NCBI RefSeq assembly: GCF_030814715.1
Contig: NZ_JAUSVO010000001.1
Span: 372,001 to 436,000, forward strand
Origin: Kaistia dalseonensis
GTDB taxonomy: Bacteria; Pseudomonadota; Alphaproteobacteria; Rhizobiales; Kaistiaceae
Direction of reading: 5' to 3'
Length of the DNA: 64,000 nt
Shown in pieces: positions 1-64,000 of this stretch. A program made the position numbers and the translations under genes. Numbering within the stretch: position 1 is the first letter of the stretch; each line of letters opens with the position of its first letter. The notes beneath the pieces are model-generated. The model saw nothing but the letters and a program-made list of their open reading frames with translations, was not told where the DNA came from and searched no databases.

Positions 1-2750
1 TCCCAAATCACGATGCCGATGATGTCGGAATCGACCAGTCGCCGTATCCGAGCCTCACGCTCCGCAACGTCGCTGTAGAGACGCGTCTGTTCGTCGATAT
101 CGTGGCAGAAACCGAACCACTGGACGATGTCGCCGCGTTCGTCGCGCAGTGGATCGGCGCCCGCGTCCATCCACCGGTAGACGCCGTCCGCACGGCGCAG
201 CCGGAATTTCATCGAGAAGCGCTCGCCGGCCGCAATTGAGTGCTCGAACGCCGCGCTGACCTTGGCAGCGTCGTCAGAGTGAACCGAGTTTTCGATGAGC
301 CCGGCGAGTCGATCGGTTTGTGGCTGATCGGCGTCGGACACGTCGTAGCCCAAAAACTCTGCGAGGCGTCGATTGAAGAAGTTTGGCTTGCCGCCGGCCG
401 TCAGCCGCCAGAGATAGCTCGGCACCATATTGATCAGATGCGAAAGCTCTCCTTCCCGTCGACGGAGCGCCAGCTCTGTGGCCACCATGTCGTCGATGTC
501 GACATTGGCCCCGTACCAGCGGATGATGCGGCCTGTTTCGTCGCGAAGCGGCTCCGCACGCCCCTCTGTCCAGCGATAGGTTCCGTCCCACCGCAAGTTG
601 CGAAACTTCAGCTCGAACGGCTCGCCAGTGGCGAAGGAATGGCTGAGTGCGCCGAACAGGGCCTCCCTGTCCTCCGGATGCACAATCTTGTCGATCGCGC
701 TCGGCAGTCCGCCTTCGGCCTCGAAGTCGCCGAGCTTGAGGCCGATATAGTTCGCCATGGTCTTGTTGATATAGGCGGGCTCACCTCCCGGTGTGACGCA
801 CCAGATCTGGACCGGCACTGTATCAATCAGATGCTGGAGCTCGCGCTTCCCAAGACGGATCGACTCCTCCGCACGGATCTGGTCGTCGATGTCGTGAGAA
901 AGGCCGTACCACTGGACGATATGCCCGGCCTCGTCGCGTAGCGGCTCCGCGCGGCTTGACATCCAGCGATATTGGCCATCGGAGCGCCGCAGGCGGCAGT
1001 TCAGCGAGAAGGTCTCGCCATTCGCCAGCGAGTCGCGGAGCGCCGCACTCACCCGCTCGACATCGTCGGGATGGACGATGACGCCGATCAGTTCGGACAG
1101 TCGACCGTCATTTGGCCGGTCGAGATCATCCACATCCAGGCCAATGAAATCGATCATGCGCCGATTGAAGAAGTTCGGTTCGCCCCGCTGGTCCAGGCGC
1201 CAGACATGGCTCGGTATCATGTAGACGAGCTGGGAGAGCTCACGCTCGCTGCGTTGCAGCGCCTGCTCCGCCTTCATTTGATCATCAATGTCGTGGCAGA
1301 GAGCGTACCATTGTACGATATTGCCTGCCTGATCACGCAACGGCTCGGCGCGACTGGACATCCATCGATAGACTCCGTCGGCGCGACGCAAGCGATAGCG
1401 CAGGGAGAATGGCTCGCCGGACATCAAGCTGTGCATCAACGCATCGCGGAGCGCCGGAGCATCCTCGGGATGCGCTGCTGCGATCAGAGCGTCGAGCCGC
1501 GCCCGGCCCGACGGGCCGAAATCCTCCAGCGTCATTCCGAGATAGTCGATCATGCGCTGGTTGAGAAAAGTCGGCTCGCCCTCGGCCGTCAGGCACCACA
1601 AATGGCTCGGAACCATGTTGACGAGCTGTGACAGCTCGCGTTCGCGTTCGCGCAAAGCGGCTTCGGTCCGCTTGTAGACATCGATATCGAGCGAGATGCC
1701 ATACCAGCCCGTGAGCCGTCCCTGGCTGTCATGTGTCGGACGAGCGCCGACGCGATGCCAGACATAGTCGCCATTGGCGCGCAGGATGCGGTATTCCACA
1801 TTCCACGCCGTTCCCGTCCGGAGCCCGTGGCGAAATTCGGTTGCCATCTGCTCATAGTCATCCGGATGGACGGTCCGCTTCCAGCCCTGCTCTCCACCGT
1901 CAATGAAGTCAGCTCCGCCCGTCGATCGATTGAGATCGTCGAGCGTCATGCCGATGGACGTCTGAGTCGTGGGGGTCGCGTAGGTGAACAGGCCACGCGC
2001 ATCCAGCGCCCAGGCGCCGCCATAGAGGTTCTCGATGATCCGCGCCGCGCGCACGGCTTCCGCCGTTTCGCCGATCGACGGCGCGGTGGTCCAAGGCTGG
2101 TCCTGCATCGCCACCGCGACGCCCGGCTCGACGCTCGCGCCATATGGCGGCTCGATACGCAATTCGGTCCAGCGGTAGCTGCCATCGGGCTGCCGTTGCC
2201 GATAGGACGTGACCTGCGGAACGCCGTGGAAGAAGGCTCGTGCCGAAGCCTGGTCGACCGACGATCGGTCGTGGGGATGAACGAGCGCCATGTCCGGCGC
2301 TGTATTCGTGCGCGGCGCGGAGGTGCCGTTGGCCGGCCTGACCACGTCGCCCGCCGCATTGCCGTCGAGTACCGTCCCATACCATCCGATGATCCGGGCG
2401 CTGCCGTCACGGAGCGGCTGGCCGGAACTCTTCGACCAGACATAGGAGCCGGTCGGCCGCAGCATGCGATGTTCGCAAACATAGCGCTCGCCGGTCTGGA
2501 GGGCATGGCGCCATGCGGCGGCGGCGGCGAGATAGTCGTCGGGGTGGATGACGTGCTTCCACCCGAAGCTGGCTCCATCCGGGGGCTCGTTCAACGTCGC
2601 GAGCGTGAGGTCGAGATAGTCCAGAGCAGCCGGCGTCACATAGATGAAGCGGCCATGAGGATCGGTCGCCCAGGCGTTTCCGACCACGCCTTCGACGATC
2701 CTCGCTGCTTGCAGGATCTCGGCGTCAGATGCACCAGCCATGCTTGTCAT
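1..2750 (-). CDS. Multi-PAS sensor protein, C-terminus beyond window
   Basis: This leftward frame stays open from ATG at 2750 to the left edge, giving about 916 residues with no stop, so the C-terminus is missing. The start has GAGGGA nine bases upstream; a second ATG lies at 2741. I read one PAS/PAC unit at residues 15-130, a half unit at 135-225, and full units starting near 235, 370, 505, 637 and 765; an eighth begins near 900. Units repeat motifs such as YRWMSSRAEPLRDE and WYGLSHDIDDQ. PAS units bind ligands or cofactors, or mediate dimerisation. No transmembrane segment is visible, so the protein is probably cytosolic. The lost end is expected to be a histidine kinase or another output domain. 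The divergent FixJ-type regulators support a kinase, but this is inference. Confidence 0.85.
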   Translation of the reverse strand, partial: MTSMAGASDAEILQAARIVEGVVGNAWATDPHGRFIYVTPAALDYLDLTLATLNEPPDGASFGWKHVIHPDDYLAAAAAWRHALQTGERYVCEHRMLRPTGSYVWSKSSGQPLRDGSARIIGWYGTVLDGNAAGDVVRPANGTSAPRTNTAPDMALVHPHDRSSVDQASARAFFHGVPQVTSYRQRQPDGSYRWTELRIEPPYGASVEPGVAVAMQDQPWTTAPSIGETAEAVRAARIIENLYGGAWALDARGLFTYATPTTQTSIGMTLDDLNRSTGGADFIDGGEQGWKRTVHPDDYEQMATEFRHGLRTGTAWNVEYRILRANGDYVWHRVGARPTHDSQGRLTGWYGISLDIDVYKRTEAALRERERELSQLVNMVPSHLWCLTAEGEPTFLNQRMIDYLGMTLEDFGPSGRARLDALIAAAHPEDAPALRDALMHSLMSGEPFSLRYRLRRADGVYRWMSSRAEPLRDQAGNIVQWYALCHDIDDQMKAEQALQRSERELSQLVYMIPSHVWRLDQRGEPNFFNRRMIDFIGLDVDDLDRPNDGRLSELIGVIVHPDDVERVSAALRDSLANGETFSLNCRLRRSDGQYRWMSSRAEPLRDEAGHIVQWYGLSHDIDDQIRAEESIRLGKRELQHLIDTVPVQIWCVTPGGEPAYINKTMANYIGLKLGDFEAEGGLPSAIDKIVHPEDREALFGALSHSFATGEPFELKFRNLRWDGTYRWTEGRAEPLRDETGRIIRWYGANVDIDDMVATELALRRREGELSHLINMVPSYLWRLTAGGKPNFFNRRLAEFLGYDVSDADQPQTDRLAGLIENSVHSDDAAKVSAAFEHSIAAGERFSMKFRLRRADGVYRWMDAGADPLRDERGDIVQWFGFCHDIDEQTRLYSDVAEREARIRRLVDSDIIGIVIW

Positions 2751-2867
2751 GGGCCGTTCCCTCGGGGAGTGCCGCCAATGTGTTCGCTCCGACCTGCCCG
2801 CGGTCGACTGGCCTCGCACCCCTGCCTGCTTGAAAGGTACAATCCGATGAAGGGGCTGTCATCCCAT

Positions 2868-2999
2868 GGAAATCCTTGGGTCCCCCGGCATCCGGAGGTC
2901 GCTTCGGAGGATCACCCGTGCTGCCGGTTGACCCGAGCGGCCGTCTCGGACCGGCCGGGCGCGCGATCGTGTGGCTGCGGCAGGAACCCATGGATTTCC
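2868..2999. repeat. Imperfect inverted repeat in divergent intergenic region
   Basis: The 459 bases between the PAS protein and the first response regulator (2751-3209) hold no convincing gene. They contain two 14-base arms, GGAAATCCTTGGGT at 2868-2881 and ACCCATGGATTTCC at 2986-2999, that are inverted copies with one mismatch and lie about 105 bases apart. They could be paired operator sites for one of the adjacent regulators or chance. Promoters for both directions must lie in this gap, but I see no clear -35/-10 pair. Confidence 0.35.
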
Positions 3000-3209
3000 C
3001 GCAGATGCGGCCATGATCGATCGGAACTAGACTCGCCAGCACATGACGGAGCCGGCATTCCCGGTCGGCCGCAAGGTGAGTCGCTTGAGCCGTCTGAGCT
3101 CCGTCAGTCCGTGTGGTAGGAGATCAGTCATGAGCGGAGTATTGGCCTGGCGTGCGGGGAACGATCGGCAGGAGCCGCGAACTGCCGCACCCACCTCGAA
3201 GACCTCATC

Positions 3210-3860
3210 ATGACATCAGCCGACCATATTGTTTTCATCGTCGATGACGATGCCGCGATCCGGGAGGCTCTTGGGGAGTTGCTTGCATCCCATGGCACCG
3301 ATTCCGTCGGATTCGAGTCGGCCAGAGCTTATATTGCTGCAGAGAAGCCGGCTCGCCCGGCATGCCTGATCCTCGACGTCGAACTGCCCGATATTAACGG
3401 GCTCGACCTGCAGCAGCAAATTGCCGGCGAAGATCATCCGCCGATTGTCTTCATTACCGGACATGGCGACATTCCTTCCTCCGTGCGCGCGATCAAACGG
3501 GGCGCAGTCGACTTTCTGACCAAGCCCTTCAGCGATGCCGAGCTGATGACGGCCGTGGCAACGGCGATCGGCGAGGATCGAAGGCAACGGGCCGACAGGG
3601 CCGAACTGAGCGGCTTGCGGCAGCGCCTCGACGCGTTGACGCCGCGGGAACGTCAGGTGCTGCAACTGGTGGTCGGCGGGCTGCTGAACAAGCAGGCGGC
3701 GGCGGAACTGGGGATCAGCGAGGCGACGCTCGAGTTCCACAGGCGAAATGTCATGCAGAAGATGATGGCTGCGTCCTTCGCCGATCTCGTGCGCATCGCA
3801 GGGCGGCTAGACATCCCGATCGCGAAGTCCCGGCGCATAGGAGAAGACCGGGATGGGTAG
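3210..3860 (+). CDS. FixJ-family response regulator (REC + LuxR-type HTH)
   Basis: A 216-residue two-component response regulator, probably a DNA-binding transcription factor. The receiver domain covers residues 7-120, with acidic residues Asp12-14, phospho-acceptor Asp56 in ILDVELP, Thr83 and Lys105 in FLTKPF. A LuxR/FixJ helix-turn-helix covers about 145-205, with LTPRERQVLQLV at its start. The length matches FixJ (about 205). It is the first of three overlapping regulator genes and overlaps the next by eight bases. The divergent multi-PAS protein is a candidate partner. The target genes are unknown. Confidence 0.9.
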   Translation: MTSADHIVFIVDDDAAIREALGELLASHGTDSVGFESARAYIAAEKPARPACLILDVELPDINGLDLQQQIAGEDHPPIVFITGHGDIPSSVRAIKRGAVDFLTKPFSDAELMTAVATAIGEDRRQRADRAELSGLRQRLDALTPRERQVLQLVVGGLLNKQAAAELGISEATLEFHRRNVMQKMMAASFADLVRIAGRLDIPIAKSRRIGEDRDG

Positions 3861-4242
3861 GCGCAAAGCGGTCGTGGCCGTTGTCGACGACGATCCCTCG
3901 GTGATCGGATCGCTTGAGAATCTGCTTGAGTCGTCCGGATATGGTTTTGTGGGCTTTGCCAGCGCCCGACACCTGCTGAATCACGGCGTCTCCGATCTCG
4001 ATCTCGTCATCACCGACATCGGCATGCCGGGGATGGACGGGCTCGAGCTCCGCGAGGTGGTCAAGCGCACGCGTCCGGATCTTCCCGTCTTTCTCATAAC
4101 GGGCCGTCATGAGATCGCCGACCGAGAGCGAGCGCCGCGCCTGGGTGCCGTCTTTCGCAAACCGTTCGATGTCGTGGCCCTGCTTGATGCGATCGCCAAG
4201 GCTCTGGAGCAACAAGAACTGGAGGGTGAGCATGAGGAATGA
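3853..4242 (+). CDS. Single-domain response regulator (CheY-like receiver)
   Basis: This 129-residue protein is a lone receiver domain with no output domain. Residues Asp12-14, Asp55 (ITDIGMP), Thr83 and Lys103 (FRKPF) are in place, so phosphorylation should be possible. The GHGDIP loop of its neighbours is replaced by GRHEIADRERAP, which shortens the segment around alpha-4. It overlaps the upstream regulator by eight bases and the downstream one by eleven, so the three are almost certainly co-translated. Stand-alone receivers often act as phosphate relays or sinks; that role is inferred here. Confidence 0.85.
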   Translation: MGRRKAVVAVVDDDPSVIGSLENLLESSGYGFVGFASARHLLNHGVSDLDLVITDIGMPGMDGLELREVVKRTRPDLPVFLITGRHEIADRERAPRLGAVFRKPFDVVALLDAIAKALEQQELEGEHEE

Positions 4243-4906
4243 CCAGGCACTCCCGCCGCGAACCAGCGGGCAGGCAACGTCTCGGCCGAGCGAGACGCAT
4301 GAGCCACTCGTCACGATCGTCGATGATGATGCTGCCGTCCGCCAAGCTCTTGAGGAGCTCCTCGCATCGGCGGGCTACGAGACTGCCGCCTTTGCGTCGA
4401 CACGAGAACTGCTCGAGACAGACATACTCGCCCGACCCGGCTGCCTGATCCTCGACGTGCGCATGCCGGGTTCGAGTGGCCTCGACCTTCAGAACCAACT
4501 GGTGCGCGACGGGAATCCGAAGCCGGTCATATTCCTGACCGGGCATGGCGATATTCCGATGACCGTCCAGGCGATGAAGGGCGGCGCCGTCGACTTCCTG
4601 ACGAAACCGGTCCGCGACCAGACGCTGCTCGACGCCGTGGTCGCGGCAATCGCTCTCGACGAGCAAAGGCGCATGGAGGCGTTGGTCGCCCGGCGCAATA
4701 TCGAGCGACTGGCGACGCTCACGCCGCGCGAACGCGAGGTGCTCGATTTCGTGGCGCGTGGCCGTGTCAACAAACAGATCGCCTTCGACCTTGGCATCAG
4801 CGAGGTGACGGTCAAGCTTCATCGCGGCAATGTCATGCGGAAGATGGAGGTGGCCTCGCTCGGCGAACTCATCCGCGCCTGGCAGACACTGCCACATTCC
4901 ACCTGA
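4232..4906 (+). CDS. FixJ-family response regulator (REC + LuxR-type HTH)
   Basis: A 224-residue regulator with the same architecture as the gene at 3210. ATG at 4232 is chosen because GGAGG lies about eight bases upstream; an open frame reaching further upstream would overlap the preceding gene much more. After a 24-residue leader the receiver shows Asp31-33, phospho-acceptor Asp75 (LILDVRMP), the TGHGDIP loop and the Lys of FLTKP. The helix-turn-helix starts at LTPREREVLDFV. The two FixJ-type proteins look like a duplicated pair around the lone receiver. Confidence 0.88.
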   Translation: MRNDQALPPRTSGQATSRPSETHEPLVTIVDDDAAVRQALEELLASAGYETAAFASTRELLETDILARPGCLILDVRMPGSSGLDLQNQLVRDGNPKPVIFLTGHGDIPMTVQAMKGGAVDFLTKPVRDQTLLDAVVAAIALDEQRRMEALVARRNIERLATLTPREREVLDFVARGRVNKQIAFDLGISEVTVKLHRGNVMRKMEVASLGELIRAWQTLPHST

Positions 4907-5050
4907 AGTGCTTGAGGGCGAGACAAGCGGACGCGGCGCTCGGAGACCCTCAATCCTGCAATGGCAGGGACCCCACAAGGCGCCGACGAGACGTCCTGTT
5001 GGCCGGTTCCATCACACGGCCCTGCGCGTTGCCGGCCAGAGCTCCAGCAT

Positions 5051-5803
5051 TCAGGTGAGGCCAAGCCCACCGTCGACGGAGATGACCTGTCCGGTGACCC
5101 ACGCTCCTGCGGGGCCAACCAAATGGCTGATCCACGCAGCGATATCGTCCGGCGTACCGCGGCGCTTCAAAGGAATCTGCTCCCGTTCTGCCTCTTCGAT
5201 GACGGCGGCGTGCTCCGGGGAGAGCCCCATCATACCGGTTAGCGCTCCGGACGCCGTCGGGCCTGCGGCAACGGCATTGACCCGGATACCGAGCGGTGCC
5301 AGTTCGAGCGCCCAGCAGCGGGTCAGGTGCTCGAGCGCCGCTTTGCTGGCCGCATAGTGCGAGAGGCCGGTGCCGGCCTTGTGGCCGAATGTGCTCGAAA
5401 CATTGATGACGGAGCCTTGGGTCTCCGTCAGATGCGGAAGCGCTACCTTCGCCAGCAAACTCGGACCGATGACATTTACGGCCAGAATGTCGGAGATTCT
5501 GCTGGCCGTCACTTCGTGCAGAGGCAGCAGCGCACCGGCGCCGGCATTGTTGATCAGGACATCCAGGCGGCGCCACTTGCCGACGACAGCGTCGATTGTA
5601 TGTGCCGCGTCGTCCGGGATGCCAGTGTCGGCCACGATCGCCATCAGGTTGGGATTGCCCGCAACCAAAGCGTCGAGCGCACTTCGCCGACGTCCGGTCA
5701 CGGCGACCTGCGCGCCCATGCCGGCGAGATGGAGGGCCGTGGCACGGCCGATGCCGGAGCTGCCTCCCGTGATGAGTACGACTTTGCCATCCATGTCGGA
5801 CAT
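5051..5803 (-). CDS. Short-chain dehydrogenase/reductase (SDR)
   Basis: A classical SDR of 250 residues, an NAD(P)-dependent oxidoreductase of unknown substrate. The cofactor motif TGGSSGIG is at residues 12-19, NNAG at 85-88 and the catalytic set Ser137, Tyr150, Lys154 in YAASK. The C-terminal ISVDGGLGL is typical. It is the last gene of a leftward group starting at 9635 (hydrolase, NmrA-like, hydrolase, cupin, glutathione transferase), which suggests breakdown or detoxification of an organic compound. No SDR subfamily can be named. Confidence 0.88.
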   Translation of the reverse strand: MSDMDGKVVLITGGSSGIGRATALHLAGMGAQVAVTGRRRSALDALVAGNPNLMAIVADTGIPDDAAHTIDAVVGKWRRLDVLINNAGAGALLPLHEVTASRISDILAVNVIGPSLLAKVALPHLTETQGSVINVSSTFGHKAGTGLSHYAASKAALEHLTRCWALELAPLGIRVNAVAAGPTASGALTGMMGLSPEHAAVIEEAEREQIPLKRRGTPDDIAAWISHLVGPAGAWVTGQVISVDGGLGLT

Positions 5804-5857
5804 GATGTCATCCTTGCTATCGAAATTGGCTGCAGCAGGCTCCGCCGATTGGCGGCG

Positions 5858-6464
5858 TCATTCGACAAGCGCAGCGAGAAGACCTTCATGCCGCAGCGCG
5901 GCCTCGACCGCAGGCCGGCGGATGAGGCGTTCACGGAGCGACGTCAGGCGCCCGGGGGTCTCCACATCGAACCGCTTTGCCCAAAGCAGCATGACGAAGA
6001 GGTAGAAATCGGCGACGCTTGGTCGATCGCCGAAGAGATAGGCGCCGGCGAGGGTGTCGGAGATCTGATTGAGAAGTGCCGAGATTTGGGCGCTGGCGCG
6101 CGACCGTTCGGCGTCCGTCGCAGCGTGCCACATCGGCTTGAAGCTCCGGTGGATCTCGGTGGAGACGAATGCGAGCGCCTCGATCAGGCGCGTTCGACCG
6201 AGCGGGCCGGCAACGCCGAGAACGGGGTATTCGGCCGCGAGCCAGTCGAGGATCGCGATATTCTCCGTCAGCACCTCGCCCACTGTCGAGGACAAGCACC
6301 GGGACATAGGCCTTCGGCGTGATCGTGGCGAGATTGATACCGGATGCGGTTCGCTTCGTCGCGAGATCGACGCGTTCGCGCTCGAAGACGACGCCTGCTT
6401 CGAGCAGGGCGATGTGATCGGCGAGGCTGCAGGCGAGGGGGCTATAATAGAGTTTCATCATCAT
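5858..6464 (-). pseudogene. Glutathione S-transferase, split by a +1 frameshift
   Basis: Two reading frames together make one glutathione transferase of about 201 residues. The N-terminal thioredoxin-like half starts at one of three consecutive ATGs (6464, 6461, 6458) with MKLYYSPLACSLADH and runs to VPVLVLDSG. The C-terminal half continues in the next frame with EVLTENIAILDWLAAEYP and ends at 5858. Near 6279-6281 the coding strand reads AGTGGGCGAG where AGTGGCGAG would restore the frame, so one G is extra in a short G run. This is either a recent inactivating insertion or a sequencing error; the rest of the gene looks well preserved. It lies in the detoxification-like cluster. Confidence 0.8.
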
Positions 6465-6531
6465 CTCTGCTGGCGAGCGTCGCCGCCAATGCCGCCGTTG
6501 AGGACGGCGTCGGCGGCGACTGCGGGGCGCT

Positions 6532-6957
6532 TCATTCGTCAAAGGGTGTAGTGAGTTCGGTCTCGTCGGTATCGACCACGAAGACCGCCAGCAGTTTGGC
6601 CGGCTCGGTCTTGCTGGCGTTCTCGCTGACACCGTGGCGATCGCCGGGGAATTCCGAGAAGGCCTCGCCGGCGCTGTAGGTCGTGACCGGCCCGTTGTTC
6701 ACCTTGCTGCGGATGGCGCCATCCAGAACGCGTGCGTAGATGAAGGCGGAGTTGGGGTGCGTGTGGCCGGACGACGTACCGCCTGGCGCGTATTCCACCA
6801 GAACGACGCGCATGCTCTTGCCGGGGGCATTGGGGAGCTTCTGGTCGTAGACCAGCGTAACCTTGTCGCCGTGGGCTTCGTTTGCCGATGCGGGCAATAC
6901 CGCGAGCAAGGCGAAAGCTGCAGGAATGATGAGGGCTTTTCTCATGATCGGTTCCAT
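6532..6957 (-). CDS. Secreted cupin-domain protein
   Basis: A 141-residue protein with an N-terminal signal peptide (MRKALIIPAAFALLAVLPASA) and a single cupin barrel. The first cupin motif is visible as GHTHPNSAFIYARVLDG and the second as GDRHGVSENASKTEPAKLLAVFV, giving likely metal-binding His residues. ATG at 6957 is used, but the ATG four codons in (6945) is equally plausible. Small exported cupins are often found with hydrolases and oxidoreductases; their substrates are mostly unknown. It sits between the broken glutathione transferase and the Tat-type hydrolase. Confidence 0.8.
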   Translation of the reverse strand: MEPIMRKALIIPAAFALLAVLPASANEAHGDKVTLVYDQKLPNAPGKSMRVVLVEYAPGGTSSGHTHPNSAFIYARVLDGAIRSKVNNGPVTTYSAGEAFSEFPGDRHGVSENASKTEPAKLLAVFVVDTDETELTTPFDE

Positions 6958-7005
6958 TTTTGCGGGGAGGCGCGGGAGATCGCGGCCGTCGGCCGCGATC
7001 GGGCG

Positions 7006-7977
7006 CTAGACCTTGATGAAGGCGAGTAGATCAGCGTTGATCTGGTCTCGGTGCGTGGCGGTGAGGCCGTGTGGCGCGCCTGGATAGAAGATCGCCTTGG
7101 CGCCGCGGATGAGCTTGGCGGATTTCCGGCCTGCATCATCGATCGGGACGATCTGGTCGTCCTCGCCGTGCATGATCAGTGTGGGCACGTCGAATTTCGC
7201 GAGATCGGCGGTGAAGTCGGTCTCCGAGAATGCCTTCACGCACTCATAGGCGTTCTTGATTCCGACCTGCATGCACCAGAGCCAGAACTGATCGAGGATG
7301 GATTGGGGGATCGTGGCGCCGGGACGGTTCGCACTATAGAAGGCGACGCCGAACTCCCGGTAGAATTGCGAGCGGTTGCTGGAGACGCCGGCGCGGATCG
7401 TGTCGAAGACGTCTTTCGGCAGACCCTCGGGATTGGCTGCGGTCTTGATCATGATCGGTGGAACGGCACTGATCAGCACGGCCTTGGCGACGCGCCTGGT
7501 TCCATGCCGGCCGATATAGCGTGCCACCTCGCCGCCGCCGGTGGAATGACCGACCATGACGATGTCCCGCAGATCGAGCGCCTCGGCCAGGGCGGCGAAA
7601 TCGTCGGCGTAGGTGTCCATGTCGTTGCCTGAGGAGGCCTGCTCGGATCGGCCATGGCCGCGACGGTCATGCGCGATGACCCTGAAGCCATTCTGGGCGA
7701 GGAACAGCATCTGGCCGTCCCAGGCGTCGGCGTTGAGCGGCCAGCCATGGGCGAAGGTAACGACGGGGCCGCTACCCCAGTCCTTGTAGAAGATTCTGGT
7801 GCCGTCTTTCGTGGTGATCGTGTCCATTTTCGTCTCTCCTGATGTTTCGTGGGTATTGAAGGTCCCGTCGGCCGCTGCCGAAGCGGGTGTTGGCAGAGAT
7901 GCCGCGAGTGCCGCGGCAAGAGCGCCTGTGAGGACCTCTCGTCTCGAGACGTCGACGGCAGGGATGCTGGTTGTCAT
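7006..7977 (-). CDS. Alpha/beta hydrolase, non-haem chloroperoxidase-like, with Tat leader
   Basis: A 323-residue alpha/beta hydrolase. Nucleophile Ser145 sits in GHSTGG, with the acid near Asp274 ([10 protein letters not shown]) and His303 (PGAPHGL). The sequence from [18 protein letters not shown] onwards resembles cofactor-free haloperoxidases and esterases. The first 36 residues carry a Tat-type signal (SRREVLTG followed by an Ala/Leu-rich stretch and ASAAA), so the enzyme is probably exported folded. An internal ATG at residue 51 could give a cytosolic form of ordinary family length. It lies in the leftward cluster between the cupin and an NmrA-like gene. Confidence 0.87.
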
Positions 7978-8039
7978 GGTTTGTCTCCTTCGGATGCGAG
8001 GCCGCGCACAGTAGGGGCCGCGCTACCTCGCTCTGCGCG

Positions 8040-8798
8040 CTAGCGCCGCGTCGTGGCGGATAGGCGGAACCAGTCCTCGAAGCGGATCGACCCGAGCCGC
8101 GCGCCGGCGCCGGGCACGAGCGAGCGGTCGTCGAGCTCGGTGCCGAAATAGCGGGCGTGGGGATCGGCGATGACCTGACGCGGATCACCAGTCGCTTTCA
8201 GGAACCGGGCCACAAGGTCGCTCATACGCACGGCTTCCGGCCCGCCGATCTCGATCACGCCGTTGACCGGCGGCGCGAGCGCAACATCGGCCATCACATC
8301 GGCGACGTCGTCGGAGGCGATCGGCTGGAACAGCGCCGAGGGAACGGTGGCCGTATCGCCGACCGTCCCCGACTGGGCGATCGCGCCAAGAAACTCGAAG
8401 AACTGCGTCGAGTGAACGATCGTGAAGGGCAGACCCGACTGCCGGATCAGCTTTTCCTGCGCCACCTTCGCGCGCAGATAACCGCTATCGGGAAGTCGTT
8501 CGGCGCCGACGACCGAAAGCGCGATGTGATGCTTCACGCCGGCTTCGGTCTCGGCCGAGAGGAGGTTGCGGCCAGCCGTCTGGAAGAACTCGAGCACGGC
8601 CTTGTCCTCGAAGGACGGCGAGTTTGCGAGGTCGATGACAATGTCCGCGGCCGCGAGCGCTGCCGCGAGCCCTTCACCGGTCAGCGTATTGACGCCGCTG
8701 TTCGGAGAGGCGGGCAACACGTCGTGGCCCTTCTTGCGCAGCCGTTCGGTGGTCTTCGAGCCGACAAGGCCAGTGCCGCCGATGATGACGATCTTCAT
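8040..8798 (-). CDS. NmrA-like NAD(P)-binding protein (atypical SDR)
   Basis: A 252-residue Rossmann-fold protein starting MKIVIIGGTGLVGSKTTE, with the dinucleotide motif GGTGLVG at 7-13. It follows the atypical SDR / NmrA-like pattern: no YxxxK active site, and VHSTQFFEFLGAIA in mid-protein. The role is probably as a redox sensor or NAD(P)H-dependent reductase. It is closely related to the product at 10562-11332, sharing EAGVKHH, the GYLRAKVAQEKL block and the RFEDWFRLS end, so the two are recent paralogues on either side of a hydrolase gene. Confidence 0.85.
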   Translation of the reverse strand: MKIVIIGGTGLVGSKTTERLRKKGHDVLPASPNSGVNTLTGEGLAAALAAADIVIDLANSPSFEDKAVLEFFQTAGRNLLSAETEAGVKHHIALSVVGAERLPDSGYLRAKVAQEKLIRQSGLPFTIVHSTQFFEFLGAIAQSGTVGDTATVPSALFQPIASDDVADVMADVALAPPVNGVIEIGGPEAVRMSDLVARFLKATGDPRQVIADPHARYFGTELDDRSLVPGAGARLGSIRFEDWFRLSATTRR

Positions 8799-8855
8799 GT
8801 CGATCTCCTTGTTCTGGTTAGGATTTGGAGGAAGGCAGGGAGGCGTGCTGTCGCA

Positions 8856-9635
8856 TCAGCGCGCCTTGGCGGCGTCCTCAATGAGCGAGGCGACTTCGCG
8901 GGGATGCGAGACCATCAGGGCGTGGGAAGCGCCGTCGATCTCGACCGTCTTCACGGCATGGGCGCGCTCGGCCATGAACTTCATGACCGCGGCCGGAATG
9001 TTGCGATCGTCCGAGCCGTAGATCACGTAGGAGGGGATGGTCTTCCAACTGGCGGCGCCGGAGGGCTCCGCAAGCGCTGCGGCTTTGATCGGCCGCTGCG
9101 TCGCTGCCATCAGCCGAACCTCGGCTGCAGGGAGATCGGCTGCGAACTGAGCCCGGAACTTCTCGGGCCGGATATAGAGGTCCTGTCCACCCTCGGGCAG
9201 CGGCACGGAGAGCAAGGCTTTGTCGAGTGTGCTGCCGGGAAACTTGACGGACAGCGACGCGCTGGATTCGCCGGGTTCCGGGGCGAAGGCGGCGACATAG
9301 ACGAGCGCCTTCACCTTGCTCTTCCCGTTGGCCGCCTCGGTGATGACAGGGCCGCCATAGGAATGGCCGACGAGGACGATTGGCCCTTCGGTCGACGCGA
9401 TCAGGGACGAAACCGATTGGGCGTCGGACTTCACGCCGCGCAGCGGATTGGCCGCGGCAATCGCGTGATAACCGTCGCGGCCAAGCTGGGCGAGGACGCC
9501 GTCCCAACTGGAGGACTCGGCGAATGCGCCATGTACCAGGATGATCGTCGGTTTCGACTCGGCGGCTCTCGCCGCGGCGCTGGCTGCAAGCGCGAACGAC
9601 GTGCCGAGCAGCAGGGTTCGTAGGATCGAGTGCAT
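8856..9635 (-). CDS. Secreted alpha/beta hydrolase
   Basis: ATG at 9635 is chosen because GGAGG lies seven bases upstream and the product then begins with a clean signal peptide (hydrophobic LLLGTSFALAASA, cleavage after ARA). The 259-residue protein has HGAF for the oxyanion hole, nucleophile Ser92 in GHSYGG, an acid at Asp209 or Asp210 and His238. It resembles small esterase-like hydrolases of the AB_hydrolase_6 type. It is the first gene of the leftward cluster, so the cluster promoter should lie just upstream of 9635. Confidence 0.85.
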   Translation of the reverse strand: MHSILRTLLLGTSFALAASAAARAAESKPTIILVHGAFAESSSWDGVLAQLGRDGYHAIAAANPLRGVKSDAQSVSSLIASTEGPIVLVGHSYGGPVITEAANGKSKVKALVYVAAFAPEPGESSASLSVKFPGSTLDKALLSVPLPEGGQDLYIRPEKFRAQFAADLPAAEVRLMAATQRPIKAAALAEPSGAASWKTIPSYVIYGSDDRNIPAAVMKFMAERAHAVKTVEIDGASHALMVSHPREVASLIEDAAKAR

Positions 9636-9903
9636 TGCTACCTCCATGGCCGGGATGGCCGACGGGTTCGACAATGCGCTCGGGGCTGGCGTTGCAACCA
9701 TTGGGCGAACGGACAGCCACCGCCATGCCAAGGTCTAGTCGGACCTCGCGACCAGGCGCGGTCGACCGGCCGCGGAGGCGCGGGCTGACTGTCGAGCGGT
9801 TGGGCTGATGCCTGGCAGAGGATGGCGACGTGCGGCCGGGTGCAGGTCACGCCAATCCGATCGATCGGCATGACCATCCCGACGTCTTGTCGGTCCTCGC
9901 CTA

Positions 9904-10530
9904 ATGCCCGGTCGATTTCAGACGCACGAGATCAATCGCCTCGGTGAACGCGCGATCGGAGACGCAGAGGAGAATTCAGAATGTTCCGCGAGGGGGCAGC
10001 GCGCCAGGCGCAATCGCCACGGAGCGGCGGCGGCAACTGCCCGAGGATCACCATTGCTGGAAGATGGACTGAACTCGACCGGCGACCTGCACGACCTCGG
10101 CAACTTGATCCAGGTCGCAGCATCGGCGCTTAGTCGTTCCGCGGGTGGGCGCTCAATGGTTGCAGCACCGGCGCTCGGCTCGCTCGTCGGAGCAGCGAGG
10201 ACCGGGCTGCAGCAACATGTCCGCGGGCTCGAACGACGACGCTGGCCGGGCCGGTATGGTCGCGTCCCTGGTGGACGTCGCGGGGGTTGTTTCCCTGTGA
10301 TTGTCGTCAGTGTCAGGGATGACGACGCGGGAATGTCGCCGGAGCCGAAGTAGCGCTTCGCCCTCCCGCCGCCGTCCGCTCACTCCGGTGGCCCTGCGGG
10401 GCTTGGCAATCGCGGACCGGTCATCGCTATCCGAAGACCGGCCGAATAGCGAGGCGGTGCACTTCAAGTCCACTGCCTCGCGCTCACAGTCTGGTGCCGA
10501 TTCCGATTGGCTCCGGTCGGCTGGTGCAGA
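9904..10530 (+). pseudogene. Decayed sensor histidine kinase remnant
   Basis: One forward frame keeps pieces of a histidine kinase in the right order. HDLGNLIQVAASALSR (about 10093-10140) is a DHp phospho-acceptor segment, followed by ARTGLQQHVRGLE. The ATPase G1-like box VSVRDDDAGMSPE lies about 10307-10345. In-frame TAG stops follow at 10351 and 10447. Between and after them remain SGGPAGLG (a G2-like piece) and RGGALQVH with RFRLAPVG, the usual end of an HATPase domain. The distance from DHp to G1 is about 75 codons, shorter than normal, and no N box is seen, so an internal deletion is likely. I see nothing else in 9636-10561 apart from a hairpin at 10451-10479. The 5' limit is uncertain. 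Confidence 0.65.
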
Positions 10531-10561
10531 CCGGACCAGCGACTGACAGGATTGTTCGTCG

Positions 10562-11332
10562 CTAGAATGCCGGTGTGAGCTTCTGTGCGATCGACAGACG
10601 CAGCCAATCCTCGAAGCGCGTCATGGCAAAGCGTGGATGATCACCGGGCATCAGGGAGTCGTCGTCGAGAATGGCCCCGAAATACGGGGCCTGGCGGTCG
10701 GGAATGACAGGTCGCGGATCCTCATTGGCGGTGAGTATCTGCACGGCGAGCTCGTCGAGCCGGAAGCTGTCTGGTCCGACCACCTCGAGCTCCTGATTCT
10801 GGGGGCGGCCGAGCGCGATGTCACGCAGAGCGACCGCGACGTCGCCGGCGGCGATTGGCTGAACATATGCCGGCGTGACATGCAGCGCGCTGCCTTCCGG
10901 GTCTGCTTCGACGATTGCGCCGATGAACTCGAAGAACGGCGCGGAACGCAGAATGGTATAGGGCCTCTGTGAGCCCCTGACGAGGCGCTCCTGAGCCATC
11001 TTGGCGCGAAAATAGCCGCTGCCGGGCAGTCGATCGGTGCCGACCGCCGAAAGCGCCACGTGATGGCGGACGCCGGCCTCCGATTCAGCGGCGAGGAGAT
11101 GGCGGCCCGATGCCTCGAAAAAGGCGAGAGCTGTTTCGGGATCCTCCGATGGGGAGTTCGACACGTCGACGACGACGGACGCGTCACGAAGGGCATCGGC
11201 AAGGCCGGACCCGCTCACGGTATCGACGCCGAGTGTAGGCGAGGCCGGCACGACCTCGTGGTCGGTCAGGCGCAGCAGCTCCACAAGTCTTGACCCGATG
11301 AGGCCGGTCCCGCCTATCACGACAATCTTCAT
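10562..11332 (-). CDS. NmrA-like NAD(P)-binding protein, paralogue of 8040-8798
   Basis: ATG at 11332 is chosen because the protein then begins exactly at the Rossmann strand (MKIVVIGGTGLIGS), with GGGCGA upstream; the extra upstream sequence is low-complexity and Arg-rich. The 256-residue product has GGTGLIG at 7-13 and no classical SDR active site, as in NmrA-like proteins. It matches the gene at 8040 along its whole length (VVPASPTLGVDTV, GYFRAKMAQERL, RFEDWLRLS). Its 3' end abuts the histidine-kinase remnant, which runs the other way. Confidence 0.83.
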   Translation of the reverse strand: MKIVVIGGTGLIGSRLVELLRLTDHEVVPASPTLGVDTVSGSGLADALRDASVVVDVSNSPSEDPETALAFFEASGRHLLAAESEAGVRHHVALSAVGTDRLPGSGYFRAKMAQERLVRGSQRPYTILRSAPFFEFIGAIVEADPEGSALHVTPAYVQPIAAGDVAVALRDIALGRPQNQELEVVGPDSFRLDELAVQILTANEDPRPVIPDRQAPYFGAILDDDSLMPGDHPRFAMTRFEDWLRLSIAQKLTPAF

Positions 11333-11721
11333 GGCTCTCGCCCTTTCCTGGCTTCGCGTGGCGCGGCCTCGCGGCGCCTTCCTTGCGGTTGAGATGAGAG
11401 CCGGACGGGTTGGGCGCTCGCCTGCCAGTTCGTCGGCTGCAGAGAGAAACCGGAAAAACCTCTGCACTCGCCATCCCCGTCGCGTCCGGTTGACACGGCT
11501 CTCCACCTATCTATCGGCGGATGTCGTGTGATACCGTCGCCATGAAGTATAGATGGGACAGTGTATTGGTGCAGGTTTGACAATCTGGTTCTACAACGCG
11601 ATATATCTCGGCTTCTGGCGAAGATGGGCTATGATTTTCTGTGATTGATGGAGCTGAATAGGCTGTCGTAGCGGCCGAGCGAAACGATCGAGATCGCGGC
11701 ATAGGGGTGATATCAGGTCGA

Positions 11722-11736
11722 TATAGATTATCTATA
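11722..11736. promoter_or_regulatory. AT-rich palindrome upstream of the DUF1344-like gene
   Basis: TATAGATTATCTATA forms a perfect 6-base inverted repeat with a 3-base centre. It lies about 75 bases before the start at 11811, in an AT-rich island (about 11530-11760) that stands out from the GC-rich surroundings. It could be an operator or overlap a promoter -10. The rest of 11333-11810 has no recognisable gene on either strand. Confidence 0.35.
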
Positions 11737-11810
11737 CGATGGTCCAGGCGCATCTCCCCGATCTGTTGATTAATCTTGCTGTCGATCTGACACCAACAGA
11801 GGACAACCCG

Positions 11811-12083
11811 ATGACCAGGATCATTTCGATGGGCTCTGCCGCCCTTCTTCTGGCCAGCATCCTTCCCGCCCATGCCGAGCAGACAACCGGTGTTGTCAGG
11901 TCCGTCAATGCATGGACCGGTGTGCTCACCTTGCAGTCCGGCGAAGCCTTCAGGTTCGACGACCCTTTCCTGCTCAATGGCATCGCGCCGGGCGACCGCG
12001 TCGGCGTGTTCCACCAGCGGGGTAACGGCGTCAATGTCTACGATCCCGATCCGGCTATCCGTGACGACATCGATGTCAACTGA
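11811..12083 (+). CDS. Small secreted DUF1344-like protein
   Basis: A 90-residue protein with a signal peptide (MTRIISMGSAALLLASILPAHA) and a short beta-rich body, TTGVVRSVNAWTGVLTLQSG then PGDRVGVFHQ. This repeats the pattern of DUF1344 periplasmic proteins of rhizobia, whose function is unknown. AGAGGA precedes ATG 11811 by about seven bases; an upstream in-frame ATG at 11739 would destroy the signal peptide. It stands alone after the AT-rich palindrome. Confidence 0.7.
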   Translation: MTRIISMGSAALLLASILPAHAEQTTGVVRSVNAWTGVLTLQSGEAFRFDDPFLLNGIAPGDRVGVFHQRGNGVNVYDPDPAIRDDIDVN

Positions 12084-12393
12084 GGCGCGAGCGGGAGCCG
12101 ATACAGCGAATGTTGGCATCCGGGAACGCCACCCGGCGCCCCAATGCAGGGCGCGGCGATCGGAGAGCCCGGTGAGCAAACGAACGACCCATGGAACGAA
12201 GGACGGCAATCCTTCGGTATCGGCCGCGGTCGACCAGGAACAGTCTGTGCGCGATGGGACCGACGAGGCAATCCGACCCGAGGCACTGCTCGACCCAAGA
12301 TCGGGGAGGGGCGAAACCACTCCGGTTCGACCGCCTCGAGGTCCATCGCGGCTTTGGCGCTCTCATTGAATCCCGGCCAAGGGGGGTGGCCCC
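12084..12393. other. Intergenic gap, no convincing gene
   Basis: These 310 bases lie between the DUF1344-like gene and the MscS channel. A forward frame from GTG 12172 to the stop at 12369 would give a 65-residue Asp/Glu/Arg-rich peptide with GGAGAG upstream, but it lacks the strong third-position GC bias of nearby genes and matches nothing I recognise. No hairpin or promoter stands out. Confidence 0.4.
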
Positions 12394-13935
12394 ATGCGCC
12401 GCTCCAGGGTCCCGACCTCCATGACTATATTGGACGCGCCCGGCTTTCACGTTGCCCTGCTCGGTATAGCGGGCATCGCGGTCTGGTGGATCATCCCGCG
12501 TCGCCGTTCGACGACGCGGCTGTATGTGCAGATTGGCTTCTTCCTCGCGATGTCTGCTTTGCTCCTGGAAGATGTCGTCATTCCCTACGCGCCGGACACT
12601 GCGAACCGGGAAGTGATCGCAGCCGCCGTGCTAACGACAGCCAAGCTGTTATGGTGGGTGCATCTCGCCTGGGCGCTGATCGGCATTGTCCGCCTCTATC
12701 TCGTGTTCGAGCGGAGGCCGCGCGAAGCACGCCTCATTCAAGAGGTCGTCGTCGGCGTCGTCTATGTCGGCACGGCTCTATCGATCCTGTCATTCGTCTT
12801 TGCCGTGCCGGTGGGCACGCTCATCGCCACATCGGGCGCGCTCGCGCTTGTCCTGGGTCTCGCACTTCAGACGACGCTAAGCGACGTCTTTTCTGGCATC
12901 GCCCTTACGGTCGGCCATCCCTATGGTCTCGGAGACTGGATCATGCTCGATGACGGCACTGAAGGACGGGTCGTCGAGACCAATTGGCAATCCACCCATC
13001 TTCTGACGGCTGGACACAATATCGTCGTGCTGCCGAACAGTGTTCTGGCCAAACTGGCGCTGACCAATGTCAGCAGCCCCGATGAGTCCCACGGTCTCTC
13101 TGTGACGGTCAGGATCGCCGCGACGACGTCTCCCGCCGCCATCGTGGCAGTCATGCAAACAGCGCTCTCCAGTTGTGATGTGATTCTCGACGAGCCCGCT
13201 CCGCTAATTGTCATTCGCGACATCGATGATGCAGCGGTCGAGCTCGATCTCTGGGCCCGGGTCGCCAATGTCGAGGGCCGGGTCGCGGCCAGAAACGCGA
13301 TCGTCGATCTCGTCTATCGCCACAGCCGGGCCGCCGGGCTTTCTTTGGCTCCCCCTGCCGTGGCGGCACGAGCGGGCCTGTTCACTCATGTGGCCATGCA
13401 ACTGCCAGAAGCGCTCGAACTCATCCGCTCCTCTCCGGTCTTTGCTGCGCTCGATCAGGACGAAGCGCGGTCGCTCGCCGCATCCGCGCAATTCCGCCGC
13501 TTCCACCGCGATCATGCTGTCGGTCCACAAAGCGTGGCACAGCCATCGCTGATGATCATTCGAACCGGTGTGGCGATCTGGGAGGAAGCCCGCGGGGGAG
13601 GCACATTCGCGAGGGGCCATCTGGCGCCTGGAGACGTCTTCGACGCCGCCTCGCCGGCCGCCTCTGGAGACGGTTTCTCGTTGCGCGCAATGACAGAGAT
13701 GACGGTCTACGAAATCGAGGCCGGACGTGCCGCGCGGCTCCTCGCCGATCACCCCGAGGTGGCCAGAGAGATTTCGGCGGCATTCGAACGGATGCCCGTC
13801 TTACCAGAGCCTGCAAAGGTAAGTCCGTCGCAGGGGGCGTCGGGGTTGGCGCGTTCCCTTCACAACCTGCTGCTCTCGAAGTCTCGCGGCGATGCATCCA
13901 GCCGTCACGGGCCGCCAGCAGAGCCACGGAGCTGA
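12394..13935 (+). CDS. MscS-family mechanosensitive channel with cyclic-nucleotide-binding-like tail
   Basis: A 513-residue membrane protein. Hydrophobic helices lie near residues 18-35, 45-63, 85-104 and 118-138, followed by the pore helix rich in Gly/Ala/Leu (141-160) and the MscS beta domain starting VGHPYGLGDWIMLDDGTEG. Residues 345-465 resemble a cyclic-nucleotide-binding fold (SSPVFAALDQDEARSLA at its start, LAPGDVFD in the middle), although the phosphate-binding Arg is hard to place. MscS channels gate on membrane tension; CNB-bearing relatives may also respond to a nucleotide. The start is ATG 12394, preceded by a G-rich run; ATG 12421 is an alternative. Confidence 0.83.
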   Translation: MRRSRVPTSMTILDAPGFHVALLGIAGIAVWWIIPRRRSTTRLYVQIGFFLAMSALLLEDVVIPYAPDTANREVIAAAVLTTAKLLWWVHLAWALIGIVRLYLVFERRPREARLIQEVVVGVVYVGTALSILSFVFAVPVGTLIATSGALALVLGLALQTTLSDVFSGIALTVGHPYGLGDWIMLDDGTEGRVVETNWQSTHLLTAGHNIVVLPNSVLAKLALTNVSSPDESHGLSVTVRIAATTSPAAIVAVMQTALSSCDVILDEPAPLIVIRDIDDAAVELDLWARVANVEGRVAARNAIVDLVYRHSRAAGLSLAPPAVAARAGLFTHVAMQLPEALELIRSSPVFAALDQDEARSLAASAQFRRFHRDHAVGPQSVAQPSLMIIRTGVAIWEEARGGGTFARGHLAPGDVFDAASPAASGDGFSLRAMTEMTVYEIEAGRAARLLADHPEVAREISAAFERMPVLPEPAKVSPSQGASGLARSLHNLLLSKSRGDASSRHGPPAEPRS

Positions 13936-14320
13936 GGCCGCAAGCTCAACGATTTCCATGGGTTGAACCGCCCCAGTTTCGGTCGCATGCCCTTTGGTTT
14001 GAGGCAGGCCGCCAAGGCATGTTCTTTCAGCTCGAGCGTGTGGTGGGCGCCCGCGTGCGGCTCGACATGAAGCTGGAGTCTGGCGGGCAGCCTATGCCGA
14101 TAAGGGCAACGGCCACGATGCACCGCCACGCGTCGCGAGGGCGACCAGTACCGAGAAGTCCCTCCAATCAACATCGGGCATGCGGATTGAGCACTTGATG
14201 CCCGACTGTTTGCGATGGCTCGGCTGTCGAGAGGCAATTGCTGGAATGCCCATCATTCGGAACATTAGCCCAGTTGCCTTCGGGGGGGTGCGGCGGGAGC
14301 TGACCTTGCCCATACGGTGA
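13936..14320. other. Intergenic gap with a possible insertion-sequence scar
   Basis: About 385 bases between the MscS gene and the LexA-controlled promoter hold no convincing gene. TTGAACCGCCCC near 13963 resembles terminal repeats that I associate with some IS3-type elements, but no transposase frame or matching second end is visible. I treat it as unexplained. Confidence 0.25.
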
Positions 14321-14349
14321 TTGACTCACGGAACAAAACGTGAACATAT
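14321..14349 (+). promoter_or_regulatory. Promoter with alphaproteobacterial LexA (SOS) box
   Basis: GAACAAAACGTGAAC at 14331-14345 fits the alphaproteobacterial LexA site GAAC-N7-GAAC exactly. It lies between a -35-like TTGACT (14321-14326) and a -10-like ACATAT (14344-14349) spaced by 17 bases, the usual place for LexA to block RNA polymerase. The first start codon downstream is at 14383. The signal therefore points to DNA-damage induction of the 32-residue protein and perhaps, by read-through, dnaE. Confidence 0.75.
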
Positions 14350-14382
14350 GTGGATATCGCAGTGTTTTCAGAGGATAACGCC

Positions 14383-14481
14383 ATGACGATACTTGTTCGC
14401 GATCTCGCCGCTCTCGCAGCCCTCGGTCTCTTCGTCGCCACCGTCAGCCTCTGGTCGGACCTGATCGTCCACATCGTCTGA
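14383..14481 (+). CDS. SOS-controlled 32-residue single-pass membrane protein
   Basis: A short gene with AGAGGA seven to eight bases before its ATG. The product has a charged start (MTILVRDLA), one strongly hydrophobic stretch at about residues 8-28 containing LGLFVATVSLW, and a short tail ending VHIV. Size, single membrane helix and LexA box recall SidA of Caulobacter, an SOS-induced 29-residue inhibitor of cell division. I propose a similar role by analogy only. dnaE begins 109 bases downstream on the same strand. I recognise no named family. Confidence 0.65.
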   Translation: MTILVRDLAALAALGLFVATVSLWSDLIVHIV

Positions 14482-14590
14482 GGCGGGCGGCTGCGTCGAT
14501 CCGCTCGTGGAGTGGACGCGGCTGTTGTGGACCTGGCCGGGCGACTCGGAGGACAATGGCGGCTTGTTGCTCGGTCGAGAGGTCAACCGC

Positions 14591-17500
14591 ATGAGCCGTC
14601 CGGTCGCAGAGGATCGCCTCGTCAAGGATGTCGGCTTCGTCCATCTGCGCGTGCATTCCGCCTATTCGTTGCTCGAAGGCGCGCTGCCGCTGAAGACGCT
14701 GACCAAGCTCGCGATCGCCGACAAGATGCCGGCACTCGCCCTCACGGATACGGGCAATCTGTTCGGGGCGCTGGAATTCTCCGAGAAGATGGTCGAGATC
14801 GGCATTCAGCCGATCATCGGCTGCCAGATGGCGATCGACTTCGACGACGGCTTCGAGCCGAGCCGTCGTCCGCTGCCGGGTCAGAAATCGCTCGCCGATC
14901 TCGTCATGCTGGCCGCGAGCGAGGAGGGATACTGGAATCTGGTCCGCCTCGTCTCGCGCTCCTTCATGGAGACGGATTCGGGCGACCGCCCGCATATTTC
15001 GATCGCCGATCTCGAAGGCGCGCATCAGGGGCTCATCGTGCTGTCCGGCGGCGGCAACGGGCCGGTCGACCAGGCGATCCGGGTCGGGCAGGGTGCCTTT
15101 GCGGAGAAGCGGCTGGAGCGTCTGGCCGCCATGCTGGACAACAGGCTCTATGTCGAATTGCAGCGTCACAAGACGCCGGATGAACTGCGCACCGAGCCGG
15201 AGCTGGTTTCGCTCGCCTATCGCCACGGTCTGCCGCTGGTCGCGACCAATGAGGCGTTCTTCCCGAAGCGCGGCGATTACGAGGCCCATGACGCGCTGAT
15301 CGCCATCGCCGAGGGTGCGGTGGTGGCGGACGACAAGAGGCGCCGGCTGACGGCGGAGCATTATTTCAAAAGCCGCGCCGAGATGGTGTCGCTGTTCTCC
15401 GACCTGCCCGAGGCGGTCGGCAATTCGGTCGAGATCGCGCTGCGCTGCCATTACCGGCCGCTGAAGCGCAAGCCGATCCTGCCGCGCTTCGCCGGCGCCG
15501 ATGCCGATGCGGAGGAGGCGGAAAAGGCCGAGGTGGCGGCGCTGCGCCAGCAGGCACGCGACGGGCTGGAGAAACGCCTCGCCTTCCATGGCCGCGCGCC
15601 GGGATTGTCGGAGGAAGATTACTGGTCGCGGCTCGAATTCGAGCTCGGCGTCATCGAGAAGATGAAGTTCCCCGGCTACTTCCTGATCGTCGCCGACTTC
15701 ATCAAATGGGCCAAGGCACAGGGCATTCCGGTCGGGCCGGGCCGCGGCTCGGGCGCGGGCTCGCTGGTCGCCTGGTCGCTCACCATCACCGATCTCGATC
15801 CGATGCGCTTCGCGCTGCTGTTCGAGCGCTTCCTCAATCCCGAGCGCGTCTCGATGCCGGATTTCGACATCGATTTCTGCCAGGACCGCCGCGACGAGGT
15901 CATCAACTACGTCCAACAGAAATATGGCGCCGCGCAGGTCGCGCAGATCATCACCTTCGGTACGCTGCAGGCGCGCGCCGTGCTGCGCGATGTCGGCCGC
16001 GTGCTGCAGATGCCCTATGGCCAGGTCGACCGGCTCTGCAAGCTCGTGCCGCAGAACCCGGCCAATCCCGTCTCGCTCGACAAGGCGATCGAGGACGAGC
16101 CGCGCCTGCGCGCCGCCCGCGACGAGGAGCCGATCGTCGCCCAACTGCTCGACATGGCGCAGAAGCTCGAGGGCCTCTATCGCCACGCCTCGACGCATGC
16201 CGCAGGCATCGTGATCGGCGATCGCCGGCTGGATGCGCTGGTGCCGCTCTATCGCGACCCGCGCTCCTCCATGCCGGTGACCCAGTTCAACATGAAATGG
16301 GTCGAGAGCGCCGGGCTGGTGAAGTTCGACTTCCTCGGCCTGAAGACGCTGACCGTCCTCGAAACCGCTGTAAAGCTCGTCGCCAAGCGCGGGATAAAGC
16401 TCGATCTTTCGGCGCTGCCGCTCGACGACAAGCTCTCCTACGACATGCTGACGCGGGGTGAGACGGTCGGCGTGTTCCAGTTGGAAAGCCAGGGCATGCG
16501 CAAGGCGCTGGTCGGCATGCGGCCGGACCGGTTCGAGGACATCATCGCCCTCGTCGCGCTCTATCGCCCTGGCCCGATGGACAATATCCCGACCTACAAC
16601 GCCCGCAAGCATGGCGAGGAGAAGCCGGACTATCTCCACCCCCTGCTGGAGACGGTGCTGAAGGAGACCCACGGCGTCATCATCTACCAGGAACAGGTGA
16701 TGCAGATCGCGCAGATCCTGTCCGGCTATTCGCTCGGCGAAGCGGATCTTCTGCGCCGTGCCATGGGCAAGAAGATCAAGGCCGAAATGGATGCGCAGCG
16801 CGTGCGCTTCGTCGAGGGCGCCGTCAAGCAGGGCCTGACCAAGGAACGCGCCGACACGATCTTCGACCTCCTGGCGAAATTCGCCGATTACGGCTTCAAC
16901 AAGAGCCACGCGGCCGCCTATGCGCTGGTCGCCTACCAGACCGCCTATATGAAGGCGAACTATCCGGTCGAGTTCCTGGCGGCGTCGATGACGCTCGACA
17001 TGGGCAATACCGACAAGCTGAACGATTTCCGCCGCGAGGCGATGCGACTCGGCATTACGGTTGAGCTTCCCTCGGTCAACCGCTCGGGCGGCGTCTTCGA
17101 CGTCGAGGATGGGCGGATCCTGTATTCGCTCGCAGCGATCAAGGGCGTCGGCGGGCAGGCGATCGAGCATCTGGTCGAGGCGCGGGGTGAGCGCCCCTTC
17201 AGCGATCTCGCCGATTTCGCCGCGCGCATCAACCCGAAGATCCTGAACAAGCGCACGCTGGAAAGCCTGATCGCAGCCGGCGCGTTCGATGCCTTCGAGC
17301 GCGATCGCGCCCAGATCCTGGCCGGTGCCGAGCGCATCCTCGCCATGGGCGCGCGTGTGGTCGAAGGCTCGATGAGCGGGCAGAACGATTTCTTCGGCGG
17401 CGGCGGCGCGCAGCGCGAGCCGCTGATCCTCCCGCCGGTCGAGCCCTGGTTGCCCTCGGAGCGATTGCAGCGCGAGCATGCGGTGGTTGGCTTCTATCTC

Positions 17501-18073
17501 TCCGCCCATCCGCTCGATGAATATGCGCCAGTGCTGCAGCGGCTGCGCGTGCAGAGCTGGGCCGATTTCTCCGAGGCGGTGCGGCGCGGCGCTTCGGCCG
17601 GCCGTCTCGCCGGCACGGTCACGGCGCGGCAGGAGCGCAAGACCAAGACCGGCAATCGCATGGGCATCGTCCAGTTTTCCGACCCGACGGGCCAGTTCGA
17701 GGCGATTCTGTTCTCGGAGGCGCTGAACGAGTTCCGCGATCGGCTGGAGCCGGGCAATTCGGTGGTCGTGCAGGTCGGTGCGGAAGATCGGCCCGAGGGC
17801 ATCAGCGTGCGCATCATCTCGGTCAAGCCGCTCGACGAGGTGGATAGTGGGCTCAAGCAACTGCGTGTCTTCCTGCGCGGCGAGGAGCCCTTGCGCAGCA
17901 TTCAGCGCCATCTCGCGCGCGGCAATGGCGATGGCGATGTCAGCCTCGTGCTGCTGCTCGACCGGGGCGCGCGCGAAGTCGAGGTCCAGCTTCCCGGCCG
18001 CTATCAATTGTCGCCGCAGATCGCGAGCGCGCTCCGCGCCGTGAACGGCGTCGAGCATGTCGAGCTGGTTTAG
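14591..18073 (+). CDS. dnaE: DNA polymerase III alpha subunit
   Basis: The replicative polymerase subunit, 1,160 residues from ATG 14591 (GAGAGG about eight bases upstream). A PHP domain comes first (FVHLRVHSAYSLLEG). The C-family polymerase core follows, with catalytic Asp424 and Asp426 in PDFDIDF and Asp580 in KFDFLGLKTL, spaced as in E. coli DnaE. Then come the helix-hairpin-helix region and an OB fold (GTVTARQERKTKTGNRMG). Length and start match DnaE1 rather than the shorter DnaE2 of the imuAB mutagenesis cassette, and no imuA or imuB lies nearby. It may share the LexA-controlled transcript upstream. Confidence 0.95.
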   Translation: MSRPVAEDRLVKDVGFVHLRVHSAYSLLEGALPLKTLTKLAIADKMPALALTDTGNLFGALEFSEKMVEIGIQPIIGCQMAIDFDDGFEPSRRPLPGQKSLADLVMLAASEEGYWNLVRLVSRSFMETDSGDRPHISIADLEGAHQGLIVLSGGGNGPVDQAIRVGQGAFAEKRLERLAAMLDNRLYVELQRHKTPDELRTEPELVSLAYRHGLPLVATNEAFFPKRGDYEAHDALIAIAEGAVVADDKRRRLTAEHYFKSRAEMVSLFSDLPEAVGNSVEIALRCHYRPLKRKPILPRFAGADADAEEAEKAEVAALRQQARDGLEKRLAFHGRAPGLSEEDYWSRLEFELGVIEKMKFPGYFLIVADFIKWAKAQGIPVGPGRGSGAGSLVAWSLTITDLDPMRFALLFERFLNPERVSMPDFDIDFCQDRRDEVINYVQQKYGAAQVAQIITFGTLQARAVLRDVGRVLQMPYGQVDRLCKLVPQNPANPVSLDKAIEDEPRLRAARDEEPIVAQLLDMAQKLEGLYRHASTHAAGIVIGDRRLDALVPLYRDPRSSMPVTQFNMKWVESAGLVKFDFLGLKTLTVLETAVKLVAKRGIKLDLSALPLDDKLSYDMLTRGETVGVFQLESQGMRKALVGMRPDRFEDIIALVALYRPGPMDNIPTYNARKHGEEKPDYLHPLLETVLKETHGVIIYQEQVMQIAQILSGYSLGEADLLRRAMGKKIKAEMDAQRVRFVEGAVKQGLTKERADTIFDLLAKFADYGFNKSHAAAYALVAYQTAYMKANYPVEFLAASMTLDMGNTDKLNDFRREAMRLGITVELPSVNRSGGVFDVEDGRILYSLAAIKGVGGQAIEHLVEARGERPFSDLADFAARINPKILNKRTLESLIAAGAFDAFERDRAQILAGAERILAMGARVVEGSMSGQNDFFGGGGAQREPLILPPVEPWLPSERLQREHAVVGFYLSAHPLDEYAPVLQRLRVQSWADFSEAVRRGASAGRLAGTVTARQERKTKTGNRMGIVQFSDPTGQFEAILFSEALNEFRDRLEPGNSVVVQVGAEDRPEGISVRIISVKPLDEVDSGLKQLRVFLRGEEPLRSIQRHLARGNGDGDVSLVLLLDRGAREVEVQLPGRYQLSPQIASALRAVNGVEHVELV

Positions 18074-18096
18074 GGCAGGGCTGTTCCTGCCCTAAA
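18069..18096. terminator. Hairpin at the end of dnaE
   Basis: TTTAGGGCAGG at 18069-18079 pairs perfectly with CCTGCCCTAAA at 18086-18096 across a six-base loop. The left arm contains the dnaE stop codon. There is no long T run, but both ends are A/T, so it could end transcription of dnaE and of the convergent methyltransferase gene. Confidence 0.5.
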
Positions 18097-18129
18097 GCTC
18101 TGTGAGCCGGGTTGCGCGTCGGCCGGCTC

Positions 18130-18927
18130 TCAAGCCGCCGTCACGACGAGCGCCTGCATCGGCGCATGGAAGGGGCCGGCGCCGAACCGCGCGGTGATCG
18201 CCGCCGCCGTAGCGTCGGTCGCCCGCATGAGGCCGTTCGGATCGCGGGCCTCGATCTCGCCCCGCAGCGGCGAGCCCTGGCAGCAACCGGTCGCGGGATG
18301 CGTCGCATCCGCCACGGCGCCTTGCGTGCGCGCCTCCTCGATCGTGACCGACCGGAAGCCGGCTTCGCGCAGATCGCGCTCGATCCGCGCCTTGTCATGA
18401 TAGCCGCAGGGTGTGCGGGCGAGAAAATGCGGCGGGTCCTCCGGAAACAGGCCCGCCACGGTCTCGTCGGCAATCGCCATCAACGGATTGGCGTCGATCC
18501 GGTCCCAGACGGTGAAGATGAAGCGGCGGCCGGGCTTGAGCACGCGCTGTGCCTCGCGATAGGCGGCCTGCTTGTCCGGCATGAACATGACGCCGAAAGA
18601 CGAGACGACGACGTCGAAGGTGGAATCGGCGAAGGGCAGGGCCTGCGCATCCGCCTGCCGCCATGTCACCCGGCCATCAGCCAACCGCGCGGCGGCGACG
18701 TCGAGCATGGCCTGGTTGAGATCGGTCGCGACGAGGCTGCTTGCCGGCCAGGCGGATGCGAGCGCGCGCGTGACGATGCCGGTGCCGGCGGCGGTCTCGA
18801 GGATCGTCTGGTCGGTCGCGTCGAGCCGGCCGGCGAGAAGTTCGGCATAGGGCTGGAACAGGATCGGCCCGAGATAGCGGTCATAGACCTGCGGGACGGG
18901 ACCCGCGAAGACCTTGTCGGATTCCAT
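18130..18927 (-). CDS. Class I SAM-dependent methyltransferase (UbiE/Methyltransf_11 type)
   Basis: A 265-residue methyltransferase. ATG 18927 is preferred over 18960 because GGGAGG lies eight bases before it. The SAM-binding motif I is ILETAAGTGIVTRAL, motif II lies near VVATDLNQAMLDVA and the post-II motif is FDVVVSSFGVMFMPD. The substrate is unknown; the type is common among quinone, lipid and small-molecule methyltransferases. It converges on dnaE and is divergent from rpsB. Confidence 0.85.
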   Translation of the reverse strand: MESDKVFAGPVPQVYDRYLGPILFQPYAELLAGRLDATDQTILETAAGTGIVTRALASAWPASSLVATDLNQAMLDVAAARLADGRVTWRQADAQALPFADSTFDVVVSSFGVMFMPDKQAAYREAQRVLKPGRRFIFTVWDRIDANPLMAIADETVAGLFPEDPPHFLARTPCGYHDKARIERDLREAGFRSVTIEEARTQGAVADATHPATGCCQGSPLRGEIEARDPNGLMRATDATAAAITARFGAGPFHAPMQALVVTAA

Positions 18928-19221
18928 TGGAGCAGCCTCCCAGGAGCATCGCGCCGCCAAGGCGTTCTCCGCCCCGGCTGGCTCATGTTGTTGCGGCGCC
19001 TTGATGGGCCTGCATCCCCCGGGAGTTGTTCGTCACGCTGCCGATGGCGCCGTGATCGACCGGCGGGTGGCGAACGCGCTATTCTAGCACGGATCGCAGG
19101 CACGGCCGGCATCGCAATGGCGTGTTCCGCTAGAGCCGGGAGACCGCGCGCTGCGGCGGGCGGCACCGGCTCGAGCCGAACAGGGGCTGGACATCGCGGC
19201 GCCATGCTTGCCAGCCGCGCC
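18928..19221. other. Intergenic gap upstream of the rpsB promoter
   Basis: These bases separate the leftward methyltransferase from the rightward rpsB transcription unit. No gene or RNA was recognised on either strand. The methyltransferase promoter must lie here; GCTAGAATAGC on the minus strand near 19080 contains a -10-like TAGAAT but no clear -35. Confidence 0.35.
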
Positions 19222-19250
19222 TTGCCTTCTGTGACTTTCGCGACTATAAG
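19222..19250 (+). promoter_or_regulatory. Sigma-70-type promoter of rpsB-tsf
   Basis: TTGCCT (19222-19227) and TATAAG (19245-19250) are separated by exactly 17 bases. They sit about 120 bases upstream of rpsB, leaving a leader long enough for the ribosomal-protein feedback reported for rpsB in other bacteria. No second convincing promoter is seen nearer the gene. Confidence 0.65.
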
Positions 19251-19372
19251 GCGCGCATTCCACACGTGGGGCTCGGGTTCCGGCGGCGATCAGTATCGTT
19301 TGTCGAAACCCACCGGTGCCGCAGACGCGGCTTTCCCCACGGAGGTTCAACCGGTAAAAGGATACCTGTACT

Positions 19373-20155
19373 ATGGCAGTTCCTGATTTCTCCATGCGCC
19401 AGCTTCTCGAAGCCGGCGTGCATTTCGGTCACCAGAAGCACCGCTGGAATCCGAAGATGGCGCCCTATCTCTATGGCGTCCGCAACAACATCCACATCAT
19501 CGATCTCGCCCAGACCGTGCCGATGCTGCATCGCGCGCTGCAGGCGGTGAGCGACACCGTCGCCGGTGGTGGTCGCGTTCTCTTCGTTGGCACGAAGCGC
19601 CAGGCTGCCGAGCCGGTCGCTGCTGCCGCCAAGCGTTGCGCGCAGTATTATGTCAATTCGCGTTGGCTCGGCGGCATGCTGACCAACTGGAAGACGATCT
19701 CGCATTCGATCCAGCGCCTGCGTCACCTCGACGAACTGCTGTCGTCGGACGTGCAGGGCCTGACCAAGAAGGAGCGTCTGACGCTGTCGCGCGAGCGCGA
19801 CAAGCTCGAGAACGCCCTCGGCGGTATCAAGGACATGGGCGGCATTCCGGACCTCCTCTTCGTGATCGACACGAACAAGGAAGCCCTCGCCATCCAGGAA
19901 GCACGCCGCCTGCACATTCCGGTCGCCGCGGTGATCGACTCGAATTCCGACCCGGACGGCATTACCTATCCGATCCCGGGCAATGACGATGCCGGCCGCG
20001 CCCTGACGCTCTATGGCGATCTCATTGCGCGCGCAGCGCTCGACGGCATCCTGCGGGCCTCCGGCTCGGCTGGTGTCGATATCGGCGCCGAGGAAGAGGT
20101 CTATGACGATGCGGTTCCCGCCGAGGAGCCCGTCGCCGAAGTGACCGCCGCCTGA
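19373..20155 (+). CDS. rpsB: 30S ribosomal protein S2
   Basis: A 260-residue S2 protein of the small ribosomal subunit, beginning [20 protein letters not shown] with the conserved HKHRWNPKM region close behind. Later motifs include [14 protein letters not shown] and [15 protein letters not shown]. The C-terminal tail from about residue 230 is acidic ([14 protein letters not shown]), as often in alphaproteobacteria. It is the first gene of the rpsB-tsf unit; a hairpin lies between it and tsf. Confidence 0.97.
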
Positions 20156-20210
20156 ATTTAATCGAGCGGCCGCGCCGATGCGCGGTTGCCCATGACCGAA
20201 GACAGACCAG

Positions 20211-20234
20211 CAGCCGGGCGCCTTTGCCCGGCTG
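20211..20234 (+). terminator. Intercistronic hairpin between rpsB and tsf
   Basis: CAGCCGGGC and GCCCGGCTG pair perfectly (nine base pairs) around a six-base loop and are followed by TTCGTT. The T run is weak, so this may be a partial terminator or an RNA-processing or stability element that sets the S2 to EF-Ts ratio. The tsf start follows 33 bases later. Confidence 0.5.
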
Positions 20235-20266
20235 TTCGTTAGAAAAAACAGGAAACGAGGCAGACG

Positions 20267-21193
20267 ATGGCTATTTCCGCTTCGATGGTGAAGGACCTGC
20301 GCGAGAAGACTGGCGCGGGCATGATGGACTGCAAGAGCGCGCTGACCGAGACCGACGGCGACATCGAGGCCGCGATCGACTGGCTCCGGACCAAGGGTCT
20401 CGCCAAGGCCGCCAAGAAGGCTGGCCGCGTGGCTGCCGAGGGTCTGGTCGGCGTTGCCGTTTCGGGCCCGAAGGCCGTTGTCGTCGAGGTCAACTCCGAG
20501 ACCGACTTCGTCGCGCGCAATGCCGAGTTCCAGCAGATCGTCCAGAACGTCGCCCAGGCGGCGCTCGGCACTGATGGTTCGGTCGAGGCGGTCGCCGCCG
20601 CGCCGTTCCCCGGTTCCGACAAGACCGTCGCCGATGCGATCACCGCCGCGATCGCGACGATCGGCGAGCACATGAATCTCCGCCGCTCGGCCGAAGTCTC
20701 GGTCAGCAACGGCGTGGTCGCGACCTATATCCATGGCGCCACCGCGCCGGGCCTGGGCAAGATCGGCGTCGTCGTCGGCCTCGAATCGTCCGGCGACAAG
20801 GATGCGCTGCTCGCCTTGGGCCGCCAGGTCGCGATGCACATCGCCGCCGCGAACCCGCTGGCGCTGAAGGCCGAGGACATCGATCCGGCAGTCGTCGCGC
20901 GCGAGCGTGCGGTCTATGCCGACCAGGCCCGTGAATCGGGCAAGCCCGAGGCGATCATCGAGAAGATGGTCGAGGGTCGCGTGCGCAAGTTCTACGAGGA
21001 AGTCGTGCTTCTCTCGCAGGCCTTCGTCATCAATCCCGACCTGACGGTCGAGAAGGCGGTCAAGGCTGCGGAAGCCGATGTCGGCGCTCCGATCACGGTT
21101 GCGAAGTTCGTCTCCTTCCGCCTCGGCGAAGGCGTCGAGAAGGAAGAGAGCGATTTCGCCGCCGAGGTCGCTGCTGTTGCCGGCACGAAATAA
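20267..21193 (+). CDS. tsf: Elongation factor Ts
   Basis: Nucleotide exchange factor for EF-Tu, 308 residues. The N-terminal UBA-like domain contains the signature [12 protein letters not shown], followed by the core with [10 protein letters not shown] and the C-terminal [10 protein letters not shown] and [14 protein letters not shown] regions. Placement after rpsB is near-universal in bacteria. GAAACGAGG precedes the start. Confidence 0.97.
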
Positions 21194-21219
21194 TTCAATA
21201 GTTTCTGAATGAAACTTCG

Positions 21220-21249
21220 GGGCGCCGGATGACAATCCGGCGCCCTTCG
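21220..21249 (+). terminator. Hairpin terminator after tsf
   Basis: GGGCGCCGGAT (21220-21230) and ATCCGGCGCCC (21235-21245) form a perfect 11-base-pair stem with a GACA loop, followed by TTCGT. It ends about 45 bases before pyrH, so rpsB-tsf and pyrH-frr may be partly separate units. Confidence 0.65.
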
Positions 21250-21291
21250 TGTATCCGAAAACGCCTTCACTCAAGTAGCCCGGAGAACAAT

Positions 21292-22014
21292 ATGGCGGCG
21301 GCAGCCCGGTATCGACGCGTGCTCCTCAAAGTCTCTGGTGAAGCGTTGCTGGGGTCCCAGCCCTTCGGAATCGACGAAAAGGTCATCGATCGCATAGCGG
21401 GGGAAGTCGGGCAGGCCGTCGAATCGGGCGTTGAAGTCGCCCTCGTCGTGGGTGGCGGCAATATCTTCCGCGGCATGACCATTGCCAAGGCGGGCGGCAA
21501 CCGCGTCGCCGGCGATCATATGGGCATGCTGGCCACGGTCATGAACGCGATCGGCATGCATGAGGCGCTGGAGCGCCGTCGCATCTCGTCGCGCATCTTC
21601 TCCGCCATTCCGATGCCCACGATCTGCGAGACCTTCTCGCAGCAACGCGCCGAGCGGGCGCTGAAGCGTGGCAAGGTCGTGCTCTTCGCCGGCGGCACCG
21701 GCAACCCGTTCTTCACCACAGATTCCGGTGCTGCGCTGCGCGCCGCCGAAATGGACTGCGATGCCCTCTTCAAGGGCACCAATGTCGATGGCGTCTATTC
21801 GGCGGACCCCAAGAAGGACCCGAATGCGGTGCGTTTCGACAGGATCACCCACGCTGACGTGTTGGCGCGCGGATTGCAGGTAATGGATGCCGCCGCCGTG
21901 GCGCTTGCCCGCGACAATGGAATTCCGCTAATCGTGTTCTCGATCCAGCAGCCAGGCGCCTTCGTCGACGTTCTGCGCGGCGAAGGACGTGCCACGATCA
22001 TTGCCGACGAATGA
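21292..22014 (+). CDS. pyrH: Uridylate kinase
   Basis: Converts UMP to UDP with ATP; a hexameric enzyme of the amino-acid-kinase fold. The 240-residue product starts at ATG 21292 (GGAG seven bases upstream); a longer frame from 21229 would run through the terminator. Visible motifs are KVSGEALLG, VGGGNIFRG, AGGTGNPFFTTDS and KGTNVDGVYSADPK. It is followed 45 bases later by frr. Confidence 0.96.
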   Translation: MAAAARYRRVLLKVSGEALLGSQPFGIDEKVIDRIAGEVGQAVESGVEVALVVGGGNIFRGMTIAKAGGNRVAGDHMGMLATVMNAIGMHEALERRRISSRIFSAIPMPTICETFSQQRAERALKRGKVVLFAGGTGNPFFTTDSGAALRAAEMDCDALFKGTNVDGVYSADPKKDPNAVRFDRITHADVLARGLQVMDAAAVALARDNGIPLIVFSIQQPGAFVDVLRGEGRATIIADE

Positions 22015-22059
22015 ACAAGTCCGACGCGGCGGATCGGCAAATAAGAATAAGAGGATGCC

Positions 22060-22605
22060 ATGAATCTCGATGATCTCAATCGCCGCATGCAGGGCGCGAT
22101 TTCCGTGCTCAAGGGCGAATTGGCCGGTTTGAGGACGGGGCGCGCCTCGTCCAGCATGCTCGACCCGATCACGGTCAACGCCTATGGCACGAACATGCCG
22201 CTCTCGCAGCTCGCGACCGTGAGCGTTCCCGAGCCGCGCATGATCAATGTGCAGGTCTGGGACCGCGGCACGGCCCAGGCCGTCGAGAAGGCGATCCGTG
22301 AATCGAGCCTCGGCCTCAACCCGATCGTGGAGGGGCAGGTGTTTCGCATTCCGATTCCGGAGCTGAACGCCGACCGACGCAAGGAATTCGTCAAGGTCGC
22401 GCACAAATATGCGGAAGCGGCACGCATTTCCGTGCGCCATGTTCGCCGCGACGGCATTGACAGCCTGAAGAAGAGCGAGGCCGATGGCCTCAGCGAAGAC
22501 GAGAGCCGTAAGCTCGCGGACAAGATCCAGAAGCTGACGGACGAGACCATCGCGGAGATCGACGCCGTTCTGGCGGCGAAGGAAGCGGAGATACTCCACG
22601 TCTGA
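22060..22605 (+). CDS. frr: Ribosome recycling factor
   Basis: A 181-residue factor that, with EF-G, splits terminated ribosomes. Landmarks are [20 protein letters not shown], the NVQVWDRG region and the C-terminal [12 protein letters not shown] helix. It is slightly shorter than the common 185 residues because the usual five or so N-terminal residues are absent. AGAGGATGCC precedes ATG 22060. The order pyrH-frr-uppS is typical. Confidence 0.96.
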
Positions 22606-22621
22606 CCGGCAGGACAAGGCC

Positions 22622-23407
22622 ATGAACTCGCATGCCGACGATTCGGGCGCCGAGCTTCTGGCGACGCCTTCAGATGCCGACATTGCCTCGCTGCAGATTC
22701 CCCGGCACGTTGCCATCATCATGGATGGCAATGGCCGCTGGGCTGTCGGGCGCGGCCTGTCGCGCACCGAAGGCCACCGGCGCGGAATGGAATCGGTGCG
22801 CGCCGCGGTCGAGACTTCGCGCGAGCTCGGCGTCGGCTATCTGACGCTGTTCAGCTTCTCCTCGGAGAACTGGTCCCGTCCGCCGCTCGAGGTGCAGTTC
22901 CTGTTCGGGCTGCTGCGGCTCTTCATCCAGCGCGATCTCGCCGATCTCAACCGCAACAATGTGCGCGTGCGCGTCATCGGCAGCCGGCTCAAGCTCACCG
23001 ATGATATTCGCGCGCTGCTCGATCATGCCGAGGCGCTGACGGGGGCCAATACCGGACTCTGCCTGGTGATCGCCTTCAATTATGGTGGTCGCGACGAGAT
23101 TACGCGGGCGGTTCGCCGGCTTGGCGAGGATGTGGCGGCCGGCCGCCTGGCGCCCGAGGCGATCGACGAGGCCGCGATCACCGCGCGCCTCGATACGGCC
23201 GATATGCCCGATCCGGACCTCGTCATCCGCACGAGCGGCGAGATGCGCCTCTCCAATTTCCTGCTCTGGCAGGCCGCCTATTCCGAACTCGTCTTCCTCC
23301 CGCTCTATTGGCCCGATTTCGACCGCAGCGCCTATGTGCAGGCCGTGGCCGAATATTCGAAGCGCACGCGCCGCTTCGGCGGGATCAAGGCGCGGAGGGG
23401 CGGTTGA
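22622..23407 (+). CDS. uppS: Undecaprenyl diphosphate synthase
   Basis: A cis-prenyltransferase making the C55 lipid carrier for peptidoglycan. The 261-residue protein has IIMDGNGRWA with catalytic Asp35, the HRRGMESVR region, the FSSENW loop and DLVIRTSGEMRLSNFLLW. An extra N-terminal extension of about 25 residues precedes the core. Its stop overlaps the TTG start of cdsA, indicating tight coupling. Confidence 0.96.
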   Translation: MNSHADDSGAELLATPSDADIASLQIPRHVAIIMDGNGRWAVGRGLSRTEGHRRGMESVRAAVETSRELGVGYLTLFSFSSENWSRPPLEVQFLFGLLRLFIQRDLADLNRNNVRVRVIGSRLKLTDDIRALLDHAEALTGANTGLCLVIAFNYGGRDEITRAVRRLGEDVAAGRLAPEAIDEAAITARLDTADMPDPDLVIRTSGEMRLSNFLLWQAAYSELVFLPLYWPDFDRSAYVQAVAEYSKRTRRFGGIKARRGG

Positions 23408-24267
23408 AGGTCGTGCAGCCGTCTTTCACGCCCGAGCCCGCGAAACCCCGACGCAATGCCGACCTGGCACTTCGCCTCTGGTCGTCGCTGGTGCTTATCC
23501 CGGTCTCGCTCCTCGGCGCGTGGTGGGGCGGTCCCGCCGCCTACGCTCTCGCGGCGATTGTCGCGGCCATCGTGTTTGCCGAATGGGCGACGATCGTGGG
23601 GCGATCGCCCTCGATCTGGCCGAGCAACGCTGAGACGGCGCTGGGCACCGCCTTCGTCGTGCTGGCCGCCCTCTTGGCGGGGCTGTACGGCGTTGTCATA
23701 GGCCTTTGCGTCATGATCGCTGGCGCGCTCGTCGCGCTCGCTCTGTCGCGCTCGTTCTGGCTGGCGCTCGGCAGCCTCTATGCCGGCCTGCTTGGCGTAT
23801 CGCTCGCCGCACTCAGGGCCGACCCCGCCTATGGCCTCACGGCCATCGTGGTGTTGCTGGTCGTCGTCTGGGGAACGGACAGCATCGCCTATTTTGCCGG
23901 ACGCGGGATCGGCGGTCCTAAGCTCTGGCCCCGTGTTTCGCCGAAGAAGACCTGGTCAGGCTCGATCGGCGGCCTGATCGGCGGCGTTGCGCTCGCTCTC
24001 ATTGCCCCCGTGCTGCTCGGCGTGCCGGTCGGATGGAAGCTGGTCGCGCTGCTCGTAGGGCTTTCCCTCGTTTCCCAGATCGGCGATCTGGTCGAATCGG
24101 CGCTGAAGCGTCTCTTCGACAAGAAGGATTCGAGCACCATCATCCCTGGCCATGGCGGCATGATGGACCGTGTCGACGGTCTCATCTTTGCCGGAGCCGC
24201 GGCCATGCTGGTCGGCTGGGCTCATGCCGGGCCTGCCGAAATCGGACGAGGAATGCTGCTTTGGTGA
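23404..24267 (+). CDS. cdsA: Phosphatidate cytidylyltransferase (CDP-diglyceride synthase)
   Basis: An integral membrane enzyme making CDP-diacylglycerol from phosphatidic acid and CTP. TTG at 23404 is chosen: GGAGGGG lies just upstream and it overlaps the uppS stop by four bases, while the open frame further upstream lies inside uppS. The 287-residue product has about eight membrane helices and ends with the CdsA signature, seen as KRLFDKKDSSTIIPGHGG followed by MMDRVD. Its stop in turn overlaps the likely GTG start of dxr. Confidence 0.92.
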   Translation: MKVVQPSFTPEPAKPRRNADLALRLWSSLVLIPVSLLGAWWGGPAAYALAAIVAAIVFAEWATIVGRSPSIWPSNAETALGTAFVVLAALLAGLYGVVIGLCVMIAGALVALALSRSFWLALGSLYAGLLGVSLAALRADPAYGLTAIVVLLVVVWGTDSIAYFAGRGIGGPKLWPRVSPKKTWSGSIGGLIGGVALALIAPVLLGVPVGWKLVALLVGLSLVSQIGDLVESALKRLFDKKDSSTIIPGHGGMMDRVDGLIFAGAAAMLVGWAHAGPAEIGRGMLLW

Positions 24268-25493
24268 GAAGCCCGGTATCATCGAGCCGCGCCATGCGGG
24301 CGGAGGCCGGGCCGCGGAGGATCTCGATCCTCGGGGCGACGGGCTCGGTCGGCACCAGCACGGTCGACGTGGTCCTGCAGCAGCGCGCGGCCTTCGAGGT
24401 CGAGGTGGTGACGGCGCAGAGCCGAGCCGACGAGCTTGCCGCGATCGCGATCCGGCTGGGTGCGAAGCTTGCCGTCGTGGCTGATCCCGATGCGCATGGA
24501 GCACTCGTCGCGGCGCTCTCCGGCAGTGGCATTGCGGCCGCGGCTGGTCCGGCCGCGATCATCGAGGCGGCAGCTCGGCCCGTCGATCTCGTCGTGGCGG
24601 CGATCGTCGGCGCCGCCGGGCTTGCGCCGACGCTGGCGGCGATCGAGGCCGGTGCCGATATAGCGCTCGCCAACAAGGAGTGCCTCGTCTGCGCCGGCAC
24701 GCTCTTCAACCGTCGCGCCGCAGCGGTGGGCGTGGGGGTTCTGCCCGTCGATTCGGAGCATGACGCGATCTTCCAGGCGCTCGAGGCAGAGAATGCGAGT
24801 GCCGTGGATCGCATCACCATCACCGCCTCGGGCGGGCCGTTCCGGACCTGGACGCTGGAGCAGATGAGCCGGGCGACGCTCGCCCAGGCCCTGAAGCATC
24901 CGAACTGGACCATGGGCCGCAAGATCACGATCGATTCGGCCACGATGATGAACAAGGGCCTCGAGATCATCGAGGCGCATCATCTCTTCGATATCGAATC
25001 GGATCGGATCGACGTGCTGGTTCATCCGCAATCGGTGGTGCACGGCTTCGTCGCTTATACGGACGGGTCGGTGATCGCGCATATGGGCGCGCCCGACATG
25101 CGCATTCCAATCGCCCATTGCCTCGCCTGGCCAAAGCGCGTGGCCGTCGCGACACCGCGCCTTGATCTGGCGCTCGCCGGCACGCTGACCTTCGAAAAGC
25201 CGGATTTGGAGCGCTTTCCATCTCTTCAATTGGCGCGGCGCGCCTTGGAGAGCGGAAACTGGGCCACCAATATACTGAATGCGGCCAATGAGGTTGCGGT
25301 TCAGTACTTCCTCGCCGGCGAGATCGACTATCTCGATATTGCGGCGACGGTCGAATCGGCCCTCGATCTTGCGACCGCCACTGTGGGCGGCGCCGAGGTC
25401 GGCTCGATCGAGGCGGCACTGACCATCGACGCCGAGGGTCGCCGGCTGGCGCGCGAGACGATTGCGCGCCGGGGCAGGCTCAGGGCAGGCTAG
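24264..25493 (+). CDS. dxr: 1-deoxy-D-xylulose 5-phosphate reductoisomerase
   Basis: The first committed enzyme of the MEP isoprenoid pathway, NADPH- and metal-dependent. GTG 24264 overlaps the cdsA stop by four bases and has GAGGAA about ten bases upstream, giving 409 residues; ATG 24294 is possible but lacks a ribosome site. Motifs are ILGATGSVGTST for NADPH, ALANKE, PVDSEHDAIFQ for metal, ITASGGPF and HPNWTMGRKITIDSATMMN. It feeds the same pathway that supplies UppS substrate. Confidence 0.95.
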   Translation: MRSPVSSSRAMRAEAGPRRISILGATGSVGTSTVDVVLQQRAAFEVEVVTAQSRADELAAIAIRLGAKLAVVADPDAHGALVAALSGSGIAAAAGPAAIIEAAARPVDLVVAAIVGAAGLAPTLAAIEAGADIALANKECLVCAGTLFNRRAAAVGVGVLPVDSEHDAIFQALEAENASAVDRITITASGGPFRTWTLEQMSRATLAQALKHPNWTMGRKITIDSATMMNKGLEIIEAHHLFDIESDRIDVLVHPQSVVHGFVAYTDGSVIAHMGAPDMRIPIAHCLAWPKRVAVATPRLDLALAGTLTFEKPDLERFPSLQLARRALESGNWATNILNAANEVAVQYFLAGEIDYLDIAATVESALDLATATVGGAEVGSIEAALTIDAEGRRLARETIARRGRLRAG

Positions 25494-25535
25494 GGCTCCG
25501 CAACCGCGTGTGCCCATATTGTTGCAAAGGGTAGG

Positions 25536-26687
25536 GTGACGATGGAGTTTCTCGGCCATATCGGACAGTTCGGAACGGGCGCGCTCGGCTATCTCATTCC
25601 GTTTCTGTTCGTGCTGACACTGGTGGTCTTCGTCCACGAACTCGGCCATTTCCTCGTTGCGCGCTGGTGCGGTGTCAGCGTCAAGGCGTTCTCGATCGGC
25701 TTCGGCCCGGAACTGGTCGGCTTCAACGACCGCCACGGCACGCGCTGGAAGATTTCGGCGATTCCGCTCGGCGGCTATGTGAAGTTCCTCGGCGACGAGG
25801 ACGGCGCCAGCACGCCAGACCGTCAGGCGCTCGACAAGATGAGCGATGACGAGCGCCGGGATACCTTCTTCGGCAAGTCGGTCTGGCAACGCGCGGCCAT
25901 CGTCGCGGCCGGCCCGATCGCCAATTTCATTCTGGCCATCGCAATCTTCGCCGCCATCTTCACGATCTATGGCCGCGAGACGACGACGGCTCGCGTCGAC
26001 CAGGTCGTCGCCGGCAGCGCCGCCGATATTGCCGGCTTCAAGCCGGGCGATCTGATTCTCGAAATCGGCGGCTCCAAGATCGAATCGTTCAACGATCTGC
26101 AGCGTATCGTCAGCACCAGCGCCGACCTGCCGCTGACCGTGCTGGTCCAGCGCGGCGGCAGCGAACTGACGCTGCAGGCGACGCCGGCGCGGCGCGAGGT
26201 CACCGACCGATTCGGCAATGTGCACCGGATTGGCCAGCTCGGGCTGTCGCGCGATGCGTCCGCGGCCAATGTGAAGGTCGAGCGTTTTGCGCTGCCGCAG
26301 GCGATTCTCCTCGGCGCCAAGGAGACCTGGTTCGTCGTCGATCGCACCTTCGCCTATATCGGCGGCATCTTCTCCGGCCGGGAATCGGCCGATGAACTGG
26401 GTGGTCCGATCCGGGTCGCGCAGGTCTCCGGCCAGGTCGCCACGCTGGGCTTCGTCGCGCTGGTCAATCTGGCGGCTGTTCTGTCCGTCAGCATAGGCCT
26501 GCTCAACCTTTTCCCGGTGCCGATGCTCGATGGCGGGCACCTTCTCTTCTACGCGATCGAGGCCGTTCGTGGCCGTCCGCTCAGCGCGCGGGCACAGGAC
26601 CTGGGCTTCCGTATCGGGCTCGCGGCGGTCGTCATGTTGATGATCTTCACGACCTGGAACGATATCATGCACTTGACATCGCTTTGA
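25536..26687 (+). CDS. rseP: Site-2 intramembrane zinc protease
   Basis: A 383-residue inner-membrane metalloprotease (RseP/RasP family) that clips transmembrane segments such as anti-sigma factors and leftover signal peptides. The zinc motif HELGH is at residues 34-38, a single PDZ domain lies at about 130-205 (GFKPGDLILEIGGSKI), and the second metal/fold motif is NLFPVPMLDGGH near the C-terminus. E. coli RseP has two PDZ domains; here only one is clear, as in many alphaproteobacteria. GTG 25536 or ATG 25542 could start it. Confidence 0.94.
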   Translation: MTMEFLGHIGQFGTGALGYLIPFLFVLTLVVFVHELGHFLVARWCGVSVKAFSIGFGPELVGFNDRHGTRWKISAIPLGGYVKFLGDEDGASTPDRQALDKMSDDERRDTFFGKSVWQRAAIVAAGPIANFILAIAIFAAIFTIYGRETTTARVDQVVAGSAADIAGFKPGDLILEIGGSKIESFNDLQRIVSTSADLPLTVLVQRGGSELTLQATPARREVTDRFGNVHRIGQLGLSRDASAANVKVERFALPQAILLGAKETWFVVDRTFAYIGGIFSGRESADELGGPIRVAQVSGQVATLGFVALVNLAAVLSVSIGLLNLFPVPMLDGGHLLFYAIEAVRGRPLSARAQDLGFRIGLAAVVMLMIFTTWNDIMHLTSL

Positions 26688-26869
26688 CATAATTTCGGAA
26701 GCCGTGGCGGCTTGGCAACGGACGGTTAAATTCCGTTGTGCCACATTGGGCCTCGACTTGCGGACCCTGGCAAAGCCTGCCACAAACGAATGAGTAGTGC
26801 GGCCTTATGAGGTTGATAGCCTCCGGGGTAGGGCCGGAAAGTCGGTATCGAAAAGGGCGTCTGATCCCA

Positions 26870-29212
26870 ATGAATTTCTTCAGGACTTTCACGCGGGGGG
26901 GTGTTCGCGCGGCCTTCATGGCGATCGCGGCACTGGCGTTCCTTGCTCAGTTGTCAATCCTGGGTGCCGTCGAGGCTCGCGCCGAGACCGTCAGCAGCAT
27001 CGTCGTTCAGGGCAATCAGCGCATCGATGCTGAGACCGTCCGCAATTACGTGTCGATCCAGCCGGGCAAGAGTTTCGGCCCGGATCAGATCAACGAATCG
27101 ATCAAGGCGCTTTATGCGACCGGTCTGTTCTCAGACGTGAAGATCGCCAAGCGGGGGAGCTCGCTCGTCGTCAGCGTCAGCGAGAACAACGTCGTCGGCA
27201 GTGTGCGTTTCCAGGGCAACAAGAAGCTCAAGGACGATATGCTGACGACCGTCGTCGAGACGAAGCCGCGCGGCGTGCTGAGCCAGGCCAAGCTTGATGG
27301 CGACGTCGAGCGGCTGAAGGAGCTCTACAAGCGCAACGGTCGCGCCGAGGCAGCTGTCACCGTCCAGACCATTCCGCGCGACAATGGCCGCACCGACGTC
27401 GTATTCAACATCGTTGAAGGCACGCGCACCGGCATCTCGAACATCACCTTCGTCGGCAACAAGGCGTTCTCGTCCCGTCGCCTGCGCAATGTGATGTCGA
27501 TCAAGACGACGAATTTCACCAGCTGGCTGTCCAAGCGCGACCAGTTCGACGACGCCAAGCTGCAGGCCGACGAGGAGCAGATTCGTCGCTTCTACATGCG
27601 CAACGGCTTTGCTGACTTCCGCGTCGTGTCGACGGACGTGCAGTTCAACGATCAGAAGAATCGCTACTCGATCACGATCACGGTCGATGAAGGTGCGCGC
27701 TATCGCTTCGGCAATGTGGCGGTCGACTCGTCGATCACCGATCTGAACACGGCGCCGCTCAATTCGCTCGTCCAGACCAAGAGCGGACGCGTCTTCAACT
27801 CGCAGCTCGTCGAGCGCACGACCGAGGCGTTGAACTCGGCCGTGCTTGGTGAGGGCCATTCCTTCGCGACGGTTCGTCCGCGCGGTGACCGCGACTACGC
27901 CAATCACACGATCAACATGACCTACATGGTCGACGAGGGCCCGCGGCTCTATGTCGAACGGATCGAGATTCGCGGCAACACGCGTACCCGTGACTATGTC
28001 ATCCGTCGCGAGTTCGATATGTCGGAAGGCGACGCCTATAACCGCGTCCTGATCGACAAGGCGGAACGCCGGTTGAAGAATCTCGGCTACTTTAAGACGG
28101 TCAACATCACGACTCAGCCCGGCAGTACGCCCGACAAGGTTGTGATCATCTGTAATGTCGAGGATCAGTCGACCGGTTCGTTCCAGGTTGGTGGCGGCTA
28201 CACCACCGATCAGGGCGGCGGCTTCATCGCCACCGTGTCGCTGACCGAGAAGAACTTCCTCGGCCGCGGCCAGTATCTGAAGCTGTCCGTTGGCGGTGGT
28301 CAGTCGGACCGTACCTTCAACGTCGCGTTTACCGAGCCCTTCTTCCTCGGTCGTCGCATGTCGCTGGGCTTTGACGGCCTCTATAATCAGGCCGAACAGA
28401 CGGATTACCGTCCGTACAACATGAATAACTGGGGTGGCACGATCCGCCTCGGCCTGCCGATCACCGACGATTTCGACGTGCAGTTCAACTACAAGCTAGC
28501 TCAGCGCGACGTGACGTCATGGGGTACCCAGTACTTCCAGGATTGGGGTGCGTTCGCGCAGCTCTATCCGCTCGGCTCGTGGATCAATTCGTCCGTCGGT
28601 TATCAGCTGACCTACTCGACGATCGACAATTATCAGGAGCCTTCGAACGGCGTGTTCGTTCGCCTGGCTCAGGATTTTGCCGGTATCGGTGGCGATGGCC
28701 AATTCGTTCGCAGCACGATCGATGCGCGCTACTACAAGGAGCTGATGCCCGAATCGGACATCATCGGCTTGATCAAGGCTGGCGCGGGTAACATCACCGG
28801 CCTCGGCCAGGATGTCGCCGTCCTCGATAACTTCTATCGTGGCGGTGAGACGATCCGCGGCTTCCAGTCCTTCGGTTACGGTGGTCGTTACCAGGGCGTC
28901 GACGACAGCTACGCCATCGGTGGTACGAACTACTACAATGCCACCCTCGAAGTGCAGTTCCCGATGCCGGTGTTCCCGGAGGAGTTCGGTCTGCGTGGCG
29001 CCGTATTCGCCGATGCCGGTACGCTGTTCGGCTATGACGGTCTTGTCGGCCTGCAGATCGAGGACTCCTCGTCGATCCGCTCGTCGGTGGGTGCCTCGAT
29101 CATCTGGAACTCGCCGTTCGGACCGCTGCGCGCCGACTTTGCGCAGGCTCTGACGAAGGAAACCTACGACCAGACGCAGGTCTTCCGCTTCAGCGCTGGT
29201 ACGCAGTTCTGA
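26870..29212 (+). CDS. bamA: Outer membrane protein assembly factor BamA
   Basis: The central protein of the BAM complex that inserts beta-barrels into the outer membrane. From ATG 26870 the 780-residue product has a signal peptide ending VEARA. Five POTRA repeats follow to about residue 400 (the first VSSIVVQGNQRIDAETV, others with YVERIEIRGNTRTRDYVI), then the Omp85 barrel ending FRFSAGTQF with terminal Phe. ATG 26807 would bury the signal peptide. It follows rseP, as in most proteobacteria; no skp/ompH lies between it and lpxD. Confidence 0.96.
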   Translation: MNFFRTFTRGGVRAAFMAIAALAFLAQLSILGAVEARAETVSSIVVQGNQRIDAETVRNYVSIQPGKSFGPDQINESIKALYATGLFSDVKIAKRGSSLVVSVSENNVVGSVRFQGNKKLKDDMLTTVVETKPRGVLSQAKLDGDVERLKELYKRNGRAEAAVTVQTIPRDNGRTDVVFNIVEGTRTGISNITFVGNKAFSSRRLRNVMSIKTTNFTSWLSKRDQFDDAKLQADEEQIRRFYMRNGFADFRVVSTDVQFNDQKNRYSITITVDEGARYRFGNVAVDSSITDLNTAPLNSLVQTKSGRVFNSQLVERTTEALNSAVLGEGHSFATVRPRGDRDYANHTINMTYMVDEGPRLYVERIEIRGNTRTRDYVIRREFDMSEGDAYNRVLIDKAERRLKNLGYFKTVNITTQPGSTPDKVVIICNVEDQSTGSFQVGGGYTTDQGGGFIATVSLTEKNFLGRGQYLKLSVGGGQSDRTFNVAFTEPFFLGRRMSLGFDGLYNQAEQTDYRPYNMNNWGGTIRLGLPITDDFDVQFNYKLAQRDVTSWGTQYFQDWGAFAQLYPLGSWINSSVGYQLTYSTIDNYQEPSNGVFVRLAQDFAGIGGDGQFVRSTIDARYYKELMPESDIIGLIKAGAGNITGLGQDVAVLDNFYRGGETIRGFQSFGYGGRYQGVDDSYAIGGTNYYNATLEVQFPMPVFPEEFGLRGAVFADAGTLFGYDGLVGLQIEDSSSIRSSVGASIIWNSPFGPLRADFAQALTKETYDQTQVFRFSAGTQF

Positions 29213-29233
29213 TCCTGCCTATAGAATGGCTAG

Positions 29234-29266
29234 GGGCCGCCGGGACCACCGGCGGCCCTTTTCTTT
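29234..29266 (+). terminator. Strong intrinsic terminator after bamA
   Basis: GGGCCGCCGG and CCGGCGGCCC pair perfectly over a short loop and run straight into TTTTCTTT. It looks like a full rho-independent terminator, yet lpxD begins only 15 bases after its end. Either some read-through feeds the lpx genes or they have a promoter inside or upstream of this stretch. Confidence 0.8.
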
Positions 29267-29280
29267 GTGGATTTGCATGA

Positions 29281-30345
29281 ATGAGCGATCCCGTCTTTTT
29301 CCCGCCTGCAGGACCCATGAGCCTTGCCGAGATCGTGACCCTGACGGGCGCGCGCATCGTCAACGGTGTTGCGCCTGAGCGGGTGATCGTGAATGTCGCG
29401 CCGCTCGATCAGGCGCGCGCCTCGGACCTGACCTTCATCGACGCACCGCGCTACCTGCCGCTGTTGGCGGAGACGCGTGCGGCCGCCTGTTTCTGCGCGC
29501 CGAAACATTCCGCCAGCGTTCCCCCCGGCGTTGCCGCGCTCGAGACGCCGACGCCCTATGACGCCTATGTCGCGGTTGCCCGCAGGCTCTTCGCGGTGGC
29601 GCTGCGTCCTGCGCTCGTGGGGCAGGGCGGGATTTCGCCGGCTGCCCATATCGATGCTTCGGCGCGGATCGAGCCGGGCGTTACGGTCGAGCTGGGCGCA
29701 GTGATCGGCGCCAATGTCGAGATCGGCCGTGGCACGGTCATTGGCCCCGGTGCCGTGATCGGGCCGGGCTGCCGCATCGGGCGCGATTGCCATGTCGCGG
29801 CCGGCGCGACGCTGACCAATGCGCTGCTCGGCAACCGCGTCATCCTGCACCCGGGTGTCCGCATCGGGCAGGACGGTTTCGGCTATGTGATGAGCGGCAA
29901 GGGCCACAGCAAGGTTCCGCAGGTCGGCCGTGTCGTCATCCAGGATGATGTCGAGATCGGCGCGAATTCGACGGTCGATCGCGGCGCCAATCGCGACACG
30001 GTGATCGGCGAGGGCACCAAGATCGACAACCAGGTCCAGATCGGCCACAACGTGGTGATCGGGCGCCATTGCGTGATCGTCTCGCAGGTTGGCATTTCCG
30101 GCAGCGCCGTGCTGGGTGATTTCGTTGTTCTCGGCGGCAAGGTCGGTGTCAACGGCCATGTCACGATCGGTCATGGCGCCCAGGTGGCGGCGACGGCCTC
30201 GGTCAAGGACGATCTGGCGCCCGGCGGCCGCTATGGCGGCGCGCCGGCGCGGCCGATCAAGGAATGGTATCGGGAAGAGGTCGCGCTGAGGCGGCTGGCG
30301 CAGCGCGACATCAAGTCCGGACCCAAGCATGATGAAGGGAGATGA
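29281..30345 (+). CDS. lpxD: UDP-3-O-acylglucosamine N-acyltransferase
   Basis: The third step of lipid A synthesis, transferring a hydroxyacyl chain from ACP to the free amine of the glucosamine. The 354-residue protein has a uridine-binding N-domain ([14 protein letters not shown]), then left-handed beta-helix hexapeptide repeats from about residue 115 ([20 protein letters not shown]) with the catalytic-His region [11 protein letters not shown]. The N-terminal FFPPAGP is usual in Hyphomicrobiales and supports ATG 29281, although no Shine-Dalgarno sequence is obvious. Confidence 0.95.
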
Positions 30346-30349
30346 TGTC

Positions 30350-30805
30350 ATGACCGAGGACCAGAAAGTTCTGGGTTCGGCCGATATTGCGCGCCTGCTG
30401 GAACTTCTGCCGCACCGCTATCCGTTCCTGCTCGTCGACAAGATCATCGATATAGACGGCGACAATTCGGCGATCGGCATCAAGAACGTGACGTTCAATG
30501 AGCCGCATTTCCAGGGCCATTTCCCGCAAAAGCCGGTCATGCCCGGCGTGCTGATCATCGAGGGCATGGCGCAGACCGCGGGCGCGATCTGCCTTGCAGC
30601 CCGCCCCGGCAAGCCGCAGCTCGTCTATTTTTTGACAATCGACAATGCGAAGTTCCGCAAGCCTGTCGAACCTGGCGATGTGCTGGAATATCACGTGCGT
30701 AAGATCCGCAATCGCGGCAATCTCTGGCGCTTCCAGAGCGAAGCAAAGGTTGCGGGTGTGAAGGTTGCCGAGGCCGATATCAGCGCCATGCTGGTGGGGC
30801 AGTAA
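30350..30805 (+). CDS. fabZ: 3-hydroxyacyl-ACP dehydratase
   Basis: A hot-dog-fold dehydratase of fatty-acid elongation, 151 residues from ATG 30350, which has GGGAG about eight bases upstream. A longer start at 30329 would overlap lpxD and has no ribosome site. Catalytic His57 lies in FQGHFP and Glu71 in IIEGMAQ. Its place between lpxD and lpxA is conserved and balances fatty-acid and lipid A synthesis. Confidence 0.95.
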
Positions 30806-30814
30806 CGGAGTTCC

Positions 30815-31627
30815 ATGACGAACATTCATCCTACCGCCGTCATCGAGGACGGCGCGCGTCTCGGCGCCGATGTGAGCGTTGGCGCGTTTTCCTTTATCGG
30901 CCGTGATGTCACGCTGGGCGACGGTGTCGTCATCAACAATCACGTCTCGGTCAAGGCGCATACGACGATCGGCGACGGCACGGTGATCAGCCCCTTCGCC
31001 TCCTTGGGCGGCACGCCGCAATCCGTCCATTACAAGGGCGAGCCGGGCGCCATCATCATCGGCAAGAACTGCGTCATCCGCGAGAATGTGACGATCAACA
31101 TCGGCTCGGTTGGCCCGCGCGAGACGCGGATCGGCGATCGCTGCTTCCTGATGACGGGCATCCACATCGCGCATGACTGCACGCTCGGCAATGATGTGAT
31201 CATGGCCAATTGCGCCACGCTCGGCGGTCATGTCTCGATCGGCAACAACGTGTTCCTGGGTGGACTCTGCGCGCTGCACCAGTTCGTGCGCGTCGGTGAT
31301 CATGCGATCGTCGGCGGCCTCTGCCCGGTCTGGCACGATGTCATTCCGTTCGGTGCGCTGCGCGAGGGTATTGAGGGGCTCGGTGGCCTCAACATCATTG
31401 GCATGAAGCGCCGCGGCTTCAGCCGGCCGGCGATCCAGGCGCTACGCGCGGCCTATCGCGATCTCTTCTTCGGCCCCGGCCAGTTCGCCGAGCGGCTTGA
31501 GCTGGTGACCGAGCGCTATGGCGAGGACGAGAACGTCGCCCATATCCTCGAATTCATCCGCCAGCGCGGCAAGCGCCGGATCACCATGCCCCGCCATGCG
31601 GCGGAGCATCACGACGCTGAGGCATGA
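30815..31627 (+). CDS. lpxA: UDP-N-acetylglucosamine acyltransferase
   Basis: The first step of lipid A synthesis. The 270-residue protein consists of hexapeptide repeats (IEDGARLGADVSVGAFSFIG, NITIGSV-type turns, IAHDCTLGNDVIMANCATLG) followed by the GGLCALHQFVRVG region and the helical C-domain with GLNIIGMKRRGFSRPAIQAL. GGAG lies four bases before ATG 30815. The gene runs into lpxI. Confidence 0.95.
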   Translation: MTNIHPTAVIEDGARLGADVSVGAFSFIGRDVTLGDGVVINNHVSVKAHTTIGDGTVISPFASLGGTPQSVHYKGEPGAIIIGKNCVIRENVTINIGSVGPRETRIGDRCFLMTGIHIAHDCTLGNDVIMANCATLGGHVSIGNNVFLGGLCALHQFVRVGDHAIVGGLCPVWHDVIPFGALREGIEGLGGLNIIGMKRRGFSRPAIQALRAAYRDLFFGPGQFAERLELVTERYGEDENVAHILEFIRQRGKRRITMPRHAAEHHDAEA

Positions 31628-31637
31628 GGCGGCGGCC

Positions 31638-32510
31638 GTGAGCGAAGCGGCCCCCACGTCCAACGCCGTATCGGACCTCGGTCCGATCGGCATCATTTGC
31701 GGCGGCGGCGCCTTTCCAGTCGCCGTTGCCGAGGCCGCCCGGAAGAGTGGCCGCGGGGTCGTGCTGTTCCCACTCAAGGGCTTTGCCGACGACCCGCGTA
31801 TCGCGACCTTGCCGCATGAGTGGATCGGCATTGGAATGGTCGGTGCGCTGATGAACGGGTTGCGGCGGCGCGGCTGCCGGCAGGTTGTCTTCGTCGGCAT
31901 CGTCATGCGGCCACGCATGACGCAGATCCGCTTCGACTGGACGGCGGTGCGCCTGCTGCCCCGCTTCCTGAAACTGCTCAAGGGCGGCGACAATCATCTT
32001 CTCTCTGGCATTGGCCGTATTTTCGAGGATCAGGGCTTTGAGCTGCTGGGCGCCCATCAGGTCGCGCCGAGCATTCTCGTGCCGGAAGGCGTGCTCGGCC
32101 GTATCCAGCCATCGGCTGCCGAGCTCGATGACGCGCGGCTCGGCATGGATGTGATCCGCCAGCTCGGCCCGTTCGATATAGGGCAGGGTGTCGTCGTCGC
32201 GCGCCGGCACGTCCTGGCCGTCGAAGCGGCGGAGGGAACGGATCTGATGCTGGAGCGCTGCCGCGCGCTGCGGTCGAGCGGCCGCGTCAAGCTCGCCGAG
32301 CGTGCCGGCGTCCTCGTCAAGGCGCCGAAGCCGTCGCAGGACCGGCGCATGGATCTACCCTCGGTCGGCATCAAGACCATCGAACGCGCCGCCGAGGCGG
32401 GGCTCGCCGGGGTCGCGGTCGAGGCGGGTGGGGTGATCGCGGTCGAATCGGAGGCGATGATCAAGCTCGCCGACAAGCACGGGCTCTTCCTGGTCGGTAT
32501 CGCCGAATGA
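31638..32510 (+). CDS. lpxI: UDP-2,3-diacylglucosamine diphosphatase, LpxI type
   Basis: Hydrolyses UDP-diacylglucosamine to lipid X and UMP, the task of LpxH in E. coli. GTG 31638 is chosen (GAGG eight bases upstream) because the in-frame ATG upstream lies inside lpxA; the product has 290 residues. The start IGIICGGGAFPVAVAEAA, the central DGTDLMLERC-like block (EGTDLMLERCRAL) and the end AVEAGGVIAVE fit LpxI (DUF1009). Its stop overlaps the lpxB start by four bases. Confidence 0.93.
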   Translation: MSEAAPTSNAVSDLGPIGIICGGGAFPVAVAEAARKSGRGVVLFPLKGFADDPRIATLPHEWIGIGMVGALMNGLRRRGCRQVVFVGIVMRPRMTQIRFDWTAVRLLPRFLKLLKGGDNHLLSGIGRIFEDQGFELLGAHQVAPSILVPEGVLGRIQPSAAELDDARLGMDVIRQLGPFDIGQGVVVARRHVLAVEAAEGTDLMLERCRALRSSGRVKLAERAGVLVKAPKPSQDRRMDLPSVGIKTIERAAEAGLAGVAVEAGGVIAVESEAMIKLADKHGLFLVGIAE

Positions 32511-33691
32511 CGGGCGCGCTGGCCAAGCCGCTCCGCGTCTTCATTGTCGCGGGCGAGGAATCGGGCGACATGCTCGGCTCGGCGCTGATGCGCGCACTAT
32601 CGTTGCGGCTTTCCGGCGCCGTGATGTTTCGCGGCGTCGGAGGCACGCGCATGAAGGCGGCCGGGCTCGATAGCCTCTATCCCATGGACGACCTGACCGC
32701 GATCGGCTTTGGCGCCGTCATCGGGCGATTGCCGACCATCCTGCGGCGCCTGCGCGAGACGGTCGAGGCGATCGTGGCCGAGCGGCCGGATATATTGGTG
32801 CTGGTCGACGCGCCGGATTTCACCCACCGCGTCGCCCATCGTGTGCGCAAACGCCTGCCCGATCTCCGCATCGTCAAATATGTCGCGCCGACGGTCTGGG
32901 CCTGGCGGCCCGGACGCGCACGCGCCATGAGCGGTTCGATCGACCATGTGCTGGCGCTGCTGCCCTTCGAGCCCGAGGTGATGCACCGGCTCGGTGGTCC
33001 GCCGACCAGCTATGTCGGCCATCCGTTGCTGAGCGAGATCGCCGCTTTGCGGCCGAACGCCGAGGAAGCCGCGCGCCGCGCCAGCAATCCGCCGGTCATC
33101 CTGGTGCTGCCGGGAAGCCGGGGGCAGGAGCTGACGCGGCTCGGCGCCGTGTTTGGCGAAACGCTCGGCCTGCTCGCGAAGCGCGGTCGGCGGTTCGAAC
33201 TCGTCCTGCCGACGCTGCCGCGCCTGGAGGCTCGCATTCGGGCCATGACGGCGGGTTGGCCGGTGATGCCGCGGATCGTCACGGGGGAGGCGGAGAAGCT
33301 CAGTGCCTTCCGCTCGGCCCGCGCGGCGCTCGCCGCCTCCGGCACGGTCACGCTGGAGCTCGCCTTGTCGGGCGTGCCCTTCGTCGGCGCCTATCGCGTT
33401 CCCGAATGGGAGGCGATGATCGGCCGCATCATTCTGACCGGCCATTCGGTCCTGCTCGCCAATATCGTCCTCGGCGAAAACGCCGTGCCGGAATTCCTGC
33501 AGCAGAAATGCCGTCCCGATCGGCTCGCCAACGCGCTGGAGCCGCTGCTCGACGACGGCCCGATCCGCCAGGCGCAGCTCGACAGCTTCGCCCGCATCGA
33601 CCGGCTGATGGAGACGGGCGGCGCCCCGGCGGAGATGCGCGCCGCCGATATCGTGCTCTCCCTCCTTCGTGACGGGGCCGCCACGAACTGA
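32507..33691 (+). CDS. lpxB: Lipid-A-disaccharide synthase
   Basis: A family GT19 enzyme joining lipid X and UDP-diacylglucosamine. The 394-residue protein starts near VFIVAGEESGDMLGSALM, has LVDAPDFTHRVA and YVAPTVWAWRPGRA in the N-domain, and GSRGQELTRLGAVF and ASGTVTLELAL in the C-domain. It closes the lpxD-fabZ-lpxA-lpxI-lpxB run. The citrate synthase gene that often follows in related genomes is absent here. Confidence 0.95.
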   Translation: MTGALAKPLRVFIVAGEESGDMLGSALMRALSLRLSGAVMFRGVGGTRMKAAGLDSLYPMDDLTAIGFGAVIGRLPTILRRLRETVEAIVAERPDILVLVDAPDFTHRVAHRVRKRLPDLRIVKYVAPTVWAWRPGRARAMSGSIDHVLALLPFEPEVMHRLGGPPTSYVGHPLLSEIAALRPNAEEAARRASNPPVILVLPGSRGQELTRLGAVFGETLGLLAKRGRRFELVLPTLPRLEARIRAMTAGWPVMPRIVTGEAEKLSAFRSARAALAASGTVTLELALSGVPFVGAYRVPEWEAMIGRIILTGHSVLLANIVLGENAVPEFLQQKCRPDRLANALEPLLDDGPIRQAQLDSFARIDRLMETGGAPAEMRAADIVLSLLRDGAATN

Positions 33692-33821
33692 TCGTTTCAT
33701 TCGCCGGCAAATCAGATCGTCATCGGCTTGTCATGAATGACGGCATAGCTGATCCGGGGCGTTGATCGGTCCCGGGGCGGTCCTTGGAACGATCGCGGAT
33801 GAGCGGCGGTCACCGGTGGTC

Positions 33822-34838
33822 ATGCAGGATAGCGAGCTCGAGCGCGGCGCACGGCGCCCATTCTCCGGCATCATCTGGGCCTATCGATTCGATGCGGCCG
33901 GGCATGCGCGCAAGGTCGGCCTCGACGAGCCGGTCGCTCCTTTCGACGAAGGCGATGGCTTTCTCTGGCTGCATCTCGACCTGATCGACAGGTTGACGCG
34001 CGACTGGGTCGAGAAGCGTTCCGGCCTGCCGCAATCGGCGCGCCAGGCGCTGCTCGGCTCGGACGATCATCCGCAGCTCGAATCCGACGACGCGCTCGTT
34101 TGGGGCGTCTTCATCGACAATATGGAAGATCCCGAAGACGAGGATACGCTTCGGGCCGCGCCGCTGCGTTTCGTGCTCGGCGATCGCTTCCTCGTATCCG
34201 GTCGGCGCTACCCTGTCCGTTCGGCGGCGCTGATGCGGAGCCGGATCGAGGCGGGGCATCTTGTGGGCGGTCCCGTCGCGCTGTTCGAGCTGATGATCGA
34301 CCAGTTCCTGCGCGCCACCAGCGACGCCCTGCGCGGCCTGCGGACCGAGGCGGATTCGATCGAGGACAGCGTGCTGGATGATCGGGTGCGCGACGAATCG
34401 CGGCGGCTGGCGCCGCTCCGGCGCACCGCCGTGCAACTCCGCCGGCAACTGGCCGGCTTTCGCGGCATCTTGCGTGGTTTCGCGGAGGATCAGGAGGAGC
34501 GTGCGACGCATAGCGGCTCGCGCGCGGCGGCGGAGCGGTTGCTGCACCGGATCGAGGCGCTGGAGCAGGAGGTGCTGGAAGTACAGGACCGCGCCCGCTT
34601 CCTGCAGGACGAGATCGGCGCGAAGCTCGCCAACACGACCAACCGCCATCTCTATGTGCTGTCGGTCCTGACAGCGCTTCTGATGCCGGCAACGCTCGTT
34701 ACCGGCATCTTCGGCATGAACACCGGCGGCCTGCCGCTGGAGCAGGGCACTAATGGCTCCGTCTTGGCGCTGCTGCTTGCCTGCCTCGCCTCGGCGCTCG
34801 TCTATCTGCTGCTGCGCAAGCTCGGCTTCTTCGACTGA
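33822..34838 (+). CDS. CorA/ZntB-family metal transporter
   Basis: A 338-residue inner-membrane transporter of the two-transmembrane GxN type. The cytosolic domain covers residues 1-270, with a long charged helix (about 160-270). The first membrane helix ends in the pore motif GMNTGG (FGMNTGGLPLEQG), and the second helix is LALLLACLASALVYLLL. The Gly-Met-Asn motif is intact. The sequence type (LDLIDRLTRDWVEKRSGLP) is closer to ZntB than to classic CorA, so zinc or magnesium are both possible. ATG 33822 is preferred over a TTG at 33762. Confidence 0.85.
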   Translation: MQDSELERGARRPFSGIIWAYRFDAAGHARKVGLDEPVAPFDEGDGFLWLHLDLIDRLTRDWVEKRSGLPQSARQALLGSDDHPQLESDDALVWGVFIDNMEDPEDEDTLRAAPLRFVLGDRFLVSGRRYPVRSAALMRSRIEAGHLVGGPVALFELMIDQFLRATSDALRGLRTEADSIEDSVLDDRVRDESRRLAPLRRTAVQLRRQLAGFRGILRGFAEDQEERATHSGSRAAAERLLHRIEALEQEVLEVQDRARFLQDEIGAKLANTTNRHLYVLSVLTALLMPATLVTGIFGMNTGGLPLEQGTNGSVLALLLACLASALVYLLLRKLGFFD

Positions 34839-34842
34839 AAAA

Positions 34843-34876
34843 GAAACCGCCGCGCAGGGGGCGCGGCGGCTTTGTT
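34843..34876. terminator. Bidirectional terminator between the ZntB-like gene and cydX
   Basis: CCGCCGCGC (34847-34855) pairs with GCGCGGCGG (34861-34869). On the plus strand CTTTGTT follows; on the minus strand TTTCTTTTT follows. It can therefore end both the rightward transporter gene and the leftward cydABX operon. Confidence 0.75.
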
Positions 34877-34901
34877 CCTCAGCAGGGCTGCGAGGCGACG
34901 G

Positions 34902-35030
34902 CTATTTCTTGCCGCTTCGCGCGGGGGCCGTGCCCTTCACCCGATCGTCGCGCAGCTCGTACCACATGGCGTTCAGGATGGCGAAGCTGCAGGCCAGGCT
35001 GAGGCCGAGGATCCAGGAAAAATACCACAT
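34902..35030 (-). CDS. cydX: Cytochrome bd small subunit CydX
   Basis: A 42-residue single-helix subunit that stabilises the haems of cytochrome bd. The product begins MWYFSWILGLSLACSFAILN followed by AMWYE, the hallmark of the CydX/CbdX family, and ends with a polar tail (KGTAPARSGKK). It starts 16 bases after the cydB stop on the same strand. It is easily missed because of its size. Confidence 0.92.
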   Translation of the reverse strand: MWYFSWILGLSLACSFAILNAMWYELRDDRVKGTAPARSGKK

Positions 35031-35046
35031 CGTTTGATACTCCGGC

Positions 35047-36201
35047 TCAATAGGCGTTGGGGTTCTTGCCGAGGCTCGCGGTCGTGACCTTGCCGCGCAT
35101 GACGCGGTAGACGAAGGCCGTGTAGACGAGAACGATCGGCAGGAAGACGCAGGTCGCCAGCAGCATGATCCAAAGCGTCAGATGAGAGGACGAGGCGTCC
35201 CAGACGGTGAGGCTTGCATTCGGCGCCAGCGAGGACGGCAGCAGGAACGGGAAGAGAGACAGTCCCGCGGTGGAGATGATGCCCAGGATTCCGATCGCCG
35301 AGCCGAGGAAGGTGATCCAGGCGAGACGGCCGGAGAAGCCGAGGATGGCGATCAGCATGCCGAGGAAGCCGAGCACAGGCGCGATCATCATCCAGGGATG
35401 GGCGCTGTAATTGGCCAGCCAGGCACCGGTCTTCGCCACGACGGTCTTGTTGAGCGGGTTCGACGGTCCGAGCACGTCCTGCACGCTGGTGACGACATAG
35501 CCGTCCAGCGCATAGGCGACCCAGAGGCCACCGAGGGCAAACAGCACGATCGTGGCGATCGCCGTGATCCGGCCATAGGTCCGTGCGCGCTCGGCGATCG
35601 GGCCGTCCGTCTTGAGCGTCAGCATGGCCGCGCCATGCGTGAGCAGCATGCAGAGGCTGACGAGACCGGCGAGCAGCGCGAAGGGCGTGAGCAGGCCGAA
35701 GAAGCCGCCGCGATAGAAGACGCGGAGCGTATCGTCGAACTCGAAGGGCACGCCGCGCAGCACGTTGCCGACGGCGACGCCGAGGATGAGCGCCGGGATG
35801 AAGCCGCCGATGAACAGCGCCCAGTCCCAGATCTCGCGCCAGCGCGGATCGGCGATCTTGCTGCGATACTTGAAGCCGACCGGGCGCAGGATGATGGCGA
35901 TCAGGATCACCATCATGGCGAGGTAGAAGCCCGAGAACGACGTCGCATAGAGCGCAGGCCAGGCGGCGAAGATCGCGCCGCCGCCGAGAATGAGCCAGAC
36001 CTGGTTGCCTTCCCAGACCGGGCCGACGACGTTGATCACGATCCGGCGTTCGTCGTCATTCTTGGCGACGAAGGGCAGGAGGGCGCCGACGCCGAGGTCG
36101 AAGCCGTCCATGATCGCGTAGCCGATCAGGAGGATGCCGAGCAGCAGCCACCAGATCAGGCGGAGTGCTTCATAGTCGAGGGGAATGAAGTTCATGTCCA
36201 T
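35047..36201 (-). CDS. cydB: Cytochrome bd ubiquinol oxidase subunit II
   Basis: A 384-residue integral membrane subunit paired with CydA. The start [20 protein letters not shown] continues into [20 protein letters not shown], the CydB signature, followed by [23 protein letters not shown]. About nine helices are visible. ATG 36195 (third codon) is an alternative start. It lies 11 bases downstream of cydA in the cydABX operon. Confidence 0.96.
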
Positions 36202-36212
36202 GGTCCTCCCGT

Positions 36213-37808
36213 TCAGAGCCGGGGACTGGCGGTGGCAGGGAGCGGCAGGATGCTGGCGCCGTGGGCCGGGCTCGTATCCTCGATCGGATCACGGTCGTGG
36301 GGACCCTTGCGGATCGTGCGGACCATGAGGAAGAGCTCGACCACCAGGAGCGTGGTGTAGAGCACCAGGAAGATCGCGAGGCTGAGCGAGAGATCCCACA
36401 GCGTGAGGCCTGAGGCTGCATAGAAGGTCGGCAGCACGCCTTCGATGATCCAGGGCTGGCGGCCATATTCGGCGACGAGCCATCCTGCTTCGATCGCGAC
36501 CCAGGGCAGGGGCAGGCTGAAGAGCGCCAGCCACAAGGTCCAGCGATTGACGCCGAGCTTGTGCCGGGACGCGACCCAGAACGCCGCCGCGAAGAAGCCG
36601 ATGAAGTAGAAGCCGAGGCCCACCATCAGGCGGAAGCTCCAGAACAGGACCGGCACATTGGGGATCGTGTCGGCAGCGGCCTTGGCGATATCCTCCTCGG
36701 TCGCGTTCTCTACATCGGTCCGGTACTGCTTCACGAGCAGGCCGTAGCCGAGATCCTGCCACTTGCCGGCGAATGTGGCGCGAGCGGCCTCATCCTTGGG
36801 GTTGGCGCGGACGGCCTCGAGCGCCGCATAGGCCGAGACACCGGCGCGGATGCGTTCCTTGGCGCTGTCGACGAGGTTCACGATGCCCGGGAGCTCAGTG
36901 CTGAGTGAACGGGTACCGATGATGCCGAGCAGATAGGGAACCGAAATCGAGAAGCTGTTGTCCTGCTTCGCCTGATCCGGGAAGGCGATGATGTTCATCG
37001 CAGCCGGCGCCGGCTCGGTGTGCCACATGGCTTCCATCGCCGCGATCTTCATCTTCTGGTTTTCCGTCGCGACATAGCCGCTCTCGTCACCGAGCACGAC
37101 GACCGACAGCGCCGAGGCAAGACCGAAGCTCGCCGCGACCGCCATGGAGCGCTTGGCGAACTCGATGTGACGACCCTTGATCAGGTACCAGGCGCTGATC
37201 GCCATCACGAACATCGAGCCGGTGACATAACCGGCGCTGACCGTGTGCACGAACTTGGCCTGCGCGACCGGATTGAACAGCACGGCCATGAAATCCGTGA
37301 TCTCCATCCGCATCGTGTCGGGATTGAAGGTCGAGCCGACCGGATGCTGCATCCAGCCATTGGCGATCAGGATCCACAGCGCCGAGAAGTTGGCGCCGAA
37401 GGCGACCAGCCATGTGACGGCCAGATGCCCGACCTTCGACATTCGGTCCCAGCCGAAGAAGAAGAGACCGATGAACGTCGCCTCGAGGAAGAAGGCCATC
37501 AGGCCCTCGATCGCGAGCGGGGCGCCGAAAATGTCGCCGACATAATGGCTGTAATAGGACCAGTTCATGCCGAACTGGAACTCCATCACGACACCGGTCG
37601 CCACACCCATGGCGAAGTTGATGCCGAACAGCGTGCCCCAGAAAAGCGTCATGCGCCGCCATATATCGCGGCCAGTCATCACGTAGACACTTTCCATGAT
37701 CGCCATCAGGAAGGAGAGCCCGAGCGTCAATGGAACAAATAGAAAATGATACATAGCCGTAGCGGCAAACTGCAGCCGCGACAGCGTGACCACATCGATA
37801 TCAATCAT
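36213..37808 (-). CDS. cydA: Cytochrome bd ubiquinol oxidase subunit I
   Basis: The haem-bearing subunit of the oxygen-scavenging quinol oxidase, 531 residues. His21 (haem b595) in [12 protein letters not shown], His188 in [11 protein letters not shown] and Met395 (haem b558 ligands) in [10 protein letters not shown], and the acidic pair Glu101 and Glu109 are all present. The Q-loop region (about 240-385) is of the long type. [13 protein letters not shown] near the C-terminus is typical of proteobacterial CydA. An Fnr/FixK box lies 59 bases upstream, so induction at low oxygen is expected. Confidence 0.96.
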
Positions 37809-37866
37809 GGCTTACACCTTCGAGTCGCTAGGTTTCCACAGTTATGCCTTGATTTGATCAGTCACA

Positions 37867-37880
37867 TTGATCGAAATCAA
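37867..37880. promoter_or_regulatory. Fnr/FixK box between cydA and the urea transporter
   Basis: TTGATCGAAATCAA is a perfect TTGAT-N4-ATCAA palindrome, the binding site of Fnr, FnrL and FixK regulators. On the cydA side a -10-like CATAAC (37846-37841, minus strand) would place the transcript start near 37834, centring the box at about -40, the activating class II position. It could also act rightward on the urea transporter, although that start is over 320 bases away. Confidence 0.85.
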
Positions 37881-38202
37881 TGCTGCAACGTCGCGCATGT
37901 GGTGGATTGGCGCAGTGCACAATAGTCTTTGTGGTGACGGCATCGGATGCTTCGGGCAGGCCAGGCCTGGTCATGATCGATCCCCCTCGCGACCCGGCAT
38001 TGCAGGCGATCCCACCAATTGATCGAGCGTCTCCAGCGGCCTCGAAACGGTCGTCCGCGCGTCGAAATCTGAGGATTGTCTGTCTTCCACCCCGATGGGC
38101 TTCACCAAGGGTGCGGCGTCGGAATAGGCTTGTCCCGAGATCGGCAAGTCGCGGGATCAGATTGGACCGCGGCCGATGGGCCGGCGGCTCGGGGAGGGCG
38201 CA
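37881..38202. other. Intergenic gap upstream of the urea transporter
   Basis: About 320 bases between the Fnr/FixK box and the urea transporter start hold no gene I can support on either strand. The urea transporter promoter presumably lies here, but no clear -35/-10 pair was found. Confidence 0.35.
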
Positions 38203-39201
38203 ATGAACACCGTCTTGGCTGGTTGGGAACGTCTCTGCGAGGGATCGGCGGTCGCGCGCTTCATCGACATCAATCTGCGTGGCATCGGGCAGGTGATGTT
38301 CCAGGACAATCCCCTGACCGGAGCGCTGTTCCTCCTCGCCGTCGCATGGGGCTCGATCGCCGGCGGCGTGCCAGCCGTGGTAATCGGCGGCGTCGTCGCG
38401 GTGATGGTCGCGACACTGACAGCGCAATGGCTGCATGTCGATCCGAAGGCGCTCCGCGCGGGTCTCTATGGCTATAATGGCGTTCTGGTCGGGCTCGCTT
38501 TGCCAACCTTCCTGGCGCCGGGTCCGATGCTCTGGGTCTATGTCGTGCTGGGCGCCGCCGTGTCGGTCGTCGCGATGCTCGCCATCGCCAATGCGGTCAA
38601 GCCGTGGGGTGTCTCCGCGCTGACCTTTCCCTTCGTCCTGATCACCTGGCTGCTGCTCCTCGCGAGCTATGGCTTCGGCGCGATCGAGGGCACCGGATTG
38701 CCCCAGGGGGGCGTGGTCGGCGTCGCCGTGCCGATCGAGAGCAATCCGCTGCATCTGATCGATTTTCTCGGCAGCGCCTTGCATAGCATTTCGCAGGTGT
38801 TCCTCAAGGGCAGCGCCGTCACGGCTATCCTTCTGGTCGCGGGCCTCGCCGTCAGTTCCATTCCAGCCGCGCTCTTTGCGGTGCTGGGCGCGCTGATCGC
38901 CGTGGTCTTCGCCCATCTCTTCGGCGCGGAGAGCGACCTGATCACGGGCGGCCTGCTCGGCTTCAGCCCGGTCCTGACGGCCATCGCGCTCGGCTCGGTG
39001 TTCTATAGCCCGAGCCCGCGCGTGGTGGCCTATGCCGTGCTGGGTACGATCTTCACCGTCGTGGTCCAGGCGGCGCTCAATACGGCGCTGATTCCCTTCG
39101 CCATTCCAACGCTCACGGCGCCGTTCGTGATCGCCTCATGGCTGTTCCTGCTGCCCCGGCAATATTTCGAGCCGACCGGGTCCTCCGACGGGGCGGCCTG
39201 A
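38203..39201 (+). CDS. Urea transporter (UT/Yut family)
   Basis: A 332-residue membrane channel protein for passive urea uptake. ATG 38203 follows GGGAGGG by four bases. The family pattern is present: FQDNPLTGALFLLAVAWGS, then LRAGLYGYNGVLVGLALP, and in the second half LLGFSPVLTAIALG. About ten hydrophobic helices form two inverted repeats. No urease genes are in view. It is tail-to-tail with the DUF1576 gene (eight bases apart) and divergent from cydABX across an Fnr/FixK box. Confidence 0.87.
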   Translation: MNTVLAGWERLCEGSAVARFIDINLRGIGQVMFQDNPLTGALFLLAVAWGSIAGGVPAVVIGGVVAVMVATLTAQWLHVDPKALRAGLYGYNGVLVGLALPTFLAPGPMLWVYVVLGAAVSVVAMLAIANAVKPWGVSALTFPFVLITWLLLLASYGFGAIEGTGLPQGGVVGVAVPIESNPLHLIDFLGSALHSISQVFLKGSAVTAILLVAGLAVSSIPAALFAVLGALIAVVFAHLFGAESDLITGGLLGFSPVLTAIALGSVFYSPSPRVVAYAVLGTIFTVVVQAALNTALIPFAIPTLTAPFVIASWLFLLPRQYFEPTGSSDGAA

Positions 39202-39209
39202 GCCGGCGT

Positions 39210-40508
39210 TCATCGCTCCGGCTCTTCCTTGCCTTCTTCCGGCTTGCGAAGCGCCAGGATGATCGGCACGAGCACCGAGGCGACGAGGCCGGCGGCAAAG
39301 CCGTTATTGTAGAGATTGAGGCCGCCATAGAGCACGCCAACGCTCTGGGCGACCGAAGAGTGGACGAAGCCGGCGACGATGCCCCAGTGCCAGCCGAATC
39401 GGCCGGCAATCGGCGCGAGCGTGGTGCCGAAGAGGGCGGCCAGCACGATCGTCGGATCGGCGATGTTCCATGGCTTGAAGATCGAGCCGAGCACGACGCC
39501 GGCCATGATCGGCACGATGTTGCGGGGATGCTTGCCATAGGCGGAGAAGCCGACGATCGTGAACACGGCGCCGATCGTCGGGCCGTTCAGGTCGCCGCCG
39601 ACGAGCAGGACGTAGCTGGTCCCGATCGCGCCGGTCAGCGCCATGTTGACGAGGGCCGCGCCGAAGCCGGCCTTTTCGGTGAAATCGCTCGGCGATTGGC
39701 CCGACAGTCTCATGATGGCGACCACGCCGCTGAAGGCGGTGCGGTCAAACCAGAGGCCGAGCGCGATCATCGAGGTAAAGATCGCATAAAGGAACGCGCC
39801 CAGAAGCCAGTTATTGCCCGTCGACCAGACGAAGACGGGATCGGGCAGGAAGCCGTAGGATTTGTAGATCGCCACCACGATCGCGCCGACGACGCCGGCG
39901 GTGAAGCCCATATTGTAGAGGCTGAACCCCATATGGGCCTTGAAGAGCTGAGCCGCCGCCGGGACCAGCGCAAAGCCGATGACCAGCATGGTCGCAGCGC
40001 CGAGCGGCAGGCTGACGCTGACGGGCAGCGTCGATCCGAAGACGATCTCGGAGAAGATCGGCGAAAGGGCGGCACCGAAAAAGGCCGTGTTGATATGGGC
40101 TGCGAAGGCCTCGCCCTTGAACTTCGCATAGAGGAAGACGCCGAGGACGATGAACCAGATGTTCAGCAGGTTCTTGCCGAAGAGGCCGAAGCCGAGAACG
40201 AGGAACAGGCAGGCTATCGCCGCGCCGCCGATCTTCGCGCCTGACCATCGGTAGATCAGGACGCTGATCAGCGTGAGCAGGCCGGTGTTGAGGAAGGCGC
40301 CGCCAATGCCGCCGACGCCGATATAGTCGGTGATCAGCGTATCGCGCACCACCAGAATGCTGCCAAGGCCGTGCACGGCCTCGATGGGCCCCGACACCAG
40401 GAGGCCGAACAGGATGAAGAGCCCGGCATAGGCGCTGATCACCAGCAGGACCTGGTCATTGCTGGCCGTCGCGATAGCGGCCGGTTGGGTGGAACGGCTG
40501 GCCGTCAT
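39210..40508 (-). CDS. DUF1576-family membrane protein
   Basis: A polytopic protein of 432 residues with about eleven hydrophobic segments and no charged domain. ATG 40508 has AAGGAG about eleven bases upstream; ATG 40544 is an alternative. The sequence fits DUF1576, a family without known function. Two internal motifs, GFSLYNMGFTAGVVGAI (about residue 203) and GGLNLYNNGFAAGLVASV (near the C-terminus), look like an internal duplication and recall the LYGYNGVLVG motif of the adjacent urea transporter. I infer a channel or passive transporter for a small solute. It is divergent from cydDC across an Fnr/FixK-like box. Confidence 0.75.
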   Translation of the reverse strand: MTASRSTQPAAIATASNDQVLLVISAYAGLFILFGLLVSGPIEAVHGLGSILVVRDTLITDYIGVGGIGGAFLNTGLLTLISVLIYRWSGAKIGGAAIACLFLVLGFGLFGKNLLNIWFIVLGVFLYAKFKGEAFAAHINTAFFGAALSPIFSEIVFGSTLPVSVSLPLGAATMLVIGFALVPAAAQLFKAHMGFSLYNMGFTAGVVGAIVVAIYKSYGFLPDPVFVWSTGNNWLLGAFLYAIFTSMIALGLWFDRTAFSGVVAIMRLSGQSPSDFTEKAGFGAALVNMALTGAIGTSYVLLVGGDLNGPTIGAVFTIVGFSAYGKHPRNIVPIMAGVVLGSIFKPWNIADPTIVLAALFGTTLAPIAGRFGWHWGIVAGFVHSSVAQSVGVLYGGLNLYNNGFAAGLVASVLVPIILALRKPEEGKEEPER

Positions 40509-40570
40509 CTGCAGAAGGGCTCCTTGTCCGCGGCGACGATGCATCTCGGTCGCAGACAGAGAGCCGGCGC

Positions 40571-40584
40571 TTGATGTGTGTCAA
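40571..40584. promoter_or_regulatory. Fnr/FixK-like box upstream of cydDC
   Basis: TTGATGTGTGTCAA matches TTGAT-N4-ATCAA with one mismatch (GTCAA). It is nested in a larger inverted repeat with GCCGGC on both sides. A -10-like CATAAG (40605-40610) would set the transcript start near 40617 and the box near -40, the same geometry as at cydA. The DUF1576 gene starts 63 bases away in the other direction and could share the site. Confidence 0.7.
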
Positions 40585-40731
40585 GCCGGCAGATGCCTGC
40601 AAGCCATAAGGAAGCGCGACCGTCCGCGCGGTGCCGTGGAGTGCGTCGGCGCTGCTACCATCGACCACCTTGTCGTGCCCTTGCTGAGGCGCGAGGATCA
40701 CTGACGAAACGGCTTTGGGACTTCGGATCGG

Positions 40732-42522
40732 ATGAGCAGCGTCGAACACGACCCCGGACGCGTCACGACGCGCCTCTCCAAGGCCGACATGGCGTGGCTG
40801 AGGGCACGAGGCCGCGTCGGCCGCCGCTGGCTTTCGGTCGCGATCATGGCGCCGCTCGTCAGCGGCTGCCTTACGGTGGCGCAGGCCTTCCTGCTCGCGA
40901 CCATCCTGCAGCGCGCCATTGTCGAGCATGTGCCGAGCCGCGAGCAGGTGCCCGCCATTCTCGGCCTTGTCGGTTTCGTCCTGCTGCGTGCATTGCTTGC
41001 CTGGACAGGTGAACGCGCGGGCAGCCAGGCGGCCGAGACGATCAAGCTCGCCGTGCGGCATGACCTCTTCGCCGCGCTGATGGCCCGGCGACCGGCATGG
41101 ATGCGCGAGAAGACATCCGGCGTGCTGACCAACCAGATCGTCGATCAGGTCGAGGCGCTCGACGCCTATTTCGCCCGCTTCCTGCCGGCGATGATTGCGG
41201 CCGCCTTCCTGCCAATCGCATTCGCCGTTATTCTCATGCCGGTCGATCTGGTCGTCGGCGCGCTGTTCCTCATCACGGCGCCCCTGATCCCCGTTTTCAT
41301 GGCGTTGGCCGGCTGGGGCGCGGAATCGGCCAGCCGTCGTCATATGACCGCGCTTTCGCGCCTTTCTGGTCTCTTTGCCGACCGCCTGCGCGGGCTGCTC
41401 GTGCTGAAGCTCTTCGGTCGTGCCGAGGATGAGGTGGCCCGTGTGCGGGAAGCGAGCGACGAGGTGGCCGACCGCACCCTCTCGGTCTTGAAGATCGCCT
41501 TCCTGTCCTCGGCCGTGCTGGAGTTTTTCGCGGCGCTCGGCGTGGCCGGCGTCGCGCTCTATGTCGGCCTGACTTATCTCGGCCTCATCGATCTGCACCC
41601 GGGAACGCTCACCCTTCAGGCGGGCCTGTTCTGCCTGTTCATGGCGCCAGAGATCTACCTGCCGCTGCGCACGCTCGCAGCCCATTATCATGACCGCGCG
41701 GCCGCCAAGGCCGCTGTGGCCGATATGTCGGCCGTGTTCGAAGGTCTGCCGGATGTCGTCGACGGTGCCCAGGCCGCCTCGCGGCCCGCTACGGTTCGGC
41801 GTGGCGCGATTGCGGTCGATGTCTCGGATCTCGTCGTCATGGCGCCGGGCCGGGGGCCTGTTCTCGAGGGAGCCGCGATCCATGCCGCGGCCGGCGAACA
41901 CGTCGCCCTGCTCGGCCCCAGTGGCATCGGCAAGTCGACCCTGATCGACGTGCTGGCGCGATTCAGAGACTGGAGCGGTCGCGTCGAACTCGATGGAGAG
42001 GACCTCGCGGCGATCGACGAGACGGCTCTCCGTGCCGATATCGCCGTGCTCAACCAGAGACCGCGTCTCTTTCACGGCACGATCGCGTCGAATATCCGTC
42101 TCGGTCGCCTGGATGCTTCCGACGAGGATGTCCGCCGCGCCGCTGAACGTGCCTGCGTGACGGATTTCGCCGATGCCCTTCCCGACGGCCTCGCGACCAC
42201 GATCGGCGAGCGGGGACGCGGCGTCTCCGGCGGCGAGGCGCAGCGCATTGCGCTCGCCCGCATCTTCCTGCGTGATCCAGGCTTGATCCTGCTCGACGAG
42301 CCGACAGCCCATCTCGACAGCGCGACGGAAACGCGGATTGTGGACGCGATCCTCGATTTCGCGGTCGGGCGCAGCCTGATCATCGCGACGCATTCGGTCG
42401 CCGTGGCGAACCGGATGGACCGGATCTACCGCATTGCCGGCGGCCAGATCCTCCCCGTGCCGCACCGGCCCACCAGCCGGCTGCCGAACTTGCCGAAGCT
42501 CGGAGCGGGAGACGCGCCATGA
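40732..42522 (+). CDS. cydD: Thiol reductant ABC exporter subunit CydD
   Basis: One half of the CydDC heterodimer, which exports glutathione/cysteine (more recently linked to haem) and is needed to assemble cytochrome bd. The 596-residue protein has six membrane helices to about residue 330, then the ATPase: Walker A GPSGIGKST near residue 398, signature VSGGEAQRIALARI and Walker B LILLDEPTAHLD. Its stop overlaps the cydC start by four bases. The upstream Fnr/FixK-like box fits co-regulation with cydABX. Confidence 0.94.
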   Translation: MSSVEHDPGRVTTRLSKADMAWLRARGRVGRRWLSVAIMAPLVSGCLTVAQAFLLATILQRAIVEHVPSREQVPAILGLVGFVLLRALLAWTGERAGSQAAETIKLAVRHDLFAALMARRPAWMREKTSGVLTNQIVDQVEALDAYFARFLPAMIAAAFLPIAFAVILMPVDLVVGALFLITAPLIPVFMALAGWGAESASRRHMTALSRLSGLFADRLRGLLVLKLFGRAEDEVARVREASDEVADRTLSVLKIAFLSSAVLEFFAALGVAGVALYVGLTYLGLIDLHPGTLTLQAGLFCLFMAPEIYLPLRTLAAHYHDRAAAKAAVADMSAVFEGLPDVVDGAQAASRPATVRRGAIAVDVSDLVVMAPGRGPVLEGAAIHAAAGEHVALLGPSGIGKSTLIDVLARFRDWSGRVELDGEDLAAIDETALRADIAVLNQRPRLFHGTIASNIRLGRLDASDEDVRRAAERACVTDFADALPDGLATTIGERGRGVSGGEAQRIALARIFLRDPGLILLDEPTAHLDSATETRIVDAILDFAVGRSLIIATHSVAVANRMDRIYRIAGGQILPVPHRPTSRLPNLPKLGAGDAP

Positions 42523-44168
42523 AGGTTCTCGTTCCGCTTTTCGCCGCGCGCTGGCGCGGGCTGGCACTGGCGCTGCTGCTGGCGGCAACGACCCTTGCTG
42601 CCGGCGTGGCGCTGCTCGGCGTCTCGGGCTGGTTCCTGACCGGTGCCGCAATCACCACCGCCGCGGCGTCCTTCAATCTCTTCGGCCCCTCCTCGATGGT
42701 GCGGGGCTTCTCTTTCCTGCGCATCGCGTCGCGCTATGGCGAGCGGATCACCGGCCACGCCACCACGCTCGCGATCCTCTCCGATCTTCGCGTCTGGCTG
42801 TTCGGACGGCTGATCCCGCTGGTTCCCTTCAAGGGGCAGGACGAGCGGACGGGCGATTTCGTCTCGCGGCTGACCGGCGATGTCGAGACGCTCGATCTCG
42901 TGTTCCTGCAGGTGATCGCGCCGCTCGCGACGGCCCTGTTCGCGGCCCTGGGCCTTGGCTTGTTCCTGTGGTTCGTGATGCCGACCGCCATGCCGGTCGC
43001 GCTCGTGGGCCTCGGCGTCTCCGCGATCGGCGCGCCGCTGCTGCTGGCGCTGTCGGGTCGCCGGTCGGGTGCGGCCGTCATTCGCGCCATGTCGGACATG
43101 CGCATCGCGGCGCTCGATGGCGTCGACGGCCAGGCGGATCTCGTGGCGCTCGGCGCGGTGCCGCTGAGCCGGCAGGCCTTTGGCGCCGCTGCGGCGGATG
43201 TGCGGGTTGCACGTCTGAAGCAGGCGCGTGGCGTGGCGCTTGGGGCGGGCGCCGCCCAGTTCGGCGCCGGACTGACCGTGATCGGCGTCCTGTGGACAGG
43301 CCTTCAGGCGATCGAGACGGGCGACATTGGCGGCCCGTTGATGGTCGGCGCGCTGCTCGCCGTCATGGCGGCCTTCGAGGTGACGGGACCGATCCTGCGT
43401 GGGGCGGGGCGCATCGGCCAGTCAATGGCAGCGGCGCGGCGCATGCAGGCAATATCAGGGGCGGAGCCCGCTATCCGCGATCCTGCGCGCCCGATCGCCT
43501 TGCCGCCCGGCGGCGTTCTCGAACTCGAAGGTGTGCGGTTCGGATATAGCGCCGCGCGGCCCGTTCTGGCGGGGATCAATCTCCGGCTGGGGGAGGGCGA
43601 GCGCATCGCCCTGGTCGGAGGCAGCGGATCGGGCAAATCGACTCTGCTGGGGCTGCTGCTCAGGCTTTCCGATGTGGATGCCGGCTCGATCCGTCTGGCC
43701 GGCCTCGATATTCGCGATATCAGGCTCGTAGATCTGCGCAGCCGCATTGCCTTGCTCAGCCAGGATGCGCCGGTCTTTATCGGCACAGTGCGCGACAATC
43801 TCTTGATCGGTGATCCCGCGGCCGACGACGCGACCCTGCATGCGGCGCTACGTCGGGCACGGCTCGATGATTTCGTGCGCGGTTTGCCGGAGGGCCTCGA
43901 CAGTTGGCTCGGCGAGTCCGGTGCGACGCTTTCCGCTGGACAGGCGCGGCGGCTCTGCCTTGCGCGGACGCTCTTGGCGCCGGCAGAGATCTTGCTGCTG
44001 GACGAGCCCACGGCCGGGCTCGACCGCGACACCGAGGCGGCATTCCTGGCCGATCTGGTCACCGCCACGGCGGGCCGCGCCGTCATCCTCGCGACTCATG
44101 CAGCGCTGCCGGATGGCGCGGTCGATCGTGTCTATCGGTTCGAGGCCGGGCGTCTCGCTCCGGGGTGA
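42519..44168 (+). CDS. cydC: Thiol reductant ABC exporter subunit CydC
   Basis: The partner of CydD, 549 residues. The membrane domain (to about 310) includes LLGVSGWFLTGAAI and RIASRYGERITGH, typical of CydC. The ATPase has Walker A GGSGSGKST near residue 366, LSAGQARRLCLARTLL as signature and ILLLDEPTAGLD. It ends three bases before the convergent tetR gene, so the two transcripts must overlap or stop within each other. Confidence 0.94.
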   Translation: MKVLVPLFAARWRGLALALLLAATTLAAGVALLGVSGWFLTGAAITTAAASFNLFGPSSMVRGFSFLRIASRYGERITGHATTLAILSDLRVWLFGRLIPLVPFKGQDERTGDFVSRLTGDVETLDLVFLQVIAPLATALFAALGLGLFLWFVMPTAMPVALVGLGVSAIGAPLLLALSGRRSGAAVIRAMSDMRIAALDGVDGQADLVALGAVPLSRQAFGAAAADVRVARLKQARGVALGAGAAQFGAGLTVIGVLWTGLQAIETGDIGGPLMVGALLAVMAAFEVTGPILRGAGRIGQSMAAARRMQAISGAEPAIRDPARPIALPPGGVLELEGVRFGYSAARPVLAGINLRLGEGERIALVGGSGSGKSTLLGLLLRLSDVDAGSIRLAGLDIRDIRLVDLRSRIALLSQDAPVFIGTVRDNLLIGDPAADDATLHAALRRARLDDFVRGLPEGLDSWLGESGATLSAGQARRLCLARTLLAPAEILLLDEPTAGLDRDTEAAFLADLVTATAGRAVILATHAALPDGAVDRVYRFEAGRLAPG

Positions 44169-44171
44169 CGA

Positions 44172-44783
44172 TCAGGGCTCATGCGCGGCCATGATGTTCT
44201 CGGCCATGGCCAGCAGATTGGCGCCGATTCCGTCCGGTCCGGCGCTGCGATAGCTGACGCGCGCGCCTTCCACGATCAGGAAGAGCTGGTCGGCCAGAAG
44301 CTCCGGATCGGAATAGCCCGCTGCCTGGCACAGGCTGACGAGCTTGTTGCGATGCGCGCGCTTGCTCTCCTCGACAACCTTGCGTCCGGGGTGGTCGGGG
44401 TCAGTGATCTGGATCGCGGCATTGACCAGCGCACAGCCGACGTGGTTGCCGTCCGGCGTGTGCTCGCCGATCGACCGCAGCCACGTCATGATCTGCCCGC
44501 GCGGATCATTCGGGCAGGCTGAATCGATCAATGACCAGACGCTGTCGTTTTCGCCGGCGATGCCGCGCAGGCATTCCGCGATCAGCAGGTCCTTCGATTC
44601 GAAATGGCGATAGAGCGTCATCTTGTTGGTGCCGGCGGCCTCGGCGATCGTCTCGACGCCAACGCCATGAAACCCGTGCCGAACGAACAACTCCTGCGCA
44701 GCTATCAGGATACGCGCGCGCGGAGGCAGCGAGCGATCGTCCATCGCTGGGTGAACAGTCCGTTCATCGGCTCTCGCATCCAT
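44172..44783 (-). CDS. TetR/AcrR-family repressor
   Basis: A 203-residue repressor. The N-terminal helix-turn-helix reads ARILIAAQELFVRHGFHGVG then TNKMTLYRHFESKD; the C-terminal ligand domain contains GCALVNAAIQITDPDHPGR, as in TetR_C regulators of oxidoreductases. It is divergent from the azoreductase gene; the 120-base gap holds two similar palindromes, so it very likely represses that gene and itself. ATG 44744 is a less likely alternative start. Confidence 0.9.
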   Translation of the reverse strand: MDARADERTVHPAMDDRSLPPRARILIAAQELFVRHGFHGVGVETIAEAAGTNKMTLYRHFESKDLLIAECLRGIAGENDSVWSLIDSACPNDPRGQIMTWLRSIGEHTPDGNHVGCALVNAAIQITDPDHPGRKVVEESKRAHRNKLVSLCQAAGYSDPELLADQLFLIVEGARVSYRSAGPDGIGANLLAMAENIMAAHEP

Positions 44784-44797
44784 GGCCTTGACTCTCT

Positions 44798-44839
44798 GTT
44801 ACCGAGTAGTAACATTTACTCATGTTACCGAACGGTACC
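44798..44839. promoter_or_regulatory. Paired TetR-type operators between tetR and azoR
   Basis: Two palindromes share the half-site GTTACCGA: GTTACCGAGTAGTAAC (44798-44813) and GTTACCGAACGGTACC (44824-44839), with centres 26 bases apart. The first begins 15 bases upstream of the tetR start; the second ends 64 bases upstream of azoR. The spacing suits two repressor dimers controlling both divergent promoters. Confidence 0.65.
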
Positions 44840-44903
44840 GCCTGCCGATGCCAACTATCCCATGGATCGGCCCGGCGAGGTTAAGATAGTGAAGGAAGCA
44901 GCA

Positions 44904-45542
44904 ATGACCAACATCCTTTTCGTGACGTCAAGCCCTCGTGGCGCCGCCTCTCATTCCACGAAGGTCGCCGAGCAGGTCCTGGCCGGATTGATCGAGCGCG
45001 AGCCGGGCGCGAGCGTGGTTCGCCGCGATCTCAGCGCCAATCCCCTGCCGCATCTGGGCGAGGACTATCTCGGCGCCCTGTTCAGTGCCCCTGAAGGCTG
45101 GACCGAGGAGCAGCGCGCGCTCGTGGGCATCTCCGACACGCTGGTGGACGAAGTCTTCGCCGCCGACGTGATCGTGATCGCCTCGGCCATGATCAATTTC
45201 TCCGTGCCGTCGACCCTGAAGACCTGGCTCGATTATGTGGCGCGCGCCGGCAAGACCTTCTCCTATGGCGAGGCCGGCCCGAAGGGCCTGATTACCGGCA
45301 AGCGTGTCGTTCTCGTCGAATCGAAGGGCGGCATCTATTCCGAAGGTCCGATGAAGGCGCATGACCACCAGCTGCCTTATCTTCGCTTCATCCTCGCCTT
45401 CCTGGGCATGACCGACGTTGAAGTGATCCAGGTCGAAGGCGTGAACCTCGGACCGGACATTGCGGTTGCCGCCGTCGAGAAGGCGACCACGCAGGCCGGC
45501 GCGACCGCCAAGGCGATCTCGGACCAGCGCCAGGCCGCCTGA
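44904..45542 (+). CDS. azoR: FMN-dependent NADH-azoreductase
   Basis: A 212-residue flavodoxin-fold reductase of azo dyes and quinones. AAGGAA precedes ATG 44904. The FMN-phosphate loop is SSPRGAASHST, and INFSVPSTLKTWLDYVARAGKTF and ESKGGIYSEGPMKAHD are typical of AzoR. It is the probable target of the divergent TetR repressor, whose inducer would then be a quinone-like or electrophilic compound. A strong terminator follows. Confidence 0.93.
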   Translation: MTNILFVTSSPRGAASHSTKVAEQVLAGLIEREPGASVVRRDLSANPLPHLGEDYLGALFSAPEGWTEEQRALVGISDTLVDEVFAADVIVIASAMINFSVPSTLKTWLDYVARAGKTFSYGEAGPKGLITGKRVVLVESKGGIYSEGPMKAHDHQLPYLRFILAFLGMTDVEVIQVEGVNLGPDIAVAAVEKATTQAGATAKAISDQRQAA

Positions 45543-45577
45543 CTGATCGGGACCGCGCCGCGGTCCTCCGGAAACTG

Positions 45578-45615
45578 AAAAGGGCAGGCGATCCGATCGC
45601 CTGCCCTTTTGTTTG
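45578..45615. terminator. Bidirectional terminator after azoR
   Basis: AAAAGGGCAGGCGAT (45578-45592) pairs perfectly with ATCGCCTGCCCTTTT (45596-45610) over a three-base loop, then GTTTG. The A and T ends make it work for azoR rightward and for the leftward gene ending at 45636. Confidence 0.85.
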
Positions 45616-45635
45616 TCCGCTCGGGGCGAGTGCGT

Positions 45636-47603
45636 TTACTTCGCGGCCTGGATATCGAGCGAGAGCAGGTCCGGCAGCTTCTGCGGCGTCGTATTGGCCG
45701 TTTCGATCAGCTTCGAGACGGGGACCGGCGGATTGGGCTCGGATGTGATGGTCATCGTGCCCGGCGCCCGAATGAAGGCCTGGAGCGCCGGGGCGAGCTT
45801 CGCCTGGAAGCCGGGATTCTTCAGCACCATCATGAAGAGCGGCAGGGCGCCGACGACCTGCTGGCGGAATTTCTCCGGCGTCTGGTTCATCTTCTTCGCC
45901 TGCATGCCGATCGCGCGATCGACGACGGAATGGTCTTGCACGACGATCTTGCCGCGCGAGAACATCAGGCTCGGCAGTGCCGCCTGGATCGCCATCGGGT
46001 TTTCGATGGTCGAGCGGGTGAGCCCGGTCAGCATGACATCGGCCGAAAGCGAGGCGAGGTCCTTGATGCCGAGCTTGAAATCCTCGAGCCGCAGGCTCTC
46101 GTCGGCTTCGCGCCAGATCAGCTTGAAGCCATAATCGGCCTGCAGCCGGTCGTAGCCCAGCCCTTCGATGATCTCGCGGGCGCGCCGGTCATCGACCTGC
46201 GACAAGTCAAGATCGAGCCCGCGCATGTCGAGCGCGATATCGGTCGGGACGGGGCCGATATAGCTGCCGAGGTCGAGCCGTGCACGATCGACGCTGCCGA
46301 GCTTCTTGCCGGCCTGCTGGACGTCGAGGGCGATGGCCTCGGCATAGCCCATGGTCGGGATCAGCGGCAGCGGGTTGGATTCAATGCCGCTCGTGCTCGC
46401 CTTGATCGCCGCGCTGATCGTATCGAGACTCGGGAACTTGAAGCCGCCGACTGCGAGCCGGTCAGCGCCGATCGAGCCGAGATCGCGCGCGGCAATGTCG
46501 AGATCGGAGAGCCCGATCTCCCCGAGCCCGTCGCTCGACAGATCGTTGATGTGGAAATCGCCGAGATGGAACCGCTCGACTTCCGGCGAAATGACATCGA
46601 GGTCCGAAAGGCGGAACGCGCCAATGCCGAAGAGGCCGATCAGGCTCGGTATGTTGTCGGCTGAGAGCTTCGACAGTTCGTCATCCGGCATGTCCGGATT
46701 GGCGAGAATGGCGTCGAAGAACGGAGCGAGGCTGCGGGGAGGCTGGCGAAGCTTGAGGTTCTCGGCCTCGAAGGTGCCGATCCGGATCTTGCCATCGGGA
46801 AACTCGACGCTGAAGTTCCGGTAGGTTTCGAGTGCGAGTGCGGTCCGCCACTGGTTGTCGCCGACTCCGCCCACATAGCGGGCCGGGTCGAGCACGGCGA
46901 TCAGCGCGTCGAGATCATATTTGTGCGCCTCGATCTTCTCGATCCGCATCTTGAGCAGGCCGTCGGCAGCCGGCGATTCCTGCTGCAGCGGACCGGATAT
47001 GAGCTGGTCGATCTTGCCGTCGGCCATACCGGTCAGCGCATAGCGGCCGAACGAGGTGTGTGTCGTCTCGCCCTGATAGGTCTGGTCGAGTTCGATATTG
47101 CCGACCGTCACGCTCTTCGCCGAAGCCTTGGCCGCGATGGCGAGCGCCTGCACGCCCGAAGTGAAGATGTGGCTTTGGTCGAACAGCAGGTTGGCGAAGC
47201 TCGGTACCCCGATATTTTCCGCCGTGATGTCGGTCAGCTTGGCGTCGAGGATCGAGCCGTAGACCGCATGGCCTTCATCGGCCTTGATCTCGACCGCGGT
47301 GAAGCCGCCATCCGCCGTCTCGTTATAGCCGAGGATCGTGACGGTACCGAAGGTGATCTCGACCTTGGTCGCCAGCGTCTCGCTGCGAATGGTGAGGTTC
47401 TTCAGCGTCGCCGTGCGCAAGCCGGCATCATAGCTCAGCTCCGCGAAGCCGGCGACCCAGTTGGGCGAGGCGTCGAGCGAGGAGACCCAACTGCGAATGG
47501 CCGTTTCGACCGGCTCGTCGGCTAGAGCGGGCAGGGCACCGAAGGCGCTCGCCGCGCCGAGCGCGATGGCAGCGAACCGCAGGCGGACGGAGGAAGCGAT
47601 CAT
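45636..47603 (-). CDS. Large secreted protein of unknown function, paralogue A
   Basis: A 655-residue protein with a signal peptide (MIASSVRLRFAAIALGAASA, cleavage after ALA) and no other membrane segment, so probably periplasmic. I do not recognise a family. The body alternates short beta-strand patterns (ITFGTVTILGYNETADGGFT, LKNLTIRSETLATKVE), like AsmA-type beta-rich proteins. The C-terminal 110 residues match the next gene: MQAKKMNQTPEKFRQQVVGA, GALPLFMMVLKNPGFQAKL and TMTITSEPNPPVPVSKLI. The N-terminal half is also similar but has extra repeats. AGAGAGG lies eight bases before ATG. Confidence 0.75.
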   Translation of the reverse strand: MIASSVRLRFAAIALGAASAFGALPALADEPVETAIRSWVSSLDASPNWVAGFAELSYDAGLRTATLKNLTIRSETLATKVEITFGTVTILGYNETADGGFTAVEIKADEGHAVYGSILDAKLTDITAENIGVPSFANLLFDQSHIFTSGVQALAIAAKASAKSVTVGNIELDQTYQGETTHTSFGRYALTGMADGKIDQLISGPLQQESPAADGLLKMRIEKIEAHKYDLDALIAVLDPARYVGGVGDNQWRTALALETYRNFSVEFPDGKIRIGTFEAENLKLRQPPRSLAPFFDAILANPDMPDDELSKLSADNIPSLIGLFGIGAFRLSDLDVISPEVERFHLGDFHINDLSSDGLGEIGLSDLDIAARDLGSIGADRLAVGGFKFPSLDTISAAIKASTSGIESNPLPLIPTMGYAEAIALDVQQAGKKLGSVDRARLDLGSYIGPVPTDIALDMRGLDLDLSQVDDRRAREIIEGLGYDRLQADYGFKLIWREADESLRLEDFKLGIKDLASLSADVMLTGLTRSTIENPMAIQAALPSLMFSRGKIVVQDHSVVDRAIGMQAKKMNQTPEKFRQQVVGALPLFMMVLKNPGFQAKLAPALQAFIRAPGTMTITSEPNPPVPVSKLIETANTTPQKLPDLLSLDIQAAK

Positions 47604-47660
47604 GGCGTTGCCTCTCTGGACGAGTGTGCTGATCGTTCGGCATTGAGCCGGGTATGGAAA

Positions 47661-47687
47661 GGCCCGGGCGGATCATCCGCCCGGGCC
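47661..47687 (-). terminator. Hairpin between the two paralogous secreted-protein genes
   Basis: GGCCCGGGCGGAT (47661-47673) and ATCCGCCCGGGCC (47675-47687) form a 13-base-pair stem with a one-base centre (in practice a four- to six-base loop). On the minus strand TTTCC follows. It probably ends or attenuates transcription from paralogue B before paralogue A. Confidence 0.65.
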
Positions 47688-47708
47688 AAAGGTCTGCCCG
47701 TCAGGGGC

Positions 47709-48851
47709 CTAGTTGTTGGCCGCGATGCCGACGGAGAGGATATCCGGGATCGTCTGCGGGGCGGTGCCGGCGGCGCCGATGATCTGCATGATCGGAACCG
47801 GCGTGCCGGGGGTCGCAGTGATCGTCAGCGACTTCGGATCCTTCAGGAACACCGAGGCGGCCGAGGCGATCTTGTCCTGGAAGCCCTGGTTGCCGAGCGC
47901 GCTCAGAAGCAGGGGCAGCGCGCCGCTGATCTGCTCGACGAACTGCTCGGACGTCGCACCCATGGCCTTGGCCTGCATTTCGATCACGCGCTGGACGATG
48001 CCGGCATTGTCGAAGCGGATCGTCGCGTTCTGGATCGTCGCGGTCGAGGCGAGTTCCTTCAACTGGTCGGGATTCTGCAGCTTCTGGCGCGGCAGGCCGC
48101 CGAAATCGCCGTTGATCGCGAGCTTGCCGACATCCTTGCCGTCGATCGTGATCGTGCGGATCTGCAGCGAATCCTTGGAGCTGTCGAAGCTGCCGTCAAT
48201 CGCGACGTCGAGCGTCAGCTCCTGATAGCCGAGCTGGTCGACCCAATCCTTGGTCTGCTCGTCCTGGCGCAGCACGCTGCCGGGAATGTTGATGCCGGTC
48301 ACGGCGAGCTTGCCTTCGTTCGGCGCACCATCGACCACATTGCCCAGATCGATCGAGACCGATCCGATCGTGACCGGATCAGGCGAAGTCTTGTCGGCCG
48401 CCTTGATGCTGGTGATGGCGAAATGCGAGAACGGGGTGATTTTTGCCGTCGAGTGCATCTCGGTCGGATCAGGCACGATCGCATCGTTGGAGATACCGGT
48501 CGCCCAGGTCACGGTACGTTCGCCGTCGACCATCTGGCCATTGTCGAATGCAATGCTCGTTGCGGTGAAACCGCCGGACGTGCGCTCGACCGGATTGGTG
48601 ATCACGACCGAGGGAACCGTCGCGTCGCCACCTTCCTTCGAGCTCACCTTGAGGTTGGTGATCGTGACGACGTCGCCATTGGCCGTGGCGCTGTCGAACG
48701 TCGCCTTGGCGTCGCCCTTGGCCTGCAGCGCGGCCACCAGGCTGGTCGCGATCTTGGTGGCATCGGGTGCCGCGAACGCCGCGGTCGACAGCAGCAGCGC
48801 CGAGACGAGCGTCAGGCCGCGTAGGGCGCCGCCGGAAAAGTGAAAGCTCAT
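47709..48851 (-). CDS. Secreted protein of unknown function, paralogue B
   Basis: A 380-residue protein with a signal peptide (LTLVSALLLSTAAFAA). ATG 48851 is preferred because GGAGGACAGA sits just before it; the open frame extends only to a TTG. The beta-rich body contains VVTITNLKVSSKEG and GGFTATSIAFDNGQMVDG. The end MQAKAMGATSEQFVEQISGA, LTITATPGTPVPIMQIIG and IPDILSVGIAANN is clearly homologous to the larger protein encoded 105 bases downstream. No function can be given; periplasmic or envelope location is likely. Confidence 0.78.
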   Translation of the reverse strand: MSFHFSGGALRGLTLVSALLLSTAAFAAPDATKIATSLVAALQAKGDAKATFDSATANGDVVTITNLKVSSKEGGDATVPSVVITNPVERTSGGFTATSIAFDNGQMVDGERTVTWATGISNDAIVPDPTEMHSTAKITPFSHFAITSIKAADKTSPDPVTIGSVSIDLGNVVDGAPNEGKLAVTGINIPGSVLRQDEQTKDWVDQLGYQELTLDVAIDGSFDSSKDSLQIRTITIDGKDVGKLAINGDFGGLPRQKLQNPDQLKELASTATIQNATIRFDNAGIVQRVIEMQAKAMGATSEQFVEQISGALPLLLSALGNQGFQDKIASAASVFLKDPKSLTITATPGTPVPIMQIIGAAGTAPQTIPDILSVGIAANN

Positions 48852-49002
48852 TCTGTCCTCCAAGGAACAATAGGGGCTTCGGCAGAAACGCCGAGGCGAC
48901 GACCGGCCGACATTCTGGACGGACTTCGTGGCGAGAGCAAGCCGGACCCGGATGGGGTGTGACCGAAATCACTGGCGAAAAACCGAGGAATTCAGCCGTT
49001 TC

Positions 49003-49686
49003 TCATGTGTGATTCTGGCTTTGATGTGGCGCCTCGACTTCGGAGTTCAAGCCATAGCCGCGCAGTCGCATCTGGAGCATGACATTCTCCATCTCCGCGT
49101 CCGATAGCACGGGTGGCTCGCCCAGCGCGAGCGCATGGATATAGATGCGCGCCAATGTCTCGACTTCATTGGCGAGCCAGAGCGCCTGTTTCAGCGTCTT
49201 GCCGAGCGCGATCTGGCCGTGCTGGCCGAGCAGGCAGGCCGTCCGATCCTCAAGCGCCGCGATCGCATGGTCGGAGAGCGCCTGCGTCCCGAAGGTTGCA
49301 TAGGGCGCGCAGCGAATCGTCGTGCCGCCGGCGACGCATGTCATGTAGTGGAAGCTCGGGATCGCGCGATGATGGCAGGCGAGCGCCGTTGCATGGACCG
49401 AGTGGCAATGGAGCACGACGTCGACATCGGTCCGACGCGCCAGGATATCGCGGTGGAAGCGCCATTCCGATGATGGGCGGCGTGGCCCCTGATACCGTCC
49501 GTCGAAGCCCATTGCGACGATGTCGTCGGGTTCCATCTCATCATAGGGAAGGGCGGAGGGCGTGATCAGCAGCCCGTCGCCGGACCGGATCGACAGATTG
49601 CCCGCCGTCCCCTGATTGAGACCGGTCGCATTCATGCGGCGGCAGATATCGACCATTTCGCGCCGGAGCGCCGCCTCGTCCTGCAT
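49003..49686 (-). CDS. Class II aldolase/adducin-family protein (FucA-like)
   Basis: A zinc-dependent aldolase of 227 residues. The zinc ligands His93, His95 (LHCHSVHATAL) and His156 (GQHG) and the catalytic Glu74 (PSSEWRFHRD) correspond to those of L-fuculose-1-phosphate aldolase. GLNQGTAGNLS near residue 22 binds the substrate phosphate. The actual sugar is unknown because no kinase or isomerase lies beside it. The C-terminus ends with a polar His-rich tail. Confidence 0.88.
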   Translation of the reverse strand: MQDEAALRREMVDICRRMNATGLNQGTAGNLSIRSGDGLLITPSALPYDEMEPDDIVAMGFDGRYQGPRRPSSEWRFHRDILARRTDVDVVLHCHSVHATALACHHRAIPSFHYMTCVAGGTTIRCAPYATFGTQALSDHAIAALEDRTACLLGQHGQIALGKTLKQALWLANEVETLARIYIHALALGEPPVLSDAEMENVMLQMRLRGYGLNSEVEAPHQSQNHT

Positions 49687-49746
49687 CCCCGAACCTCACG
49701 CCCGTTCCGAATCCGCCGGCACAATAGAATGACGAGCCTTGCCAGC

Positions 49747-50631
49747 CTAGGTCGCAGGCGCAAACACGGTAACCGCGCGGCGCAGGAGGGTGAATCGCGC
49801 CGGCGTGGTCGTTACCAGCTCGCCATCGGCGTTAACCTCGTGGCGGCGACGCGTCTGGATCGTCAGTTCGGTCGTGTCGAAGGCGCGCACGCGCTTGTCC
49901 TCGCCATGTGTTCCAGCGCGCAAGCGTGGCAGGAGCTGGAGGATCTCGCTCCAATGGCCGAGTTCGAGACTGTAGACATCGAGGCGCCCGTCATCCGGCT
50001 TGGCGTTGGCCTCGACGGTCATCCCGCCGCCATAATAGCGCCCGTTGCCGACCGAGACCTGGATCGTGCGAATCGGCTCGATCTTGCCGTCATGCTCGAT
50101 CGTGGCGGTGAAGGGCCGGCTTTGTGAGAGAATTCGCATCGCGCCGAGCGCATAGCCGAATACGCCCCAGCGCTTCTTGGCCTCGCTCGTCAGGCCGCGC
50201 GCGAGATGAGCGCTGAAGCCGATGCTCGCCACGTTGAAGAAGGGATGATCGTTGACGCTGCCAAGGTCGATCTGCCGCGTATGGCCTTCGAGGATCAGCT
50301 TGGCCGCGGCCAAGGGATCCTTCGGCAGCTCGAGCGTCCGGGCGAGATCATTCGCCGTGCCGAGCGGCAGGATGCCGAGAGGCAGACCCGTCGCCAACAG
50401 CCCACGCGCCGAGGCGTTCAGGCTGCCATCACCGCCACCGACGATGACCGCATCGACCTTGTCGCGGTGGTCGCGAATGAGGTCCGCGATCTCACCGGGT
50501 TGAAAACCCTCGGGCATGGCGAGCTCGACGCCGCCCTCCTTCAGGAGATCGATGATGGCCTGGATATCGGACCCGCCGTTCCGCGCCTTGCGGTTCACGA
50601 GGAAGAGAGCACGTTTGGGCGTCATGGGCAC
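49747..50631 (-). CDS. Lipid kinase of the YegS/diacylglycerol kinase family
   Basis: A 294-residue kinase. The nucleotide loop GGGDGS is at residues 65-70, GILPLGTANDLAR at about 86-98 and the C-terminal beta domain contains NGRYYGGGMTVEANAKPDDG. Substrates in this family are phosphatidylglycerol, diacylglycerol or sphingoid bases. A sphingolipid role is conceivable given the GT21-type gene at 60340, but this is speculative. The gene is divergent from crcB. Confidence 0.88.
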   Translation of the reverse strand: MPMTPKRALFLVNRKARNGGSDIQAIIDLLKEGGVELAMPEGFQPGEIADLIRDHRDKVDAVIVGGGDGSLNASARGLLATGLPLGILPLGTANDLARTLELPKDPLAAAKLILEGHTRQIDLGSVNDHPFFNVASIGFSAHLARGLTSEAKKRWGVFGYALGAMRILSQSRPFTATIEHDGKIEPIRTIQVSVGNGRYYGGGMTVEANAKPDDGRLDVYSLELGHWSEILQLLPRLRAGTHGEDKRVRAFDTTELTIQTRRRHEVNADGELVTTTPARFTLLRRAVTVFAPAT

Positions 50632-50783
50632 CGGATCCTGCGTCGCCGGGAAGGGGTGGAGGCCTCACATGGCGTGCCGCACCGCAGCGCGCAATATGGT
50701 CGCGCCCCATTCAATTGCATTCCCCGGTCGGCCCGATTAATCCTGAGCTCGGGAATGGGGTCTCCCGAAGATCGCCTGGCAAT

Positions 50784-50854
50784 GGCCGGCGATGTTGAAC
50801 CGCCGGCACCGGCTGATGGCTCCTGCAACGCCCTTTTCGGGGAGCGCGGCAGGA
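50784..50854 (+). ncRNA. Fluoride (crcB) riboswitch-like element
   Basis: Directly upstream of crcB the sequence AACCGCC (50798-50804) leads through GGCACC to GGCTGATGGCTCCTGC (50811-50826), which closely matches the conserved 3' half of fluoride riboswitches. GGCGATG (50788-50794) fits the 5' start, but the usual segment between GATG and AAC that forms the P1 3' strand and the pseudoknot partner is missing or very short. TCCTGC (50821-50826) can pair with GCAGGA (50849-50854) as a possible expression platform. The rest of 50632-50932 shows nothing else. Either a degenerate or an unusually compact version. Confidence 0.6.
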
Positions 50855-50932
50855 TTCCGTCCAGTGGTTCGCCGCGCTGGTCATCGGCACTGGACATCGA
50901 CCCGTTTGGGCAGATTGCCCGCAGGAGTGTCC

Positions 50933-51319
50933 ATGTATCTCGCAACGATCGTCTTCTTCGGCGCCGGTATTGGCGGCGTGCTGCGCCATCTCGTCAATCT
51001 CGGAGCGGCGCGTCTTCTCGGCGTCGGCTTTCCCTGGGGTACGCTGACCGTCAATGTCGTCGGCTCCTTCGTCATGGGCGTTCTCGCCGGCTATTTCGCC
51101 TTTCGCGCCGACCAGCCCGGCATGCAGGAATGGCGCTTCTTCCTGGCAACCGGCATCCTCGGCGGTTTCACGACGTTCTCGACCTTCTCGCTCGATCTGG
51201 CGGTGCTCTATGAGCGCGGCGCGCTCGGAACGGCGGCGCTCTACGGCGTCACTTCGGTAGCTGTTGCGGTTTTGGCGCTGTTTCTCGGGCTTTTTCTCGT
51301 CAGAACCTTTGCCGGGTGA
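50933..51319 (+). CDS. crcB: Fluoride ion channel CrcB (Fluc)
   Basis: A 128-residue, four-helix fluoride exporter that works as a dual-topology dimer. AGGAG precedes ATG 50933. The hallmark motifs GTLTVNVVGSF (36-46, pore Asn41) and GGFTTFSTFS (77-86, the Phe/Thr-Ser fluoride track) are intact, as is GGVLRH near the start. The riboswitch-like leader indicates fluoride control. rluC starts 32 bases downstream. Confidence 0.94.
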   Translation: MYLATIVFFGAGIGGVLRHLVNLGAARLLGVGFPWGTLTVNVVGSFVMGVLAGYFAFRADQPGMQEWRFFLATGILGGFTTFSTFSLDLAVLYERGALGTAALYGVTSVAVAVLALFLGLFLVRTFAG

Positions 51320-51351
51320 TATGAGGCGCCTTCAAGAGAAGGACTTTCATC

Positions 51352-52353
51352 ATGGCGACCGTCGTCACCAAGACTGTAGGGACCGACGAGGCCGGCATGC
51401 GCCTCGATCGCTGGTTCAAGGAACATTTCCCCGGCCTGTCGTTTGGCCATCTGCAGAAGCTGCTGCGCTCCGGCCAGATCCGCGTCGATGGCGGCCGCGC
51501 CAAGACCAATGACCGGGTCAATCCTGGCCAGGCGATCCGCATTCCACCGCTCGGCGTCGACGATGCCGGCGGCAGCCCGCATGTCGCCCGCCCGGCCGGC
51601 GCCCGCGGCAGCGCCGCCGACGCGCTGATGGCGATGGTGATCTACGAAGACGATCACGTCTTCGTCTTCAACAAGCCGCACGGCCTCGCCGTGCAGGGCG
51701 GCTCGGGCCTCACGACCCATGTCGACGGCATGCTGGAGGCACTGCGTGACCCGAAGGGCCAGAAGCCGCGTCTGGTCCACCGCCTCGACCGCGACACGAC
51801 CGGCGTGCTCGTCGTGGCACGCACGCGTCTCGCAGCCTCGAAGCTCGCGGCGAGCTTCCGTGCGCGCACGACCAAGAAGATCTACTGGGCGCTCGTGAAG
51901 GGCGTGCCGCGCCCGCCGCAGGGCCGCATCTCGACCTGGCTCGCCAAGGATGGCGGGCCGATGGCCGAGAAGATGAAGGTCGCCAAGCACGGCGACGACG
52001 ATGCGAGCCATGCGGTCTCGCTCTTTTCCGTCGTCGACAATGCCGGCCCGAACCTCGCCTGGCTGACCATGCGTCCGGTGACCGGCCGCACGCATCAGCT
52101 GCGCGCGCATGCCGCCCATATCGGCCATCCGATCATCGGCGATCCCAAATATTTCGAGGCCGACCAGAACTGGGATTTCCCGGGCGGTCTGCAGAACAAG
52201 CTTCATCTGCATGCACGGCGGATCATCATGCCGCACCCGGCCGGCGGCACGCTCGACGTGTCGGCGCCGCTGCCGCCGCATATGGTGCAGAGCTGGAACC
52301 TGCTCGGCTTCGATGCCGAAATGGGTGATCGCGGAGCGGACGACGACGAATGA
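51352..52353 (+). CDS. rluC: 23S rRNA pseudouridine synthase, RluC/RluD type
   Basis: A 333-residue RNA-modifying enzyme. An S4 RNA-binding domain covers residues 15-70 (RLDRWFKEHFPGLSFGHLQK). The catalytic domain follows with VHRLDRDTTGVLVVAR (catalytic Asp146), TKKIYWALVKG and RPVTGRTHQLRAHAAHIGHP. Exact target uridines cannot be told from sequence, so the symbol is by family. It overlaps the ATP12 gene by four bases, a neighbourhood common in Hyphomicrobiales. Confidence 0.88.
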   Translation: MATVVTKTVGTDEAGMRLDRWFKEHFPGLSFGHLQKLLRSGQIRVDGGRAKTNDRVNPGQAIRIPPLGVDDAGGSPHVARPAGARGSAADALMAMVIYEDDHVFVFNKPHGLAVQGGSGLTTHVDGMLEALRDPKGQKPRLVHRLDRDTTGVLVVARTRLAASKLAASFRARTTKKIYWALVKGVPRPPQGRISTWLAKDGGPMAEKMKVAKHGDDDASHAVSLFSVVDNAGPNLAWLTMRPVTGRTHQLRAHAAHIGHPIIGDPKYFEADQNWDFPGGLQNKLHLHARRIIMPHPAGGTLDVSAPLPPHMVQSWNLLGFDAEMGDRGADDDE

Positions 52354-53123
52354 ACGGCATTTTCGACCCACCCGAGCGGCAGGAGCGCAATGAGCGCCGC
52401 GATATTGCGCGGGAGAACGACAAGCGCCCGCTGCCGAAGCGTTTCTATAGTGCCGTCGACTATGCCGCCGATGGCGATCAGTTCCTGATCCGTCTCGACG
52501 GCAAGCCGGTGCGCACGCCGGCGAAGAACCGCCTCGCCGTCACGAGCGAGGCCGTCGCCGCCACGCTGGTCGCCGAATGGGCGGCGCAGAAGGATGTCAT
52601 CGAACCCTCCACCATGCCGGTGACGCGCCTCGTCAATTCGGCGATCGATGGCGTTGTCAGCAATTTCGCCGCGGTCAAGGCCGAGATCGTCCGCTATGCC
52701 GGCAGCGACCTGCTCTGCTACCGGGCCGACAAGCCGGAGCGGCTGGTGCGCTGGCAGGACGAGCTCTGGTCGCCGCCGATCGCCTGGATGAGGGAGCGTT
52801 TCGATGCGCGCTTTCTCCTCGCGGAGGGCGTCATTCATGTCGAGCAGTTCCCCGAGACGCTCGAAGCCGTCGATGCGGCGATCGGCGAGCCGGATGCGCT
52901 CCGTCTTGCCGCGCTGAACACGATCACCGTACTGACCGGGTCGGCGATCCTGGCGCTCGCAGTCGCCTATGGCCGACTTTCGGCCGAGGAGGCCTGGACG
53001 GCGGCTCATGTCGACGAGGATTTCGAAATCGAGCTCTGGGGCGAGGATGCCGAGGCGACCGCGCGCCGGGATGCGCGCTGGCGCGAGATGCAGGCGGCGG
53101 CACTGGTGCTTGCCGCAGGCTGA
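52350..53123 (+). CDS. ATP12-family F1-ATPase assembly chaperone
   Basis: A 257-residue relative of mitochondrial ATP12, which helps assemble the alpha subunit of F1-ATPase. Typical stretches are [60 protein letters not shown] and [16 protein letters not shown]. This family is largely confined to alphaproteobacteria and mitochondria. Translation is coupled to rluC through the ATGA overlap. Confidence 0.9.
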
Positions 53124-53176
53124 GCGACGAATGCTGTTTGAGGCAACATGAATACGGCCTGCGGAGGGCTTTTACG

Positions 53177-54709
53177 GTGAAGCATGTTCTCGTGGAGCTT
53201 GAAGAGCGGCGGGCCGAGGCACGGCTCGGCGGCGGCGAGAAGCGGATCGCGGCGCAGCACGCGAAATCGAAGCTCACGGCGCGCGAGCGGCTCGAAGTCC
53301 TCCTCGATGAGGGTTCGTTCGAGGAGTTCGGCATGTTCGTCGAGCACCGCGCCACCGATTTCGGGATGGAGAAGACCAAGATCGCCGGCGACGGCGTCGT
53401 CACCGGCTGGGGAACGATCAACGGCCGCACCGTCTTCGTCTTCGCCAAGGATTTCACGGTTTTCGGCGGATCGCTCTCCGAGGCTCATGCCGAGAAGATC
53501 ACCAAGATCCAGGACATGGCGCTCAAGAACCGCGCGCCGATCATCGGCCTCTTCGACGCAGGCGGCGCGCGCATCCAGGAGGGCGTCGCGGCGCTCGGCG
53601 GCTATGGAGAGGTGTTTCAGCGCAACGTGCTGGCATCCGGCGTAATCCCGCAGATCTCCGTCATCATGGGCCCCTGCGCGGGGGGCGATGTCTATTCGCC
53701 CGCCATGACCGATTTCATCTTCATGGTTCGCGATTCGAGCTACATGTTCGTCACGGGACCGGATGTGGTGAAGACGGTGACGAACGAGACCGTCACGGCG
53801 GAGCAGCTCGGCGGCGCCAGCGTCCACACCACCCGCTCGTCGATCGCCGATGGCGCTTACGACAATGACGTCGAGACGCTGACCGAGATGCGGCGGCTGA
53901 TCGACCTGCTGCCGATGAACAATCGGGCCGAACTGCCCGAGCTCGACGTCAGTGATCCGGCCGACCGTCTGGAAATGTCGCTCGACACGCTGGTTCCCGA
54001 CAATCCGAACAAGCCCTACGACATCAAGGAACTCATCATCAAGACGGTCGACGAGGGCGATTTCTTCGAGATCCAGGCGGCGTTTGCGAAGAATATCGTC
54101 ATCGGTTTCGGGCGAATCGAGGGGCGGACCATCGGTATCGTCGCCAACCAGCCCATGGTGCTCGCCGGCGTGCTCGACAGCGATGCCTCGCGCAAGGCGG
54201 CTCGCTTCGTGCGCTTCTGCGATGCCTTCTCGATCCCGATCGTCACCTTTGTCGATGTGCCGGGCTTCCTTCCCGGCACGGCGCAGGAATATGGCGGCCT
54301 GATCAAGCACGGCGCCAAGCTGCTTTTCGCCTATGGCGAGGCGACGGTGCCGAAGATCACGGTGATCACCCGCAAGGCCTATGGCGGCGCCTATGACGTC
54401 ATGGCGTCGAAGCACCTGCGTGGCGATGTCAACTACGCCTGGCCGTCGGCCCAGATCGCCGTCATGGGTGCCAAGGGCGCGGTCGAGATCATCTTCCGCA
54501 CTTCGAATGGCGATGCCGAGCAGCTCGCGGCGCGGACGAAGGAATATGAGGACCGTTTCCTCTCGCCCTTCGTGGCGGCCGAGCGCGGCTATATCGACGA
54601 GGTGATCATGCCGCATTCGACCCGGCGCCGGATCGCGCGCGCCCTCAGGCTCCTCCGCAACAAGGCGCTGGAGAACCCTTGGAAGAAGCACGACAATATC
54701 CCGCTCTGA
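53177..54709 (+). CDS. pccB: Propionyl-CoA carboxylase beta (carboxyltransferase) subunit
   Basis: Transfers CO2 from carboxybiotin to propionyl-CoA, giving methylmalonyl-CoA. GTG 53177, with GGAGGG upstream, gives 510 residues, the normal length; the open frame upstream lies within the ATP12 gene. The N-domain has [28 protein letters not shown] and [20 protein letters not shown]; the C-domain has [20 protein letters not shown] and [19 protein letters not shown]. The biotin subunit is encoded at 58267, separated by five leftward genes. Confidence 0.93.
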
Positions 54710-54742
54710 CGAGCGATGGCTGGGGAAGAGGCCGCGTCCCGG

Positions 54743-55234
54743 CTAACGCTGCCAATCCGTCTCGCGCTTGACGATGCCGGACGTGTCGACCCGCGAGATC
54801 AGGGTCTTGATCGGCACATCGTCGATTCTGATGTCGGGCGCGATTTCGGCCAGTGGGATCAGCACGAATGCACGCTGCACCATGCGCGGGTGCGGGACGA
54901 TCAGGCCCAGTTCGTCGATGGTTTCCTGGCCATAGAGCAGCAGGTCGATGTCGAGTGTGCGCGGTCCCCAACGCACGAGACGCTCGCGACCCTCGGTCTC
55001 TTCGATGGACCGGCACAGCGCGAGCAATGCGCGCGCTGAAAGCGACGTCTCGACGCCGATACAGGCGTTGAGATAGGCGCCCTGCGGGATCGGGCCCCAG
55101 GGGGGCGTCTCATAGAGAGACGAGACGGCTGTCACGGTCACTGAGGGGCTAGACGTCAGCGCCTTGATCGCGCGCCCCATGATCGCTTCGCGGTTGCCCA
55201 GATTGCCACCAAGGCCAAGATAGGCGCTAACCAC
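54743..55234 (-). CDS. folK: Hydroxymethyldihydropterin pyrophosphokinase
   Basis: A folate-pathway kinase of 163 residues. GTG 55234 is chosen since GGAG lies eight bases upstream and the protein then starts at SAYLGLGGNLGNR; the longer frame lies inside folB. Signatures are SSLYETPPWGP and RWGPRTLDIDLLLYG, with Asp residues for the two metals, then PHPRMVQRAFVLIPLAE. It is last of the folP-folB-folK operon. Confidence 0.94.
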   Translation of the reverse strand: MVSAYLGLGGNLGNREAIMGRAIKALTSSPSVTVTAVSSLYETPPWGPIPQGAYLNACIGVETSLSARALLALCRSIEETEGRERLVRWGPRTLDIDLLLYGQETIDELGLIVPHPRMVQRAFVLIPLAEIAPDIRIDDVPIKTLISRVDTSGIVKRETDWQR

Positions 55235-55598
55235 GGCTGCGGCTCCGTTCGATCTCGATGGCGATGAGCCCGGTTGCGATCTGCACCGGCGCCTCCGGCT
55301 TAGTGATGCGGACAATGAGGCTGTCGATCCGCGCGAATGCCTCGAAGAGCGACCGGGCGATCGTTTCGGCGAGGGTTTCGATCAGCTTGTAGCGGTGGGT
55401 CGTGACAATCCTCTCAACGACTTCGATCACCTGGCCATAATGGACCGTATTCTCGACCTGGTCGGTGCGGCCCGCTTCGCCGAGATCGAGCGAGCAGGTG
55501 ATGTCGACGCGGAAGCGCTGGCCGAGGCTCGTTTCTTCCGGCAGTACGCCATGAAAGCCAAAGAAGCGCAGGTCCGTAATGATAATGCGATCGGTCAT
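55227..55598 (-). CDS. folB: Dihydroneopterin aldolase
   Basis: A 123-residue aldolase that makes hydroxymethyldihydropterin. IIITDLRFFGFHGVLPEE contains the catalytic Glu region, YKLIETLAETIARSLFEAF follows, and ITKPEAPVQIATGLIAIEI carries the catalytic Lys. It overlaps folP by four bases and folK by eight. Confidence 0.94.
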   Translation of the reverse strand: MTDRIIITDLRFFGFHGVLPEETSLGQRFRVDITCSLDLGEAGRTDQVENTVHYGQVIEVVERIVTTHRYKLIETLAETIARSLFEAFARIDSLIVRITKPEAPVQIATGLIAIEIERSRSRG

Positions 55599-56437
55599 TC
55601 GGCCTTGCCCCGTGAGAGGATGGCATCGGCGACAGCGAGCCCGTCATGGTGCGCGGCGACGTCGTGGACGCGGATAATGTCGGCGCCACGCATCGCGGCA
55701 ATGACGCCCGCGGCCAGCGTGCCTGCCTGGCGCTCCTTGGGTGGGCGGCCGGTGATCTCGCCGATGAAGCGCTTTCTGGATGCGCCTACCAGGACGGGGA
55801 AGCCAAGCGCGACGATCTCTCCGATCCGGTCGAGGATCATGAGATTGTCCGCCGTTCCCTTACCGAAACCGAGGCCCGGGTCTAGCACGATCCGCTGGTC
55901 GGGGATGCCGGCATTGCGCGCGATGGCGATGGAGCGCTCGAAGTAGCGCTTCATGGCATCCAGCAGGAGCGCGGTACTGTACGTCTCGCGCTCCCAGTGG
56001 CTGGCGACGACGGCCGCACCATGCGCTGCGGCGACCATCGCGATGTCGGGCTCACGCTGCAGTCCCCAGACGTCGTTGACGATCCGCGCACCTGCGGCGA
56101 GGGCGCGTTCGGCGACTTCGGCCTTGTAGGTATCGATCGAAAGCAGCGCCTCCGGCCTCGCCATGGCGAGGCCGGCAACGACGGGCACGACACGGGCGAT
56201 TTCCGTTTCGGCGTCGATCTCGACGGAGCCGGGACGCGTCGATTCGCCTCCGAGGTCAATGATGTCGGCGCCTTCGGCAAGAAGCCGCTCGGCATGGGCG
56301 ATCGCGGGTTCGGTCGTCGCGTGATCGCCTCCGTCGGAGAAGCTGTCCGGCGTGACGTTCACGACGCCCATGATCAGGGTACGCCCGCTTGCGTTGCGGG
56401 ATAATCGGTCAAGTTGAGCGGTGGCCGGGGAGCGCAC
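55595..56437 (-). CDS. folP: Dihydropteroate synthase
   Basis: Joins the pterin diphosphate with p-aminobenzoate; the sulfonamide target. The 280-residue TIM barrel shows GVVNVTPDSFSDGGDH, DLGGESTRPGSVEID, IVNDVWGLQREP, LDPGLGFGKGTADN and GASRKRFIGEITGRPPKER. It heads the folPBK operon. Confidence 0.95.
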   Translation of the reverse strand: MRSPATAQLDRLSRNASGRTLIMGVVNVTPDSFSDGGDHATTEPAIAHAERLLAEGADIIDLGGESTRPGSVEIDAETEIARVVPVVAGLAMARPEALLSIDTYKAEVAERALAAGARIVNDVWGLQREPDIAMVAAAHGAAVVASHWERETYSTALLLDAMKRYFERSIAIARNAGIPDQRIVLDPGLGFGKGTADNLMILDRIGEIVALGFPVLVGASRKRFIGEITGRPPKERQAGTLAAGVIAAMRGADIIRVHDVAAHHDGLAVADAILSRGKAE

Positions 56438-56472
56438 GACGATGCCCTTCGGCGTCGATGAAAGAAAGCTCG

Positions 56473-57072
56473 CTAGAGGACTGAAAACACCTGTCCTGTC
56501 AACGCTCCCTCGACGCTTTTCGAGAAGGCGCGGGCGGCGCGTGCAACCGGGACGGGTTCATGCCCCCTGAAGAACGGTCCATAGCCCGCCATGGATTCGA
56601 CGAAGACGCCCGGGCTGACGCTGTTGATCCGAAGGCCGCGCGGAAGCTCTATGGCCGCGGCGCGCACGAAGCTGTCGAGCGCACCATTGACCATGGAGGC
56701 CGATGTGCCGCTCCGGATCGGATCATGCGCCAGAACGCCGGTCGTCAGGGTGAAGGAGCCACCATCGCTGACAAAGCCACGGCCGATCAGCACGAGATTC
56801 ACTTGGCTCATGAGCTTGTTGGCGATGCCATAGGCATAGTCCTCCGCCGTCATGCTGGCGAGCGGGGCGAACTTGACCTTGCCTGTCGCCGAGACGACGG
56901 CATCGCAGGATCCGATCTTCTCGAATGCCGCACGGATCGAAAGTGCGTCGGCGAGATCGATATTGATATCGCCCGAGCTGCGGCCGCCTGTGATGATCTC
57001 GTGCCGTTCGCCGAGCTCTGCGGCTATGGCGCTGCCGAGCGTACCGGCTGCGCCGATCAGGAATATCTTCAC
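56473..57072 (-). CDS. SDR-fold protein lacking the YxxxK catalytic pair
   Basis: A 199-residue Rossmann protein starting MKIFLIGAAGTLGSAIAAEL, with an NAD(P) loop at residues 7-13. The region aligned with the SDR active site reads SASMVNGALDSFVRAAAIEL: the positions of the catalytic Tyr and Lys hold Ala125 and Asn129. ATG KVKFAP at 63-69 replaces the usual NNAG. Either catalysis differs or it acts as a binding protein. Family members are usually just called short-chain dehydrogenase. It lies 35 bases upstream of folP and could share its transcript. Confidence 0.8.
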   Translation of the reverse strand: MKIFLIGAAGTLGSAIAAELGERHEIITGGRSSGDINIDLADALSIRAAFEKIGSCDAVVSATGKVKFAPLASMTAEDYAYGIANKLMSQVNLVLIGRGFVSDGGSFTLTTGVLAHDPIRSGTSASMVNGALDSFVRAAAIELPRGLRINSVSPGVFVESMAGYGPFFRGHEPVPVARAARAFSKSVEGALTGQVFSVL

Positions 57073-57203
57073 GTCATTCTCCAGCTTCGAATTTCTACGA
57101 CCAATATAGCGACGAGCGCGGGATTCGAAGTCCGGCTCGAGGCGGCAGGGCCGAATCCCGCTTGGATCGTCCCAGTTGGTTGTCGCAGGAAGAACCGCTC
57201 GCG

Positions 57204-58040
57204 TCAGCCACCCGCATTGAGGAAGTCCATCATGACCTTGTTGAAGGCGGCCGGGTCTTCCAGCAGGCCGGCATGCCCGACCTTCGGAAGGATGACGAGC
57301 TTGGCGCCGGGGATGAGTCGCGCCAGATTGCGGGTGTGTTCAGGCAGGATCGCCTGGTCATGCTCGCCATCGGCGATGACGGTGGGGGTCGTGATGCGGC
57401 CGAGTTCGTCAGGCTGGAAATCCGGTTCGGAGTACCACATCGCCATCACGTCATGAACGGTGCGGTCGTGGTCATCGAGATCGTCGACCGGATCGTCGGG
57501 GCTCGGATGTGGCTCCCAGGGCGGGGACGGCGCCAGCCCGGCGACATTGTAGTTCGCGCCATAGGCAAACAGCTTCTCAAGGCGTTCGGGGTGATGGATG
57601 GCGATATCGAGGCCGATAATGCCCCCGTCGCTCCAGCCGACTATCGATACCTTCTTGAGTCCGAGATGATCCAGGAGGGCCAGAACGTCGGACGCCATCA
57701 GATCATAGCCGATGGTCGCCTTGGAGCGCGTGCTTCGACCCTGCCCACGACTGTCGGCGATGATGACCTCATGGCTGCTCATCAGCGCCGGGATCTGCTT
57801 GCGCCAGTCATGCGAACTCCCAAGCCCGCCGTGAAGCAGCAGGACCGGATTGCCGCCATGAGGATTGTAGATCGCAAACCACATGCGAATGCCGTTGACC
57901 TTGGCGAAGCCGGCCTTGTCGGGGCGTGGCAAGGCTCCCGGCGTGAGTTGCGCGGCGCCCACGAAACCGATCTCGGTCGCGAACACGCCGAAAGCGGCCA
58001 TTGCTAGCATGCGCAAGGCCAAGAGATGGAGCCGCTTCAT
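57204..58040 (-). CDS. Alpha/beta hydrolase, probably exported
   Basis: A 278-residue alpha/beta hydrolase from ATG 58040. A hydrophobic N-terminus (MKRLHLLALRMLAMAAFGVF) suggests a signal or anchor. The nucleophile is Ser137 in VGWSDGG, the oxyanion stretch LLHGGLGSSHDWRKQ, the acid lies in ADGEHDQAI and the His in LPKVGHAGLLEDP. Substrate unknown. The first in-frame ATG (58103) would give an uncleavable start and is disfavoured. Confidence 0.83.
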   Translation of the reverse strand: MKRLHLLALRMLAMAAFGVFATEIGFVGAAQLTPGALPRPDKAGFAKVNGIRMWFAIYNPHGGNPVLLLHGGLGSSHDWRKQIPALMSSHEVIIADSRGQGRSTRSKATIGYDLMASDVLALLDHLGLKKVSIVGWSDGGIIGLDIAIHHPERLEKLFAYGANYNVAGLAPSPPWEPHPSPDDPVDDLDDHDRTVHDVMAMWYSEPDFQPDELGRITTPTVIADGEHDQAILPEHTRNLARLIPGAKLVILPKVGHAGLLEDPAAFNKVMMDFLNAGG

Positions 58041-58266
58041 CGGGTCGAACGATCCCCCAACGTGATGCGCTGCTCGCCTGGTCGGGTCAGGTCGTGAAAC
58101 CAAGGGAGCAGAACGATAAGTTAGAACGGCAAAGCATGCTCGCCAAGGGCATCACGCTGAAACGTCGCACCCATGTCGCAACGATCGGTTGGTGCGTTGC
58201 GCCCTGCCGATCGGCGGACGTAGAAAGGGGACGACAAAGGCAAGAAGCCGGCTTCGAGGAGCGTCC

Positions 58267-60282
58267 ATGTTCGAGAAGATCCTGATCGCCAACCGCGGCG
58301 AGATCGCCTGCCGCATCATCAAGACGGCACGGTGCATGGGCATCGGGACCGTGGCGGTCTTCTCCGACGCCGATCGCGACGCGCTCCATGTCGAAATGGC
58401 GGATGAGGCCGTCCACATCGGGCCGTCCCAGGCGGCGCAGTCTTATCTCGTGATCGATCGCATTATCGCCGCCGCCCGTCAGACCGGGGCGCAGGCGATC
58501 CATCCCGGATATGGCTTTCTCTCCGAGCGCGCCGCCTTTGCCGAGGCGCTGGAGGCTGAGGGCATCGCCTTCATCGGGCCGAACGCCCGCGCCATCACGG
58601 CGATGGGCGACAAGATCGAATCGAAGAAGGTGGCGGCGGCAGCGCATGTGTCGACCGTGCCCGGTCATCTCGGCGTGATCGAAAGCGCGGACGAGGCCGT
58701 CACGATCGCCCGGTCGGTGGGCTATCCGGTCATGATCAAGGCATCGGCGGGCGGCGGCGGCAAGGGCATGCGCATCGCCCATGACGACGCCGGAACGCGG
58801 GAGGGCTTCGGCCTCGCCCGTTCCGAGGCACGCTCGTCCTTTGGCGATGACCGCGTCTTCATCGAGAAGTTCATCGTCGATCCCCGCCACATCGAGATCC
58901 AGCTTCTCGCCGACAAGCACGGCAATGCCGTCTATCTCGGCGAGCGCGAATGTTCGATCCAGCGCCGCAATCAGAAGGTCATCGAGGAGGCGCCCTCGCC
59001 ATTGCTCGATGAGGCGACGCGCCGGATCATGGGCGAGCAGGCGGTCGCGCTCGCCAAGGCCGTCGGCTACGATTCCGCCGGCACGGTCGAGTTTGTCGCC
59101 GGGCAGGACAGGAGCTTCTTCTTCCTTGAGATGAATACCCGCCTGCAGGTCGAGCATCCCGTGACCGAACTGGTCACCGGCCTCGATCTGGTCGAGCAGA
59201 TGATCCGCATTGCCGCTGGTGAGCGACTGAGCTTCACGCAGGACGACGTCAGGCTCGATGGCTGGGCGATCGAGAGCCGCATCTATGCCGAGGACCCCTA
59301 TCGCGAGTTTCTGCCTTCGATCGGCCGCTTGACCCGCTACCGCCCGCCGGCAGAGGCGCGGCACGGCGGCGTCACGGTCCGCAACGACACGGGCGTCGTC
59401 GAGGGATCCGAGATTTCGATCTTCTACGATCCGATGATCGCCAAGCTCTGCACCCATGCCGCGACCCGCGAGGCCGCGATCGACGCCATGGCGACGGCCC
59501 TGGACAGCTTCGTCATCGACGGAATCCAGCACAACATCCCCTTCCTCTCCGCGCTCATGGATCACGAGCGCTGGCGTCGGGGCGAACTGTCGACCGGCTT
59601 CATCGCCGAGGAATTTCCAGGCGGTTTTCAGGGCGTTTCGCTCGACGAGGACACGCTGAACAAGCTCGCCGCCGTCGCACTTTCAATGGAACTGCTGCGC
59701 AAGGACCGGCTCGATCGCCTGCCGGGGCGGCTCGGCCCGCATCCGGGCTCATGGCGCGAGGACTGGGTGGTCAAGCTCGGCGGCGTCTCGTTCCAGATGC
59801 AATGTCCGAGCGGTGTTTCGTTGTCGCCGATCGAGGTCGACATCGTCTTGCCGGGAACGTCGTCGCCCGTGGTCGTCGCATCGAACTGGCGGCCGGGCGA
59901 GCCTGTATGGACGGGGACGATCGACGATGAGGTCTTCGTGACGCAGGTGCGCCGTTCGGCGACGGGCTATCGCCTGCTTCATCGCGGCGCTGACGTCGTC
60001 GCGCGCGTGCTGTCGCCCCGGATCGCAGCCCTCGACGCGTTGATGCCGGAGAAGCGCGCTGCCGATACGTCGAAATTCCTGCTCTGCCCGATGCCGGGGC
60101 TGGTCGTATCCGTAGCCGTATCGGAAGGGCAGGCCGTGAAGGCGGGCGAGACGCTGGCGGTCGTCGAGGCGATGAAGATGGAGAACGTGCTGCGCGCCGA
60201 ACGCGACCTGACCGTTCAGACCATCAACGCTAAGCCGGGCGACAGCCTTGCGGTCGATGCCGTAATCATGGAGTTCGCGTAA
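58267..60282 (+). CDS. pccA: Propionyl-CoA carboxylase alpha (biotin carboxylase/carrier) subunit
   Basis: Carboxylates its own biotin with ATP and bicarbonate. GAGGAG precedes ATG 58267, giving 671 residues. The biotin carboxylase region starts FEKILIANRGEIACRIIKTA and has the ATP-grasp loop KASAGGGGKGMRI and EMNTRLQVEHPVTELVTGLD. A BT linker domain follows, and the biotinyl domain ends with EAMKMEN, where Lys637 would carry biotin, 34 residues from the end. With PccB it probably serves propionate or odd-chain/branched amino-acid breakdown; other acyl-CoA substrates are possible. Confidence 0.92.
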   Translation: MFEKILIANRGEIACRIIKTARCMGIGTVAVFSDADRDALHVEMADEAVHIGPSQAAQSYLVIDRIIAAARQTGAQAIHPGYGFLSERAAFAEALEAEGIAFIGPNARAITAMGDKIESKKVAAAAHVSTVPGHLGVIESADEAVTIARSVGYPVMIKASAGGGGKGMRIAHDDAGTREGFGLARSEARSSFGDDRVFIEKFIVDPRHIEIQLLADKHGNAVYLGERECSIQRRNQKVIEEAPSPLLDEATRRIMGEQAVALAKAVGYDSAGTVEFVAGQDRSFFFLEMNTRLQVEHPVTELVTGLDLVEQMIRIAAGERLSFTQDDVRLDGWAIESRIYAEDPYREFLPSIGRLTRYRPPAEARHGGVTVRNDTGVVEGSEISIFYDPMIAKLCTHAATREAAIDAMATALDSFVIDGIQHNIPFLSALMDHERWRRGELSTGFIAEEFPGGFQGVSLDEDTLNKLAAVALSMELLRKDRLDRLPGRLGPHPGSWREDWVVKLGGVSFQMQCPSGVSLSPIEVDIVLPGTSSPVVVASNWRPGEPVWTGTIDDEVFVTQVRRSATGYRLLHRGADVVARVLSPRIAALDALMPEKRAADTSKFLLCPMPGLVVSVAVSEGQAVKAGETLAVVEAMKMENVLRAERDLTVQTINAKPGDSLAVDAVIMEFA

Positions 60283-60339
60283 GGGGCGCGGTCACCAGAT
60301 GGCCGCCTGATCGAAGCCTTTGCGTCGCGGCGGACCGTA

Positions 60340-61485
60340 TCAGTCCGCCTCGACGACCATCAGGCTGTCCTCCTTGACGTTCATCTGGTTGCCGCGCCAC
60401 TCGAAGCCATTGCCTGATACCGCATTGATCCAGAGCAGCGGCAGGGAGACGTCACGCAGGATCCAGGCCAGGGGCGACTTCCAGGAGCAGTGCCAGTCGA
60501 GCCCCTTCGCCATCAGCGCTTCCATGCCGTACCAGAAGACGGCGAGCGCGGCAGCGGACCAGATCGGGATTACGTCATTCGCGGAAAGGAATGCTGCCGA
60601 CAGGATCGGGAACATGCCGCCGACGAAGAATTCCATGCAGAAGAAGATCGGGAACGTGACGCGCCGCAGCCGCGCCCAGCGGAGCTGCCTGTGCCATACG
60701 GCGCGCAGCGAGCGATGGCCGAGCGGCTGCGGGAAGGGGAGATAGACGAGACGCACGTCGAGCCCGCTGCCGCGAATGACCTTCGTCGCCGCTGCATCCT
60801 CGGCCGGATCGGCCGCTAGGGCCTCGATGCCGCCATTGCGGTCGAGGTTCTCGCGGCGCCAGAACATCGTCTTGCCCTGAGCAAAGCCGTTGCCGACAGC
60901 GTCAGCCGCCAGCTGCCAGCGCGCCTGGAACGTATTGAGGAAGGCGCATTCGAACTCGGCGAAGGCACCGTCTGGCTCGCTGCCGAGCGGCGGCGAGCAG
61001 ACCAGTCCGGTCGACGGCGACCAGCGGTCGAGCATGCGCGTCAGATAATCGGGCGGCATCAGCACGTTGCTGTCGGCCATCACGACCCAGTCGTGTTCGG
61101 CAGCCTGCCAACCCTTGACCAGATTGTTCAGCTTCGGATTGATGCTGATGCGGTCGTCGCCGATCAGGATGCGTGCAGGCACGCCGGAATATTCTGCCAT
61201 GAGGCGCCGAACCAGCGGGATGACCGGATCGGTCTCGCTGGCGACGCAGAAGACGAGCTCATATTCCGGATAGTCGAGCTCGAAACCGGACCTGAGCGTG
61301 CGCTCGATGGCATTCTCGATCCCGCAGACCGGTCTCAGGATCGATACGACCGGTAACGGTCCCGCGGCGCTGGGCGAATTCTTGCCCGCGAAACGGCCTC
61401 GGAGCGTCACGAGCGCTATGCTCACGAAGTGAACCAGCGAAGTAACGATACAGAACGCTCCCGCTACCCAAATTGCGGCGGTCAT
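60340..61485 (-). CDS. GT21-type glycosyltransferase (ceramide glucosyltransferase-like)
   Basis: A 381-residue membrane glycosyltransferase of the GT-A fold. An N-terminal helix is followed by VVSILRPVCGIENAIERTL, the nucleotide-sugar region CVASETDPVIPLV, VVMADSNVLMPPDYLTRM (D-x-D-like) and the acceptor motif RQLRWARLRR of the Q/RxxRW type. Two to three C-terminal helices follow. The pattern fits GT21 enzymes that glycosylate ceramide or diacylglycerol in rhizobia and agrobacteria, and also HpnI of hopanoid synthesis; no hopanoid genes are nearby. Divergent from gph. Confidence 0.82.
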   Translation of the reverse strand: MTAAIWVAGAFCIVTSLVHFVSIALVTLRGRFAGKNSPSAAGPLPVVSILRPVCGIENAIERTLRSGFELDYPEYELVFCVASETDPVIPLVRRLMAEYSGVPARILIGDDRISINPKLNNLVKGWQAAEHDWVVMADSNVLMPPDYLTRMLDRWSPSTGLVCSPPLGSEPDGAFAEFECAFLNTFQARWQLAADAVGNGFAQGKTMFWRRENLDRNGGIEALAADPAEDAAATKVIRGSGLDVRLVYLPFPQPLGHRSLRAVWHRQLRWARLRRVTFPIFFCMEFFVGGMFPILSAAFLSANDVIPIWSAAALAVFWYGMEALMAKGLDWHCSWKSPLAWILRDVSLPLLWINAVSGNGFEWRGNQMNVKEDSLMVVEAD

Positions 61486-61708
61486 CGCGGAACTCTAGTC
61501 AGGAGATGAAGAGGCTGATTCTGCAACAAGGTAAGTTTCGGTCCCAGGGCGACGATTCGTATCGCAGCGCCATGATATCTTCTGGTGGAGCAGACACGTG
61601 ACGATCTGATGACGACCAAGATGACAATGAACTTGACCTCCGGCGCGCCTGCGCGCAAGCCCCCACGCGAGCGGGTACAGGTTTCAGCAGCACGGACCGG
61701 ATGACTTC

Positions 61709-62383
61709 ATGACACGTCCCACACCGACGGCCTTGGTCGATCTCGACGGAACTTTGACCGATCCCTATGTCGGGATCAGCAGTTCCATCCTGTATGCATT
61801 GGACAAATTGGGCCACCCGGCCGTTGACGAGATCACCTTGCGTGCGGCGATTGGTCCTCCGCTCGAGGCGAGCTTCGCCGCCATGCTCGGCGGTGATCCG
61901 GTGCTCGCCAAACAGGCACTCGGCTTCTATCGTGAGCGATATGCACCGATCGGTGCCTTCGAGAACCGCGTTTTCGACGGCATCCCTGATTCGCTTGCTG
62001 CCCTGCGCGCAGCCGGCGTCCGTCTCTTCGTCGCAAGCTCCAAGCCGCGCGTTTTCTGCGAGCAGATCATCGAGCGCTTTGGCCTGGCGCCTTATTTCGA
62101 CAAGGTGCACGGCTCCGAGCTCGACGGCCGCTGGGCCGACAAGAGCGAGTTGATTGCTCATGTGCTCGAATATGAAGCCATCGACCGCGATCAATGCGTC
62201 ATGATCGGGGATCGTCGCCACGATATACTGGGTGCGCGGGCGAACCAGATCAAAGTGATCGCCGTCGAGTGGGGATATGGCTCGCCCGAAGAGTTTGGGG
62301 CCTATCCGCCGGATACGATCGTGGCGGAGGTTTCCGAGCTCGCTCCCGCCGTTCTGCGGCATTTGCGATTGGAGGCAGCGTGA
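61709..62383 (+). CDS. gph: HAD-family phosphatase, phosphoglycolate phosphatase-like
   Basis: A 224-residue HAD hydrolase. Nucleophile Asp11 and Asp13 sit in ALVDLDGTLTDP, motif II Ser in FVASSKPR, motif III Lys near RWADKSELIAH and motif IV in VMIGDRRHDILGA. A helical cap lies between residues 18 and 85. The substrate may be phosphoglycolate or another small phosphoester, so the symbol is by similarity. Its stop overlaps the acylphosphatase GTG start by four bases. Confidence 0.83.
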   Translation: MTRPTPTALVDLDGTLTDPYVGISSSILYALDKLGHPAVDEITLRAAIGPPLEASFAAMLGGDPVLAKQALGFYRERYAPIGAFENRVFDGIPDSLAALRAAGVRLFVASSKPRVFCEQIIERFGLAPYFDKVHGSELDGRWADKSELIAHVLEYEAIDRDQCVMIGDRRHDILGARANQIKVIAVEWGYGSPEEFGAYPPDTIVAEVSELAPAVLRHLRLEAA

Positions 62384-62661
62384 AGAAGCGTTCGGTTCAT
62401 ATTGTCGTCAGCGGCGCCGTCCAGGGCATCGGCTATCGTGCCTGGGTCGAGCGCCAGGCTGTGGCGCGCGGTCTTTCGGGCTGGGTGCGCAATCGCCGCG
62501 ACGGCACGGTTGAAGCCATCTTTTCGGGCGACCAGCCGGCCGTCGACGCCATGGTCGCGACCTGCTGGCAGGGCCCGCAGCACGCGACGGTCGCCAATGT
62601 CGCCATCACCGAAGATATCGCGGTCGAGGACGGCGTGTTCACCATCGCTCCGAGCGAGTGA
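62380..62661 (+). CDS. acyP: Acylphosphatase
   Basis: A 93-residue enzyme hydrolysing acyl phosphates. GTG 62380 has GGAGG four bases upstream and overlaps gph, giving coupled translation. The ferredoxin-like fold carries SGAVQGIGYRAW with catalytic Arg20 and WVRNRRDGTVEA with Asn38. Pairing with a HAD phosphatase is plausible for clearing reactive phosphate esters. Confidence 0.92.
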   Translation: MKKRSVHIVVSGAVQGIGYRAWVERQAVARGLSGWVRNRRDGTVEAIFSGDQPAVDAMVATCWQGPQHATVANVAITEDIAVEDGVFTIAPSE

Positions 62662-62815
62662 GCTGATCGCGCGCCGCTGAACCCTGGCGCGCGACGACAG
62701 CTGGCGTCCCGCGCCTTGCCGGTGATCGACGTGTCGCGCCCGCGGCATCGTGACATTGGTATCGATGCCGTGGCAGGCCTATGCCTTGGAACGATCCCTC
62801 CAGCGCGGGCTTGCC

Positions 62816-63751
62816 ATGTTCTCGATCCTCGGGGTCGTCGCCCCGATCTTTGCGTTGATTCTCGTCGGCTTTCTGGCCGGCAAGCGGAACATCCTCGGTC
62901 CGAATGCCGCCGGCGAACTCAATCGCTTCGTCGTCTATCTCGCCTTGCCGGCGCTGCTCTTCGACGTGATGGCGCGGACCAGCTTCGAAGAGATCTACCA
63001 GCCCGCCTTCGTGGCGGCCTTCACGCTCGGCTGCGGGCTTGTCTTCGCGCTGACCGTCGTCATTCGCCTGCGCCAGCACCGTCATCTCGCCGACGCCAGC
63101 ATTGACGGCCTCAATGCCGGCTATGCCAATACGGGCTATATGGGCTTCCCGCTGGCCATGATCGCCTTCGGACCGTCAAGCCTCGCGCCGACCTCGATCG
63201 CGGCGATCCTGACCGTGTGCTTCCTGTTCGGCATTGCGATCATCCTGATCGAAGTCGGCCTGCAGACGGAGAGGCATGCTGGGCGGATGGTGCTGAAGGT
63301 GGTGCGCTCTCTCGCGCGCAACCCGCTTCTCATCGCGCCTGCCGCCGGCGCCGCCTTTGCGGCCACGGGTATTGCAATGCCCGCGGGTGCCGAGACCTTC
63401 CTGAAGCTCCTTGGCGGTGCTGCCTCTCCCTGCGCGCTGGTTTCGCTCGGGCTTTTCCTCGCCACGACGCGGACCGAAGCGACCGGCACCGGGACCGGGC
63501 TCGGCATGCTGGTCGGCTTCAAGCTCATCCTGCAGCCGACGATCACATGGCTCTGCGGTCGCTATCTGTTCGGCCTTCAGCCGCCACTGCTTCACATGGC
63601 GGTTTTGCTGGCAGCGCTTCCGACCGGGACGGGCCCCTACATGCTCGCCGAATTCTACCGCCGCGGCGCTGCGCCAACGGCGCGCGCGATCCTGTTTTCA
63701 ACCGTCGGTTCGCTCGTGACGGTCTCTGCCTACCTCGCCTTGATCCGGTAG
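62816..63751 (+). CDS. AEC-family transporter (auxin efflux carrier-like)
   Basis: A 311-residue membrane protein with about ten helices in two halves. ATG 62816 starts directly at the first helix (MFSILGVVAPIFALILVGFL); an upstream in-frame ATG at 62750 would add a polar stretch. Hallmarks are ELNRFVVYLALPALLFDVMA, NAGYANTGYMGFPLAMIAFG and PTGTGPYMLAEFYRRG. AEC proteins export or import organic acids such as malonate or malate; the substrate here is unknown. Confidence 0.88.
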   Translation: MFSILGVVAPIFALILVGFLAGKRNILGPNAAGELNRFVVYLALPALLFDVMARTSFEEIYQPAFVAAFTLGCGLVFALTVVIRLRQHRHLADASIDGLNAGYANTGYMGFPLAMIAFGPSSLAPTSIAAILTVCFLFGIAIILIEVGLQTERHAGRMVLKVVRSLARNPLLIAPAAGAAFAATGIAMPAGAETFLKLLGGAASPCALVSLGLFLATTRTEATGTGTGLGMLVGFKLILQPTITWLCGRYLFGLQPPLLHMAVLLAALPTGTGPYMLAEFYRRGAAPTARAILFSTVGSLVTVSAYLALIR

Positions 63752-63828
63752 TCGTCGGAGCCACCCCAGGGCGTTTGCGGGGCAATCGAACCGCAGAGCG
63801 GGAGGCACTGGCCGCCGATCTCCCGCGT

Positions 63829-64000
63829 TCAGTCCGCCACTGACACTGTCGGTCCGAAGAGCGCCTCGAATTCACGCCTCAACACCGAATCGACCTCCGG
63901 CGTCGTGACGATGCGGCCGAGGTCGACAAGGCTCGTGACACCATGCTCGCGCACGCCGCATGGCACGATGCCGTCGAAATGGCTCAGATCCGGCTCGACA
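63829..64000 (-). CDS. lipB: Octanoyltransferase, C-terminal part
   Basis: The last 56 codons of a leftward gene whose start lies beyond the right edge. The fragment reads [20 protein letters not shown] then SLVDLGRIV. The SHFxGIVPCG block is the C-terminal active-site region of LipB, where Cys is the acyl-thioester (or catalytic dyad) residue. LipB moves octanoate from ACP to lipoyl domains. It ends at TGA 63829-63831, about 80 bases from the convergent AEC gene. Confidence 0.88.

What the first reader, a model, noticed from the sequence alone, without database searches (positions are those of the whole stretch)
14321..14481. LexA-controlled 32-residue membrane protein in front of dnaE, a SidA-like division inhibitor candidate
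Seen: an exact GAAC-N7-GAAC site placed between -35-like TTGACT and a -10-like hexamer, then a ribosome site and a 32-codon gene encoding one membrane helix. Known: this is the alphaproteobacterial LexA consensus, and Caulobacter SidA is a 29-residue SOS-induced membrane inhibitor of division. Inference: an unannotated SOS checkpoint peptide, possibly co-transcribed with the replicative polymerase. Genes this short escape ordinary annotation.
Basis: partly seen in the sequence, partly recalled or inferred. Interest (0 to 1): 0.85.

Follow-up and report, generated by a model that had tools for sequence, protein, structure and literature searches.

The report
SidA-like SOS division inhibitor before dnaE
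A tiny 32-residue membrane protein gene with a DNA-damage (LexA) switch, sitting just before the replicative DNA polymerase gene, is a real, conserved gene and a distant relative of the Caulobacter cell-division inhibitor SidA, which sits in the same place in its own genome.

Summary
The box GAACAAAACGTGAAC (14331-14345), a TTGAC element at fixed spacing and the 32-codon frame (14383-14481) are conserved in 14 of 14 genomes of the genus, under purifying selection (pN 0.217, pS 0.490). Of 128 order genomes with a dnaE match, 60 have an exact forward box within 450 bp before it (shuffle mean 1.15); of 89 box-bearing regions in all sets, 81 have a short membrane ORF after the box, against 11% for pseudo-boxes. 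New here: Caulobacter sidA is itself this dnaE-leader ORF. NCBIfam's SidA model is over its cut-off once each in the 4 Caulobacter and 2 Phenylobacterium genomes searched, always just before dnaE. A profile built without named Caulobacterales scores these SidAs at 21-24 bits; shuffles and other membrane peptides reach at most 13.3. The SidA model misses the window peptide, so I file it as a SidA-like homologue, not an equivalog. FtsW binding and division arrest are inferred, not shown.

The parts
14321..14326 (+). -35-like TTGACT
   Evidence: TTGAC exactly 5 nt before the box in 15 of 15 close loci
14331..14345 (+). LexA-type box GAACAAAACGTGAAC (direct repeat GAAC-N7-GAAC)
   Evidence: exact; conserved in 15 of 15 close loci; enriched before dnaE across the order
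14344..14349 (+). -10-like ACATAT, 17-nt spacer, overlapping the box
   Evidence: sequence reading, inference; the strict promoter scan finds nothing; ACATAT stands there in 11 of 15 close loci, variants in L006, L011, L012 and L014
14371..14375 (+). ribosome-binding-like GAGGA, 7 nt before ATG
   Evidence: sequence reading; purine-rich stretch at about the same place in the close loci
14383..14481 (+). 32-codon gene for a SidA-like single-pass membrane peptide MTILVRDLAALAALGLFVATVSLWSDLIVHIV
   Evidence: conserved frame, pN<pS in 91 of 91 pairs; homology to SidA
14482..14590 (+). 109-nt spacer to dnaE; no terminator-like or promoter-like site found
   Evidence: simple consensus scan
14591..18073 (+). 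dnaE, replicative DNA polymerase III alpha subunit
   Evidence: NF004226 at 1483.9 bits, over cut-off; error-prone polymerase model NF004225 below its cut-off; Pfam domains; start codon chosen by comparison with relatives

Best explanation
It is a LexA-repressed gene for a SidA-type peptide. LexA bound between -35 and -10 keeps the promoter shut (inferred from the motif and its place). After DNA damage the loss of LexA opens it, and a transcript with a short leader makes a 32-residue single-pass inner-membrane peptide that, like its Caulobacter relative, acts on the septal wall-synthesis complex at FtsW and holds division until repair is done (inferred from homology to SidA). The same transcript probably runs on into dnaE, so that one operator couples division arrest to supply of the replicative polymerase (inferred: no terminator seen). 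Shown here: conserved gene, conserved box, place before dnaE, homology to SidA. Not shown: LexA binding, induction, co-transcription, FtsW binding, division arrest.
For: Box and frame in 15 of 15 close loci; pN 0.217, pS 0.490, pN<pS in 91 of 91 pairs. Exact forward box within 450 bp before dnaE in 60 of 128 order, 11 of 88 class and 18 of 28 named genomes; shuffle means 1.15, 0.9, 0.5; mirrored motif 0, 1, 0 forward and 2, 1, 0 reverse. 81 of 89 boxes are followed by a 22-45-aa membrane ORF, against 346 of 3084 pseudo-boxes; two of the eight misses (L217, L402) do carry a SidA-like peptide that the hydropathy filter passed over. NF033228 (SidA) is over cut-off in 6 of 28 named genomes, once each, just before dnaE. 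In the Caulobacter locus tested the gene on the other side is an IU_nuc_hydro protein, as is CCNA_02005 (PMC3667746, passage); sidA is CCNA_02004 (PMC11034885, passage), dnaE is CC1926 (PMC1839093, table passage). A profile without named Caulobacterales scores Caulobacter and Phenylobacterium SidA at 21.1-23.6 bits, reached by 0 of 1000 shuffles of each; best of 146 scored control membrane peptides 12.8. The box stays with the peptide away from dnaE in B. bacteroides and G069.
Against: The curated SidA model does not match the window peptide and is over cut-off in 0 of 289 class genomes. Many genomes have no recognisable copy near dnaE: profile hits of 10 bits or more within 500 bp in 70 of 128 order, 12 of 88 class and 22 of 28 named genomes; 23 of 52 order families have none. 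Some copies lack the box: 4 of 19 box-negative hits have no one-mismatch box within 120 bp, and 6 of 20 further hits have no exact box, among them the four of genus g77. Some supposed members score within their shuffles: two Asticcacaulis copies and Robiginitomaculum. The alignment with SidA ends at residue 21, so the C-terminal parts are not shown to be related. I found no functional data for a member outside Caulobacter.
Confidence: 0.77

Rival explanations
1. A LexA-controlled membrane peptide of the same family that stops division through another divisome partner (for instance FtsN, as DidA does), not FtsW.
For: Only the N-terminal 21 residues align with SidA. Caulobacter DidA acts through FtsN (PMC4211646, passages).
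Against: SidA, the only member with functional data that I saw, interacts with FtsW (PMC4211646). A changed partner was not tested here.
Confidence: 0.1
2. An SOS-induced membrane-depolarising toxin of the TisB/DinQ sort, controlled by an antisense RNA.
For: LexA-type control and a single membrane helix are shared; E. coli DinQ is an SOS-regulated toxic single-transmembrane peptide (PMC3567139, start of abstract in a listing).
Against: Homologous to SidA, which shares its place before dnaE. Box end to ATG is 37 nt, so the leader should be short, unlike the long leaders of such toxins (recalled). No Rfam match in 13900-14800. An antisense RNA was not testable.
Confidence: 0.06
3. The box serves dnaE; the short frame is a translational leader that tunes dnaE.
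For: dnaE is the usual neighbour and no terminator-like site was found in between.
Against: The amino-acid sequence is under purifying selection. The distance from the ORF to the DnaE match varies from about 30 to 306 nt (one doubtful ORF at 5 nt). In B. bacteroides and G069 the box stays with the peptide and dnaE has no exact box close by.
Confidence: 0.05
4. Chance motif plus chance short frame.
For: About 1.5 boxes per window are expected by chance.
Against: Conservation over many genera, against shuffle, mirrored-motif, reverse-strand and pseudo-box controls.
Confidence: 0.01

Closest known systems
SidA of Caulobacter crescentus (NCBIfam NF033228; CCNA_02004)
   Same: Short single-pass membrane peptide, LexA-type boxes before it, place directly before dnaE, ungapped N-terminal pattern R-[DE]-x-x-A-L-x(5)-F-V at the same positions from Met1.
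   Different: 32 instead of 29 residues, C-terminal part not alignable, not detected by NF033228. The four Caulobacter loci have a tandem pair of one-mismatch boxes, the window one exact box.
DidA of Caulobacter
   Same: Small membrane division inhibitor induced by DNA damage.
   Different: Independent of the SOS response; acts through FtsN (PMC4211646, passages). Sequence relation not tested here.
YneA (Bacillus), SosA (Staphylococcus), ChiZ (Mycobacterium)
   Same: DNA-damage-induced membrane division inhibitors; YneA shown, and the others with SidA only modelled at low confidence, to contact FtsW (PMC13396833, passages).
   Different: Other phyla; YneA and ChiZ carry a LysM domain. SidA was modelled on the other side of FtsW TM7 (same passages). 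Sequence relation not tested here.
TisB and DinQ of E. coli
   Same: SOS-controlled single-helix peptides (DinQ: start of abstract; TisB recalled).
   Different: Toxins under antisense RNA control (abstract for DinQ, recalled for TisB). Sequence relation not tested here.

Membership tests
SidA (NF033228 equivalog) | Match over the curated cut-off of 35 bits | tested here: not met
   no match of the window peptide at max E 1 or max E 10
SidA-like dnaE-leader peptides (wider group proposed here) | Statistically supported homology to SidA | tested here: met
   profile without named Caulobacterales scores Caulobacter/Phenylobacterium SidA at 21.1-23.6 bits, their shuffles at most 13.3; hhalign P 2.3e-5
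SidA-like dnaE-leader peptides (wider group proposed here) | Gene directly before dnaE on the same strand | tested here: met
   window; 14 of 15 close loci, one cut by a contig end
SidA | LexA box in the promoter | tested here: met
   motif, place and conservation; LexA binding itself not tested
SidA | About 30 residues with a single membrane-spanning segment | tested here: met
   32 residues, hydropathy 2.04; membrane location itself not tested
SidA | SOS induction | not testable with these tools
   needs RNA data
SidA | Interacts with FtsW and blocks division | not testable with these tools
   needs experiment or modelling of a complex
TisB/DinQ-like toxin | Long structured leader with antisense RNA (recalled) | tested here: inconclusive
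   37 nt from box end to ATG; no Rfam match; antisense RNA not testable

The most novel reading that the evidence does not exclude
SidA is not a Caulobacter speciality. It is the best-studied member of an old peptide family that forms the first cistron before dnaE in much of the Hyphomicrobiales and Caulobacterales and, patchily, in other Alphaproteobacteria, so that one LexA operator ties division arrest to the supply of the replicative polymerase; in the genomes searched the curated SidA model is over its cut-off only in Caulobacter and Phenylobacterium.
Probability: 0.62. Interest if true: 0.8.

Novelty: new variant of a known kind. Interest (0 to 1): 0.68.

Why it matters
In the passages that I read, SulA is described as poorly conserved outside its own group and SidA is described for Caulobacter only, so how other Alphaproteobacteria halt division after DNA damage looks open. 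A candidate found by sequence in many genera, with a studied relative that interacts with FtsW, makes this directly testable. It also suggests that the replicative polymerase gene shares an SOS promoter with the division brake.

Tried and rejected
Rejected: the 43-codon GTG start at 14350 (not conserved). Pfam, NCBIfam, PHROGs, PADLOC and Rfam gave no match for the window peptide or region. The strict promoter and terminator scans gave nothing, weak evidence either way. Weak order-level profile hits inside long frames (among 135 of 297 genomes with a hit at E 0.1) were treated as chance. The box count of the window alone was rejected as evidence.

Limits. The profile (79 peptides) was trained on strict-box peptides, so the counts for box-bearing genomes are partly circular; the independent part is the box-negative genomes (12 of 68 order, 1 of 77 class, 6 of 10 named at 10 bits; 0 on the reverse strand). 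The shuffles are Markov samples. Of 134 class genomes with a dnaE match I examined 90 (88, plus two counted in the order set) and left 44 unexamined; of the order I examined all 128 with a match. Only 28 of the 80 named loci were followed up. The Mantel test used only 40 residues of DnaE. pN and pS are uncorrected proportions. My dnaE motif missed two cases (L440, L442), seen. The papers of Modell 2011 and Erill 2004 are not held; supplements were not readable.

Full report
What is there. At 14321-14481 the window holds, in order, TTGACT, the exact direct repeat GAAC-N7-GAAC, a -10-like ACATAT, GAGGA, and a 32-codon frame MTILVRDLAALAALGLFVATVSLWSDLIVHIV that ends at 14481. The gene before it (12394-13935) matches the MscS channel beta-domain, and the gene after it (from about 14591) is dnaE, over the curated cut-off of the replicative DNA polymerase III alpha model and under that of the error-prone polymerase model. 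That the genome belongs to the Hyphomicrobiales is inferred from its DnaE: of the 28 named genomes the closest are Microvirga and Bradyrhizobium.

Is it real? About 1.5 such boxes are expected per window by chance, so the box alone means little. A tblastn of the 32 residues found the frame in all 14 genomes of the genus among 61 searched. In the 14 genus loci and one further locus of the family (L012) the box is exact, begins 49-53 bp before the start codon, and has TTGAC 5 nt before it; dnaE follows in 14 of 15, the last being cut by a contig end. Over the 14 genus sequences pN is 0.217 and pS 0.490, pN is below pS in 91 of 91 pairs, and variable columns by codon position are 18, 11 and 29 of 31. 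The frame codes for a protein under selection.

Is the box a LexA box here? I looked at 30 of the 35 places in this genome that match GAACA-N6-GAAC. Boxes precede genes whose products match the Pfam families SSB, LexA (DNA-binding and S24 domains), IMS polymerase and methyladenine glycosylase; in the last case the box overlaps the first ATG of the frame as I took it. Beside the ssb box and another box lie genes that read as uvrA and as a YedK/SRAP-like protein, by eye only (the short pieces scanned gave no Pfam match). This is usual SOS content (established knowledge). Many of the other places lie inside long frames and look like chance. The published Caulobacter box is GTTC-N7-GTTC, the reverse complement (PMC9578287, table passage).

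How far does it go? With a 75-residue piece of DnaE I located dnaE in 128 of 130 genomes of the order, 134 of 142 of the class and 28 of 28 named genomes reached through a CtrA scan, and examined the DNA before it in 128, 88 and 28. Within 450 bp an exact forward box is there in 60, 11 and 18; Markov shuffles give means of 1.15, 0.9 and 0.5 (largest 5, 5, 3); the mirrored motif occurs forward in 0, 1, 0 and reverse in 2, 1, 0; the box in reverse orientation occurs in 9, 6 and 6. Of the 89 box-bearing regions 81 (56 order, 9 class, 16 named) have a 22-45-aa membrane ORF starting 10-110 nt after the box; with pseudo-boxes in box-negative regions this happens in 346 of 3084 trials, 11%. Of the eight misses, L217 and L402 do carry a SidA-like peptide that the hydropathy filter passed over. 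The median from box end to ATG is 32 nt. A profile of 79 peptides without named Caulobacterales finds a copy at 10 bits or more within 500 bp before dnaE in 70 of 128, 12 of 88 and 22 of 28 genomes, 0 on the reverse strand; in box-negative genomes, which did not train it, in 12 of 68, 1 of 77 and 6 of 10. Of these 19, 15 have a box with at most one mismatch within 120 bp; shuffled stretches have one in 53 of 1220. Peptide distances follow DnaE distances (Mantel r 0.43, 0 of 999 permutations as high, 104 loci), as expected for vertical descent. Against a universal gene: 23 of the 52 order families sampled have no copy within 500 bp of dnaE, and 76 of 88 class genomes have none.

The link to SidA. 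In four of the four Caulobacter genomes searched the ORF before dnaE is a 29-residue peptide of the form MVRIARESLALVSV..FVWMMC.VAQ.VA. NCBIfam's SidA model (NF033228, cut-off 35 bits) gives two Caulobacter copies 71.7 and 72.4 bits and a Phenylobacterium copy 69.3. Over the 28 named genomes it is over cut-off in six (four Caulobacter, two Phenylobacterium), once per genome, each time 36-45 nt before the DnaE match; of five further genomes with weaker matches only, four have the best one just before dnaE and one (Brevundimonas bacteroides) has it elsewhere. In the class sample it is over cut-off in 0 of 289; 20 genomes have weaker matches, of which I examined four: two (G617, G374) lie before dnaE with two exact boxes each, two (L412, L413) have no exact box and no dnaE. 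Locus numbers in print agree: sidA is CCNA_02004 (PMC10769358 and PMC11034885, passages), CCNA_02005 is an inosine-uridine preferring nucleoside hydrolase (PMC3667746, passage), dnaE is CC1926 (PMC1839093, table passage), and the gene on the far side of the peptide in the Caulobacter locus I tested is an IU_nuc_hydro protein. So sidA is the dnaE-leader ORF of Caulobacter.

Homology with the window group. The profile built without them scores Caulobacter and Phenylobacterium SidA at 21.1-23.6 bits; their 1000 shuffles each have means of 1.1-1.5 and maxima of 9.7-13.3. Of 150 other short membrane peptides and helices 146 were scored, the best at 12.8 bits. Not all supposed members do so well: two Asticcacaulis copies (8.2, 9.1) and the Robiginitomaculum copy (5.9) lie within the range of their shuffles. 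A profile-profile alignment of the window group (A1, 21 sequences) with seven SidA-type peptides is ungapped from Met1 to residue 21, probability 76%, P 2.3e-5; the shared pattern is R-[DE]-x-x-A-L-x(5)-F-V. The curated SidA model gives no match to the window peptide at E 10. I therefore call it SidA-like and not SidA.

Box and peptide belong together. In Brevundimonas bacteroides dnaE has no exact box within 600 bp, while a SidA-like peptide on another contig has an exact box beginning 36 bp before its start. So the box goes with the peptide, which speaks against a box that serves dnaE alone. Of 20 further order-level profile hits that I chose and fetched, 14 have an exact box upstream and 16 are followed by dnaE within the stretch. 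The six without an exact box are L428, L430 and the four of genus g77 (L433, L434, L437, L441), so LexA control is not universal or uses a diverged site there.

How it most likely works. Shown: a conserved peptide gene behind a conserved LexA-type operator, homologous to SidA, usually before dnaE where it is found. From print for SidA in Caulobacter: SOS-induced, 29 residues, inner membrane, inhibits division by interacting with FtsW (PMC4211646, passages); a lexA mutant filaments because of sidA (PMC12700426, passage); a model places SidA at FtsW TM7 with low confidence (PMC13396833, passages). Inferred: the same action here, and transcription through into dnaE (no terminator-like site in the 109-nt spacer).

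Print. Searches of the held library for SidA with dnaE and Caulobacter (0 papers), SidA with homologue and alphaproteobacterial terms (11 papers), SidA or FtsW with rhizobial genera and LexA (23 papers, 15 listed) and LexA with dnaE and Rhizobium (5 papers) list no title or start of abstract that reports SidA relatives outside Caulobacterales or the sidA-dnaE neighbourhood. I read listings and passages only, and most subscription journals are not held, so novelty is not proved.

Noticed in passing
L425 (Brevundimonas bacteroides): SidA-like peptide gene away from dnaE that keeps an exact LexA-type box; a RelA/SpoT-like frame (by eye) lies upstream.
   Followed up: partly
L198, L199, L200, L203, L205, L206: In Bradyrhizobium, Tardiphaga, Rhodopseudomonas and Afipia the forward GAAC-N7-GAAC box is followed 3 bp later by an exact GTTC-N7-GTTC, perhaps a double operator.
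   Followed up: no
L216 (Brevundimonas sp. SSC2): Box present before dnaE but the SidA-like frame departs from the family after about 18 residues; possibly a decayed copy.
   Followed up: no
L433, L434: Two genomes of genus g77 carry a family-like peptide with no exact box and no dnaE motif in the stretch fetched; one of them, G109, also has a copy before dnaE (L286).
   Followed up: partly
L345, L347, L348, L349: Genomes of only 1.3-1.4 Mb (family f4) keep an exact box and a short membrane ORF before dnaE.
   Followed up: no
L039, L049, L054: Own-genome boxes before an MFS-transporter-like gene and an elongation-factor-G-like gene, and beside a YedK/SRAP-like gene (names by eye): further SOS candidates.
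   Followed up: no
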